64,000 nucleotides of DNA from Tamarix chinensis. Taxonomy: Eukaryota > Streptophyta > Magnoliopsida > Caryophyllales > Tamaricaceae. The stretch's first letter is position 1. Each line of letters starts with the position of its first letter. Positions 1 through 64,000 of the stretch are shown here, one piece after another. The stretch is from positions 143,674,859-143,738,858 of the forward strand of contig CM060171.1 in NCBI GenBank assembly GCA_030549775.1, given 5' to 3'. Made by a program: the position numbers and the translations under genes. The notes under the pieces are model-generated. The model did no database searches. It was given only the letters and a program-made list of their open reading frames with translations, and was not told the origin of the DNA.

Positions 1-149
1 CTATTAATAATAATTTTTTAATAAAAAATTAATTAAATAATATACTTTTAATAAAAATATTAATTAAATAATTCTAATATAAATTTTAATCTGAAGAAGT
101 TTCCGAGAAGTTTCCGGGACGGGAAACGTTTCCGGTACGGGAAACGGCA

Positions 150-570
150 CCATCATAGCTAATGTATTGATTTTCCACTAGTGAGTTGATATTTCTCTAT
201 TCTTCTGCTTAAAACTGATCTTTCACCACAAATGTACTAACCTTTCACCACTAATGTACTAATCTTTTACAACTAATGTACTGATTTTTCACTAATGAGT
301 TGATATTTTCCTATTTTTATACTTAAAACTAATCTTTCACTACTAATATACTAATATTTCACTAACGAGATAATTTTTCATCATTGTCATACTTAAAACT
401 AATATTTCACCACTAATGTACTGAATTTTTACCAACTTTTTTTTATCAAAAATATATTAATATGGATATCTATTTATGAAGCAAAATTTTAGAAACATTA
501 TGGTATCTTTTTTTTTAATAAACCAAAGTTAAAATAAATTAATTACAAGAAAATGAAATAAAAAAAGGTA
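150..570. repeat. Degenerate 20-22 bp tandem motif, copy 1
   Basis: A run of diverged units resembling TTTCACCACTAATGTACTAA, followed by an A/T-rich tail ending near 570. The same motif array and the same tail occur at about 49880-50460, so this is one interspersed repeat family with at least two copies. No coding region is seen. It could be the subterminal part of a non-autonomous DNA transposon, but no ends were found. Confidence 0.55.
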
Positions 571-1243
571 TTACAGTACCTACTGCATGGTGCTAAATCG
601 TGTAATAGGTTACACAATATAAATTTTCATTTAATGTGCCTATTATTTTGTAATGTTTCCATTTCTAGTTTATAAAAAAATCATTTTTTAATTTATTTTT
701 CATACACATTAATTGTCATTATTTTATTATTCTGTATTTTGAACTAAAATTGGTATCAAACAATGTGTTTTGTTAATTAGTGTAAAAGTGAGTGTTTCCA
801 TTTTATGAATTGTTATACTGTATTTTGTAGATAAATGTTTTGTTATCTGACTATATCCTAAATGAGAGAAACCTTTACTGTCCCACTTAGCAATATATAA
901 TCATTAATCGATATTGTTCTTATTCATTGAGCACTACTTAAGATGTCTTATTGGCCATTGACAAAAGACATGGTGATCATCGATTATTTATTGTTAGTGT
1001 ATCCTAGTCGTGGGACCCCTTGCAATTAGGGTTTTCGAGATAAAAAAAAAGAGTCATCTCGTTTGATTTTTAGATAAATAAGACGAACTTGCAAACTTTT
1101 ATACCGTAAACGAGCTCAAATCTAAATTTTTCATGTTTAGGCTCGACCTTAACTCGTTTAACTAAATAAATGATCTGAACCGAGTCGATTTCTTAATGAG
1201 TCAAACCTAAAAAACTTTTGAGCCAACTCTGTTCGTTTATAAC
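571..1243. other. Intergenic stretch with a dispersed repeat near its end
   Basis: No gene is seen. From about 1040 to 1243 the sequence resembles 11190-11425: both share a GAGCTCAAAT/GAGCCGAAAT-like stretch, AACTCGTTTAACTAAATAA-like text and an ending near AATAACCCTA. This points to an unnamed dispersed repeat. The hAT element that follows is inserted into its right end. Confidence 0.4.
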
Positions 1244-1927
1244 CAGGGATGACAATGGGTCTCGGACCTAATCCAGACCTGCTAAACTAGCCTTATTTTT
1301 AACGGATCTAGGTCCATGATTTATGGACCTGATGGGTTTGGGTTGGGTTTGGTTGGGTCTGGGTCCATATATACCTTAATGGGTCTGGGTCTGGGTCCAG
1401 TAGTTCTAAACCCAAACCCGACCCGCCAGACCCGTTTAGTATATATGTGTGTGTGTGTTTATATATATGCATATATAAATACATACTAATATTATGTTTG
1501 TCATTATTGTCGTAATCTTATTTAAGCTCCTTATTTATTTATTTTTAATTTTATTTTTGTATATTTTCTTTATAAGCATTATGTATAATATTGTATTCTA
1601 AAAGTATTAATACACCATTTGAAAAGTTAATGTAACTATTTAAATATATTTATTTTTTTTCACTCGAAGGATTTTTTTAACAAAAAATACATATTAAGTT
1701 ATACAAAACATAAATGTATTTGTATTTACATAGATTATTAAAAAAAAATTCAAAAATAGCCGGACTGATTTAGGACCCGTCTACCCGCTAGACCTGGTAA
1801 ACCTAAGCCTGGATCTGAACTTTTAAAACCCGACGAGTCTGTGTCGGGTCTGGATCTAGGTAATATAAATGGATCCGGATCTAGATATAGCTTGATCCGA
1901 CCCATACACGACCCATTGCCATCCCTA
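1244..1927 (-). mobile_element. Non-autonomous hAT (Ac/Ds-like) element, family TAGGGATGGCAATG
   Basis: The element begins CAGGGATGACAATGGGT and ends ACCCATTGCCATCCCTA, inverted termini of the Ac/Ds type. It is flanked by the 8-bp duplication TTTATAAC (1236-1243) and TTTACAAC (1928-1935), with one mismatch. Subterminal regions are rich in GGGTCTGGGTC-like repeats and the core is AT-rich. It is a reverse-orientation relative of 39441-40567 and keeps the uninterrupted version (near 1591-1610) of the site where a second element sits in that copy. No transposase is encoded. Confidence 0.85.
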
Positions 1928-1935
1928 TTTACAAC

Positions 1936-2460
1936 CCTATTTGTGGCCAATGTTACATTATATATTGTCTGACTGATATTTGTTTCTACTTTTACTTATG
2001 GTTTGACTATTGAACTATCTATTTGGTTTTAGTAACTATTTTGTAATATTTTTTCTTGGTTAATCACTTTACTAATTGAAAGCCAATATGACTTTTTTGA
2101 ATTAACCTATTTGACAAACATTATGTTTACAACGGTTAAGATTTCTCATATATGTGATTCCATTTCAAATTGTGTTTATTTTATATATATATGTATATAA
2201 AGAGATTTATATTGATGATTATATTTTATTAAGTGCTTGATCTCTATTTGGACTGAGAGGTCTGTTACTTGTTGAGATATAATTTCGCATATACTTTTCC
2301 AACATTTAAGATGTTGAACACGAGGATTAGATCAAAGGTTGGAGTCATGTATCATTATCAAAGCTTAATACGCTAACAGAGCTTTATTAGTGGATGGCTC
2401 TTGGCTTAACACAGTATATCTTAGTTGGGCTTTAAACCCTTGGATTATTATTCCTATAAT
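1936..2460. other. Unassigned intergenic DNA
   Basis: AT-rich single-copy-looking sequence. I see no gene, no terminal repeats and no RNA structure. Confidence 0.4.
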
Positions 2461-3100
2461 ACTCCCATATTAAATATTGTCCGAAGGATATTGCCCTACT
2501 AACCTTGCTAGATATGGATTTCTACGTAAATAAGGGCGTGTTACACTTGCCAACCCAAGCATCAATGAGCGAACGTGTTTCAACAATACATGTAGTACCC
2601 ACATCATCGTGTGATAAGCCAAATCATCTGACGATCCTTTTTCAGTGACGGGTTCGATAGAGCTGCCATCCAATGGACCAATAGTAGTTTCTATATTTTC
2701 CGCCCAAAATTCTGAATTTGCAAAATCAGGATTAGCTACCAGTAAAGCTAAAAGAGGAGAGAGAAAGGGGGGGCTATTACCTGAAAGGCCGAACCAAAAA
2801 GCTTAACAAAATGCAATTGGATACATCCTGATCTCTTGTGCGACATGAGAGGAAAATGCAGCTTGTATCGATGGCTTTTTAATTAGAACGAGCTCACAGG
2901 GGGACTTTAACAAACATCCATTAAAGAAAAATGCCAAGTCAACAATCACTGTCTTTTTATCGCCCACTTTCAACAGAATAGTAATCATTACCGAACAACA
3001 AAAGATAAAGAAAATACATTACAGGAATGCCATTATTTTATAAGTCCTAGCATCAAAATCCAGCGATGCACATGATTCAGGTGCTGGGCAAAGCAACACC
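2461..3100 (-). other. Sequence downstream of the B14 gene, probably including its 3' UTR
   Basis: This lies directly downstream of the stop codon of the complex I B14 gene. Two short minus-strand open frames (2988-2803 and 2673-2470) exist. I recognise neither, and their junction near 2780 offers only a splice-like CAGGTAATAG followed by a pyrimidine run, too short for a normal intron. The nearer part is most simply 3' UTR. The farther part could be a broken unknown gene. Confidence 0.35.
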
Positions 3101-3286
3101 TCAGAAGTAGTTACTGTCATAAAAGTTCTTAAGGAAGTTGGAGATACCCAGATCTTTTGTCCCCAATTCCTGTTCATGCTTGCGGCGATCTACTACATAC
3201 TGACCAATCATATGATGCCGCTGTTTTGCGTGCTCCGTAACATTACCCAGCTCCTCCATCCCTTTGAAAATAAGCATATCAATCAC
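3101..3286 (-). CDS. NDUFA6: NADH dehydrogenase (complex I) B14/NDUFA6-type subunit, exon 2
   Basis: Second and last coding exon, 61 residues plus stop. Reading starts at GTG (V72) directly after an acceptor ATAG, and runs through VIDMLIFKGMEEL and AKQRHHMIGQYVV to the C-terminus FYDSNYF. The plant B14 subunit of mitochondrial respiratory complex I is known to have this segment and to be about 130 residues long; exons 1 and 2 here give 132. The frame is open, the phase-0 junction after K71 fits, and no key change is visible. The subunit belongs to the LYR-motif family and sits in the peripheral arm of complex I in the mitochondrial inner membrane. The gene is split by an unusually large intron, so whether it is normally spliced is inferred. 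Confidence 0.9.
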   Translation of the reverse strand: MIDMLIFKGMEELGNVTEHAKQRHHMIGQYVVDRRKHEQELGTKDLGISNFLKNFYDSNYF

Positions 3287-3720
3287 CTATGCAGTGGCAA
3301 ATATTTAAGAGGATCAGGGAATGTTTTTGTGTCAAACGCACAACAAAGAAGGATGTAGTGGAATAACCAAACTGTTTCAAATGAAAAATATCAAGCAAAC
3401 ATCAAGCATCTTCCTGTAACTTTATTCACTGATATGATTTTTTATTAACACAAGGATGGTGGTGGTTTCATGTGCATGCCGCACCCACTAGGATAAGAGT
3501 CAATATGCTCTACGGCTACTTAACTCATCAGGCAATACAAAGCATTGTCTGAATTAAAGGTTTGTTTCCAGTGAAGGCAACAACTTTCACTACATTATTT
3601 ATACCAATCACGACTTTCAGCATTTAACCTGAGAAAACCCACCTAAGACAGCACATAATAAGTTCCATCATTATAAGCGGCAGTGCCACATCGAATCATT
3701 ATCCTCTATCAACCTGCCCC

Positions 3721-3847
3721 TTGTTTGGATCTCCTTACAAAAAGTAATAATCCACAATAGTTACTTATTTAGATATTGTTTAAGCTAAAAAGTTTTCAGA
3801 TAAGTAATTATCTTGGATAATTACTTTTAGTAGGTAACTCCAAACAA
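3721..3847. mobile_element. Short MITE with terminal inverted repeats
   Basis: Left end TTGTTTGGATCTCCTTAC and right end GGTAACTCCAAACAA form imperfect inverted repeats. Inside, AAGTAATAATCC and GGATAATTACTTTT pair again, so the 127-bp element can fold almost end to end. CCC flanks both sides, a possible 3-bp duplication. Superfamily is uncertain. Confidence 0.6.
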
Positions 3848-4325
3848 CCCATAAGTGTACATGCATACATAACCCCAGATTTGTACGTTACCAAGAATGC
3901 AGATTGACATACAAAATAAACAAAATTGTGTTAGCAAAGAAGAAAAGAGAAGGTAACCAATTATGCACATAGAAATTTTGCAAATATTAAACATCTGTTC
4001 TATTTACTATTTACAGTTGTTAGAATCGAAATTCCAGCAGGATCGGTAGGAGTCAGGTCCTTAGAATCAAATTGCAGGTTTGTCCTGGGGATACAACACA
4101 AACTTTGCTAAATTTTAATCACATTTGAAGCTTAGAAACAGAACTTATTCATAGTTTTCAAGTAGTCAATAATTAACTACAACGTAAATGCACCACGAAT
4201 TAGCAAAAGTATAACAAATCAAAAATTACTCCAACTAAACAACATAAAAAACAAAGCATCAAAGAAAAAGATGAACATTACAACAAATAGACGGAATCAA
4301 TCATTCATCATAGCAATTAACCACT

Positions 4326-4497
4326 TTATTTGTAATGAGCATGCTCCTCTACCTCGATTAGATGACGGTCATCCAACCAAAATAATTGTATGGTTACAAT
4401 ATTGGACAAACTTATTTGTAAAGAAAACGCTCCTGTACCTCCATTAGACGGTGATCATCCAACCAAAATAATTGAATGGTTACAATATTGGACAAAC
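4326..4497. repeat. Tandem duplication of an 86-bp unit
   Basis: Units 4326-4411 and 4412-4497 share TTATTTGTAA at their starts and CATCCAACCAAAATAATTG and GGTTACAATATTGGACAAAC later. They differ at a modest number of positions. Confidence 0.8.
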
Positions 4498-4898
4498 CTA
4501 TGACCAATTCTAATAACCATGAACAATCCTATGCCATTTTGATTATAGTACTAAACAGTGTTTGAAAAGGCTAAGGTGCATCTAAGCAATAGGGATCCTA
4601 GAGCTTAGGTGCTAGATGCAAGGTGAAGACGCTAGGCACAAGGCACAAGGCAAATGCGTGTGTCTAGGCGAAGTAAGGCGCCAATATTACCGGTCTAATA
4701 CTGTTTTGATCTTCCTAAAATATATAACATTTTTTTTTGCCTTCCCACGACCCTTTTTCCTCTCCCTTTCCTTTTCAACAAGAGATTTAGTTGTTGTATT
4801 TAAAAAATAAAGCCCCAAAATAGTTAATCAAAGTATATTTTTCCACACTAAATGCATTTATTTCCTTTCCTATTTAAAATTACGTTTGTTGGCCTTCC

Positions 4899-5785
4899 CA
4901 ATGTTTGAAAAGGCCTAAGGTGTACCTAGGCGATAGGGGTCCTGGAAGGTGCGCGCCTAGGCGATGTGAGGTGCGAAAATTACTCAAAGCTAAAAGAAAT
5001 GATTAAATGACTAAGTTTTCAGAAAAAAAAAATATACCATAACAAGAAAATACTTAGAAAAATAACAACCTATAAGTTTAATACTACCAATACTAGCAGA
5101 TAGTTGGGAATGTGGACCACTTCTTCTTGCTGTCTTTGGTTCTCAGCTCTCTATGGTCTGTCTCTTTGTCTTACTTTGTTTTTTTTTTGTACGAGTTTAA
5201 TACTACCTATGTGTTTAAAAAATGAATTTTACTCTCTTTTTTATATTTCCATAATGGCTATGACTTTGCTTGTAGGCTTGCAGCCTGTTTGATTGCAGAA
5301 TGTGCATCTTTCTCCAAGTAACTATTGCTCTCCCCAATCAAAACTATAATAGACTTAAGAAAATGTCTACTCCTCTCCCCCAAGTCCCTAGCTCCTTGCA
5401 TGATTTTTTTCTACTGAAAAGCATGTGCATGTTTACTCCTCTCCCCTAAGTCCCTAGCTCTCTACATGATTTTTTTTTTCTGCTAAAAGGCATGTGCATG
5501 TCTACTCCTCTCCCTTAAGTCCCTACTTGATATTTCCAAAACAACTATTGCTCTCCCCAATTAAAAATATAAATAAGCTTCCCTTTTTCCAAAAAATGTC
5601 TACTCCTCTCCCCTAAGTACTTGGCTCCCTGTGTGATTTTTTTTTGCTGAAAGAAAATTTTGCTCAAAGGCGCGCCTCAGCCGCCTTACGTGCGCCTCAC
5701 TCACATCACCTCGCCTAGCACCAAAAAAGCCCCCACCCCCCATCGCCTTGCGCCTTGTGCCTTAGGTGCGCTTTTTCAAACACTG
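4899..5785. mobile_element. hAT-like non-autonomous element, same family, nested copy
   Basis: Termini CAATGTTTGAAAAGGCCT and GCGCTTTTTCAAACACTG, with a perfect 8-bp duplication GGCCTTCC at 4891-4898 and 5786-5793. It sits inside the outer copy and is younger. Subterminal GGCGCGCC-type motifs are inverted at the two sides. The core includes an imperfect tandem repeat of a CTACTCCTCTCCC-containing unit. Confidence 0.88.
5355..5645. repeat. Imperfect tandem repeat inside the nested hAT element
   Basis: Four copies of a unit with ACTCCTCTCCC, AAGTCCCTAGCTC and a T-run, starting near 5362, 5429, 5498 and 5597. Spacing is about 67-100 bp. Confidence 0.65.
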
Positions 5786-6074
5786 GGCCTTCCTATGACC
5801 TTTTTTCCATTCTCCCTTTCCATCCCAATTGTTGCTAAATTTTTTTAATAAAATTAAAACCTAAAATAGTTAATTTTTAGTGTGGCGCAAGCCTTAATGC
5901 ACCTTAGATGCATTTTACCAATATCGCGCCTTAGCGCCTTTTTTAAACAATGGTACTGACTCATTTTTTAGCTATTTCCTAATCATAGAAAAATCATTGT
6001 TTAGCTAACAAAGAACAAAATCAAAGATGCAATTGTTTAACCTTAGATATGGAAATGCAAAGGTGCCTGGTAAC

Positions 6075-6993
6075 TAGAGGTGGAAATTGGATTGAGTGGA
6101 TCGGGTCGGGTCGGGTCAGGTTTCGGTTAAGCAAACTCAGGTTCAAGTCATTTGGGATTAACTTGACTGGTAGGGTTGAGTTGGCTTCAGGTCATTTTCT
6201 AGTTAACACGACTAGGTGGGCTCGGCCCGTTTGGGTCATTTTGTGTAATTTGACAGGTTGGTCCCGTTAGGTCCGAGTTGTTTCGGGTTAACTTGATGGG
6301 TTGGGTCATATCATGCAATTTGACGGGTTGGGTTTAAATAGTTACGGGTTAACTTGATGGATCGGGTCGGGTCGAGTTTTGATGGGTTAAGTCAAATTCG
6401 GGTCCAAGTATTTATCATTTATTACATTGTAAATATTAGAAACAATCATAAGATTACTAGTACACATAAATGAAATAAGAATATTAGATGCGCTTTATTT
6501 TCACAAGTAAATAATAAAGATATTTATAAATTTTAACAATAAAAAACATTGCATGATTCAATCTAACAAAGACATTCAGCATTTATTATCATTTATTTGA
6601 TTACTTGTTTATTAAATTATTATTATGACGTCTTAATGTTGTATTTTTGTGTGAAAAATTTATTAAGATATCATTAATAAATAAGGATGTCTAGGGTAAA
6701 AATATGAAAAATATGTATAATTTATAAAATACTATATTTTTAAAAGCTTTAAATGAATAATGAAATATGTGTAATTTATTATTATTATAATAGATTTTTA
6801 TATCTGGTCGGGTCGACTAGTGGTCGAGTCTATGACGGATCATGGGTTGGGATTGGATCAGGTCGGGTTAAGTATTATCGGGTCAATGCTGGGTTAGGTC
6901 AGGTCGGGTTGCTAAAATTTTCGGGTTTTATCGGGTTGGATTTCGATCAGGTCAGCCTGAGTTGGGCGGGTCAATCAACTTTTGCCAACTCTA
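6075..6993 (+). mobile_element. Non-autonomous hAT element, family TAGAGGTGGCAA
   Basis: 919 bp, ends TAGAGGTGGAAATTGG and CAACTTTTGCCAACTCTA, perfect 8-bp duplication CTGGTAAC (6067-6074 and 6994-7001). Subterminal blocks are repeats of GGGTCGGGTC/GGGTTAACTTGATGG. The AT-rich core (about 6413-6780) matches the unit amplified in the 4.9 kb relative at 15554-20499, so this copy shows the unexpanded form. No transposase. Confidence 0.92.
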
Positions 6994-7001
6994 CTGGTAA
7001 C

Positions 7002-8440
7002 TATGTAACATAACACCACAAAGGTAACATGTGATGAAATCATGACACAAATATCATCACAATTACAATGCCAATTTTGTTTGTTTGGAACAAGGGCTAC
7101 CAAGTGCAACGAATTAGCTGTAAAGGTATTTTGAAGGCCTTTTTTCACATCCTAATCCTTTAAAAGCACCTGAGCTCACCATACGCATCGCCATCCAAAC
7201 CAAAAAAAAAGAATTGAAGATAATTAGATGATGCTCTATATTTAATTTCACATTTTAAGAATGTCAGAAGCTTTTGTCTGTGGTATCTCCTGTTCAACTT
7301 CTGGCATTTCAAGGACAATGCATTCTGGCAATCAATAATATCTTGTTATATTCTACTTGACACTAACAACCCTCAATGTTGCATGGGCACAGGGATGTTG
7401 ATGGGAAATGGAGAAGATGAGAAACAAGGAAATGATATTTTCATAAAATATAAACTATATTTATGTGCATTTTGGAGAAACAAAGATGCATGAACAGGAA
7501 AAGTTTCTGGGACGCGGAGGCTGGATCAAATGAAGTTTCCATGCATAAGTGATGGTCCTTGACTCATTGCCTGCTTTCTCTTTCTCTCATGGGTTGTGCA
7601 CCCAAACAGGCTACAAGCATCTCAGATTGTCCAGCAAGTTATCCGAGTAAAAAAGGAGCTGGGTGTTGACCTTTTGGTTCACAATGAAATCTGTTCAGAA
7701 GTAAATAACTTTGGCCACACTCTCAGTCATCATAGACTGCGGAATTCCTCCCTCCACAAAGGCTAGGAGGCACCAAAAAAGGTGAAAGGGACCTACAATG
7801 CCTGGTTCTTCATATTCTCATTATTCATTGTGCTAGGATAAATGGTTGAATCATGAAAATTCCGAATTGATGTAGTTTTCAATACACTCATAAAAGTTTT
7901 ACAAAAATAAAAAAACGACTGCAGTATTTTGAATCATTGATCTCTAATTGAAATAAGTTCACTAGTTTTAATTATTTGAAAGATATAAATCACATAATTT
8001 ATATTCTATAACCAGAAGGTTTCAGGCATGGCACTATAAAAGAGAAGACATATCATGAAATTCCCGACATGGAGTGGTGATAAAAATTAGCCATTAAATG
8101 GTTACTTCAACTAAAATATTAGTAAATAGGCAGCACTTAATTGATGGCAAAGATCCAGATGCTGAAGCAATGGACCATATCTAACCTTAATAAACTAAGA
8201 GAAGGCAATGTTTGCAATCCTCATTAAACTTCAGTCCATTTAGGAGGGGGAGGGGGAGAAAATGGAGGATAAGAGGGCATCATATCAAGCAATAAGCTCT
8301 TATCTCTTCCCTTAACAATTTAAAATAAAAAATGCTCTGTACATCTCAAAGTAACATTGTGATGCTATGAATGGAGACAAATAGAGAAACTTCCATAGAA
8401 GGAAGCACACTATTCATAAATAGGTTCTACCTCTGGGTAA
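7002..8440. other. Intron DNA without recognised features
   Basis: No gene, terminal repeats or RNA gene is recognised here. Confidence 0.4.
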
Positions 8441-10460
8441 TTCATTAACTCTCTCCAGTAGGTCTGCTTAACTTTTTAATGCTACTGAAGTGGAAGATGT
8501 GGTCTTCTCTTCTGGTAATATTAAGACATCTGAGCTTGATGACTTGAATGCATATTTCTTTATAAAATCTTGGGAGTATTGTTGTACTTGCTGTCCAGGT
8601 GTTCTGGTCTAGTGGTAGGTTGTTAAAGGACATAAACAAAACATGTTTCAAATTTATTCCTAAGATTCCTAACCCTACTACAGAGGGGTATTTTTTTTTA
8701 CCTGTAACATGTTATACAAGATTGTGTCCGACGTCCTTGATTACAAGGTGTTCCGCATGACGTAGTGGATTTATCACATGCCGCTTTTGTTGAGAATAGG
8801 GCCATTACTGATAATGCTTTTTTATGGCTCATGAACTAAAATTATACAAGAGAGCTCATATCAGCCCAGAGTGATGTTGATGATTGACTTTAACAAGGCA
8901 TATGACGCTACTGAACGGCCACATGTTAAGCATGTTTTGCTGGGAACTGGAGTCTGGTTTCTAATTCATTTGCATCACTATGCAAATGTATAACATCAGT
9001 TACAATGTCAAATATTTTTGAGTTATTTCAAGGTAAAAGAGGATTAGGGCATGGGATCCTTTCTCCTATTTATTTGTCCTTGAAGTTGAGTATCTACAAC
9101 AAATGTGTAGCTCTGAGTGTCAAGGGTTTTGGAGGGCATCCAGAAGCTTAAGATTATAAACCTCATTCTTGTAGATGATCTCTGGTTGTTCCTTATAGAA
9201 GATTCCATTTATGTGCCTTTACTGTTACCGGCTTACAGCAGTTACAAACTTTCCCGATCCACAGAAAAACAGTGTTTACTTTGGAGGGGATTCTAGGCAG
9301 TTCAAACAACATACTCTTCACACTCATGGATTTCTCAAAGGATCTTTTCCTTTTAGATATCTTGAGATACCATAAGAGTGTGCCAATGTATTCATCCAAC
9401 ACTGATCTTTTCCTCTGCTTGATAAAATTGTGAGAAAATGAAGTCATTGGATCACAAATTCCTTGGCTATGCTGGCAGGATCCAATAGCTTTGGCATATC
9501 ATCTTCAGTATTCAGAACTATTGATCCCAGATGTTCATCTTTCCAGAGAAAGTTATTCAGAAGCACTTTGCAGAAGGTTTCTAAGGACTGGTATTCCTTC
9601 AAACAGTAAGCAACCCCTTGTGTCATGGAAGAAGATTTATGCTGCTACGAGTCAATGCGATTTGGGCTTTGAGGATTTGTTTTTGTTTGTCTATGTTGGT
9701 ATCTATGGAATCTGGTAAAGCTCAAAGAGAGCCCCATGCATCAAGTGGATACATTTAACATATTTGGAAGGAGTAGATCTGTGGCATTTCCAGCTTAAAG
9801 CACATCATTCCTAGTTATTGAAGGATCTGGGGTTGAGGTATCAGGTTCAAAATTTTTTCCCTGATAATATCTACACATTCAATTGGGAAGTTTTTATCAC
9901 AAGCTGGTTCAGAGAGGTAGGAAACAAGCTTGGTCTAATGTTGTTTCGTCACACAATGGGCTACCAGAGCATAAAGTTATAACATGGATAGCTTGTCATT
10001 CTGCTATCGGTAGAAAGGAGTTACGCAAGTGAGGATTGCTTTCGGATCATATCTGTGAAATGTGACTGTCTTATTGTACCAAGCCATTTCTCGTCCATTT
10101 ATGCAGTGTCCGATAGCTCATGATACATATATGGCTATTATTATGTCCATCTTGTTGTGGTTGGGATTGGTTGTTGAAGACAAGAAAGCTCGGATGCTTC
10201 GAACTGTATTTTGTGCTACTGCGTATTGGTTGTATAGGAATCGTGTTATTTTCCAGGGGGTCAACCTGTCATTTCTAGGGTGTTTAGAAACTGCTGTTAG
10301 ATCTTCGTGGTAAGCTGTTGCATTGCTCTAGAGGTAAGATAGCTAGTTCTAGAGACCTGATCGATATTTTAGCATTTTTACTTCATGCCTATACTGGTAA
10401 TTCATATGATCACCTCATTCACACCCCCCGCCCAAAAAGAAACTTAATAATGAAAAAAAA
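8440..10460 (+). pseudogene. LINE (non-LTR retrotransposon) reverse transcriptase remnant
   Basis: Translated pieces in shifting plus-strand frames line up with plant LINE (L1-like) polyproteins in order. They are a FFIKSW-like segment near 8560, SSGRLLKDIN and FIPKIPNPTT near 8620-8690, VMLMIDFNKAYDA near 8870-8910 (the first catalytic block), LILVDDL near 9160-9180 (in place of the usual FADDL), and a C-terminal YWLYRNRVIFQG segment near 10230-10260 typical of the zf-RVT end. Many stops and shifts break it. A short A-rich tail occurs near 10440-10460. The 5' end is not visible and the element is probably truncated. It lies antisense within the B14 intron. Confidence 0.82.
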
Positions 10461-10712
10461 TGGTAATTCAATGTTCCAACGAAAATCATATGTGTAGTGA
10501 ACACAAGAATCAGATACAAAATATATGTCCACAATCGAACTGCAGTAATTTAAACATTATCGAATCCTAAAACCGCACCGCTAGTCCACACTCCACAGGT
10601 ATCCCACCATGGAAAGGAAAAGGGGGAAGGGATAAGAGGGACTACTGAGAAAAACGGAAAATAGGAACCTAATCGAATCAAATATCTACAGAGATTTAAG
10701 GGAGATGGTAAC

Positions 10713-10925
10713 CTTAGTATCTTCGACGTGAGCATTCTTACGGATCTGGGAGGCAATAGTGGAACGAAGGTCGGAGACGGTACAAACATCGTGAAGATTG
10801 TAAATCTCTATCACCGAAGGCAGGGATCTGCAAGCTGTTTTGAAGAACTCGAAGACTCTGGCTCGAGCCTCCTCTAAGCTTGCTGAGTTTGGCGGTACTT
10901 TTAATGCCCTCGATGTGAAAGACAT
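10713..10925 (-). CDS. NDUFA6: NADH dehydrogenase (complex I) B14/NDUFA6-type subunit, exon 1
   Basis: First coding exon, 71 residues. The ATG at 10925-10923 gives MSFTSRALKVPPNS. An upstream in-frame TTG two codons earlier is not needed. The exon ends after lysine 71 at a GTTACC donor, phase 0, and continues in the exon at 3286. Residues ARARVFEFFKTACR (20-33) match the helix that carries the LYR tripeptide in animal homologues; here the position reads FFK, as is usual for plant B14. The remainder (YNLHDVCTV, RSTIASQIRKNAHV) is also typical. The upstream region is GC-rich with a GA run, fitting a housekeeping promoter and 5' UTR. Product role, from family knowledge: accessory subunit of mitochondrial complex I. 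Confidence 0.92.
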
Positions 10926-11100
10926 TTCCAATCCTTACCTCTCTCTCTCTCTCTCTTCCCCCCAGTGCCACAGAGCCGGCGAAACGAAGAATGAGTAGAG
11001 GAGGCGATGCCGCGATACTATTCGAGATGAGTCGACGACACCGTTATGATGGTTTCGGGGTTCCGATTAGACGACCATCATCGCTACGGGTTTTTTTTTG
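10926..11100 (-). promoter_or_regulatory. 5' UTR and proximal promoter region of the B14 gene
   Basis: Immediately upstream of the B14 ATG lies a (GA)n run (10940-10960 on the opposite strand as CT) and a GC- and CpG-rich stretch reaching about 11085. This differs sharply from the AT-rich surroundings. No TATA box is convincing. The transcription start is not determinable by eye. Confidence 0.5.
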
Positions 11101-11189
11101 GTCACCTTATTTAACTTTCCGCAAGGGTGATTATAGTTGTTAATACTGGGAGTCTGGGATAGGTTTCTAAAAATAAAGTTTAAATTTCG

Positions 11190-11425
11190 TTCATTTATAA
11201 ACGAGTCTAATTTTTAACAACTTAATTAATAAATTTTTTTAATAAATAAATCAATTTCACCAACTTTTATACTATAAAGAAATTTGAGCCGAAATATTTT
11301 ATGCATGAGCTTGGCTTATTTATACCCGGATCAATTTTTAAACTCATTCAATTAAATAAGTGAGTTTAGTCGAACCCTTAACGGGTCAAATTTAAAAAGC
11401 TCGAGAGCCGGATCAACTCATTAAT
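11190..11425. repeat. Dispersed repeat, copy related to 1040-1243
   Basis: Shares ordered blocks with 1040-1243, ending in TCATTAATAACCCTAAGG. No ends or duplication could be fixed. Confidence 0.4.
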
Positions 11426-11986
11426 AACCCTAAGGATGATGTAATTTCTATGTACACGGCCTTTATTTTTTGTTTTTTTTTTGTCATTCAACCCTTTTAT
11501 TTTTCCACTTTCTTCTTCTCTTTATTTCTATTTTTTTATCTCTTCTCTTTAATTATTATCTCTTTCCTTTAATTAATCTTTAACATTTAATCCGTTCAAT
11601 CTTCAATACAATAATTATGAAAGAAGTAAATAAGTATTATTATTATTTTAGTAAGGAAGAGCTTAATAAAATAATGGTAGGTCATATTTTTTTTAAAAAC
11701 AATTTTGCACTTATGGGTAACATGTTACAAGTCAAGGATGATGGATAACTCTTTCGATATAATCCTAACGAACGGTAGAGGCTTGTTTTGAATGGTCATT
11801 CACCCGTCAGAGTACAATCTAACTAATCACTCATCCATTGATCTTTAATTATGGCAAGTGAATTACCCAAAAACCCTTATTCAATAAATTTTTATTATTA
11901 ATTTTATATTTATATATTCCTTATAATTTCAATTTTTTATTTAGTAATTACATAATCAAGATCCAATTAAGACTTATTACAGCAGA
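11426..11986. other. Sequence upstream of the Mutator-like transposase remnant
   Basis: A pyrimidine-rich block (about 11460-11580) and an AT-rich block. No gene seen. It may contain the 5' part and left end of the Mutator-like element, but I could not identify a terminal inverted repeat. Confidence 0.3.
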
Positions 11987-12175
11987 TTATTTACTACGGA
12001 CAATATTTTTAATGACCGTGAGTCATTAATTCAATGGGTTAAAAGAAACCGAAATTTCATATAATATAGTTTTAGGTATCGAGAAATCGAAAAAATATAG
12101 GGTTTGGATATGTTGTGAGAGAGGTGATACATATAAAAGACAACCTTCAATAAATCCAAAAAGTATTTGATCTAC
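11987..12175 (+). pseudogene. Mutator-like (FAR1/MULE) transposase remnant, part 1 (N-terminal)
   Basis: The plus strand reads DNIFNDRESLIQWVKRN from about 11999, then stops and frame shifts, then RGDTYKRQPSINPKS up to the LTR boundary. This matches the start of plant FAR1-type MULE transposases, where a WV-x-E segment is followed by a CERGG-type motif. The frame continues after the solo LTR at 21258 with TESKKCDCEFKI. The solo LTR carries the duplication TCTAC on both sides, so the two parts were once contiguous. Confidence 0.8.
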
Positions 12176-12862
12176 TGTAACACCCCCAAATTTACTACTA
12201 AAAAATTTCGTTTAAATCAAAAGGTTAGCGGAAGCAAAAGAATTAAAACCGTAAACTTGGGGGTATTACCGCCACACTTAGCACCAGACCGGTTCATTCC
12301 TACCGTTCCAGTACTAAGTGCTAAGGCTAAATCCGATCATCAATAAGTACGAATTATCATAAAACGCAAGATGACATTTAGTATAAATCGTTAATAAGAT
12401 ATAAGTCAAACAAAAGTTTGAATACAATTTAGGATTACAACCCCATAATGCTTTTTCTTTAAAAACGGGAAACGTAATACAAAATATAGCTAACAAAACA
12501 ATCCCCAAAAAGGATCAGTATCCGGATCGCCTACTCACTCAAGTCAAGCCTTCCACCCCAAGATAGTACCCGATCATAAACCTGCACAGAAAGTCTGCTC
12601 CCCACCATCGGTGGATCATCACAGGACCTATTTAATCAAGGTAGTATCAGTATGGGTTCAACACTGAGTAAGGGCGCAGGTGCGCTAAGGCCAAGCATAC
12701 CATCATACAACATAACATGCACAGCACAAACACATAAGCAACATGTAATATTATGGATGATGTAGGTCGGTTATGGTCCAATCCAACTTCTTCTTTTCAT
12801 AACTCTAATAATTATAGTCGATTCGCATCATAATCGTTATGAATCCATGAGAGTACGGGAAC

Positions 12863-13391
12863 CCCACTATTATAGCCGGTGGATCGGTCTGGCCCCGACT
12901 CTCATAGTGTTTCACTGTGATTATAACGTATCTTTCCATGATTTATTTGTAAGTCATTTCACACCATAATCTTTGTTAATCCATGCGAGTACGGGGACCC
13001 CACTATTATAGCCGGTGGATCGGTCACTTATAGGGCAGAACGCACCTAACCACTATTATACGCCGGTGGATCGGTCTCCAGGGCACAACGCTCCTGGCCA
13101 CTATTATGCCGGTGGATCGGTCTGGCCCCGACTCTCATGGTGTTCCACTGTAAGTATATAGTATCTTTCCCATGGTTTAATTACAACATACTGTTTGGTT
13201 TGTTGAGCTCGGGATCCCCCACTATTATAGCCGGTGGATCGGTCACGTATAGGGCAGAACGCACCTAACCACTATTATATGTCGGTGGATCGGTCTCCAG
13301 GGCACCCCGGCACCTGGCCACTATTATGCTGGTGGATCGGTCTCCAGGGCACCCCGGCACCTGGCCACTATTATGCCGGTGGATCGGTCTG
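12863..13391. repeat. LTR hairpin-module repeats
   Basis: At least seven copies of CCACTATTAT(A)GCCGGTGGATCG followed by GTCTGGCCCC or GTCTCCAGGGCA-type text. CCAC and GGTGG at the two sides can pair, giving a short stem-loop. Diverged forms with CAGTGGAACAGATC occur in the other two LTRs (27493-27910 and 31745-32090), so the module is ancient within the family. Confidence 0.8.
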
Positions 13392-14917
13392 AGCCCGGCT
13401 CAACAATCTTACTCTTTAAGTAATCAGTATCTTATTCGTGTCTTATCAAATAAAGCTTTCCTCCCTTGACATGCATATCAACTACCCTCTACGTCTATCC
13501 TCCCCAGGGGGCCCGTCCCATACCTTGAGAATCCTGCGCCCCTTATCACACCCCGACATCCATTCCCTTTACACTTACCCTTAGATGAAAGAGTCAACCC
13601 CTACGGGTGTGGGTTAGGCCCTACACTCATGACATCAACTCCACCTCCCATCACCCCCTAGGGTTTTCCCTTGAAAACCCTAATTGGCCCGATGTGGCCC
13701 AACCTTCTCCCACTTACGCTACCTTTACCTCATTCAACGCCCCACATCTTACCTCAATTAGATCCTCTCCCAAAACATATCACTTTACCTTTCGATTCAG
13801 CACATAACCATGAAAACCCTAGTTGATCACCTCAACCTTAGTACCTTTCTTCTCCCACAAGTAACCTCTCTATTTTCATCCCAAAGTCTCTTCTTCCACA
13901 TGGGAACCCATACTCACCTTTTATATAAATGAAATCTCACTCTAACCCATACTCCACCCTTCCTTAATCATTCTTACTTTTATACTTCCCAAATTTTCAT
14001 TTTCTCCCAAAAACCCTAATCGGATTCCTTATACACCCTTGCACCAACCTACGTACTATTTCTCATCCCAAGTCTCCAATCGCTCCACAACTCTCCCATT
14101 CTCTTATTTACACCATAATTCAACTTTTCTCACATAAGATTCGCCCCCATGCAAGATTTAGCCATCCCATGCAAACAACCCAAGTCACCATGCCAATTTT
14201 ATGACTCTCATGCATGGTTCCCCAACTCTCTTTTATTTTGGTCATTCCTCCCTTATTAAATCTTCTCCCATGGATCATGAGGTACTTAGGTCAACCTCAT
14301 ATCCCCCCTTAGTGAACTCACTTCCCATTTATTTCCTTTTTATCCTTTCATTCCCATATCATCATAACAATCACCCTAGCATGCATGTCCTAGAGGGTTA
14401 TATCATATCACCTCATAAACATCATACATATACATGTCATGCTCATGTCATAGGAAACACATACAAACATACCTCAATCTCCAAGCTGCGCTACATAAGA
14501 CAAGTTTCCCACAATCATATAATACACGACATAGCATGGCATATACAACATTCAAAACATACAGGTCACACATCACACAAAGGCTATAGCTTTGTCCTTA
14601 CCTAAGGCGACGCCGGGCTTGGAGCACGCTCCTCTAACTCCTTAGGGCTTTGGGTCGGGATTACCTATAAAAGGGGGAAATGCTAAGTATTAGTTTCCCC
14701 TTATAAGTACCACAATTTCTTATTCTAGTTTAGGATTAGAGTTTTTATTGCTAAAGAGGGTGTTATACAAAAACTAGGGTTTTTACCTTAGAATTAGTAT
14801 ACTAAATATTAGTAGTCGAAATATAGTTATTTATGATACTTATTGTTACACTTATTTTATTAAGCCCATTAGTTCCATTCTTATAATACTAGTGTTCACT
14901 AGTCATAGTAAAATAGT

Positions 14918-14918
14918 G

Positions 14919-14951
<33 letters not shown>

Positions 14952-15420
14952 GTGACACTTATGTTTCAAGTAATAGAACTCTAGCGTTTTTAAGATTAAG
15001 TCTAACAATGGTGTTAGGTTTGAAATAATAATATAATAAGATCACAATATTACAAGTAACTATTCCTAAGGGTGATGATGATAATAGTAATAATACTAAT
15101 AATGATGATAATAGTAGTAATACTCCTAGTAGTAATGATAATAACAATAATACAACCAAGTAAGGTTTAGCAACCACAATAATAACCGTAGTAAGGATAA
15201 TAGAAGTAATAATATTAATATTATTAATAATGTTAATACTAACAATTTTAAAAATTAAGATTAAAGTTAAGTATAATAAAATTTAGGGTTCAAAAGGGAT
15301 GTTAGTATTAGTAAGAAAATAAGACATTAATAATAGAGACAATAATAATGGTAATAATGATAATAATAATAATAATAATAATAAAAGTAATGATAATAAT
15401 AATGATAATAATAATAATAA
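14918..15420. repeat. AAT/ATG-type trinucleotide-rich stretch in the LTR
   Basis: Pure (AAT)n runs at about 14921-14951 and 15358-15384, with irregular AATAATGAT text between. Open frames here are low-complexity by-products. Confidence 0.75.
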
Positions 15421-15568
15421 GTATATTCGTATTAATATTAGAAGAAAATGGTAGAAATTATATAAAAGGGGTATTTATAGGCAGGGTGGTAGGGCAAGGC
15501 CAAGGGAAAAAAGACAAGGGGTGCGAGCGCCAGGCTGGCCGGTAGGCGGCAGCTAGAGGTGGCAAACG

Positions 15569-15950
15569 GGTCGGGCGGGTCGGGTTCGGGTCGGGTCATA
15601 GCGGGTCGGGTCATTAACGGGTCGGGTCATAGCGGGTCATTTGACTATTGCGGGTCGGGTGCGGGTCAGGTCGGGTCACTAACGGGTCGGGTCATTTCGG
15701 GTCAATCAATTTGGCGGGTCGGGTGCGGGTCGGGTCGGGTCATTAACGGGTCGGGTCATTTCGGGTCAATTTGTCGGGTCGGGTGCGGGTCGGGTCGGGT
15801 CATTAACGGGTCGGGTCATTTCGGGTCAATTTGTCGGGTCGGGTCGGTTGCGGGTCGGGTCATTTCGGGTCAATTGTCGGGCCGGGTCGGTTTCGGGTCG
15901 GGTCATTTCGGTTCCGGCCTCCAGGTCATTTCGGGTTAATTTGTCAAGTC
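15569..15950 (+). repeat. Left subterminal GGGTCGGGTC array of the giant hAT element
   Basis: Dense GGGTC/CGGGTCATT repeats including a 60-bp unit that occurs twice without a mismatch (15721-15780 and 15781-15840). Runs of GGGTCGGGTCGGGTTCGGGT satisfy the G-quadruplex pattern. The open frame here (Gly/Ser/Arg-rich) is a by-product of the repeat. Confidence 0.85.
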
Positions 15951-16283
15951 GGATTAGGTCCGACTATTCGAGTTAAGAAAACTCGGATTCGGATAATTTT
16001 GGGTTAACTTGATTGGTGGTAGGGTGACTAGGGTCGGGTTGGTTTCGGGTCATTTTCTAGTTCACGTGAGTAGGTGGCTTCGGCCGGTTCAGGTCATTTC
16101 ATATTTTCATGTAATAATATAATATGATAGGTTAGTTATGTTCGAGTTGTTTCGAGTTAAATTGATGGGTGGGGTCATTTGACTCATTTCATACAATTTG
16201 ACGGGTTGAATTCAATTAGTTACGGGTTAACTTAATGAGTCGAGTTTTGACGGGTTTACTCATATTCGAGCCTAAGTAATTAT

Positions 16284-19200
16284 CATTTCATAAATCATAA
16301 ATATTAGAGACAGACAATCATAAGATTAATATTGCAGATAAAAAAATTAAAAATATTAAATGCGCTTTATTTTCACAAATAAATAGTAAAGATATTTATA
16401 AGTTTTAATAATAAAAAATATTGCGCTTTGAATCAAACAAAGATATTTATCATTGATTATAATTTATTTGATAACTTAAAATATTTAATTACTTAAAAAA
16501 AGATAATTTTATAAAATAAAGATGATCAAAACAAGATTATACAATGTATAATTAATTATCATTTATTACATTGTATATATTAGATACAATAATAAGATTA
16601 CTAGTAAAGATAAATGAAATAAGAATATTATATGTGTTTTATTTTTACAAAGGTAAATAATAAAAATATTTATAAGTTTTAATAGTATTATATTCGATTG
16701 CTTAAAATATTTATAAATTTTAAAAGTAAAAATATTAGATATCTATAATATATTATATTTACTTAATTATTTAAAATATTTGATTACTTAAAAAAAGATA
16801 ATTTTATAAAATAAAGATGAGCATAACAAGAATAAACAATGTATAATTATCATTTACTACATTGTAAATATTAGATACAATCATAAGATTATTAGTAAAG
16901 ATAAATGAAAAAAGAGTATTATATGTGTTTTATTTTTACAAAGGTAAATAATAAAGATATTTATAAGTTTTAATAGTATTATATTTGATTGCTTTAAACA
17001 TTTATAAATTTTACATGTAAAAGTATTCGATGTTTATCATATATTATATTTAATTGATTACTTAAAAAAAGATAATTTTATAAAATAAAGGTGAGTATAA
17101 CAAGAATATATAATGTATAATTATCATTTATAACATTGTAAATATTAGATACAATACAATTATAAGATTACTAGTAAAGATAAATGAAATAAGAATATTA
17201 TATGTGTTTTATTTTTACAAAGGTAAATAATAAAGATATTCATAAGTTTAATAGTATTATATTTGATTTCTTTAAACATTTATAAATTTTAAAAGTAAAA
17301 ATATTAGATGTTTATATTATATTATATTTAATTAATTAGTTAAAATATTTGATTACTTAAAAAAAGATAATTTTATAAAATAAAGGTGAGCATAACAAGA
17401 ATAAACAATGTATAATTATCATTTATTACATTGTATATATTAGATACAATAAAATCATAAGATTATTAGTAAAGACTAAATATAAATGAAATAAGAGTAT
17501 TATATGTGTTTTATTTATACAAAGGTAAATAATAAAGATATTTATAAGTTTTAATAGTATTATATTTGATTGCTTTAAACATTTATAAATTTTACATGTA
17601 AAAATATTAGATGTTTATTGTATATTATATTTAATTGATTACTTAAAAAAAGATAATTTTATAAAATAAAGGTGAGCATAACAAAAATAAACAATGTATA
17701 ATTATCATTTATTACATTGTATATACTAGATACAATACAATCATACGATCACTAGTAAAGATAGATAAAATAAGAATATTATATGTGTTTTTTTTTACAA
17801 AGGTAAATAATAAAGATATTTATAAGTTTTGATAGTATTATACTTGATTGCTTTAAACATTTATAAATTTTACATGTAAAAATATTAGATGTTTATTGTA
17901 TATTATATTTAATTGATTACTTAAAAAAAGATAATTCTATAAAATAAAGGTGAGCATAACAAGAATATAAAATGTATAATTATCATTTATTACATTATAT
18001 ATAGTAGATACAATACAATCATAAGATCACTAGTAAAGATAAATGAAATAAGAGTATTATATGTGTTTTATTTTTACAAAGGTAAATAATAAATATATGT
18101 ATAAGTTTTAATTATATTATATTTGATTTCTTTAAACATTTATAAACTTTAAAAGTAAAAATATTAGATGTTTATCGTATATTATATTTAATTGATTACT
18201 TAAAATATTTGATTACTTAAAAAAAGATAATTTTATAAAATAAAGGTGAGCATAACAAGAATATACAATGTATAATTATCATTTATTACATTATATATAG
18301 TAGATACAATACAATCATAAGATCACTAGTAAAGATAAATGAAATAAGAGTATTATATATGTTTTATTTTTACAAAGGTAAATAATAAAGATATGTATAA
18401 GTTTTAATTATATTATATTTGATTTCTTTAAACATTTAGAAACTTTAAAAGTAAAAATATTAGATGTTTATCATATATTATATTTAATTGATTACTTAAA
18501 ATATTTGATTACTTAAAAAAAGATAATTTTATAAAATAAAGGTGATCATAACAAGAATATACAATGTATAATTATCATTTATTACATTGTATATACTAGA
18601 TACAATACAATCATAAGATCACTAGTAAAGATAAATGAAATAAGAATATTATATGTGTTTTATTTTTACAAAGGTAAATAATAAAGATATTTATAAGTTT
18701 TGATAGTATTATACTTGATTGCTTTAAACATTTATAAATTTTACATGTAAAAATATTAGATGTTTATTGTATATTATATTTAATTGATTACTTAAAAAAA
18801 GATAATTTTATAAAATAAAGGTGAGCATAACAAGAATATACAATGTATAATTATCATTTATTACATTATATATAGTAGATACAATACAATCATAAGATCA
18901 CTAGTAAAGATAAATGAAATAAGAGTATTATATGTGTTTTATTTTTACAAAGGTAAATAATAAAGATATGTATAAGTTTTAATTATATTATATTTGATTT
19001 CTTTAAACATTTATAAACTTTAAAAGTAAAAATATTAGATGTTTATCGTATATTATATTTAATTGATTACTTAAAATATTTGATTACTTAAAAAAAGATA
19101 ATTTTATAAAATACAGGTGAGCATAACAAGAATATACAATGTATAATTATCATTTATTACATTGTATATACTAGATACAATACAATCATAAGATCACTAG

Positions 19201-19370
19201 TAAAGATAAATGAAATAAGAATATTATATGTGTTTTATTTTTACAAAGGTAAATAATTAAGATATTTATAAGTTTTGATAGTATTATATTTGATTGCATT
19301 AAGCATTTATAAATTTTACATGTAAAAATATTAGATGTTTATTGTATATTATATTTAATTGATTACTTGC
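16284..19370 (+). repeat. Eleven-unit tandem array of a 275-297 bp unit inside the hAT element
   Basis: Each unit contains ATCATTTATTACATTGTA, TCATAAGAT..CTAGTAAAG, TTTATTTTTACAAAGGTAAA, AAAAATATTAGATGTTTAT and ACTTAAAAAAAGATAATTT. Units start near 16284, 16558, 16847, 17120, 17417, 17704, 17982, 18276, 18565, 18852 and 19147. Some units carry an extra TTAAAATATTTGATTACT segment of about 19 bp, and two subtypes (CATGTAAAAAT versus AAAAGTAAAAAT) partly alternate, suggesting block duplication. The unit corresponds to the single-copy core of the relative near 6413-6610. Confidence 0.9.
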
Positions 19371-20142
19371 AAAAGTATTATTTTTTTATAATAATTTTTA
19401 TATCATTTATTCTATCTTTCTTTTTCATATTCATTTCTCTATATAATTTATCTTATTAATTTCTCTAGTTGTATTTATTTTATTAACATTATTATATTTA
19501 TATTTTTATTGTAATATTTTTATTAATTATTATTATTATAGTAAAAAAAATATAATAAGTTATTTTAAACATAATTTAAATTAAATAATAATTTTATATA
19601 TTTTCATTAATTATTAATTATTATATATATTTCATATATATTAAAAATTAAATAATATAAAATATTAATATTAATATTATAATTAAAAAAATAATTAGAT
19701 ATTATAAATTTAAATTGATGAACGTAGAATACTAAATTATATTTAAAGTAAATTAATAATAAAAAAAAAAATATAACTAAAACTTTAAATTTAGGGTTGT
19801 AACGTGAGATACTCTTGATACGAGGTATAGTTATTATTTGTTGGATTTTATAGGTGATAAGTGATAAATTGATAACTAATAAATGATACTATTATACTCT
19901 TCTATTAAGAGTTTCTTCAAATAGATGGATTAGTAGATGTAATGAACATGTTTTGAAAATCATTTTATAAGATTATAACTGGATGTTTGTCTTTTTTATT
20001 TTGGTTTTTTATTATTAATAATATATCTTATTAGGATATCATTAGTAAATAAGAATGGCTAGGGTAAAATTATGAAAAATAAGTACAATTTATAAAATAC
20101 TATATTTTTTAAAAGCTTTAAATGAATAATAAAATATATGTA

Positions 20143-20147
<5 letters not shown>

Positions 20148-20179
<32 letters not shown>
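20148..20179. repeat. (TTA)n microsatellite
   Basis: A pure run of about ten ATT units in the right arm of the giant hAT element. The shorter relative has an ATTATTATTATAAT version at the same place (6779-6793). Confidence 0.9.
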
Positions 20180-20182
<3 letters not shown>

Positions 20183-20205
20183 TTTGATGTCTGATCAGGT
20201 TAATA

Positions 20206-20480
20206 TTGAGTCAGATCGGGTGATTGTCGGGTCGGGTCACTATCGGGTCGGGTCAATTACGGGTCGGGTCAATGACGGGTCGGGTCGCTATCGGGTCGGG
20301 TCAATAACGGGTCGTGGGTTGGGATCGGGTCGGGTCGGGTTCGGGTCGGGTTGATTATTATCGGGTCAGTGCCGGGTCGGGTCATTGTCGGGTCGGATCT
20401 GGGTCGGGTCGGGTTGCTAAATTTTGCGGGTCGTAACGGATCGGGTTTTGCTCGGGTCGGGTCGGGTTGGGCGGGTCGGA
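20206..20480 (+). repeat. Right subterminal GGGTCGGGTC array of the giant hAT element
   Basis: GGGTCGGGTCA repeats with interposed ATAACG, TGACG and GCCG spacers. Same motif and same strand as the left array, so the two arms are direct rather than inverted repeats. Strong G-quadruplex pattern. Confidence 0.85.
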
Positions 20481-20507
20481 TCAACTTTTGCCGGCTCTAG
20501 CGGCAGC

Positions 20508-20900
20508 TGCCATGGCAGGTTAGGTCGGGAGGGGGAGAAAGAGGAAAGAAGGTGGGCACGCGGGGAGGGAGCTGCAGGGATTGTTGGGGTCGAAAATAGG
20601 AAAGAAAATGACTGGGAGGCAGGGGAGGACGGTCGGCGTTGGTGGCTGCCGGCGAAGATTGAGTTGCAGGTCGATTTGCAGGTCGGGGTGCAGAGGGGGA
20701 AGAAGAGGACAGGACGGGGTGGACCGGTCGGTCCAGGGGAAAGAAAGAAAAGAAAGAGGGGGCGGTTCGGCCGGTTGGGGGTAACGGGCGACGAAGGAGT
20801 ACGAGCGGGCCTGGTCGCGCGAGACGGCGGGGGAGGGAGAGTTTGGGCCGCGGGCTGGCCCAAACCGAGAGAAGAAGAAGGAGAAGAAAAAAAATAAAGG
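20508..20900. other. GC-rich purine tract of the solo LTR
   Basis: The right part of the solo LTR is GC-rich and A/G-rich on the plus strand. Several overlapping open frames exist on both strands, but all are low-complexity and match nothing I know. The GA-rich block recurs at 29800-29935 and 33900-34030 in the sibling LTRs, which supports an LTR rather than a gene. Confidence 0.7.
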
Positions 20901-21257
20901 AGGAAGAAAGAAAAAGAAAAGAAAGGAGAAAAAGGGAAAAGGAAAATGGAAAATGATAAAATGGTTGGGGATATTTGGTATTTATTTATTTATATATTTA
21001 TTTTAGATATTTAATTTTAAAAATAATTATTTTAAGTATAATAATTAAATTAATTAGACTATTTTGGGTAAAATGTCCTTAACTCCCATTTAATTAGTAA
21101 AATGTCCAAAATTTTCTAAATAATTTATTTATTATTTTCCCCTTATTTTCCTCAATAAATTTCCTCTTTATTTAATGAAGTAATATATTTTCTTAATTTT
21201 CTCTAATAAATCATTATTTTGCCATAATTCCATAATTAGGATTTTTAGGGTATTACA

Positions 21258-21913
21258 TCTACTGAGTCCAAAAAGTGTGATTGTGAATTCAAAATATGTG
21301 GAAGGGATGATGTTTGGAGTGGTTGGAGACTAGTGGTAGAATATGAAATGTATACTGATAGATTACGAAAGTATTTACATGGACATTCGTCTGCTTGTTG
21401 ATTATCTCCTGAAGAACGTAGGTTAGTGCATAAACAAACCCAAATAAATGCCAAACCAATAGAGATTATTGACAAGTTGAAATTAGGGGTGTTAGGGATT
21501 ATACTACAACACTTAAGACAATCTACAATACTAGGCATAACTTAAAGGTGGAGAGTTTTACGGGGCGTACAATCATGCAATAGTTATTACACTTCATGGA
21601 AACCAATTAATATCATTTGTGGCCTTATTGGTTGTATGAATATGATGTGGTTAGTGATATTGTATTTGTGTACCCGAAGTTTATCGCTTTGTTGTGTGTG
21701 TTTCCATATGTTAATTATTTGGATTGCAAATACAAAGCCAATAATTACAATCTTTCTTTATTGGAGGTAATTGGTTGTGTGTCTAGTAGTAATAATGTTA
21801 TCATTGTCTTGGCATGTATGATTAAGGATAAGAAAGATAACCATGAATAGGTGGTTGATAAGATAAAGAGATCGATGTAGCCCCATGAACTAAATATAGT
21901 TATCACTAATAGG
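21258..21913 (+). pseudogene. Mutator-like (FAR1/MULE) transposase remnant, part 2 (catalytic region)
   Basis: Reads TESKKCDCEFKICG (the FAR1-type zinc-binding start), then LSPEERRLVHK and KPIEIIDKLK (the linker typical of FAR1/MULE proteins). After a frame shift comes an open stretch 21617-21850 with VNYLDCKYKANNYNLSLLEV. In the family this is the first catalytic Asp block (D-x-T-Y-K), so D at 21722-21724 is kept. The frame ends in ITN, interrupted by the hAT element at 21914, and resumes at 23397 as NRELDLI. Stops and shifts show it is dead. Confidence 0.85.
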
Positions 21914-23396
21914 TAGAGCTGACAAAAATTGACCTGACCTGTCAACCCGACCCTCACAAAACCCGATCTGCCATAACTCGATAAATTTATCAACCCGACC
22001 CAACCCAAATGTGACCTGAAACTAATCCGACCCAACATTAACCCGAATATAGACTTGATCCGACCCCAACCTGTAACCCTCCATCAACCCAACCCATTAT
22101 CAACCCAAACCACCATCAACCCAGCCAGCTATCAACCCGATCCGACTCAATAAAACCAAATTTGATATTAACCAATTATGATAATTAAAAAAATAATGTC
22201 TTATTATTTATTTAAAGCTTTTAAAAATATATTATTATTTAAATTTTACTTATTTTTCTTATTTTTATTGTGAACTTACTTATTCACCAATGATTTTCTA
22301 ATTTTACCAACTTTTTTGCATAAAAACACAATATTAAAAAGTCATAATAATAAATAAATAACAATTAATAACACATTATTAATCATATGCTTGCATAAAG
22401 TTTAACTTAATTATTACCTACAAAGTTAATGAGTTAGATTAATTTTGGTGGTCAATATCCGATTTAACCTAAATCCAAAGTGATTTGATTCACGATTAGT
22501 TCGGCTCGAACCTAATCCGACACATCAAAACCTAAAAAGATCCAATTCATTAAGTTAACCCAAATCAGACCCGTCAAATTAACTCAAACATAAAATCACT
22601 TGAATACGAGCTTGCTTGGCCCAAACCCAACTCGATAAGGATGTAAATGGAGTGGGTTCAAGGTAGGTACACCCATACCCATATCCGATAAGAAAATATG
22701 CTCTCAAATTTGTACTCGTACCACAAATGGGTATCCACTAACACATCCATTTTCGTATCCATTGCATATCTGTTACCCGATAGATAATTCATTTATCCGT
22801 TAATGGATATTGTCCAGCTGATAAATCTATTACCCAAAGGATAAGCTCATATAGAGTTAAACCAAATTCCAATTTTAGCCTTAATTTATACTATATTTAT
22901 TTTCAAATTAATGGTAAATGGGTACGCATATGGATATAGGTATAGGTATGGGTATGGGTACGGATATGGATATCCTATACCCATATCCGTACCTGAACCT
23001 GACGAGTATTTTTTCCATCATCTATATCCATTTAAGTATCCAAAGGATAAAATCCATTGAGTTTGAGGTAAAATCCCTACCATTTACATTCCTAGACCCA
23101 ACCCAACAAGCTAACCCGAAATAATATGAACCCAACCCAACTCGAAATCAAACTATCTCAACCAAACCCAAACCCGACCCGACCTAATAAATTAACCTGA
23201 TACAATCTAGATCTACAACGACCCAAACCTGAACTGGGCCTGACCCAAAAAATAAGGCGATTTGAAATGACCTAAATTCAAATGACCTGACCTAACCTAC
23301 AATCGACCCGCAAAGAAAAATGACCCACAAATTATCCGACCCGAGAACAACCCTACCCACTATAGCCTAACCCACCCAACCCGATTGCCACCTATA
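21914..23396 (-). mobile_element. Non-autonomous hAT element, family TAGAGGTGGCAA, with a nested element
   Basis: Ends TAGAGCTGACAAAAATTG and CGATTGCCACCTATA. Flanks CTAATAGG (21906-21913) and TTAATAGG (23397-23404) differ at one position. Internal AT-rich text is the reverse complement of the core of 6075-6993, and the subterminal CCCGACCC/AACCCAA text matches the same family. It splits the MULE transposase within an Asn-Arg-Glu-Leu stretch. It contains a smaller element at 22636-23094. Confidence 0.85.
22636..23094. mobile_element. Small hAT element, family TAGGGATGTAAATGG, nested
   Basis: Termini TAAGGATGTAAATGG and CCATTTACATTCCTA, with subterminal GGATATGGATATCC and TACCCATATCCG motifs as in 39756-40241. 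The 8-bp duplication is not clear (candidates AACCCAAC and GACCCAAC do not abut the left end exactly), so the boundaries are a little uncertain. Confidence 0.7.
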
Positions 23397-25270
23397 TTAA
23401 TAGGGAACTAGATTTGATATAAATAGTATCCAAAGTATTTCCTAATGTAGCATCCTTCTTATGAATATGATACATTAGTAAGAATGTGATGTCTTATTTT
23501 ATAAAAAAAGATGAAAAGTATAATAGTGGGAGAACGTTTCCTAAGTAGATGGAAGAAGATTGTACAAGCAACTACAATCGAGACATATAAGAACAATATT
23601 CTACTTATGCATGATAGATGGGGTAGATTTCTACATTTGATACAATATGTGTATGAAACCTGATTGAATCCATATAATGAGAGGTTTAATTCCCTGTGAG
23701 TTAAAAATAATCTTCACTTTAGCACTCATACAACCAATAAGTATAATTTTTTGGTTGTATTATTCAATATTATTTAACATTTCACTACATAACTATTAAC
23801 TATTACTTATATTTTGAAATTTTAAATGTAGAGTGGTAAGTGAGCATGGAAAGCTGAAAAAATATATATCATCATCACATATAATTTTGAAACATTATGC
23901 TCAAAGATTAACACACTAACCAAATTAATGAGTGAAAAAAGATTTAGAGGAATCATAGGTTATTATTCCACATTACTCTACAAATGACACATTATTCAAG
24001 GAGCTCACGTTTGTTGTATGTAGTAGAGCATTGGACTTGGTTGAAGATTATAGAAAGAGGTGCAATACAAGTGGTCCCAACCCCTTGGGATGTGGGTGCT
24101 ACTTCAAGTTAACACACGATCTACCATGTGTACATGAGATATTTCATTACAAACAAGATCATTAACCCATTCCCGTATTGGGAGTGCATCAATTCTAAAA
24201 GACTTTTACTTTTTGTAAGAGAAAGGGAAGAAATATTTGCATTTGATGATTCAACCGTTGATCTATTCATACATCAATTTTATTCTAACATAATGTCTAA
24301 AGTGCACATGATGCTTGACTATTCACCATCACATCTATGTTTGATCAACAAAGCAAAGGTTGCCCTAGTAATAGCATAAGTAGGAAGCCATCAGAGTGGG
24401 AGCACACAGAGCGTGCTTATTTGGAATCACCTATAAGGTGAGGTTGATAAGTTTGAGGACATGGTCACTCATCTCCTAGCAGAAGGTTCTCTTCCCCTAG
24501 TTGATTGGATCGAGGAAGAAGTATCAGTGGGAGGCATAGTACTTTGAAGACTTGTTGACTCATCCATAATTTTCCATGGTCCTATGATATTGAGGTTGAT
24601 ATGCTCCTATGGGTGGAATCATGGTGTGATGTTGTGGGTGATGGAAACTATAGGTTTAGAGCATTTATACTACAAATTTTTTAGGGAATGAGAAAGAATG
24701 GTCAAATATTAGAGTCGCAATGTAAAAGAAATTGGCGACTCATCAAGGATTATATGAGCATGATTTTATAAATCTTATTGTTGAAAATATGTAACACCTA
24801 ATACATTAGAGATTATTAGATCTAATGGAAAAATGGTGGCAGCAGCTTGAATTTGTATTTATCTTTATGACAACATACAATGTGGTATTCATTTGCTTGA
24901 GTCATCTAGGGTTAATTACATGTTTACCACATAAAGCTTCACTTAATGACCGATAACCTGATCAAATGATTATCATGTTAAGTGCCAAACAATTGGTCGC
25001 ACTATGTATCATTATGTCTCTTACTCACTAATATATCATACAATTTTCATTATACTATATATTAATGGCATTCATGTTATAATACTTTATATGCTTGTAG
25101 TTAACCTTGATAGAAAATGTAATATTACCACTAGTATCTAATCAATGGTTTGGACATGTTGATCCAAGTGTATATGGATGAAATGAGTCATATCATGATC
25201 ACATTTTACTACATCGAAATGAAATGGGTATGGGTGCCAATCAAGGGGGAGACTTTGGTTGATGATTTGT
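23397..25270 (+). pseudogene. Mutator-like transposase remnant, part 3 (C-terminal, SWIM zinc finger and OTU domain)
   Basis: Broken frames give, in order, NRELDLI at the hAT boundary; EHGKLKKYISSSH near 23840 (the family's ESxHxxLKxYL block); DTLFKELTFVVCSRALDLVE near 23980-24040; and an intact SWIM zinc finger CGCYFKLTHDLPCVHE at 24091-24138 (CxCx9CxH). There follows an OTU-type cysteine protease segment: DVVGDGNYRFRAF at 24628-24666, WSNIRVAM near 24700, YNVVFICLSHLG near 24877-24912 and SNQWFGHVDPSVY near 25140-25170. In OTU proteases the motif is DGNC; here the catalytic Cys is Tyr (TAT at 24649). Stops, shifts and possibly one intron interrupt it. Fusion or adjacency of OTU to FAR1-type MULE transposases is known in plants. 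Confidence 0.82.
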
Positions 25271-25690
25271 TATAATGCAACGACTTTAATGTAGACCTTT
25301 ATATAATTTGGTTCATCTCATTATGTTAAGTATTTTGTTGTAGAACATTATGTTCTTGTTGATGAACATCTATGAGAATTATTAAAAATATTTTCGTATA
25401 AAAAGATAAATTAGCTGACAAAAAAAAGTAACAACAACCCCTATAATTCATCAAAATCAAAATAAAATCATAATAATAATAATTTACTAACTATCATCAA
25501 AATCACCATCTACAAAGGGTTGTTCAGCCTCCTTCTCTTCACTAAAGGAAAGTCTAATCCCACCCATGGCAAGATAGACCTCCTTTAGACTATCAAAACT
25601 ATTATCCTTATCAATTCTACCTTTCTTCTCTTCTTTGAACCAATAGCAGTACCCACCCATCAATTTATTATTTGTCTCTACTTAAGTCCT
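25271..25690. other. Junction between convergent transposase and mobile-domain remnants
   Basis: AT-rich. The 3' ends of two opposed pseudogenes meet here. No separate gene seen. Confidence 0.4.
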
Positions 25691-26885
25691 GATATATAGG
25701 GCATCACTCGATCCTTCATCTACTAGTACATGGTGGACTATTGGGTGGGTCTAAGGATGATACCAAGGAAGGTAGTGAGTTGAGGCATCATGTTGGTATA
25801 TTAAATGGTGAAATTAGAAACTAAAGTTCAGTCAATGGTGTGGTCAGGCATTGTAGAATGATGCTCAACTAGAGTAATCCGCTTTATACTTCATTATGTT
25901 TGCATTAGAACATAATTAATGTGATGGAACAATCAAAGGAATCAATATGAGTTGGGGGTAACCAAACTGTGGGCAGCTTGATCTGATATGTAAGGCTTGA
26001 CAATATCCATGAAGTGCAAGCCACTTTGGTACATCAACATAGAATGTTTCATCAGCAGATCTTTGTCGAACGGTAATAAATCAACCAACGAACATATGTA
26101 AAATATTATTCATATTAAGTATTACAATAAAAAATTCCCTAATAAAGTATGTCACTTGCCTACTACGCCCTTAGCTAATCAAGTTGCCTCTTATGTTGAA
26201 TTATGTCATCCATTGACTTAAAGGGAATCGTTTGACAAGATGTATTCCACCTTATTGCTTTGGCATCTCATGATGGATTATATGTACGAGAATAACTCTA
26301 CTGAAAGTAAGGAAAATACTTGTAAATCCAAGCTTATGCACAATTATAACGCATGCATAATAAATCAAACTAACAATTAAATCATTTTTTAACTAATAAT
26401 TAGCAATTAATAATTATCGTTAATAGTGGCATGCAACCACCTATTTTCTTGCACCCGATCCTAGATGTTATTCTACATTGTCTATATAAACATGCTAAAG
26501 TAACAACTCCAAGGGCCATATCGCCTAACTTACTCATATCTACTACTAATCTCAACATTAAAAATGGAGCATGATAGGTGAACTTGTCTACAGAAAGTGT
26601 ACAAGGTAGCAAGTATCAAAAATAAAACTAGCCATAAGACTCATTGCCGGGAACCCACTTAGTCATAAAGCTTAACAAATATTATCCAATGTGACTTAGG
26701 TGCCCTTCACAAAACCTGTCTTCACCATCACCTCAGGTTCACCCCACATGTTAGCCAAAAGCTTCACAACATCGCCATCACTAGGAAAATTCTCACTAGT
26801 ACATTCATACCCATAAAAATTCATATCTATAATGTAAATCATGGCATGTAGAATAATAGTCATCTCACCAAATGGAAGGTAGAAG
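25690..26885 (-). pseudogene. Plant mobile domain (PMD, MAIN/MAIL-like) gene remnant, C-terminal part
   Basis: Minus-strand reading starts at the LTR boundary with FYLPFGEMTIILHAM, the hallmark PMD segment (HLPxGEMTITLxDV). It continues with NFPSDGDVVKLLANMWG, then CTLSVDK near 26600, KLGDMALGVVTLACLYRQ near 26540-26490 and KKIGGCMPLL near 26450-26420. Later come VEHHSTMPDHTID near 25860 and a WYHPRTHP-like piece near 25760. Stops and frame shifts are frequent. PMD proteins occur as host genes (MAIN, MAIL) and inside several plant transposon classes. The decay and position beside a MULE remnant favour the latter. Confidence 0.8.
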
Positions 26886-27492
26886 TGTAACACCCTAATT
26901 TTTACTACTAAAGGTGGAAGCATATAATTCAAAATATTGGATGTTACCGACATAATTAACATAAGCCTGGTTTACCATACTATCCTTACATCATTTCCAA
27001 GGCTAAAACCATTCATAGTAAAACAAGGTAATTAGAAATAAGAGGAGCTTTTATAAATACAAATATAATTTTGGAGATTAACTCCATGGTACAATAATAG
27101 AATACAAACTAAGGGATACCATGGATCAAAAAGTCCAAAAGGTATCAGGGTAATAACATCATCTGGATAACATATTCTTCACCCAAACACCCAGTACAGA
27201 TAAAATATTAAAAGGAGAAAAATCATCCAGTTGGTCCTCAAAGACCTACACAAAAGGGTTAGGGTCTTCTTCTTGTGAGAATGAGTAGCACCCATAAAAA
27301 GGATGGTCAGTACGCTACGTACTAAGTAAGGTAATCATGCTATGAGGTTAGGGATACAGATAAATACATACATTCATGGCATATGGTAAGTACACATACA
27401 ATTTACAAAAATTCTCACAAGGTAAATACCGATTCAGGGCTCTTTATTAGATATAGCAATTTTTATTCTTTTATTTATGATGAGTTCAAAGA

Positions 27493-27910
27493 CCCCACTA
27501 TTCTTAAACCAGTAGAATGATCCAAAACACCTTTCAGGGACAACACACCTGAGCCACTATTATCATCCAGTGGAACAGATCCATAAAAAACAACTTCTTA
27601 GAGGAAATGCTCCCAAGCCACTATTATCATCTAGTGGAATGGATCTAAAAAATATCACCTTGGTCCTAACTCACGTACTCTTCCACTTTAAATCATTAAT
27701 ATCTTACCCGTTAGGTTATATATCTCAAATCATATTCTTATTCATGATGAGTATAAGGCCCCACTATTCTTAATCCACTAGTATGAACTAAAGTACCTCT
27801 CATGGACAACACACCTAAGCCATTATTATCATTAGGTAAAACGGATCCATAAAACACCTTCTCAAGGTAAAAGGCTCCCAAGCTATTATTATCATTCGAC
27901 AGAATGGATC
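27493..27910. repeat. LTR hairpin-module repeats, second copy
   Basis: Five or more units of CCACTATTATCATCCAGTGGA or shorter variants followed by ACAGATCC/ATGGATC. Counterpart of 12863-13391. Confidence 0.75.
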
Positions 27911-29711
27911 TGAAAAGCATCACCTTAGCCCGACTCACATGATCTTTCACTTTAAATGATTAATGTATTATTCATGATTAATTCATGAGTTACAGAACAC
28001 ATTAAATCATGCAATCCCATCACGCAGTTTATAAGGTCATTCTCTAGAGTTAAGATCCTTATATTTCCCCAAACCCTAATTTTACACTTTTATCATAACT
28101 TTTTTCCTATTAATATTTTAACCACCAAACTTAGTAACTTTTCATCAGATATTATTATTAACAACATATTCAAATTTCAAGGCCTAACTCTAAGGTCTTG
28201 CACATATGATAATAACCCTATTCCAAAAGTTACTATTCCTAAGGCTTATAAACCCTAATTTCACAAATAAATCATAAATTTTTATGTAGGTCTCACACAA
28301 TTATGGATTTAACATACCTTCCCAAAATACTGATATTAACAACATATTCAAGTTTAGTGGTTTAACTTTACCATTTCATATATGTGATAATAGCCTCTTC
28401 GTTTTAGGGTTATTATTCCCAAATCAAACCATTTGCATACCTTATTTAAACTTAGGTCATTCACAACTACTCTAAACACTTTATAAAACATCCTTAACAC
28501 ATCTGGATGATATGACACCTTAAAACACCATGATTCCCATATTTAACTCATGTTGACCAAAATACCCTTATAGGTAACATAACCCTTATTTCATGCAAAT
28601 CTTATGTATTTAGTAATATTATTTTCAAATCCACATTTTTCTCCAAAGATATTTTCATAATAATTTCACATTCATTATACCATTAACAAACCCATGATAC
28701 AAACATATTTCACATCGAAGGCTTTTCCACATAAAATAATAATATCGCGTGAACTTTACTTACTCATTTCCTATCATATAATATCAACAACATATCATAG
28801 TATCAACAATCATATATTAGTCCACATAATCACAATAGCATGGTACAACATAAAATCATGTATAACACTTAGCAATCAAAGACCCTAGACTATGACAAAT
28901 ATCTTTACTAAAACGACTCCAGTCTCTAAGCTCACAAAATCTACTCCGCCTCTTCTGGGACCACGAGGAAATCACCTAAGAAAAGCATAATAAAACATCA
29001 TTAAGATCAAAACACCTAAGTAAAAAAATGCTTAAGCAAATAGAAAGGTGAAGGAAGGAAGAAAATCAAACTAATAAGGTATTGAAAAGAACTTGTGTAA
29101 CCAAGAAAAAAAGGAATACCACGGGAAATGGAGGGTCATCATCAACACAATTTTTTGTTTCTATGGAAGGTGTAATGGTGAAGGATGGCGAACAAGGGGT
29201 GTGTGCTTCGGTGATGGAAGTTAAAGGGGGTGGTGTGGTAAGGTTGGAGGTACTGAAATGGAGGAAGGGTGTTGCGGTTGTCATTGCTAAAATGGGGGGG
29301 CTTCAATTGTTGCTACCGAAATAGAGGGGGAAGCTTCGTCTAAAGATGGTAAAGTGGATTAGGGAGCATTGGCCAAATCTACCAAAGGGTATTGGATTAG
29401 GTTGTCATGAAAATTGCTGCAATAAGGAAAGGAAAAAGGAAGAAAATGCTACGGTGGAGATAACCGAAAGAGAGGGGTTAGTTTCGGTTGTTTTGGTAGG
29501 GGGTTATGTTTAGTAAGGGTGGCTGAAGGTGGTGAGGGAGGAATGGCACAGGTTACTGGTGGTAGTGTGGTTGTCTTAGTTTATCTTGCTAGTGGTGGCT
29601 TTTGAAGTTGTTTTTATAACGGCAAGGAGGTGGTGAAGGAGGGTAATGGTTTTACATTAGTTGTAGAAACAAAAGGGAGAGAAGAAATTTGGTATCATTT
29701 AATGTAGAGCA

Positions 29712-29714
<3 letters not shown>

Positions 29715-29746
<32 letters not shown>

Positions 29747-29939
29747 CCATACTGTAGATACGGGTGAGAGGTGTGTGGAAAAAATTTCAACCCTAACCCT
29801 CATGTGTAAGAGGTGGGAGTTGATGGATGGTTTGGTAGGTGGTAGGGAGTGATGGCAGAAAAAAGAGAAGGAGAGGGATTGGCCGAGAGGGAAACGAGAG
29901 AAAAAGGAAAAGAGGGAAAAGAACAGGGGTAATATTTTA

Positions 29940-29973
<34 letters not shown>
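29715..29973. repeat. (TG)n and (TTA)n microsatellites within the LTR
   Basis: TG repeat at about 29717-29746 and TTA repeat at about 29939-29973. Both produce spurious open frames. Confidence 0.85.
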
Positions 29974-29975
<2 letters not shown>

Positions 29976-30158
29976 ACAAGCTCAATATAATTTAGGTTAG
30001 GATAATAAGGTAGATTAATTATCAATAAATTAGGATTCAGTTAAATGCTAGGGTTAGAGAATTAGGATAAAATGAAAATATTTATTTCTTGATATTAGGA
30101 TTATGTTACAATAGTAATTACTTGGGATTAGAGTTAGCTAAAAATTTGTGGTATTGCA

Positions 30159-30360
30159 AGAATTTTTTAGCCTCTAGGTTCACCTCTCAACAAAAGAGGA
30201 GATGAGCAAAGCATTATGATGGTTGAAGTATGTGCTATGTAGATGCTTCATGCTTGTGGTCTCAATGTAATCATATCCAAGACCCATGCCAACATCATCT
30301 GCTATTAGTCTTCTCAAGCTTCTTGTCCTAGACCGAACCCTCTGCAAAGGGCGTAGTTCC
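30159..30360 (-). pseudogene. Plant mobile domain gene remnant, N-terminal part
   Basis: The minus strand reads MKHLHSTYFNHHNALLISSFVER and then a stop where the family has Trp (ERW), a TGG to TGA type change. A few further residues lead into the LTR boundary. In PMD proteins the segment LxxxLVERWxPExxTFHLPxGEM is continuous, so the LTR fell just before the HLPxGEM block. Sequence further upstream (30361-30790) shows a short open frame, 30706-30500, that I do not recognise; it may be earlier PMD coding. Confidence 0.72.
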
Positions 30361-30830
30361 TACAACAAACAGAAAATTAGAATTATGAATTAGATGGTAA
30401 AAAAAATAGTAACTAATTATATAATTATAAAAATTATTTTCTTGTCGGTTCATGTGGAGTATGCCACATGACCCTTAAAACCGGTTAGAAGATTGTGAAT
30501 CAATAGACCCCCACCCATAGGTCCAGTAAATTACCAATTGTCGTTTGATACCGATGAGGAAATATATCATATTTCTTGGCTAGATCTTCTAGTGTCAGTG
30601 AAATATCCCTTGATATGATCATCATACTTCTGCTCAAATGACATATGATGTGTGTATAAAGTATGAGGAGCTTTCTCGCACTGCATAGCAGCTTATGCTC
30701 TAACATTAGTAGTAGATTTTCTTCTTCTCTACCTTAGTAGTAGCGGGAGTAAGTGTCTTATATCTTTACTTATGCCTTCTCTACCCTCCATCTACCAATT
30801 ATAACAAAAATATCATTAATAAATATTATG

Positions 30831-31075
30831 TTTAAGGTTTTAGATGGTTTGGTTTTTTGGATTTGGGGTTTAGGTTTGTAATTTAGGGTTTATGATTTAG
30901 GGCTAAGGGTTTAGGTTTTAGGGTTAAGGAGTTAATGTTTAATGATTAGGTTTTGGGGTTTATGGTTAAGGGTTTATGATTTATTGTTTAGGGTTTATGG
31001 ATTATAGTTTATGGTTTAGGGTTTATGGTTTGGGTTTGTAGTTAAGGGTTTAGGGATTAGGTTATAGGGTTTAGA
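30831..31075. repeat. Degenerate telomere-like (TTTAGGG)n array, left half
   Basis: Dense GGGTTTAGG, GGGTTTATGG and GGGTTAAGG variants over 245 bp. The same array resumes at 47394 on the other side of the gypsy element, which is inserted in it with the duplication TTAGA/TTAGG. It is interstitial, since coding and transposon DNA lie on both sides. Confidence 0.8.
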
Positions 31076-34000
31076 TGTAACACCCCACTATTTATAGTTG
31101 AAAATTTGTATTTAAGTGGAAGTGTAAAACAAACGTAATTGGGTATTATCATCATACTTAACATAAGTCTGGCTTATCATACCATCCTTACATCGAATAC
31201 AAAGTAAACAGTTAAATACTAAAACACATGTTAAAATAGAGAATAAGATAAATTCATAAACACATATAAGATTTTTGAGGTTAAATCCGATTATAATATT
31301 CAAAATACATAAAGGAGTACCTTGGACAAAGAGTCTAAAAAGGTATATGGGTCAAAACTAAGAACTAAATAACATGACTCTATGATCTCAAACCCCATAC
31401 ACAAAATATAGTCACTCCTCCCCTAACAAAGCGTCATAAGTAACAAAGTCATCTACTGGGCCCTCAATGATCTGAACAAACTCAATTGGTCATTTTTCTC
31501 GTAGGAATGAGCAACATCCATGAAAAAGAATGATTAGTAAGCTACGTACTAAGTAAGGTGATAATACAGTCATAATAATGTTACATAGATTACATAATCC
31601 ATATAGAAACATAAGTGAAGAAAATAATTAAGATAATATGATGAAATATAATACTGATTCAAAAAAACCATTATTGGTGACAATCATAATCCATATACAT
31701 ATTTACGTCAATGTAACAAACTAAAGCACCTATGAGGGGAAAATGCATTTGAGACACTACTATTATCTAGTGGAACGAACCCCGAATATATCAGAGAAAT
31801 TTTCTCCTAACCAATATTGTTAAACCATTAGAATAGTTTGAAGCACCCCTTAGGAAAAAATGCTCCTGAGCCACTATTATGGTCTGGTGGAACAGGCATA
31901 CACCTTGGTCCTAACTCGCGTAATCTTTCACTTTAAGTAATTAATATCTTATTCATTATTACTTATATAAAGATTATATTCTACTTTACATTAAGATCGG
32001 GAACCCTGTTATTCTTAAACTGGTAGAATGGTCTAGATTACCTCTTAGAGCAAAATACACTTGAGCCACTATTATCATTTGATAGAACAGATAAAAAAAC
32101 ATATTAACTTGTCCTCACATAATATGTTTCTTTAAGTAATTAGTATATTATTCATGGTGGTGTATCTCAAAATTATCATACATATGAATATTTAGACATA
32201 CAAGACACATAATATATCTTAACACACTCATTTAAAACACTTAAAGCGCAACCATATGAATATTAATACATTTCTAAAGGAAAAGGCCACATCCCTCTTA
32301 AAAACCCTAATTTTCATAGATTAACATCACTCCTCATTTGGTAATCATTTCATATAAAAAATTAATTACCCATCCTTAAAATATTATTATTGACAATGTA
32401 CCCAAAAATCAAGGTTTAGCTTCAACATCTTACACATGTAATAATAGCCTACCTTTAGTGTTACTATTTACCTTTCCCTATAAAAATCTAATTTCACAAT
32501 TAAATTATAACTCTCCCCATTAGATTCATATAATCACCAAATTTAATATGTGATCCTAAAAGGCTAATATTAACAACATATTCATAAATTAAGGTCAAAC
32601 TACATCATTTCCCACATGTGATAATAATCCTCCCATAGGTCTATTATTTTCACTTAAAGTTGTATTTCTCAATTATTAGACTTTAACCATTCAAATTCAC
32701 TCTAAAAACTCCACTTAATATACTTAACCTATTGTTAACCAATTATCACATTAAAATACCCAATATTCTATTTTTAACCTATATTAACCAAAATGTCCTT
32801 AAGAAAGCTAAAATTCCCAAATTTCTACAAAAACTTTAAAAGTCCCAATATATTTGATTTCTCAACCTCCTATATGCCTGAAATGCATGCTTTCATATAT
32901 TTCTCACTTTTTCATCATAAGATACAACATATAATATTATTATCCATATAAGAACTCTAAACACAATATCACATATAAACACATATATTACACATTAAAG
33001 GCCTAGCTTTGACATGTATCATTAACAAAAAGCATTTTCAGTCTCTAAGTACATATAACTTAAGATGCCTTCTCTGAGGACATTGAAAAAAATATAAGAA
33101 TCAATAATAATAAAACATTAGAACTCATGAAATCAACACAGGAAAATATAAGGCAAATGAGAGTGAAAAAGGGATAAAAATTGAAGCAAACCAAAGCCAC
33201 AATGGTCAAATAGATACAGAAAAAGTTGGCATAAAAAATGGAGGGGACAACGACACTTAATGTCGTAGCTAAGAAGGGAGGCAATGACACTCCCTGCTAT
33301 TACTAATGGGGGTGAAATTATAGTCTTTGCCTATAGGTGGGAGTGGAAACTAGAGAAGGTGACAATGGTGGGTTGGAGTGGCGTGGAGGGTTGGAGCTAG
33401 GAGGTTGTGCAACGTGAAGTGGTGAGGTGTTTGGGATAGTGGTTATTGGTGGCTATGGTGAGGTGCAACAACAAAAAGGGGAAGAAGAAAGAGAATTAGT
33501 AGTAGAAGAAGAAGAAGAATGGAAGGCCCTATGGTGGTGGTGGTGCTAGGTAGCGACGGGAAAGTAAGGAGAAGGAGAGAATGAAGAAGGGGTGTGGGTT
33601 CTCTTGATGTAGGAAAGGAGGACAAGGGAAATGGTAAAGACAATGAAGAGGGAGTCTGGAGATTTTTTAAGGGTTGTAAAAATATGAAAAATTAGGGGAT
33701 AAGGGCATATTTTTAGAGGGAGAAGGGCAAGGGCATGCAAGATGGAAATCGAAGGAGCAAGAGTTCAAGCATGGTTGATTTTGGCTTGGAACCAATGAGG
33801 GTAAATGGTTTAAGGTTGTAGCGAGTTGGTGAGAATTTCATGGGATGGCATGGTTCAAGTGAGGTAGTGTAAAGGGTGGAAAGTGCATAGTCAGGAAGGG
33901 AAAGAGAAAAGGAAAGGGAACCATGGGGTGCGGGGTTGCATGGCCAAAAGAGGGAAATGGAAGAAGGAGTTGATTGGAATGGGGAAAAAGAGAAAGAAAA

Positions 34001-34265
34001 GGAAAAAGGAAAAGAAAGGAAAGGAGGTTAGGGATAGGATTAGGAATAGGTTTAAGTTTAGGACTAGGGAATTAGAGTAAAATTTATCAACCATCCAAGG
34101 TTAGGTTTAGGTTAAAATACTAATGACCTAGAATTAAATTTAAGATTAAGTTTAGATATAAAATTAAGGAATTAGGGTAATGTAAAATATAATTTTTTAT
34201 AAGATAAATAGGTTAGGATATTAATTACTCGAGATTAATATTAGATAAAATTTTGAGGTATTGCA
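31076..34265 (-). repeat. 3' LTR (element orientation) of the gypsy chromovirus
   Basis: 3190 bp, TGTAACACCCCACTATTTAT to GAGGTATTGCA. Contains hairpin modules (31745-32090) and an A/G-rich block (33880-34080) matched by 47030-47210 in the 5' LTR remnant. Short open frames here on either strand are not supported as genes. Confidence 0.88.
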
Positions 34266-34267
34266 TC

Positions 34268-34285
34268 ACAACCCCCTTAAAAGAG
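34268..34285 (-). other. Polypurine tract of the gypsy element
   Basis: The minus strand reads CTTTTAAGGGGGTTGTGA directly before the LTR (TGCAATACC). Just upstream lies the end of the polyprotein, with FEDKVSLL, the usual ending of Tekay-type elements. Confidence 0.75.
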
Positions 34286-37063
34286 AAACTTTGTCCTCGA
34301 AGTCGATAAGTCAAGGTTGGAGAAGAATAGAAAAATGGTGTAAGGAAGGATGGTTTCAATGGTAATCTCTATAAAAATTGATACCATTCTACTAAATATT
34401 ACCCCCTTAAAAGAGAGAGAACCTTGAAACCTAACAACCTATATTGAAGAGGTCAAGATGTGTCTCCCGCATGTCCTTCTCTATCTCCCAGGTTGTCTTC
34501 TTTGCTCCATAGCGGCTCCAAAGAATCTTCATGAGTAAAACTAAGCTCTTCCAAGTCCAATGTAACTTAGTGTCAAGAATCTACAAGGCCCTATCCTTGT
34601 TGGATAGCAAATCATCGAGCTCAATCTCGTCAGCTCTAATCACATAGGAAGTATCTATTGTGTACTTTTTTAGTTGCAAAACATGGATGTTGTTATGGAC
34701 TTAGGCTAACTCTAATGGAAGTGTCAAGTGGTATGCAACATTGCCAACCCTGTCAAGAATCTTATAAAGGCCTATATACCTCAGGCTTATTTTCCCCTTC
34801 TTTCCAAATCTCTACAACCCTTTGGTGGGCAAGACCATTAACAAAACTCTATCTTCTACCTCAAACCATCACTATGACACCTATAATCCACGTAGCTCTT
34901 TTTTTCGACTTCGATATACTTATATCCTATCCAAGATCAACCAAATATGCTAATTCATCTCCTTGATCATCTCTGATCCAAGTACAACAATCTCGCTAAT
35001 GTCACTCTAACATAAAGTGTTGCCACTTGCATCTATACAGTACCTCAAAGGGTTTCATCCCTATGGTAGTGTGATAACTATTGTTCTATGAGAACTCCAC
35101 TAGACAAGATCCTCCCAACTGCCTAAAAAATCCATAACATAAGCCCTTAGCATGTACTCGAGTGCTTAGATTGTCCTCTCAGATTGGCCATTTGTATCTA
35201 GGTGAAAGGCGATACTCATCATCAACTTCATGCCCATAACCTCCTAGAAGTGCAAAAGCAATCTCAAATCCCTATCCCAGACTATGTCAGTAGGTGTACC
35301 CTACCTACTCACCATAACAAACCTCATGTAAGAATCGGGTAACTGATCCATGCTCCAAGTAAAATTCATTAGTATAAAGGTTGTTGATTTGGTCAACCTA
35401 TTAATGATAACCCATATTGTGTCACACTTGTTGCAAATCCTTGGTATTCCACTTTAAAAAATCCATAAAGATTGAGTCCCACTTTTATTCCGACACACCC
35501 AAAGACTAGAATAACCTTGAAGATTTGTAGTGCTCTATCTTAACCTACTAATAGGTCTGACATCTCAATACAAACTTCGCCACCTCTAACTTCATGCGAG
35601 GCTACCAATAAATCTACTTAATGTCTTTATATAAATTATCCTCACCTAGTGAAAAAAAATGGAGTACGAGGACCTTCCTCTAACATCGGGTGCTTCAAAT
35701 AAATACAACTCTTACACACTATTAACCCTTGTAGCTAATGATACAATCCTTATGAATATGAAAAACATATTTGATTATCTTATATCTTATGTTGAATCCT
35801 CTTGAACTTAATACCCTCATATTGTTCCACTCGGATCTCATCAAATAAAATCAATGAAATCGTCAAAGCACTCATCTAGACATCTAATGATCTAAATCAC
35901 CCTATTAGATCAACTCTATCCCCAACTCTCCATGCTTCGCAAGCAACCAATTAATCACCACACACGAACTTAAAGAGTGTGATGTCTTTCGACTCAAGGC
36001 ATCTGTAACAATTTTGACATCACCTTCATGGTAGGTTAACTCAATATCATAGTCCTTCACCAACTCTATACATATCATCTGCCTCATATTCAACTCCTTC
36101 TTAGTAAATATATACTTGAGGCTCTTATGATCAATTAAGAATTTGCACTTGGTTTCGTATAGATAGTGCCTCTAAATTTTCAACCAAAGACGGCTATAGC
36201 AACCTCTGAATCATGTGTTGAGTTGTTCTGTTCATGCTAGTTCAACTAACGGGAGGCATAAGTAACTACTTTACCATGCTGCATCAATACACAACTCAAT
36301 CAATGCTTTGGCCCATCATTGTAGACCTTGAACCCATTTTATCCCACTGGTAGAGTTGAAATTAGTGTTGTAATCAGGCATCACTTCAACTCCTAGAATA
36401 TACTCTCGTAAGTATCATCCCACTAAAACCTAGTACTCTTCTACAGAATTTTCATCAAGGGGATAGGCTAACTTCGAGAATTCCTAAACAAAACACCTAT
36501 AGTACCCGACCAAACCTAGGAAACTACAAACCTCAGGAATGTTACTGAGTGCTTTCCACTCTATAACTGTAACAATATTTGCCGAATCTATGACGAATCC
36601 TAAATGTCCTAGAAAGGAAACCTCCTAAATCCAAAACTCACACTTTGAGAGTTTGGAATATAGTATGTTCTTGCTAAAGAGTGACACGATGGTGCATAGG
36701 TGCTACTCATGATCCTCTCTACTATGAGAGTACCCTAGAATATCATCAATGAACACCATTAGAAACTAATCGATGTGCAACCAAAAAATCCTCAACATTA
36801 AGTCCATAAATATGAAAACAACATTGGTGACCCTGAAAGGAATCACTATGAAATCTTAGTGCCCATACCATTTCCTAAAGGCCATCTGTATGATTTCTAC
36901 ATCTACAATGCACAACTGATGATAACCCGACCTCCAATAGATATTTGAGAAGATTAGAGCACCCCAAAGTTGGTAAAATGGATCATCAATCCTCAAAATA
37001 TAATATAGTTCTTCACTATTAGTTGGTTCAGACCTTGATAGTTGATAAATAGACGAAGGATCC

Positions 37064-37673
37064 TGATAAAGTGAATTTTTCCAATAATTTTACCTCTCTT
37101 TACCTTTACTTTGGGACTTCATTTAATATCTTTTACATATTTTGCTATGGGTTTTGGTCTATTATTTTCCCTATCACTTTCTTGAGCTCTGTGTTACAAG
37201 ATTTCCCTCAAAAACACCAATTCCGAGAAAGAATTGCTTATTTTTGGAGCAAAGGACCTAGCATGGAAAGCTTGGGAGGAGGGTACATCAACCCAACATG
37301 TTTATAGAAGTGTATTGAAGCCATGAGAGCCAAAATATGTATCAAGATATCCCTAAGAAGATTGAAAAGGGGGCTGCACGATCGGCTGCACACCCAGCTG
37401 CACAGCCATGCAGCACTCCCCTATTACTATTGAAGAAAATAGAATCACACGTCTAGGCAGTGCATGGTTGTACGACCGTGCAAAATTTTGAGCTAAAAAG
37501 TCGAGGCTAAAAATATTGCATGGCCAAGCCGTGCAAGGTTAGAAATTCTAAAATGCTGAGAGCTGAGAAACTGCATGGCCAAGCCATGCATTGACAGTCT
37601 TCCCCACGATTTACGTGCGCGACATGGCCGACATGATAGGGATTTTCGTGGCACGCCTCAGGGACTTCTTAAG

Positions 37674-37704
<31 letters not shown>

Positions 37705-38596
37705 GAGGTTTTAGGGGAGAAATTAGACCCCTCATTACCGAGCTTTAGCTTCATGTAATTGTTTGTTCCTTTAATTTTGATTTTTCCAGAGATTCAATTG
37801 TATAATTCGTATACTGTTAACTCAGAATCAACCTTGCTCTCTTCCAGATTATGGTTATTTCAATCGAATTTTCTTCTTTGTATCTTTGCATTATTATTAT
37901 GATTATCATGCTATTTATTTCATTAATTTCATTTGAAAATATGAGTGAGTAGTCCCCTTTCTAGGATTGGACTAGGTACCGTTTTAGTGATTAATATGAT
38001 GAATTAAAGTATTATGACGTATGATTGATATGTTTATACTGTTATATATGCTTGATTTAATTGTTGTAAAGTGGATTTGATGAAATCATACCTCCTTAGA
38101 TGTAATATACAACTGAAAGGCTGGGATTATTATCGGAAATTTACATATGTACCATAATTTAAGCAATCACGAAAGTAGATGTTTAATTCTTAGGGACTCT
38201 AGAGTTGGTGACTCTTAATGGGTTTAGTTTAATTTTTGAGTCACGAAAGTAGTTGGCAAATTAGATTAAATATGTTCTTAGACCTTGAAAGAGGCTAATA
38301 AATATAATATGACCAATTGTCCACAATTAGCGAATTAATCTATAGCATAAACGTTGTTTCACTATTGATTATTAATACGAAAACAGAAGTTCAATCATAG
38401 GTCTCACTCTTATTATTTAGTATATGCAAGTTAGAAAGCTTTTCGTAATTATTCTTTTTATCCGAACGCATACCCTCGTTTTATATAGATTTAGATAGTT
38501 AAAATAGTAAAGAAGTGTAATAAATTATAAATTCCTTGTGGGATATGACCTTGAAATGCTATAAAAAATCCATGCACTTGAGAAAATAGCACAACA
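37064..38596 (+). mobile_element. Solo LTR, Athila-like Ty3/gypsy, inside the gypsy RT
   Basis: Starts TGATAAAGTG and ends AATAGCACAACA, with a perfect 5-bp duplication GATCC (37059-37063 and 38597-38601). The tail, with TTCCTTGTGGGATATGACC then a TGCACTTGAG stretch and ACAACA, is typical of Athila-group LTRs (family knowledge, from memory of the pattern). It also has GCATGGCCAAGCCATGCA-type palindromes (37520-37600) and a (GA)n run at 37677-37704. The RT frame on each side rejoins when it is removed. Confidence 0.85.
37677..37704. repeat. (GA)n microsatellite
   Basis: Pure AG repeat in the Athila-like LTR. Confidence 0.95.
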
Positions 38597-39755
38597 GATC
38601 CCATCATTCATCTTCACAAACAAAAAGGGTGATCCCCATGGAGATATGCTCGAGTGGATGCACCTATGAGCCATCAACTCCTTCAAATGAGTATTTAACT
38701 TTGGAAACTCTACCAATGCTATCTGATAAGGTGCCTTCAACATTGGCTCTACCCAAAGTACTAGCTCAATGGTGAAGAGTATCTTGCGCACTAACAGTAT
38801 GTCAGGTATTCTAAGTCTTGAGAAACTAGAATAATGTCACCACGTCCTTGTTCAACTCTTGAACACTACACAGGTACATAGGGTAACCTCTATACACCAA
38901 CGAATATAGCATATGGGTAGATACAACTTTTATCATAAGCTTAAGCTTGCATATCCTATAGGAGACTCTAGTACCTTGAGATCCCTACAACACTACTTGC
39001 TCCTATGCTCAGTCTATTACTTCTTTGTATTCCCCCAACATGTCAATTATTAAGATGAAATTGAAGTCTTGTAAGTCCATCTCAACCAATTCCACTAGGA
39101 ATTTTGCACTTTTTATCTCTAAGGTCACGTCCGAGTAGAACCTAATACAATCCAATCTATCCTAGAAGGTAACATCACAAATACAGATACGCTAGCAGAT
39201 GGAGATATGTAATAAAAGTAGTTGATACGAATGATAAGGAAACACCCAAATCAAACAACACATAATTTGGTAATGAAATGATGCTGAACATACTAGTGAC
39301 CAAGTCCAACTATCAATCAACCTTTGCCTGACTGACGACATTCATATGCTCGTCTAACTATCCAAATTGGTATCCTCCATGATACCATATGGCACCCTAA
39401 GTCTGAACTCCTCTATGAGGGATTGGGCAAGGCTCCTATGTAGGGATGGCAATGAGTCGGGTTTGGGCCGAGTCCAGTCATACCCAGATCCGGACCCATT
39501 TATATTATCTAGACCCAGACCCGACCCAGACCCATCGGGTCTTAAAAGTTTAGATCCAGATCCATTGGGTCTAACTAGTAAACGGGTCCTAAATGAGTCC
39601 GATTATTTAAAAAAAACAATCTATGCTAATCCAAATACATTTATGTTTTATATAACTTAATATGTATTTTTTTGTTAAAAAAATCATCTAAGTGAAAAAA
39701 TAAATATATTAAAATAGTTATATTAACATTTCAAATGGTGTTTTAATGCTTTTAG

Positions 39756-40241
39756 TAGGGATGTAAATGGGGCAGGTTCGGGGTGGGTATACCCATATCC
39801 GTATTCGTATCCGAAAAAAATTTTTGTACCTATACCCGAATCCATATCCGCTAACATATCCATATCCGTATCCGTTGGATATTTGTTACTCGACGGATTA
39901 TCCGTTTACCCGTTAATGGATATTATCCGACGGATAAATCCATCACCCGATAGATAAATCCATTTAGAGTTAAGCTAAATGATAATTCTAACTTTAATTT
40001 ATACTATATTTATTTTAAAATTAAGGGTAAAAAGATAATTATATATCGGGTAAACGGGTACGGATATGGATACGGGTATGGTTACAAGTACGGGTATGGA
40101 TATCCCATACCCGTATCCGTACTTGAACCCGACGGGCATTTTTTTTTCCATCATACATATTCATATCCATATTCGTTTATCCATATCCGTTGGATAAAAT
40201 CTATCGAGTTTCAGGTAAAATCCGCCTCGTTTATATCCCTA
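39756..40241. mobile_element. Small hAT element, family TAGGGATGTAAATGG, nested
   Basis: 486 bp, ends TAGGGATGTAAATGGGG and GTTTATATCCCTA, perfect 8-bp duplication GCTTTTAG (39748-39755 and 40242-40249). Subterminal regions are dense in TATCCGTATCCG/GGATACGGATA motifs. Both ends resemble those of the transposase-bearing element at 41830-47016, so it is probably mobilised by that family. Confidence 0.94.
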
Positions 40242-40383
40242 GCTTTTAGAATACAATGTTATATATATTGTTTATAAAGTAAGTATACAAAAATAAAATT
40301 TAAAAAAAAATGAATAAGGAGATTATATAAGATTAAGACAATAATGATAAACATAATATTAGTATGTATTTATATATGTATAC

Positions 40384-40404
40384 ATACACACACACACACA
40401 CACA
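40384..40404. repeat. (CA)n microsatellite
   Basis: Short pure CA run in the hAT element core. The sibling at 1244-1927 has a TG run at the matching place (1446-1458). Confidence 0.85.
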
Positions 40405-41699
40405 TGTACATTAAACGGGTCTGGCGGGTTGGGTCTGGGTCTAGAATTGAACCAAGACCCAAACCCGATCCTAACTCGTCGGATCCAAAAATTATGGACC
40501 CAGACCGGCTAAAAATGAGGCGGGTCTAGCGGGTCTAGGTCGAGTCCGAGACCCATTGCCATCCCTACTCCTATGGTATCTCCTTAACCTCCTTAGGTTG
40601 TACACTGGCTGGGGCAGGTGCCCTCTACAGAAATTGTTGTAGCAGTGGTTAGTAGGTCTCTTGTTGATAAGTTTGTTGTCGTCATACCAGCAATCCCCTC
40701 TATTAAAATTAACCACCTTATGGCCGAAATTGTCCCATATAGTGCTAACACTATAAAGATCAGTGACCCAATTAACTACAAGCTCTTCACTAAACAACTA
40801 CACTCTGGTAGTTTTGACCAAGATAATCTCTATCGTGAATGCAACAAAAAGTGCCACAACGGTCCTAAATATCTAGTTTGACCACCTGTATGGCCCCTTG
40901 AATAGAAAATTAGAGGTCCACCTCTCTGAAATTAGATTCGACCTCTAAATCCCTGTGTCTTTGACTTCCTCTTACTAAGGATGGAGGCATGCTCCTGTAT
41001 CATGGTAGCGATGGCACACATCCACTCATACAAGATAGCCTAGTCCTAGAAGGCCACCATATCAATCATCCTATAAATGCTAAAATGGAGCCCTTATTCA
41101 AACTAGTAGACCATTGTTGACTCACTAGTCGCTATGCTTGATGCGAAGATCAATAGCTCCATAAACCTAGCATGGTACTACCACATTGTATGCTTCCCTG
41201 GATAAATTGCATAAACTTCTTTAGCTTTTCCTTCTTGAGGCTCTCTAGATAAATCTTGGTTTGGATCACCATCTTAAAATCCTCCCAAGATATCGGTAGT
41301 CCTCCCTACACTCAATAACCTACCCACTAGGCGTCTACAACTCCTTGAAGAAAGAATGTGCTCATGCACGCCTACCGAGCAGATGGACATTAAATTGCCT
41401 CATAAGTCTTTTCCATATCCTGAATCCATCCCTCCAATATGACCAAATATTTTTCACTAGTGTAAATTGGTGAGTGAATTCCAATAACCTTCTGAAGCCA
41501 ATCTTCTCTGATACCCTCATGTAGGTAATTAAGAGGTGGCAGTGGCAACTGAGAGTGAGGTGGTGGCGGTGTGCACTTGACAAACTCAATGAAGGCCTCG
41601 AAGGTCTTCTCTAAGTAGCCAACATGACCATTCAAGGAGAAGACACTGGAATATTTATAGAGAGAAATGAGTGAGGGCATGTGATAAGGAAGTTGAAGG

Positions 41700-41829
41700 A
41701 GCACGGTTTTGGGTGTGGCTGGTTTTGGCGTAGGTTTAGGATCGACGATGGTAGGTGGTGTAGGGTTTTAGGAAGTTGGTGAGCAATGTAGGGGATGGTG
41801 TAGTGTAGGTGAGGTGGTGTAGAGGGTGG
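41700..41829 (-). repeat. 5' LTR remnant of the gypsy element, inner piece
   Basis: GGTTTTGGCGTAGG through GTTGGTGAGCAA to GTGTAGAGGGTGG resembles 33770-33875 of the other LTR. The rest of this LTR continues at 47017-47393 beyond the hAT insertion. About 2.6 kb of LTR text is missing, so gag almost abuts the LTR remnant. Confidence 0.7.
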
Positions 41830-42269
41830 GTTTTATCCGATACCCGACATATATATAAACAGATACGAGTATAGATACAGGAAAGGAGGAAAAAAATCTG
41901 TCGGGTTTGGGTATGGATACGAGTAATGGTACTCCATATCCATACCAACATCCATATGCGTATTAGTACCCGTCGAATAAAACCCGATATAAAATTACCT
42001 TTTTACCCTTCATATATATAACATAATTAATATATTCATTAATGTTATAATAGTAATTAAGTTAAAATCATAATACTCTATTAAATCTAAATTAGATAAT
42101 TAGACTAAATTATTTTTAATAATATATTTTTAATACTTGAAAAATATTTGTATAATTAAAATTTTCTATCTAGTAATCTGTAATCTACTAACCAATATAA
42201 TTAAAATTAGATGGGCCTTACCCACCCAGCTCATTAACTAATAGATTAGATTGACAGATTTAGTCGAAT

Positions 42270-44020
42270 GAATTTTGACTGAATCAACTCTATCACTATC
42301 CCCCGACCCCCTGACTCCTGAGTGCCCTCCCTTCACCCTCGAGTCCTCGACCTCAACGGAGGCCGCCTTCCTCAACTGCCAGTCGACCTCAAGTCCTCAA
42401 ACGCTCAACACCTCAACCTCCTCCCAAACTCCCATCCCACTTCGCTCGAGGCTCGACCTGCGACCTCCGACTCAAGCACCACCGTCACCCTATTGCCTGA
42501 TTTACCTGGATCTAGAGTCCCCATCGTTTCTTCTTTTTTCTTCCTCTATTGTATATCGACCCCATCGTTGCTCATTGTAGTATCCGTCGACTGATCTTGC
42601 TCCCAACTTCGACGGCTCCAATAGTTGCAGCTCAAACTCAATCGCAACCTCCCAACATTGACTAATAGTTAGTCCTCTGCTTGCCCTTCTCCGTTTCTCT
42701 ACCTGTTGTAGTGTAATAGTGTTGTGTAACTTATTTCTTTGTCTGTTGCAGCCTTGCAGGTGGTAGTTGTAGCGGTGCAGCCAAAATTGGTCTGTCCTCT
42801 ACCGGTTTGCTAAGTGCTGACTCTACCGTGCATTTGGTAAATGGTATGCCCTATACGTGTTATAAGTGGGATAGCCTAACAATGAGATTATGAGAAAATG
42901 AGAAAATAGAGCAACATGATTAGAGAGATCAAGCTTAATTGGTATTGGCATAAGTAACTTTGATTACAATTTGTGAGAGATCAAGCTTAACGTGAATTTT
43001 CTTTTGAAAATTATGAACAAATGTGATCTTCTATTGGTTAAGTTGGTTACATGCAGTTTACTGAAGTTTGGTACTTCACTTCTGTTGAGTTGTGGTGTAA
43101 TTTAGTTGCACTATAGCTGCTGCTAATTGCTGTAATGAATAATCTAAATGTTGGCTTTTATGCATCAAAAACTTGCTAATATGTACCATTATCTTCTTAA
43201 TTTGGTCGCAGAATATTCTTTTGGTTACAAATGGTAAGAGATTTTATAGTTTCTCTACATACATGACATATATGATTGTGCTTTTAGCCTAAAAAATACA
43301 CTTTGCATCTCAATTATAGAAATAACCATCCAATGTCCCATCACTAAGAAAGGAAAATGATTATCCTATTAGGAAGTATTTATAAGGGGGGGCTCACTTT
43401 CACTAGTGTTTACCCTAGGCCAAGTTTGTAACTACTGGGATTCTTAGGCTTTATGCAATCTATATCCTTGAGATGGCTTGGCTCTACTAATGGGAAATAT
43501 ATTATTGGGATGCAGCAGCTGCTATTAATGGAGGATAGAAAACCATATATGTAATAATGGGACTGGTAATTATGCTTCTAATGTTTTCAATCAAGTGTCG
43601 GTTTTATGATATCGTGGTTTGGATTTGTATAGAGGAAGATATTATTTGTTAGAGTTAGATATCTATTAGTTAATGTTTTGTTAGATAATGACTTTTAGGC
43701 TACATATTATTTAGTTATAAATGGGCTTGAGTACAATAGAGAAAATTTATATGTGTGTTGCTTGTTATAAGTGGATTTCTGGTTTATGAATCAACTTTCT
43801 ATGCAATTGGAATTCAATCTACAAGTGGTACATAGACGAATTGCACAAAACAATTGCTTCATTAGCTTATTATGACTTTGTTTAAAACTTTTGCCATTTG
43901 AGATCTAGGTAATTAGGTAATTAGGTTCTTTATTATAATACCTTTTACAATAACTAACTAAGAGTAAGTAAATATTATGTTTTCTTGTTGCGTAGTGTTT
44001 TGGGATTATTAATTAGTTTG
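42270..44020 (+). other. Leader of the hAT element
   Basis: CT-rich, GC-rich block to 42600, then AT-rich non-coding sequence up to the transposase ATG. The open frames at 42275-42594 are low-complexity Ser/Pro-rich and overlap in two frames. Probably 5' untranslated exon and intron. Confidence 0.5.
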
Positions 44021-46166
44021 ATGGCATCAAGTAGCCAACTTAATATTGATTCACAAAGTCTACCACCATATTCTTCCAGCGTAGCTAGTAATTTCTACAC
44101 CTAGTGAACCATCAACCAATGAGGAGGTAGAATAAGTGAATCCATTTTCTTTAGTAAAAAAAGGAAGAAAACTTCGGTTGTTAAGGATCACTTTAACACG
44201 ACAAAAATTAATGGTCTGAAAAAAGCAATTTGTAAAGGTTATAATAAGAGTTTTAGTGGTGATCCAAAAACTAGTACTTCTCATTTGCATGATCACATGA
44301 AGAAATGTATACGTTTACGGCCTATACAAGGGGTAAGACAAACTAAGTTGAGTTTTTATCAGAAGGGGGAAGGAAAATGAAAGCTTATGGTTGTAGAATT
44401 TATTCAAGAAGTTGCAAGGCATGAGCTATGTAATATGGTAGTTATGCATGAGTATCCACTTTATATAGTGGAACATGAAGGCTTTAGAAGATATTCTTTA
44501 GCTCTTCAACTATCATTTAAAATGATTCCAAGGAACACTCTGTGAAGCGATATTTTCAAGTTGTTTGAATATGAAAAAGACAAAACAATGTCATTGTTGA
44601 GTAGTAACAAGAGTCTAGTTTCAATCACGATAAATATGTGGACATCTCATAATCAAAAAAGGGTTTCATGGACATCACGGCTCACTGGATTGATAATCAT
44701 TGGACCTTACAAAGTCAAATAATTAGGTATACTAAATTCATATTCATCTATAGTTATAAAATATTAATATTATGTAATTATATGTTGTTCTTTGGTTTAT
44801 TTGTTGTATCATTGTATTTTGTTGAAGGTTTGTCTATGTTCCAAGTCCACATACATCTGAGGTTCTGTGTGATGTTTTGGTCAATTGTTTGATGGAATGG
44901 AATATTGATTCAAAACTTACTACATTGACCATCGATAATTGTACCACCAATGATGCTTTGATCGGAGATTTGAAAAATAGATTTGAGTCGAAGTGTTTTT
45001 TATTGCGTGGGAAATATTTTCATATGTGTTATGCTGCTCATGTGCTTAATATTATTGTTAGCTATGGTATTGAGATCATTCAAAAAGCTATTGAAAACAT
45101 ATGTGAGAGTGTAATGTATTGGAAAGCCACACCAAAAAGGCTAGAAAAGTTTATGGAGGTTTGTCGTCAAAAAGAAATTCCATATAGTAGAGCCTTAGCA
45201 CATGATTATAAGACAAGATGGAATTCTATATTTTTTATGCTTGATGTTGTTATAATGTATGAAGATGTGTTTGCTCGCTTGGCAATGTTGGAATCTAATT
45301 TTAATTGTTATCCTACAAGTGATGAGTGAGATTTGGCTCGATCTATTTGTGATAGATTGTCATTATTTTATGATGTCACTTTGATGTTTTCTAGGAGTAG
45401 ATATCCTACTGCCAATTTATACTTTCCCAAGGTTTGTGAAGTTAGAATGTTCTTGATTGAATGGTCTCTTGATCAATATGAAATTATTAGTGGTATGACA
45501 ACAAAAATGATAGAAAATTTTGAAAAATATTGGAGTGTGATTCATGAAATGATAGTTGTGGCAACTATTTTGGATCTAAGGTATAAATTGAAGTTGGTAG
45601 AGTGTCATTATTCTATCATTTATGGGAGCACCTAGGGTGAAGAGGTAGATAATGTTCGTAAAATATGCTATGAACTGTTTCATGAGTATGAGGAGAAGTA
45701 TAAGTGTAGGGAGATAAGTTCATCAATATCGCGTGATTCTAGTGTTAGTAGTCAAAGTTGTGGTTCAAGTGTTAGTAATGTGACTTTGGGTTCTAGAGTC
45801 TCCCTTAAACTTCATTATAATCAGTGGTTGGCAAACCAATACATTTCTAGTGCACCATAGAAGACCGATTTAGATTGTTATTTGGAGGAGCCTGTGATAC
45901 CACAAATGGACGACATTGATGTGTTATCATGGTGGAAGACAAATACCAAGTATCCAATTTTGCAACGAATGGCTAGAGACATGCTTGTCATCCCTATTTT
46001 TACAGTTTCTTTTGAGTCGGCTTTTAGCACAAGTGGGATATTTGTAAGTCCTCATCGCAACCAATTACACCCAAAGACTCTAGAAGCATTAATGTGTTGT
46101 AGAGATTGGTTTTGGGCTACTATAAGGAATAAAGGTAATATTTACTTTTATACATTTGATGTTTAA
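44021..46166 (+). pseudogene. hAT (Ac/RICESLEEPER-type) transposase, disabled
   Basis: ATG at 44021 opens MASSSQLNIDSQSLPPYSSS, then a stop. A BED-type zinc-finger segment follows near 44200-44310 (ICKGYNKSFSGDPKTSTSHLHDHMKKC), where the second zinc Cys is Tyr. At 44633-44635 the expected first catalytic Asp (TxDxWTS) reads Asn. A GTATAC...TTGAAG intron spans 44727-44827. From 44828 one frame runs to the TAA ending at 46166 with only three stops (45327 TGA, 45633 TAG, 45858 TAG). It contains LTIDNCTTNDALI (second Asp), ALAHDYKTRWNS and the C-terminal dimerisation region VLSWWKTNTKYPILQRMARD...SFESAFSTSG with the Glu kept. Start, substitutions and stops say it is inactive, but the decay is mild. 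Confidence 0.92.
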
Positions 46167-47016
46167 ATAAATATAATATATCTATTGTTATGTTTTTTTA
46201 ATTCTAATGTTCTAATTTTTTTTGTTAGATAATGATTGTACTGCGAACACAACTTATTGTAGGTTTACCTTGCAAAATGAGGAATCTGACTCAGAGGTTA
46301 GTGAGTGTGAGGTAAAACTTAATATAAATATTATCAGTGATTAAAATATTTGATTATACTTAATTATTTAAAATATTTATGTTTTTTCTTTATTTTTTAG
46401 ACAAATGCATAAGCCATAAGATATGGAGGTTGAAGATGGAAAGACAAATTGGTGATATGGAATTTTCGGAGCTCAATACGAACTTCTTCTTGATGTTATT
46501 TTTAGCTAATTAGAGTTATATTATTATGTTTTAGTAGTTATTGATTTCAATTTTATTTGTGGAAGTATTATATTTGCACAAACAAATATTATTGGCTATG
46601 GTTTTTTTGAACCATACATGTATTATTGTTGATTGTTTCATTGTTTGATAGTTTAGTGAATGGTGATATTGATAATATGGATTTGTTAGAGTAGGTGAAA
46701 ATTTGAAATTGTTGGAATAAGTTGAAAATTTTATCTTAAAATGATAGGTTGTTTGATTGAAATTGTAGATTTTGTATATGATAGGTTAAGTAAAAATCTA
46801 AACGAGTAATGGATTTATCCATCGGATAATATCCATTGGATAATTTAAACGGGTAATAGATTATCTATCGGATAACGGATATCCGATGGATACGAATATG
46901 GATATATTAACGAATATCTATTTAGTTATGGATACGGATTCGGGTGTAACATACTTATTGGGTATTAGGTACAGGTATAGGGTACCCGTCCTGAACCCAC
47001 CCCATTTACATCCCTA

Positions 47017-47393
47017 GGGGGTGGGAGATGCATGGTTGGGAAGGGAAAGAGAAAGGAAAAATGAACCATGCGAGGAATAGGCTGCATGGCTAAAAGGGAG
47101 AAAGGGAAGAAGAGGAAGAAAAGGAAAAGAAAGGAAAGGTATTTAGGGTTAGGATTAGGATTAGATTTAGGTTTAAGTTTTAGATTAGAGAATTAGGGTA
47201 AAATAAATTTATCAACCATCCAGGTTAAATTTAGGTTAAAATACTAATAATCCAAATTTATATTTAGTTTTAGGTTTAGATTTAGGATTAAGGAATTAGA
47301 GTAACATAAAAATATAATTTTTTTCAAGATTAGGATTAGGTTAGGATATTAATTACTTAAAATTAATATAAGATAAAATTTTTGAGTATTACA
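47017..47393 (-). repeat. 5' LTR remnant of the gypsy element, outer piece
   Basis: GGTTGGGAAGGGAAAGAGAA through TTTATCAACCATCC to GAGTATTACA matches 33890-34265 nearly along its length. It marks the right boundary of the gypsy element. Confidence 0.85.
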
Positions 47394-47596
47394 TTAGGGT
47401 TTAGGTGAAGGATTTGGAGTTTATGGAAATGTTTGGGGGGTTTAGGGTTTAGGGTTTATGGTTAATGGTTAAGGGTTTGCACCTAATGGTTTAGGGGTTG
47501 TGGTTAATGATGTAGGGTTTAGGGTTTAAAGGATATATGGTTAATCATTAAGGGTTTGGGGTTTATGTTTACAAATAAGGTTTTGTGTTTAAGAGG
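47394..47596. repeat. Degenerate telomere-like (TTTAGGG)n array, right half
   Basis: GGGTTTAGGGTTTAGGGTTTATGG and variants, the continuation of 30831-31075 across the gypsy insertion. Confidence 0.8.
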
Positions 47597-47842
47597 TTGA
47601 CGGGTAAGTCACAGGATTAAGGCAAGGATTGATAGGTGACTCATTTGTTGGAGTGGGTTCAACAGGTATGTCACCCATTTGAGGCCATGGTTGACGAGTG
47701 AAGCATGTGTGATGTAGGGGAGCAGACAGTTAAGTTGCCCATTTGAGGATGGGGTTGACAGGTGAACCATGCATGTGGGTTGGGGAGAATTAGGCAAGTT
47801 AACCGTTGGTAGGGGTGATTTATGGGTGAGCCACCGACCACC
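47597..47842. repeat. Degenerate minisatellite of about 31-33 bp units
   Basis: About eight units resembling TTGACAGGTGAACCATGCAT followed by TGTGGGTTGGGG-like text. Units diverge strongly but keep TTGAC/TTCAAC starts and G-rich ends. It causes two overlapping minus-strand open frames that I do not regard as genes. Confidence 0.6.
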
Positions 47843-49055
47843 ATAATAGTTGTCCCCAACCTTTAGTTTCACTCTTTGAAACTCCGATTTCAACAAAAAA
47901 TTACTACAAAACTGTCAACCTAAGTTTGATCTATGTATGCAAACACTAATTTCAAGAAAATAACAAAAAAAATTAGCAATACTTATACCTTTCAATGTAA
48001 AATTCATTAGATTATTGAGTATTATCTTCAACTGATGATTCTTCTTGAGCCTTGAATGGATATGGTTGCTAAGTTGGGATGGGAGAGAGAGGAGAGATGA
48101 GGAAGAGTTTAGAGTTGGGAGAAATAAGAAGGGTAATACTGGAAAGGAAGGAAAAAAATCAGAGTATAAGGGTGTGAATTTAGAATTTTGGGTGCGTAAG
48201 GAGAGGGTTGCAATTAATGACCAAATAAAACTCAACTTCCCATCAATAGCACATATTTTGCTAAATTCTAAGTCAAATTCTAATCAATACTATGACCAAT
48301 TGTATAGTACCAATTAGTGCACCATGGAATCATTTCCATCATACTTAATGAAAATGGTAGAATAAATTTAAATCAAACCCCTCCCTTATTCTTAATCACA
48401 TCCCATCCTCATTCATGACCCCTTCCACCATATTCCTCTCTCCTCAAGTTAACACCACCACCATAAGACTCAATTCATGAATTAAGTTTACCAATTGTAG
48501 TAGCATCAATCATCAAATTCCCAATTGCGCCAAGCATACATCATAGGAGATAATTAGTGCCGGTATATGGGGATGAATTCAAATTCTCATTACAACTACG
48601 AGCCATATACACATTATCAACAATAATTAATAAATTATAGATGTCTAGTGGTACTATAGACAAAGAGGTGATCAAAGAATGGAAATTATACCTTTGTACG
48701 CAATAGCTAGTCATGTCGCTGATATTAATTCGTGATGGATGATCAGTTAAAAAAATATTCATTCACCCTAACATATACATTTATAGGGGAAATGTATATA
48801 TGTATTTCAGATATATTATCTTTGGTTAAATCTTTTGGTTCGCATGTGTACTTTAATGAGACTAGGGATGGCTAAGAGAAGGAGGAGGATGAAGGGGGGA
48901 TGAGCAATATTTTTTTAGGAATGTTTCCCTATTTGGAACATGTGTATAATAACTATAGAGGATGTTCACTTTTATGATGTAAGATGATCATTTGTTTTTA
49001 CACATATATTTTTCCTTTCACTTATAATTAAAAAAAAGTTTAATATTTTCCCTTC
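47843..49055. other. Unassigned intergenic DNA
   Basis: Includes a G/A-rich stretch at 48070-48210 and short open frames on both strands. None resembles a known protein. No RNA gene or clear transposon end. Confidence 0.4.
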
Positions 49056-49380
49056 ACAATGAAGATGTGTATTTCTTTCTTGTATTTTATTAATAAAAAA
49101 TGTGTATTTCTTTCTAAAAGATGTGTATTTTATATTGGATGATGTGTATTTATAGCATGTGAATTATCCTTTAATTTGTATAAATGAAAGAGTGTCTAGT
49201 TTTCTTTTGTAATATGTGTTTTTTTCCTATAAAGAATGTGTATTTATGATATGGGTATTTTTCTCTATGTGTATTTATTTTTCGAAGGATGTGTATTTAT
49301 AACACAGAAGATGTGTATTTTTATCATAAAATACTTATATCAAAAGATATGCATAAGTATCATGAATGATGTGTATGTAT
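49056..49380. repeat. Clustered GATGTGTATTT motifs
   Basis: About ten copies of (A/G)ATGTGTATTT or close variants at irregular 15-45 bp spacing (for example 49065, 49098, 49120, 49140, 49259, 49290, 49310). Possibly a subterminal motif array of a DNA transposon whose other side is 49880-50460. Confidence 0.55.
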
Positions 49381-49879
49381 ATTCTGTAAGATATATTTCT
49401 ATCATCATGTAAAACAAAATACATACAATTTACCAAAATATCACTATTTTCCACTTTACATCTAGAAAATTTATATTTATACTTCAATAAATGTGCATTT
49501 GCTTGAAAAATTGCTTTCAATGTCGTTTAAAAAGCCCAATAAATTACAATATTATCATTGTTTACAACATACTAGTCTAAAATGGTTCCACTGTGCAAAT
49601 TGCAGAACAATAGGCATTGTGCAATCCATTAGCAGCATGCTAATGTTAATATTTTTTTAAATTGAAATATATTTCATTGGAATTATTGAAAAATAAAAAA
49701 AATATATTTATCATAATGTTCTTGAGATTTTTCTATATAAATAAACACCTATATTGATATTATTTTGACTAAAAAAATAATTTACATATATCTTTTGTCA
49801 TTTATGTACCTATATTTTACCACCCTAATTTTACTATATCTCTTACAACAAATTACATTTATATTTCATCATGTAGCCA

Positions 49880-50460
49880 AGTATCTTTCACCACTGTCAA
49901 ACATATCATTCATCATCATGAATTGATCATTTACTACTAATATACCGATATTTCACTACTAATATAATATTGATAAAAGATCAATACATAAATTGATCAT
50001 TTACTACTAATGTATTAATCTTCTACTACTAGTGTACTAATTTTCTACCACCAATGTAATGATATTTCACCAATGAATTTATTTAACCATTATTCTATTT
50101 AAAACTAATCTTTCACCACTAATATATTGATTTTTAACTAACGAGTTGATCTTTCACCATAATTAAAACTAATTTTTTTACCACTAATGCATTAATATTT
50201 TTTTTTACCAAAAACTTGATATTTCATAATTAATGCACTTAAAATCAATATTTTATCACTAATATACTAATATTTGACCAACTAAATAACTTTTCACCAT
50301 CATTATGCTTAAGAATAACCTTTCACCACTAATGTACTATTTTTTACCATTTTTTAATATATATATATATACACCTCTATTTTTAAAAGCATAATTTTAT
50401 AAATATTATGGTACATTTTTTAATAAACCATTCTTAAAATAAATTAGCTAGAATAAAATT
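49880..50460. repeat. Degenerate 20-22 bp tandem motif, copy 2
   Basis: Units like TTTCACCACTAATGTACTAA repeated a dozen or more times, then TTTTTAATATATATAT and AATATTATGGTACATTTTTT, matching 150-570 in the same order. Confidence 0.6.
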
Positions 50461-53451
50461 AAATAAATAATGTGAAGTGACACTTGTGGCATAATATTAG
50501 CCATGTGATGCAAGAACATCCACCTTCCCTTTGATTTTCAATCTTGAAAATTATGGAGAACTTATTCCTAAATTTAGCAGGGTCGAGGGAAAATTTCACT
50601 ATCAAATTTGTCCTAAGGGATCCTAAAAATAAAGCAAAGACCTCTTTTTGAAGGAAGGTCGAATACAATGAAACAAATTTCCATTTGAACACTGGTTCCA
50701 TGTCCTAACCTTGTGTTTGCAATTTATCTGCAAATGTGACTAAAAAAAATGGTTATCTTTGTCTCTACAATCATCACCAACCAATGGATCTCCTTGAATA
50801 TTTGTGAAGTTAAAAGTAAAGCTAGATAAGTCCCAAATAAATCCCACAAGCATCATCCCCAATAGGCATTAAGACTTCAAGGTCATGCAAAATCATCAAT
50901 CAAGTCCCATGAGCTTCGACATCAATTCTAGTAGCTCTGTGAATTCATGGTGGCCTCAAAATCAACCAATACCATCATACAATTTTATTATGGCAATAAT
51001 AAATATTTTGACTTTATTTTCATGAATTAGGAAGTGTTTAGGTTTGACTATGTGCAGTATAATAAAGGATGGATAACCACTATTTTTCTATAATTTTAAT
51101 CACCTTAGGTCAATACATTAAAAGATATAACAAGGTAGGATAGCATCAACATTTTTATCAATTTATAAACCTTTTGGATTTGTTGGATAGGGAATTAGAT
51201 GAACATGAGCAAGTATTGCTACAACTAGCAACATTCAGAAGATATAAGAATAGTTGATACTATTCTTAATCGAATTCGATCATGGTAATATAGTATAAAT
51301 TTGGAAAACTTTTGGGTTTATTGGGCATAGAAATTCAAGAGAATTATGATAAAGTTGGTGGGGATTTGTGAAAGAAAAACTAGCTTTAATCAGCCCATGC
51401 TTATACTTTAAATCTACCATAAGAAATACTACTAGTCTTGATTTTCTTTTTGTAAAGTAATTGTGCCTAGCCATTGGGTTTGGCTAGTTAACTTTTACTA
51501 TATTATATATTCAAGTTTAAGGGTATAGGATAGTTGATTTCACTCAGTTCTGACAAGCCAAAAGATCCATTTCTAATTGTACTCTTGGTTAAACTTAAAC
51601 TAGTCAATTTCACTTCTCTTAGGTAACTAGGTAATTTGATTGTAACCAAGTCAGTCTACTTAGGTCTATTTAAGTTTGTTTGTGATCAAATAATACCTAA
51701 AACAATCTCAAAAGTGTTAGATTCACATATGAAAATGGAATTAGATTTAGTTTTTCATAATTTCCTTCCTTTTAGTGAGATGAAACTTCAAACTTAAGTG
51801 AAGAGTTATATTGAATTTTATTCTCAATGTCTTAGCTTCTTTGTTCCAAGAGCTTAATAATTTGAATGGTGATTATGATTATATGATCATAGGAGGCACC
51901 TTTGATCATATATTTTTTTTTACAATAAACCCCCATCTCCTAGACTGGCCCAATTTGTTTCCCATATGCATCAACATGTGACAGGTTGCATGGTATAAAT
52001 TGTCATTATAAGCTATGGATATTGGTTTAGGATGGCTATTTTATCTTATTTGAAGAGTAAAATTACTAAAAAATATATAAAGTTTAAAAACTATAATTAA
52101 AAGCTACTATTTGAGTTTAAAATGTTAGCTTAGGTATACATTTGATCAAAATTCTCCATGCATATAGAGACATATCTTTTATGAGCTTGATGTGGTTTTT
52201 CTTCATGAAATATATGCTTAGTGAATACATGAGCCCCATATAAGTTTTATGGAGCAAAGTCCATGACTTAAACTTTCATACAAGTTATAGACAACTCACA
52301 CATGCCTTAACACAAAGCTCGTCTACTATGCACAAAATTTATGGATTAGTTTCATTCTTAACTAATGGATTTTGTTGTGTTTGATAAAAAACAATGACAA
52401 CATGAAAAGTTTTGGAAAAATACAATGATAATGGGCCATGGTCTAATAAAATTTCTATCATAAATAGCATCTTAGGAGACATGATTACTTGATGATTGGG
52501 TATCCAATAAAAGGTTTCAAATATTTGGATAATTGAATATCCTATTAAGTTTCAAACATCAAAAATGTTGAATCAAATTGCAAATAATCCATCAAATATT
52601 CAAAACTTTGACCAGATCAAAACAAAAAGAATATAAGATAAAAAAAAGTATTCAATCAATGAATAATAATCCAATTTGCTTGAGTTAAGTTGATCTAAGT
52701 AGTAAATTAAAATGATAATACCTTCATGTGAGTTTTATGGAGCGGAATACATGCCCTAAACTTTCATACAAGTTTTACATAACTCTCACATACCTTATGC
52801 AAAACTCACATAGTCTACACATAATGATAATACCTCATGATAATGATTTAATTTGAGTGTTAAATTGTATCATATCTAACTAATAACTATAAATCTCTAA
52901 TAATAATTAAATATTTAAATAAAATATAAAATTTTCCACAACAAATAGAATAAAATAAAAATGTGTTTCAAGAAGCAATATAAAAATCTTTGCAAATTAT
53001 CTTTCTTGATCAAATACTTCACCATTATTCTCAATTTTTTAGTATAGCAATATTGGGGAAACTTAATTGTTTTCCAATTCTACAATAAAAAAATAGTCTA
53101 ATATTAAGCTTTCTAAGATAAACATAAATTTTAAAATATAAATGTATAAAATTTGTTGAATAAGATATTATTAGTAGTTGTTGGATTGGAAATTTGATGT
53201 GTTTCACATTTTATTAACCAAATCAATTATTTGATCTAAAAAAAAAATAGGATCAATTTGCTTTCATATCTAATCTATTTGGATATCAAATCAATTCATC
53301 AAATATTTGATAAAATAAGCAACCATAGTTATAGTGTATGCATTATTACTACTTATTTGCTTATTAACTAACATCAACAAATATCAAATAGTTTCTAGAC
53401 CAGCTAGGTAATATTTGAGCAATAATAAAATGTAATAAGGAGTTAAAGAAA
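50461..53451. other. Unassigned AT-rich DNA with an internal duplication
   Basis: No gene recognised. Blocks at about 52220-52325 and 52725-52820 share GAGTTTTATGGAGC-like text, AAACTTTCATACAAGTT and ACATA/ACACATGCCTTA-like text, an old dispersed duplication. Minus-strand open frames 50701-50459 and 51474-51280 match nothing I know. Confidence 0.4.
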
Positions 53452-53507
53452 ATACACACACACACACACACACACACTCTCTCTCTCTCTCTCCCTCCCT
53501 CCCTCCC
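53452..53507. repeat. Compound (CA)n(CT)n(CCCT)n microsatellite
   Basis: ACACACAC run, then TCTCTCTC run, then CCCTCCCTCCCT, without interruption. Confidence 0.95.
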
Positions 53508-53744
53508 TTTACATTGTTCCAAATAATATTATTCCATTTCAATTATTTAGTGAACAAAGTAGGAAATACTATCCAATCTAAAGTGAATATTCTTTTAGAA
53601 TAGTATGTCATTTTAAATACATTATATATGATAAATAAAATATGCTAATATATTTTAAACCTTTTTTGCCTAACCATTGAGCACCAAAAGGTAACTTTAT
53701 TATTATTTGGCTAGAAAGAAAATTTGGCATAAAGGAATTGGTAC
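53508..53744. other. AT-rich flank of the pararetrovirus copy
   Basis: No gene or repeat recognised. Confidence 0.4.
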
Positions 53745-54122
53745 ACCGTAAGGATCTAAGGGAACCAATTTAATATAAAGGAAGATGGTGGAGGAACATA
53801 AATAAGTAAGGAAAGAGAAAGAAATAAAAAAGATTTTATTTTATTTGGATTGAATATTACAAGAGAATTTGTAAATTTGTAAATATAAGTAAAAGGATTC
53901 TCAACACATGAGTTTTATAATGTTGGAGAGAAGAGAGCTATACCAACAATAATTGTGAAAGAAAGCTTATGTCCCTTCTAGTATGTAAGTCTTATATTTA
54001 TAGGCTAGAGGCTTTAAGACTTTAAGACATAACTGTTGTATTTTTTAAAATTTGGGGATGAATTATATCTTTTGTAGGAATCATATATTTTATAATCAAC
54101 CAAAATTTGTGTCTTCCACTTA
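53745..54122 (-). repeat. Pararetroviral intergenic region, left copy (promoter and RNA end)
   Basis: Direct repeat of 61449-61807, sharing ACAAATTTACAAATT and TGTGTTGA, among others. On the minus strand a TATA-like CTATAAATATAAG lies at 54003-53991, and an AATAAAATAAAATC polyadenylation-like signal lies at 53845-53832, about 150 bp downstream. This spacing suits a pararetroviral RNA with a short terminal redundancy. Confidence 0.75.
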
Positions 54123-56300
54123 GCTTTCTACCAAAATTAGTGTCGGTGTGGAGAATAATTTGGCAGCCTAACTTTTTTTGCACCAATGTTCTAAAAAATA
54201 ATTTGTACTTTTATCTTTTACTTTCGGCTGCTACAATGACCATTGCTATAATTATTTTTTTTGTAGTTACTGCCAAAATAAGCATCCATGCTGACAAAGG
54301 ATTTGTTTCAAGATTTATTTATTATTTTTTTAAAAGAAGAATGTCATAATAGTCATTTTTATTTTCATCGCTATAACTGATTAGGGGTTCTAAAGATGAT
54401 GATGCAGAAGAGGATTTGGTTTGAGAAGATGAAATTTGGCTAAGAATAGAAATATATTCATCATGTGTTTTGGTTGCAGCTAGTTTTCCAACCATATGGA
54501 ATTTCTATACAAGGAAATGAGCTTGAGTAGGGTCGGTTTGAAGGGAAACCTAGGAGATTGGTTGTATTGATTTTTGTATTTTTTTCCCAGTCTTGGCCAT
54601 GTTGTTTGGAGATTTTGTGAAAGGCTTGGAATTTATTCCACCATTTGACTTTAAAGTGCCTAAATGGTGGAAATTCCATCAATGGTTTGATGTTTTGTTT
54701 CCCAAGAGAAAACCATTGGGTAAAAGAATTTAGTACAAAAATAGAATAAAGTTGGAATTTTTTAATCTTGTAGTTGGATAAAAAAAAGGGGGGGTTTAAA
54801 TGAATTAAGAGCTTCTTTTACTTGTGGGAGTAAGATTTCAGGCACGGAGCCAAATTCTTTCCACCAATTAATGAACCAAATAGGAGAATCAAATGATACA
54901 AAATTTTGGAAGAAGAAAAGTCAAGAATGGCTCATTTGGTTGTTTTAAGAGAAGAAGTTATTGTACCATGCTTGCTGGAAATCCTATTAATTAAAAAAAT
55001 GGAGAAATTCTTAGAGGTTTTATATGATTTAGAAAGTCATTTAGGACTTTAAAAGGCTTTACACCAATAAAAAAAAGTGGAGGATTTTGTGGATTTTGCA
55101 TGTTGAATAGGTTGGTTCATCAGGGATATCTTTGTGTGAAAAGTGTTTGAAGGAGAATGAACCAATATTTTCAAGAATTGCTATATAATATGGTTGAGAT
55201 TTTTTTAAATCTCAAGGTTTGTAAAACCATCCATAAAAGGGTTTTATAAAGTTTGTAAAGGATTAGGAGGAAAATAACCATCCTTAACGTTTGTCATTAT
55301 TTGAAAATGAGTTTTGCATAATAATAAAATTTTTTGGAACAATTTGTTTTTTAATAACGGTTTGATAAAATTTTAAGATTTAAAGAATATGATTTTGAAA
55401 TTAAATTTTGAGAAGGGTTTTTTTTAGAGAAAGAAGAACTCTCCTCTATTTTCAAAATAGGGGAATAGGTTTTACTTGTCGATGGAGATGGCACACTTTT
55501 TACAATTTTTTGAAGTGCCTTGAGTGCTTTCGGAGACCTTAAGAGGGGAATAGGGGAATAGGTTTTACTATATCTTTTTTGTTTTTCTCAAAATATATAT
55601 GATAAGGAGGTTCATTCTTCATCTTCAATGGTAGCCTCATACCATGATTTGATAGGAGTTTGTGTGGGAAGGTTTTGAGAGATAGGTTGTTTATCTTTCT
55701 TTTACAAAGGCATATCAGATATTTTTTTTTGAAGAAACTCCCTAGTTAATATATATAAAATAGAATTTAAACCCCTTTGATAAAATCTATATCAAAATAA
55801 TAATAATAATAATAAATTGATAAGATGACTTGCCATCTTGCAAATATTTGCTTCAAGGCAATATTTTGGACATCATTTTGTAGTACTTCTTTTGCAAATT
55901 TACAATTTATCCTTAGTAACAACTTTTGGTTTAAAAGTTCAAAATGAAACTTTTGAATGCAAAAAATTATGAAGATGATTTCTTTTTTTATGGTAAAATA
56001 GTTTTCCTAAGCGTCATTCTAGTTGGATGAGGTGAATTAAACTATTCATTCATGCTAGTTGTGGGCCTGCTTGAAAATACCATGGTAACCAATATCAAAG
56101 CCATCGTTTCAACTACTTTTGGGAGTTTTGGCTCAACATGGTGGATATAGGGGATGTCTTGGACTTAGGTTTTGATGTGTTTGGCCATTTATATTTTTTT
56201 TGTTCTTAAGTCCATTGAATGGGATTTTTCTTTAATCAGACATGGAGAGGTTTGGAAAGATATTTGACATTAGGATAGAAATATAAGATATATTTAAAAC
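54123..56300 (-). pseudogene. Pararetrovirus: RNase H and downstream coding remnants
   Basis: Minus-strand pieces continue beyond the RT toward the 3' end. The RNase H region is expected at about 56300-55600 but is too decayed to name motif by motif. Near 54900-54840 a Trp-rich segment (INWWKEFGSVPEI) is visible, of a type I associate with the distal open frame of some caulimovirids; this is uncertain. Many stops. No gene is intact. Confidence 0.5.
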
Positions 56301-56379
56301 TACCTAGGAATCTTTGCAACTATTTTTTTTATCTAGAATTTTATCAGGGAACTTGGAAGCAAAAAGTAGGAATCTTTCA

Positions 56380-57060
56380 AATTCGGGTGACGATCCCCTG
56401 AGAGATGTAATAGCCAAGAAACCTTAATCAATTTTGGAACAAAAAGATTTTTGATTTTGAGATAACAAGATTATTTCTTTTCATAACCAAAATAAAGTCC
56501 ATGAGATGTTTAAAATATTGATCAATAGAGTCTAAGAAAATGAGTACATCGTCAATGTAGACAATGCAAAAATTAGTGCAGATAAAAAAATGTCATTTAT
56601 GATCATTTGGAACTTAGAGGGGAAATTTTTTAGTCTGAAGAGCATGACATTACATTGATACTGACAGAAGGGGATAATAAAATCTGTTTTTTTTTTCAAT
56701 CTTTTAGTGAGATTTGAATTTGCCAAAAGCTAGACTTTATGTCAAATTTTGAAAAGATGAGGGACGAATAAAGTATTTTAAGGAGATCACATTTGTTAGG
56801 AATGGGGTACCGAATCCATTTAAGTGATTGTAGTTGATGACAAGCCTAGGAGTACCTCATTCCATTTAGGCTTGTTTATTAACAAAGAATATTACACAAG
56901 ACCATATAGATGAGAATTAAGGATGAGCATTTGTTCTCTAAATCGATTATCTTAGATCGATAGTGGCTTTTTAGATCAACATTCATTTGGATGGGTCTAA
57001 CCTTTGTAGCGATATTCTTTTTAAGGAAATAATCTTCATAAAATAGTCAACATCGTGTTG
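56380..57060 (-). pseudogene. Pararetrovirus reverse transcriptase remnant
   Basis: The catalytic box YIDDVLIF is read at 56559-56536 (minus strand) and, in another frame just upstream, a VMLFRLKNFPSKFQ segment at about 56650-56600 corresponds to the conserved FGLKNAP-type block. After the box comes a FLGYYISQG segment near 56420. Frame shifts lie between these blocks and at least one stop follows. RT box type and neighbours place it in Caulimoviridae rather than the gypsy group of this window. Confidence 0.85.
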
Positions 57061-60000
57061 TTTTATAGACTAGAAGACATTTGGAAGGTTTGACCATACT
57101 TCTTCTTTGATTTGTTTTTTAAGGCTAGTGATTTTTTGTTTGATAGTGTCAAAGTATAACTAGTTTTGAATATTTGAAATATATACTCTTTATTTGAGAA
57201 GTTGAAGGTAATTTTACTGGCTCTGAGCAAGAAGATTGAGTTTGTCAGGATAAATAAAATTATCCTTAAGTAGCCTTAAGAAGGTTGAGATTTCTAGTTT
57301 TGGGAATTTCAAGGAAGGATAGTAAATTCTTAGCTCCTTTTGTCTTGAAGGTAATACCAATATGGTTAACCTATTAAGGGGTTATTAGGTTTATAAAATG
57401 AGATAAACTGATATGATTTAGAGATTGTTGCATACAATATTAGCTTCTTTATCTTGATTTTGGAATTAATTATTACAAAGAGTCTTTCCGTAGTGGGGGA
57501 AAATAAATCGTTTTGGAATAATAGCATCCTTGATATAATTAAGATCAACACTTGTATAAAAAAGGGCTATGGTATTGATTTGAAAATCATTAGAAATTTT
57601 GAGAGTGATGTTTATAATATATTTTTAAGAGGTAATTTCTTTTATAACATTAATAAAATATATAGGAGCAAGGAGATTCTAGAATCTTTTTCACTAGATA
57701 TTAGAGAAGAATTATCCATATATTTGGAAATGAGAAATTAGACGACGTTGTTGTCCCTTTTTTTTTATTTTTTTTGAAGTTGTTTTAACTCACTTTTGAC
57801 TTCTTAGATTTCTTATAGAGTTTGGAAGTCATAGGAATAGAATGTTTGAATTTGTGTTGTCGTTTGAGAATGGAAACTAGGTCATAGGTATTTTTTGGAT
57901 TAGCTAGAATTTTAGATGACGGAGAAGTAGACTCATCATTTTTAAGAGATTTACAAAGCCTCTCAAGGTACTCTTTTTGTTTGAGGGGATCAGAAATATG
58001 GTGAAAGACTTCGAGCATGAGCTTTTGATATTTGGTAAGGACATTTCTTTATTTGTATTATCCTCATCATTATGTTCAAAGAAATAGGAGGAAGAAGGTG
58101 AGGCAATTCCGTTAATTTGGAGGCCAAATTGAGCAATAATCTCCTTCTTGAGATTCATTTTCAGAAGATTCAATGAGGAGGTTTTAGATTTTTTTCTTAT
58201 GGTTCCTCATCAAGATGAAGATCACAAATTTATATATTCAATCAATAGTACTTGGATATATGGGCCTTTTATTCCACATTTGTAGCAAATAATTTCTCTG
58301 TTGGAAAGAAGATTGAGTTTGTCTTCTATGAAGCTGGGATCTCTTATAGTATGGTGGTGGTTGTTGAGGAGGTATTGGTTTCTTGGAATATTTCTTGGGG
58401 TATTTCTTTGAAGAATGGTTTGGTTTGTAGATGCGATTACATGGTTTGGTTTTAGTAAAGGTGCCAAGGATATCAAATTGTTAGCAAAAATGACTAAGTT
58501 ATTGCCTTGTTTTGTGCATCTCTCATTTGAGATGTCATTGGATTTTGAGGTCTTGATAGATTTTAAGATCTTCTTTCTGGGTAAAGCTAATGATTTCACC
58601 ATAGGTGAATGGGGGGTATGAAATATAGTTTTTTTTTGGGCCTTTCTTATTTTGTTTCAAACTCTTTCTCTAATAAGGGCTAGAAGGCCAACAAGAAACT
58701 TTCCTTTCTAGAAAGGTTATTTTGACTTATCACGGAGCATGAGTTGAGTGAGGAAAGAATTTTTGTACCATTAAAAATACTTAGTGTTTTTTTTAAGGAG
58801 GTTTGAGAGAAGCTCGGTATTTTTTTATTTAAGGTGTGAGAGGTCACCAATAAAGTGAAGAGAAATGGTAAGGATGAGTGAGGCAACAACGTTGGGATAT
58901 GCATCATTATTCTCAATGATGATGTTTCCCTCTTCATCGATTTGGATAGCCTCAAGGATAAATTTTTGCTCACATGAGGTAAGATTAAAATCCCACCATC
59001 CTTTAAGTTACCTGAAGAACCCTACAATCAAGATTTCTATAATAACTTTTTTAGATGTGTCATCCTTTAAGTTATCCGAAGAACCCTACAATAGCAGCCA
59101 TAGTCATTTGTTAAAGGAGATTGAGAATATTGTATTTGGATATTCCATCAATATTCCATTCATAAAGGGATTAAGATTTTTAATTTGGTTGAACAAGCTT
59201 ATTTGGTCAGGTTTCAAGATTAAGGCCAAGGGTTGTATTTCTGGGAATAATAGCCCTGGATGATAAAGGTTGGGTATTTTTCTCGTGGAGGCAAGAGAGG
59301 GTTGGTTCTTCATCTATTACATCTTCTGTTTGATAGGGTGAGGGTTAGAATCCCAATATATTTATCTGAGAGTGTTGCTTAGGGGTATCTAGTACCTAGA
59401 GTTGGTTTGAGGTAGAGGAAGCGAGATTAATTTGACTAATTTTGATGGTTTGAAGGAATTCAGTTTTACCGGTTTGGATATTATTTTGGATGAACTTTAA
59501 AATCTAGAAAGGTTTACATATGATAAAATTATTATATCCATAGGTATGTGATGAGGATGTGACTTGGAAGGCTAGAAAGATGGTTTTCTAGATTTTTTTT
59601 ATCAAGTTTTGGAAGTTGGGAGTTAATTGTATTAAGGTGGATATTTACATAGTTTTTTTTAAGAAGGATTTTTTTAATGTTATCTTTATCATCTTCTTTA
59701 GACTTGTTGAGGGGTTTTGACTCAAGTGAGTTATCACCTAAGGACATTTTCATATTTCGTACAAAAGGGAAGGTCAGACTCAATTGTACCTTTAGCAGCC
59801 TACCATGTTGTAGCTTTTTTGCAGGTGGTAATTAGATTAATCTTATAGAAAAGGATATCGATGTCATTTTGTTTGGCATAGATTTCGATCCAATCAAAGA
59901 GTAAGACTTGGGCCTTTTCCTTTTTTATAAAGTGATAAAATTCTATTTGGATAGTCAGCCTTTGATCAAAGAAGTGTTTAGAGAACCATATTCTTTTCTC

Positions 60001-60100
60001 AGAGTTATGAGGGGCCATAGAAGCCATCTTTAAAGTTTATTTGTTAATCTAAAAATATTTTGCAATCATATTGATCAACTTTTATGTGATTTTAGAGAAG
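57061..60100 (-). pseudogene. Pararetrovirus capsid/protease region remnant
   Basis: The start of a CCHC zinc knuckle, ICYKCG, is at 58290-58273. The later ligands are lost, as the following residues read GPYIQV rather than the His and Cys positions. Lys-rich, low-complexity frames surround it (58602-58222, 58173-57904), as is common in the basic part of capsid proteins. The aspartic protease expected downstream could not be located with confidence. The frame 60027-59800 starts MASMAPHNSEKR and may be within the movement/capsid junction. Heavily interrupted. Confidence 0.6.
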
Positions 60101-61285
60101 CTAGGAGAACCATAAGAAGAATTTTTGTACTATGGCGGTTCACTAATTTGTTGGGAAATATGGGGTGAGTATAACTTTTGTGGAGGTTTAAGATTTCATG
60201 GTTGATTTTATCTGGTTTAAAAAAAGAGAGGAATTCTTGAGTTATAGTTGGCTATTTGGAATGATGAGTTTGGAAAACCTGAGATGGAGTATCTATGTTG
60301 TTCATTGGGAAGATTGATGACAGAAGGAATTTTTTACACCCTTCCTATATCAACAGTAGAGGAGGTTGAGGGCGTATCTGAGAGGTTGTCGCTAATAGAT
60401 CTTTGGAAAGTGAGTCTTACAATTCCATCTTGGAATTAGATAACCTATCGTAGCTTAGTATTTTATTCAATGGGAGGCTAAAGTTGGTTTATTTTTGGTG
60501 GTGCCGCCTTTTTTAGGAGTCAATCCTGTAGAAGGGTGACATCCTTCCATCTAATTGGTCATGGGACAACCGTGTTAGCTCTAGTTGGATCAGTTTGGAG
60601 TAGGAGAGTTTTACTTTTTTTACTTTGAAGTTTGGATTTTGTTTTGAAAGTTGTTTTTATGGCTTTGTATTGAACTCAGTAGATCATGGATACTAGTATA
60701 GATCTTTCAAGCATTTTATAGCTATGGGTTTTTACTTAGAGGACAAAATATTGGAGGAGGTTTGTATCTTATAAGGTAATAGCAAGGTTGACGTAGCAAT
60801 TGAAGAAAATAGGACTATGGCAGAGACTAGGTTCGATGGTTTTAAAGATTGAATCATTAAAAACTTTTGAGCCTGGCATCATGCAAGATAATAAAGGTTG
60901 ATGTATCCAATATTTCTCTCGTAAGAGGTTTAAACCCAACCTAAACAAGTCCTATGTGTATATATTTGAAGCCAACTTTGATGTAGTTAATCTTGAATTT
61001 CTTTGTAAGGAGTTGGATAGTTTCAAAGAGTTTAGAAATTTGTATATCTTGTTCCTTAGTTTTGATGATGTAATTTGTTTGGAAGTGGTATCATTTGGAG
61101 GTTATATAGATTGACTCAGAATGAATTTTGGAAAGTTTTTAATTATTAATTGATCCTTTAAAATCTTCGAGAACATATTCCTTAGTATTAACAATATTAT
61201 CTCTAGAATTTGGAGAAGAACTATTAGAAGAGGAAGAAAGAGAGGTAGAATGGGAGAAGAAAATCATGATTGTAAAAATAGACAT
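60100..61285 (-). pseudogene. Pararetrovirus movement protein remnant
   Basis: From an ATG at 61285, Ser-rich N-terminal residues lead, after stops, to YIHIGLV near 60960 and KPLTREILDTS with LHDARLKSF near 60930-60870. This block order is the caulimovirid 30K-superfamily movement protein core. Downstream pieces are too decayed to follow. A stop separates the two halves of the core, so it is not functional. Confidence 0.78.
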
Positions 61286-61430
61286 TGTATAATTCCTATG
61301 GAAGCAAGAAGGTTGGGTTTAATACCTAACACATGATTCATGACCAAGCATCTTACTCTAATAATTCAAAATTATACAACACAGATTTAAACAAACTATT
61401 AAAAAAAAACATTATCTACCTTCCCTTCTA

Positions 61431-61444
61431 GGCTTTGATACCAA
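61431..61444 (-). other. tRNA-Met primer-binding-like site of the pararetrovirus
   Basis: The minus strand reads TTTGGTATCAAAGCC. The family's primer site is complementary to initiator tRNA-Met and reads TGGTATCAGAGC, so one base differs. It lies upstream of the movement protein start and just inside the right direct repeat. Confidence 0.7.
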
Positions 61445-61448
61445 AGAC

Positions 61449-61807
61449 GTCACAAGGATCTAAGGAAGTCAAGTTAATACAGACAAAGATGGTAGAGGAA
61501 AATATGCAAGGAAAGAGAAATAACTCAAGAGACCTTATTTTATTCAAATTGAATGTTACAAGAAAATTTGTAAATTTGTAAATACAAGTACAAGGATGTT
61601 CAACACATGAGCTTTATAATATTGGAGAGAAAAGAGCTAGACCAAAAATAATTACGAAAGAAAGTTGATGTCCATTTTTATCTTTAAGTCTTTAATTTAT
61701 AGGTGGGAGACTTCAAACTTTGGACACATGATCGTTGCATTTTTTTTTAAATTTGAGAAGGAATTATATCTTTTACAATCCCTCAAAATTTATATATGCC
61801 GCTTAGT
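61449..61807 (-). repeat. Pararetroviral intergenic region, right copy
   Basis: Counterpart of 53745-54122, with a CCTATAAATTAAA TATA-like sequence at 61703-61691. The two copies are diverged at many positions, so integration is old or the copies came from different molecules. Confidence 0.75.
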
Positions 61808-62461
61808 ATACATATCATTTTCTATGGGTGTTGATATTTGAAATAAGGAAATTGAAATAATAGTTTATACCCATATTCCAAAAATATCCCCATATATTTT
61901 TTTCTCCTGTCGTAGGCTTTCGCCTTTTTCCATATGCTCTAGCTCTATCTTCGTAGGAATGCTACACTAACTCTCCCCATGGTTGATGCTCCAATCTTCT
62001 TCCGCTTTTGTTTCTCTATTTTTCTACAAGCAGGTTATTGAATCAATGGTAAGGACAAAGCCAATCGTTACTCGTACTTCCTTGATCTTCTAAAAGTTGA
62101 TGAATTGGGGATTGTTGGATTAGAAATCCCTAAATTGAATCAAGGTTTTAGAAAATGTCTGGCGGTCTGCTTCTATTCTAGAATTTCTTTTTCTTTTTTT
62201 TTTTGTGCTTGGCGATTGAGTTCAAATCATTGTTGCAGGTACCCCGTACCCCTATGTTACTCGTACATCATTAATAGGCATTAAGTGCAAGGATAGAATT
62301 CTCATGGCTGCTAATCTACCAACGAACTAGATATACAATAGCAAATTGAAAAGCAACATGCAGCAACATAGCTTATTGATGTCTTTCGAGACTTATACCG
62401 GCTACAATGGAGTATACATTAGATGAGTACATATTACCAGGAGTATCACCGGTAGGGTTAG
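61808..62461. other. Unassigned sequence
   Basis: No recognised gene. A pyrimidine-rich stretch (61900-62040) and a few splice-like AG/GT sites occur, but no convincing coding exon. Confidence 0.4.
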
Positions 62462-62952
62462 TAGAGATGATAATTTTTTCTGCGGGTTCGGGGTCCCGTC
62501 AGAAGTTTTTCGTTCGGGTTTGAATTCAAAGAGAAAATTCTGGGATCAAATTTAAAGATTTTTAATGGAGATTTTTTCAGGAACGGCTTAAACACGTCTC
62601 AAATATTTTTTAATATTTTATATATAATTATAATTATATATATATATATATATATATAATATAAATTAAAAATATAATATAAAAAAAATATTTGAAGATC
62701 GAAGATAAGATCGAAGATCGGATATAAAGTTAGATTTCAAAGATCGGGTCAGATTTCAAGGTTAGGGAATAAATCGAAGATAAAAAAATATATCAAAAAT
62801 CAGGTCGGATATGAAAACTTAATCCCCATAAGGATCAGGTCGGAAAATTCCAGATAAAAAAAAATCAAGTCAGATTCAAAAATTATTTTTCTTATTGAAT
62901 TCGGAGATGAGAATGAGGTCCCCATCCCCCACCTACCCTGTTGCCATCCCTA
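62462..62952 (+). mobile_element. Small hAT-like element with G-rich termini
   Basis: 491 bp, ends TAGAGATGATAATTTTTTC and CTGTTGCCATCCCTA, with GGGTTCGGGGTCCCG near the left end and GGTCCCCATCCCC near the right. Flanks AGGGTTAG (62454-62461) and AGGGTCAA (62953-62960) agree at 6 of 8. The AT-rich core includes a TA run (62635-62658). Repeated GATCGGGTC/GGTCGGA motifs recall the other families here. Confidence 0.7.
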
Positions 62953-62960
62953 AGGGTCAA

Positions 62961-63373
62961 AGTCCAAGGGTAAAATAATAAGAAGAAAATCATTTTTTGT
63001 TTTATACATTAAATTGGTTATTTCAAATAGCAGACATTTTTTATTTAGATTTAGGAGGCTGCGTATGCCTTTGGCTTGGTCAAAGACAAAATATTATTGG
63101 TTTGAGATCGTTTGCCGTTTAAGAAGTCCGCAATCATAGCAAAATTGTTCATTTTACCAACACTGTTGTAATCTTATCCAAAAAACAAAAAAAAACTAAA
63201 GTTACACAGCAAATAATATTCTCTCAAACGAGCTTGATCTGTCAACTGCATAAAGCCCCACAAAAGGTGCCAGCACCGGTAGCAACACAGAATCATTACC
63301 CATCGAATACAAGACATATATCTCAACCTAGTCTAGAGTACAATTTCTTATCATTCTGGGAAACGCTTCACCT
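62961..63373 (-). other. Probable 3' UTR and downstream region of the cyclophilin gene
   Basis: Follows the cyclophilin stop codon. The open plus-strand frame 63234-63512 overlaps the coding exon antisense and is a by-product. The polyadenylation site is not clear. Confidence 0.5.
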
Positions 63374-63484
63374 TCACATTTCTCCACATTCTGAAATAAC
63401 GCATGCAAGTTTGGGTCGGTTGTTTGGTCCAGTAGCCACGTTTTCAATCTTCCTTACAACCAAAAGGCCATCTCCCAGCACTCT
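63374..63484 (-). CDS. CYP22: PPIH/CYP22-type cyclophilin, last exon
   Basis: Peptidyl-prolyl cis-trans isomerase, C-terminal exon, 36 residues plus stop. Begins AGA after a TTGTAG acceptor and reads [16 protein letters not shown] through [22 protein letters not shown] at 63376-63374. The TGPNNRPK segment and the CGEM end are characteristic of the U4/U6-associated cyclophilin (human PPIH; plant CYP22). Family role: prolyl isomerase in the nucleus associated with the U4/U6.U5 spliceosomal particle. No frame damage seen. The gene continues off the right edge. Confidence 0.93.
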
Positions 63485-63724
63485 CTACAAGATACAAATA
63501 GCGGAAAATTAGGCAAAACCTAACCGAAGAATAGAGGCAAGTAGAAGGCATACTGTAACATTCTACTAAGACAATTTTCTGACAACGGTACAGCAAATTT
63601 GATTGGCAAATAGAAATTGATTAGTTTTCCAGGGTTGAAATTACACACCCTGAGGGACAAAACAGTGGATAACAAAATTTATAGCAAATATGTGATATTT
63701 TGTAAATAGGTGAGGGAAACATAC

Positions 63725-63781
63725 CCCAAATACCACATGCTTATTGTCTAGCCACTCACATTTTGCACATGTGATGAAGAA
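63725..63781 (-). CDS. CYP22: PPIH/CYP22-type cyclophilin, penultimate exon
   Basis: 57 bp, 19 codons, reading FFITCAKCEWLDNKHVVFG. Acceptor CTTGCAG and donor GTATGT, phase 0 at both ends. Trp in the WLDNKHVVFG segment is the cyclophilin residue linked with cyclosporin binding (family knowledge), and it is kept. A 240-bp intron (63485-63724) separates it from the last exon. Confidence 0.93.
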
Positions 63782-63877
63782 CTGCAAGGTATAAGGTATA
63801 AGTAGAAGCTTTAAACCAAAAATACGATACATACTAAATGAGGATGAAACAATAGATATATTCTTTTCATATCTTAC

Positions 63878-63910
63878 CTGGCATCCATTAGTATTAGACC
63901 CACTATTGGC
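63878..63910 (-). CDS. CYP22: PPIH/CYP22-type cyclophilin, 33-bp exon
   Basis: Eleven codons, ANSGSNTNGCQ, acceptor TTTTTGCAG and donor GTAAGA. It precedes FFITC as in cyclophilins generally (ANSGPNTNGSQFFI-type core). Ser replaces the more usual Pro in this core. The upstream exon would end in SM; the window edge reads CATG followed by GTGCTC at 63996-63991, possibly the donor of that exon. Confidence 0.88.
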
Positions 63911-64000
63911 CTGCAAAAATATGAGAGGAAATGGGAATGAATAAAAAAAAGATGCCTCAGAAATTATTGCATTAGAGACCCTGAGTGGCAGAGCACCATG

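Follow-up and report, generated by a model that had tools for sequence, protein, structure and literature searches.

Results

The window, a stretch of 64,000 nucleotides of the Tamarix chinensis genome, contains at 15554-20499 a single 4,946-bp hAT insertion with a core of eleven tandem units. All features lie on the plus strand unless stated. Target-site duplications of 8 bp, GCGGCAGC, identical on the left (15546..15553) and the right (20500..20507; both without strand), mark the block as one transposon insertion, as the initial annotation had recognized. Duplications of this length are found in Ac/Ds. The short terminal inverted repeats (TIRs) are TAGAGGTGGCAAA at the 5' end and TAGAGCCGGCAAA at the 3' end. 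The 5' terminal and subterminal region (15554..16278) carries 40 GGGTC motifs and a 60-65-bp tandem repeat at 15602-15861, and the 3' subterminal and terminal region (20190..20499) has 24 of them, oriented alike. Further inside lie a 3' core (20028..20193), common to this element and to a 919-bp sibling (90.2% identity over about 142 bp), and an AT-rich segment of about 640 bp (19369..20010). Neither the sibling nor a third relative has this segment; it was ruled out as a recent insertion in the window copy because the full-length, transposase-bearing relative described below has it. No transposon domain was returned by a Pfam search of eight window ORFs, and the element, described from the start as non-autonomous, indeed has no transposase of its own.

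Each unit of the array consists of a body of about 220 bp and a 56-bp linker, giving AT-rich units of about 275-296 bp; the array is 15% GC. Eleven units had been proposed and eleven were counted, starting at 16279, 16555, 16846, 17120, 17415, 17701, 17979, 18275, 18571, 18850 and 19146. Their lengths are 276, 291, 274, 295, 286, 278, 296, 296, 279, 296 and 222 bp, that is, 274-296 bp with a shorter last one. This terminal body (19146..19368) has no linker, as seen from the unit alignment and from deletion-junction mapping. Unit 1 (U01, 16279..16554) is divergent, with 83.2% identity to the sibling body and 73-80% to units 2-11. Units 2-5 (16555..17700) have the barcode A B C D, which is nearly invariant in other genome copies (22 of 24 barcodes begin ABCD). 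Units 6-10 (17701..19145) read G-like, H, I, J, K in place of the commonest layout, E F G H I J K. At its left diagnostic site unit 6 is E/F-like, and at three right ones it is G-like. The optional segment that had been reported in some units is present, with a length of 17 bp in the alignment and not 19 bp. The partial alternation of unit subtypes is not significant in the window alone (alternation P=0.17; lag-2 P=0.05; lag-2 minus lag-1 P=0.20), and a dimeric higher-order repeat in the window array alone was dropped for the same reason.

The sibling (6075..6993), a sister-subfamily copy with perfect duplications CTGGTAAC, contains one unit body of about 198 bp (6409-6606). Its homology to the array unit is clear (best match 163 bits; maximum 43.6 in 300 dinucleotide shuffles), and its identity to units 2-11 is 75-78%. 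The claim that the array unit occurs once in the sibling is correct for the body, which is closest to the divergent unit 1, and incorrect for the linker, which was looked for there and not found. The tree placed U01 with the sibling, and alignment columns unique to the array, U01 and the sibling numbered 24, 15 and 7 (array versus U01, P=0.20; versus sibling, P=0.003). The tree and the counts left open the order implied by the sibling as array founder, and the genome search opposed that role. A third, more diverged relative (21914..23396, minus strand) has no recognizable array and a duplication matching at 7/8 positions, and is interrupted by a nested element at about 22639-23092.

At least two unit bodies were present at 25 of 40 loci scored for the sibling's subfamily. 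At L065, the only one of these loci whose linker was read, the linkers are 90-91% identical to those of the window. The 56-bp linker was consequently ruled out as filler DNA from a founding duplication. Because a sister-subfamily copy has the same body and linker, the tandem repeat is most likely older than the split of the two subfamilies. The 919-bp sibling did not give rise to the array; its subfamily commonly has arrays.

The host genome was surveyed in one assembly of 1.32 Gb, in which the linker pattern occurs at 3,040 sites and a reversed-pattern control at 0. The 5' region of the window element was searched and 40 places were scored; an initial set of 20 copies comprised the best 5'-end matches, which skews the sample to intact, close copies. 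The 22 copies with both ends are 2,494-9,291 bp long, unlike a short, uniform MITE (under about 0.8 kb). They carry 1-25 linkers (2-26 unit bodies, incomplete last ones included), counts taken from one assembly in which arrays may be collapsed or falsely expanded. All 22 have their own matching 8-bp duplication, each different from the others; in the matching, the ends were allowed to move by up to 3 bp, and L015 alone needed such a shift (1-2 bp). In six copies chosen for like layout, same-position units (positions 1-8) average 99.0-99.9% identity, with a lowest pair of 98.25%, and different units within copy L024 show 91.6-98.9%. Since same-position units are more alike than units of one copy, the array appears to travel whole, moving with the element from site to site.

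One full-length transposase-bearing copy was read. This relative (C3:22819719-22830515) is 10,797 bp long, has the same ends as the window element and the duplication CCTATGGG on both sides, and contains an array with 11 linkers together with the hAT transposase domains PF14372 (1.4e-26) and PF05699 (3.8e-24), with frames at 6342-8312. The array lies between the 5' subterminal region and the transposase gene. Among five other copies of the transposase end, an array was at the predicted place in three, and none was found within 1.3 kb in L040 and L041. Relative to this copy, the window element has kept both ends and lost the gene and a spacer. At the deletion junction TTACTTGCAAAAG (19363..19375), the array end meets position 9584 of the relative, with TTAC common to the two joined sides. 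The occurrence of array and transposase domains in one same-ended relative points to the window element as a Ds-like internal deletion that retained the array. In the tree, the relative clusters, with weak support (72-75), among the copies that have short arrays and outside the clade of the window copy; its array also departs in the right half, where E is followed by F-like units. These two features mark it as kin to the parent of the window copy, and not as the parent itself. Seven classes of junction were mapped on the relative in 14 of 24 copies; the junction of L036 contains 22 bp that recur 129 bp farther along the relative. Internal deletion, with a joint at or within a unit body, produced the copies with 1, 2 and 5 linkers, and these junctions ruled them out as early growth stages.

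Unit number differs in register among copies, which also show hybrid units. The proposed duplication of multi-unit blocks is borne out in genome copies other than the window copy, where dimers recur and one 9-unit block is repeated. Unit 1 of L013 is A-like and then C-like, and unit 7 of L025 is G-like and then H- or E-like. These in-register changes and hybrid units, as expected of unequal exchange in satellites, are clean in L013, and L025 and the window copy are consistent with them; no single clean switch was found in L017 or in slot 6 of L011. Some array variants agree with the tree of single-copy parts. L011, L013 and L019 form a clade (support 100 in one tree, 93 in another) and have in common, directly after E, a short unit of 279-280 bp. 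This slot-6 unit was considered as unit J and rejected, as the site check for L011 gave an F-like unit minus 17 bp.

Discussion

We conclude, with a probability of roughly 0.86, that the window block is non-autonomous and derives by internal deletion, in the manner of Ds, from a hAT of about 10.8 kb that has a tandem array as part of its anatomy. Comparison of the copies indicates that the array is an inherited part of the transposon body, with a unit number that varies by copy. For maize Ds, it has been proposed that excision is followed by abortive gap repair or microhomology joining, and the derivatives described here may have arisen in the same way. Unit number would shift by unequal exchange or by template misalignment during repair, and the derivatives are predicted to be mobilized by transposase supplied in trans. 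For private array variants, a change before or after transposition would fit equally well. It is conceivable, and on balance doubtful, that the array is a maintained working module that was kept through the subfamily split and whose first four units hardly change while its right half turns over like a hypervariable minisatellite. Such a module could serve as a regulatory, insulating or repair-promoting spacer.

It is improbable that misassembly of one tandem array accounts for most of the differences in unit number. Short reads are difficult to assemble across 296-bp repeats with 94-99% identity, and one 2,603-bp block in L029 is repeated exactly. However, diagnostic sites distinguish the units, some variants match the single-copy tree, and hybrid units exist.

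Very improbable is the capture of an independent satellite by a hAT, or the insertion of the element into one. The unit length and AT richness are satellite-like, and U02-U11 differ from U01 by 20-27%. Nevertheless, single-copy hAT sequence aligns colinearly with unit 1 and with the sibling body, and all of the 34 array loci inspected, from 38 scored among 623 candidates, have the hAT 3' end, so that no long transposon-independent array was found among them. Exact unit hits on chromosome C1 form 42 scattered loci, the longest spanning 4,108 bp, and no long block. With 38 of 623 candidates scored, older and longer arrays without hAT ends could have escaped. The 34 loci do not show the seeding of a satellite that the initial annotation had proposed.

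Least probable of all is the origin first suggested, in which a small one-unit hAT derivative of about 0.9 kb amplified its core before or after moving: the sibling has a single body that U01 resembles and lacks the linker, but the array sits in the 10.8-kb transposase-bearing relative, sister-subfamily copies have arrays too (the same linker in the one read), and the copies with few linkers are deletion products.

A literature search for hAT elements with internal satellites gave no direct match. Maize Ds elements are deletion derivatives of the hAT element Ac, with the ends of a larger transposase-bearing element, an internal deletion and variable filler (PMC3260210). The window element likewise has a larger relative's ends and an internal deletion, but its retained part is a tandem array of variable unit number, and the word "tandem" is absent from the text of that source. 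VaccSat7 of Vaccinium, with 3-5 satellite-like tandem units in non-autonomous Harbinger-type elements with target-site duplications, resembles the present case as a non-autonomous plant DNA transposon with such units inside (PMC7290377). In VaccSat7, however, the units are few and the unit is the element's terminal part, whereas here the element is a hAT with 1-25 linkers and the array is also present in a transposase-bearing copy. The foldback element Tetris of Drosophila virilis is a DNA transposon whose tandem repeats of about 220 bp (TIR-220) are located in the TIRs and build longer satellite-like arrays as well (PMC4079207), while here the array is internal and the inspected loci yielded no free one. 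Arabidopsis Tnat1 and Tnat2, as mentioned in PMC10794571, have tandem repeats of 60 or 240 bp at their centre and may be the closest precedent. Atenspm with ENSAT1, an autonomous plant DNA transposon of the En/Spm-like superfamily and thus unlike the hAT array here, is listed as a satellite source through tandem repeats of its 5' UTR region (PMC9659126).

The short elements here look derived, and a one-unit short element should not be taken as the ancestor of an array. The family offers a natural series, with dozens of array copies at known sites, a readable unit barcode and adjoining single-copy sequence for a tree. Because barcode and single-copy sequence lie side by side, the direction and mechanism of tandem-array change would be measurable copy by copy, and the series allows a test of array change during transposition against change in place.

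Results

The hAT element at 15554-20499 is a single insertion of 4,946 bp, as had been recognized at the outset: it is bounded by TAGAGGTGGCAAA and TAGAGCCGGCAAA, ends which we presume resemble those of rice nDart, and identical 8-bp duplications (GCGGCAGC) lie on both sides. The eleven units noted in its core occupy 16279-19368, with bodies of about 220 bp each and a 56-bp linker after each of the first ten. Units 2-11 are 92-99% identical to one another, while the divergent first unit (U01) shows 73-80% identity to these and 83.2% to the body of the sibling, a 919-bp copy of a sister subfamily at 6075-6993. The unit had been said to occur in this sibling, and the match of its body to the array (163 bits; maximum of 300 shuffles, 43.6) is indeed far above chance. 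A third relative (21914-23396, minus strand) is more diverged, with a duplication matching at 7/8 positions and no recognisable array; nested in it is an element-like stretch (22639-23092) with the ends GGATGTAAATGG / CCATTTACATTCC. The subterminal regions of the window copy (15554-16278 and 20190-20499) carry 40 and 24 GGGTC motifs, all in one orientation, and 4 and 3 G-quadruplex-like runs; none of these runs was counted in the sibling or the third relative. Elsewhere in the window are another hAT-like insertion of 1,127 bp (39441-40567; ends TAGGGATGGCAATG, perfect duplication CTCCTATG), a RICESLEEPER/DAYSLEEPER-type hAT transposase fragment (44399-45347; about 44-53% identical to database relatives) and degenerate 7-bp repeats resembling the plant telomere (TTTAGGG / GGGTTTA; 30882-31074 and 47438-47571).

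A transposase-bearing relative was reached through L036, a genome copy with one linker that retains an apparent end of the transposase gene. Among the 40 matches to this putative stretch scored of 407 candidates, one pairs with a 5'-end match on chromosome C3. The resulting full-length relative (C3:22819719-22830515) measures 10,797 bp, has the duplication CCTATGGG on both sides and contains U01 and 11 linkers. About 2.4 kb beyond the array, two stop-to-stop frames (547 and 98 codons) carry the hAT domains PF14372 (1.4e-26) and PF05699 (3.8e-24). Its subterminal GGGTC motifs (39 and 35) likewise share one orientation, and GACCC is absent from the subterminal regions of both this relative and the window copy. 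Five other transposase-end copies were probed over 1.3 kb where the array would be expected; three showed it and two showed nothing.

Deletion junctions could be placed on the full-length relative for 14 of 24 copies (22 with both ends, plus L035 and L036). The sequence resumes at position 8435 in L036, 9330 in L018, 9396 in L027 and L035, 9437-9439 in L020, L021 and L023, 9583 in L022, 9584 in the window copy, L009, L014, L028 and L029, and 9700 in L015; it is only a difference on the left side that sets the 9583 class apart from the 9584 class. TTAC is common to both sides of the window copy's junction, and at that of L036, 22 bp are also found 129 bp further on in the full-length relative. 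The mapped copies are Ds-like internal deletions whose junctions fall at or within a unit body; low unit counts thus reflect deletion and not early growth. The proposal in the initial annotation that a small hAT derivative amplified its own core should be read the other way round.

Of 1,886 candidate matches to the 5' end of the window element in the 1.32-Gb assembly, whose transposons suggest a plant host, 40 were scored, at 86-100% identity. We sampled the 20 best by 5' end after the window, five more chosen by array and three among the least similar. Both ends were available for 22 copies (the 20 best, L029 and the window copy), all with matching 8-bp duplications, every one different; in L015 the match required an end shift of 1-2 bp. 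These copies are 2,494 to 9,291 bp long and have 12 (n = 7), 10 (n = 3), 5 (n = 4), 14 (n = 2) or 11 (n = 2) linkers, with single copies at 8, 2, 1 and 25. L030, L031, L032 and L033 have 21, 20, 8 and 11 linkers, their 3' ends being seen and their 5' ends lying beyond the fetched stretch; among the partial reads, the long array of L034 runs beyond the edge of the stretch, and L035 and L036 have one linker each. In L018, L020, L021, L023, L027 and L035, the array and the AT-rich segment are separated by a spacer (about 130-250 bp) that includes a TA microsatellite of variable length between copies.

Units were lettered against the 12-linker copy L024 (A-K), each letter being the best match among similar units, with H, I and K often tied. 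The barcode is ABCDEFGHIJK in L009, L010 and L024, ABCD GHIJK in the window copy, and ABCDEFGH(IJ)3 FGH(IJ)3 K in L029; L014 and L016 have one extra IJ dimer, and in L015, L020, L021 and L023 the array ends after ABCD. The initial annotation had reasoned that identical multi-unit copies elsewhere would mean that the element moves as a whole. ABCD opens 22 of the 24 barcodes, which were taken from copies with three or more linkers, L034-L037 aside. Among six copies chosen for their similar layout, units at the same position (positions 1-8) have mean identities of 99.0-99.9% (lowest pair, 98.25%), against 91.6-98.9% between different units inside L024. The array of these copies is therefore older than their insertions and travels whole.

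Inter-linker lengths fall into a few classes, so unit number changes in register. In L013, which has two units fewer, the first unit switches from A-like (4 sites) to C-like (12 sites). A hybrid unit in L025 starts out G-like and turns H- or E-like, its final three sites fitting both; in unit 6 of the window copy, one site on the left is E- or F-like and three on the right are G-like. Slot 6 of L011 holds an F-like unit from which the 17-bp segment has been lost. In L017, the site check found no single clean switch between unit types. L029 (C8:81722700-81732600; 9,291 bp, 25 linkers) contains an exactly duplicated nine-unit block of 2,603 bp, which either arose very recently or is an artefact of assembly, and the three IJ dimers within each block are 99.5-99.8% alike. 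Unequal exchange and misaligned repair synthesis would each leave such a pattern; which of them acted is a matter of inference.

A 53-bp pattern (linker and body start; up to 3 mismatches) has 3,040 sites genome-wide and none in the control, by rough arithmetic about 0.9 Mb of units or less than 0.1% of the genome. On C1, 81 exact matches lie in 42 loci, the longest span being 4,108 bp, a lower bound since exact matches alone were counted. Genome-wide arrays without hAT ends had been envisaged as the contrary outcome. Among the best 38 of 623 candidates, 34 loci were inspected and none held an array free of hAT: the 3' end was present in 34/34, at the predicted place in 20 and within the copies described above in 14.

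A search with the sibling (40 scored of 3,334 candidates) gave, among the matches listed, at least 25 loci in which the number of unit bodies ranges from two to twelve, for the most part spaced at about 250 bp, and a few other loci that, like the sibling, have a single body (e.g. C1:163215686 and C6:99529483). In L065, the one locus from which the sister linker is known, the linkers between three bodies are 90-91% identical to those of the window. Body-plus-linker arrays therefore most likely predate the divergence of the subfamilies. The sibling, with its single body, belongs to a group that commonly has arrays.

Discussion

It is very likely (probability about 0.86) that the non-autonomous copies, which carry the array and vary it, derive from a large hAT transposon of which this array was a built-in part. 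A literature search by title and abstract opening in one collection found no hAT element with such an array. As far as the available parts of the sources go, a review of transposon-derived repeats names hAT only in reference titles (PMC9659126); Vaccinium Harbinger elements with satellite units (PMC7290377), Tetris (PMC4079207), Tnat1/2 (PMC10794571) and maize Ds (PMC3260210) are close in kind. The genome copies of the array-bearing hAT constitute a readable record of array evolution.
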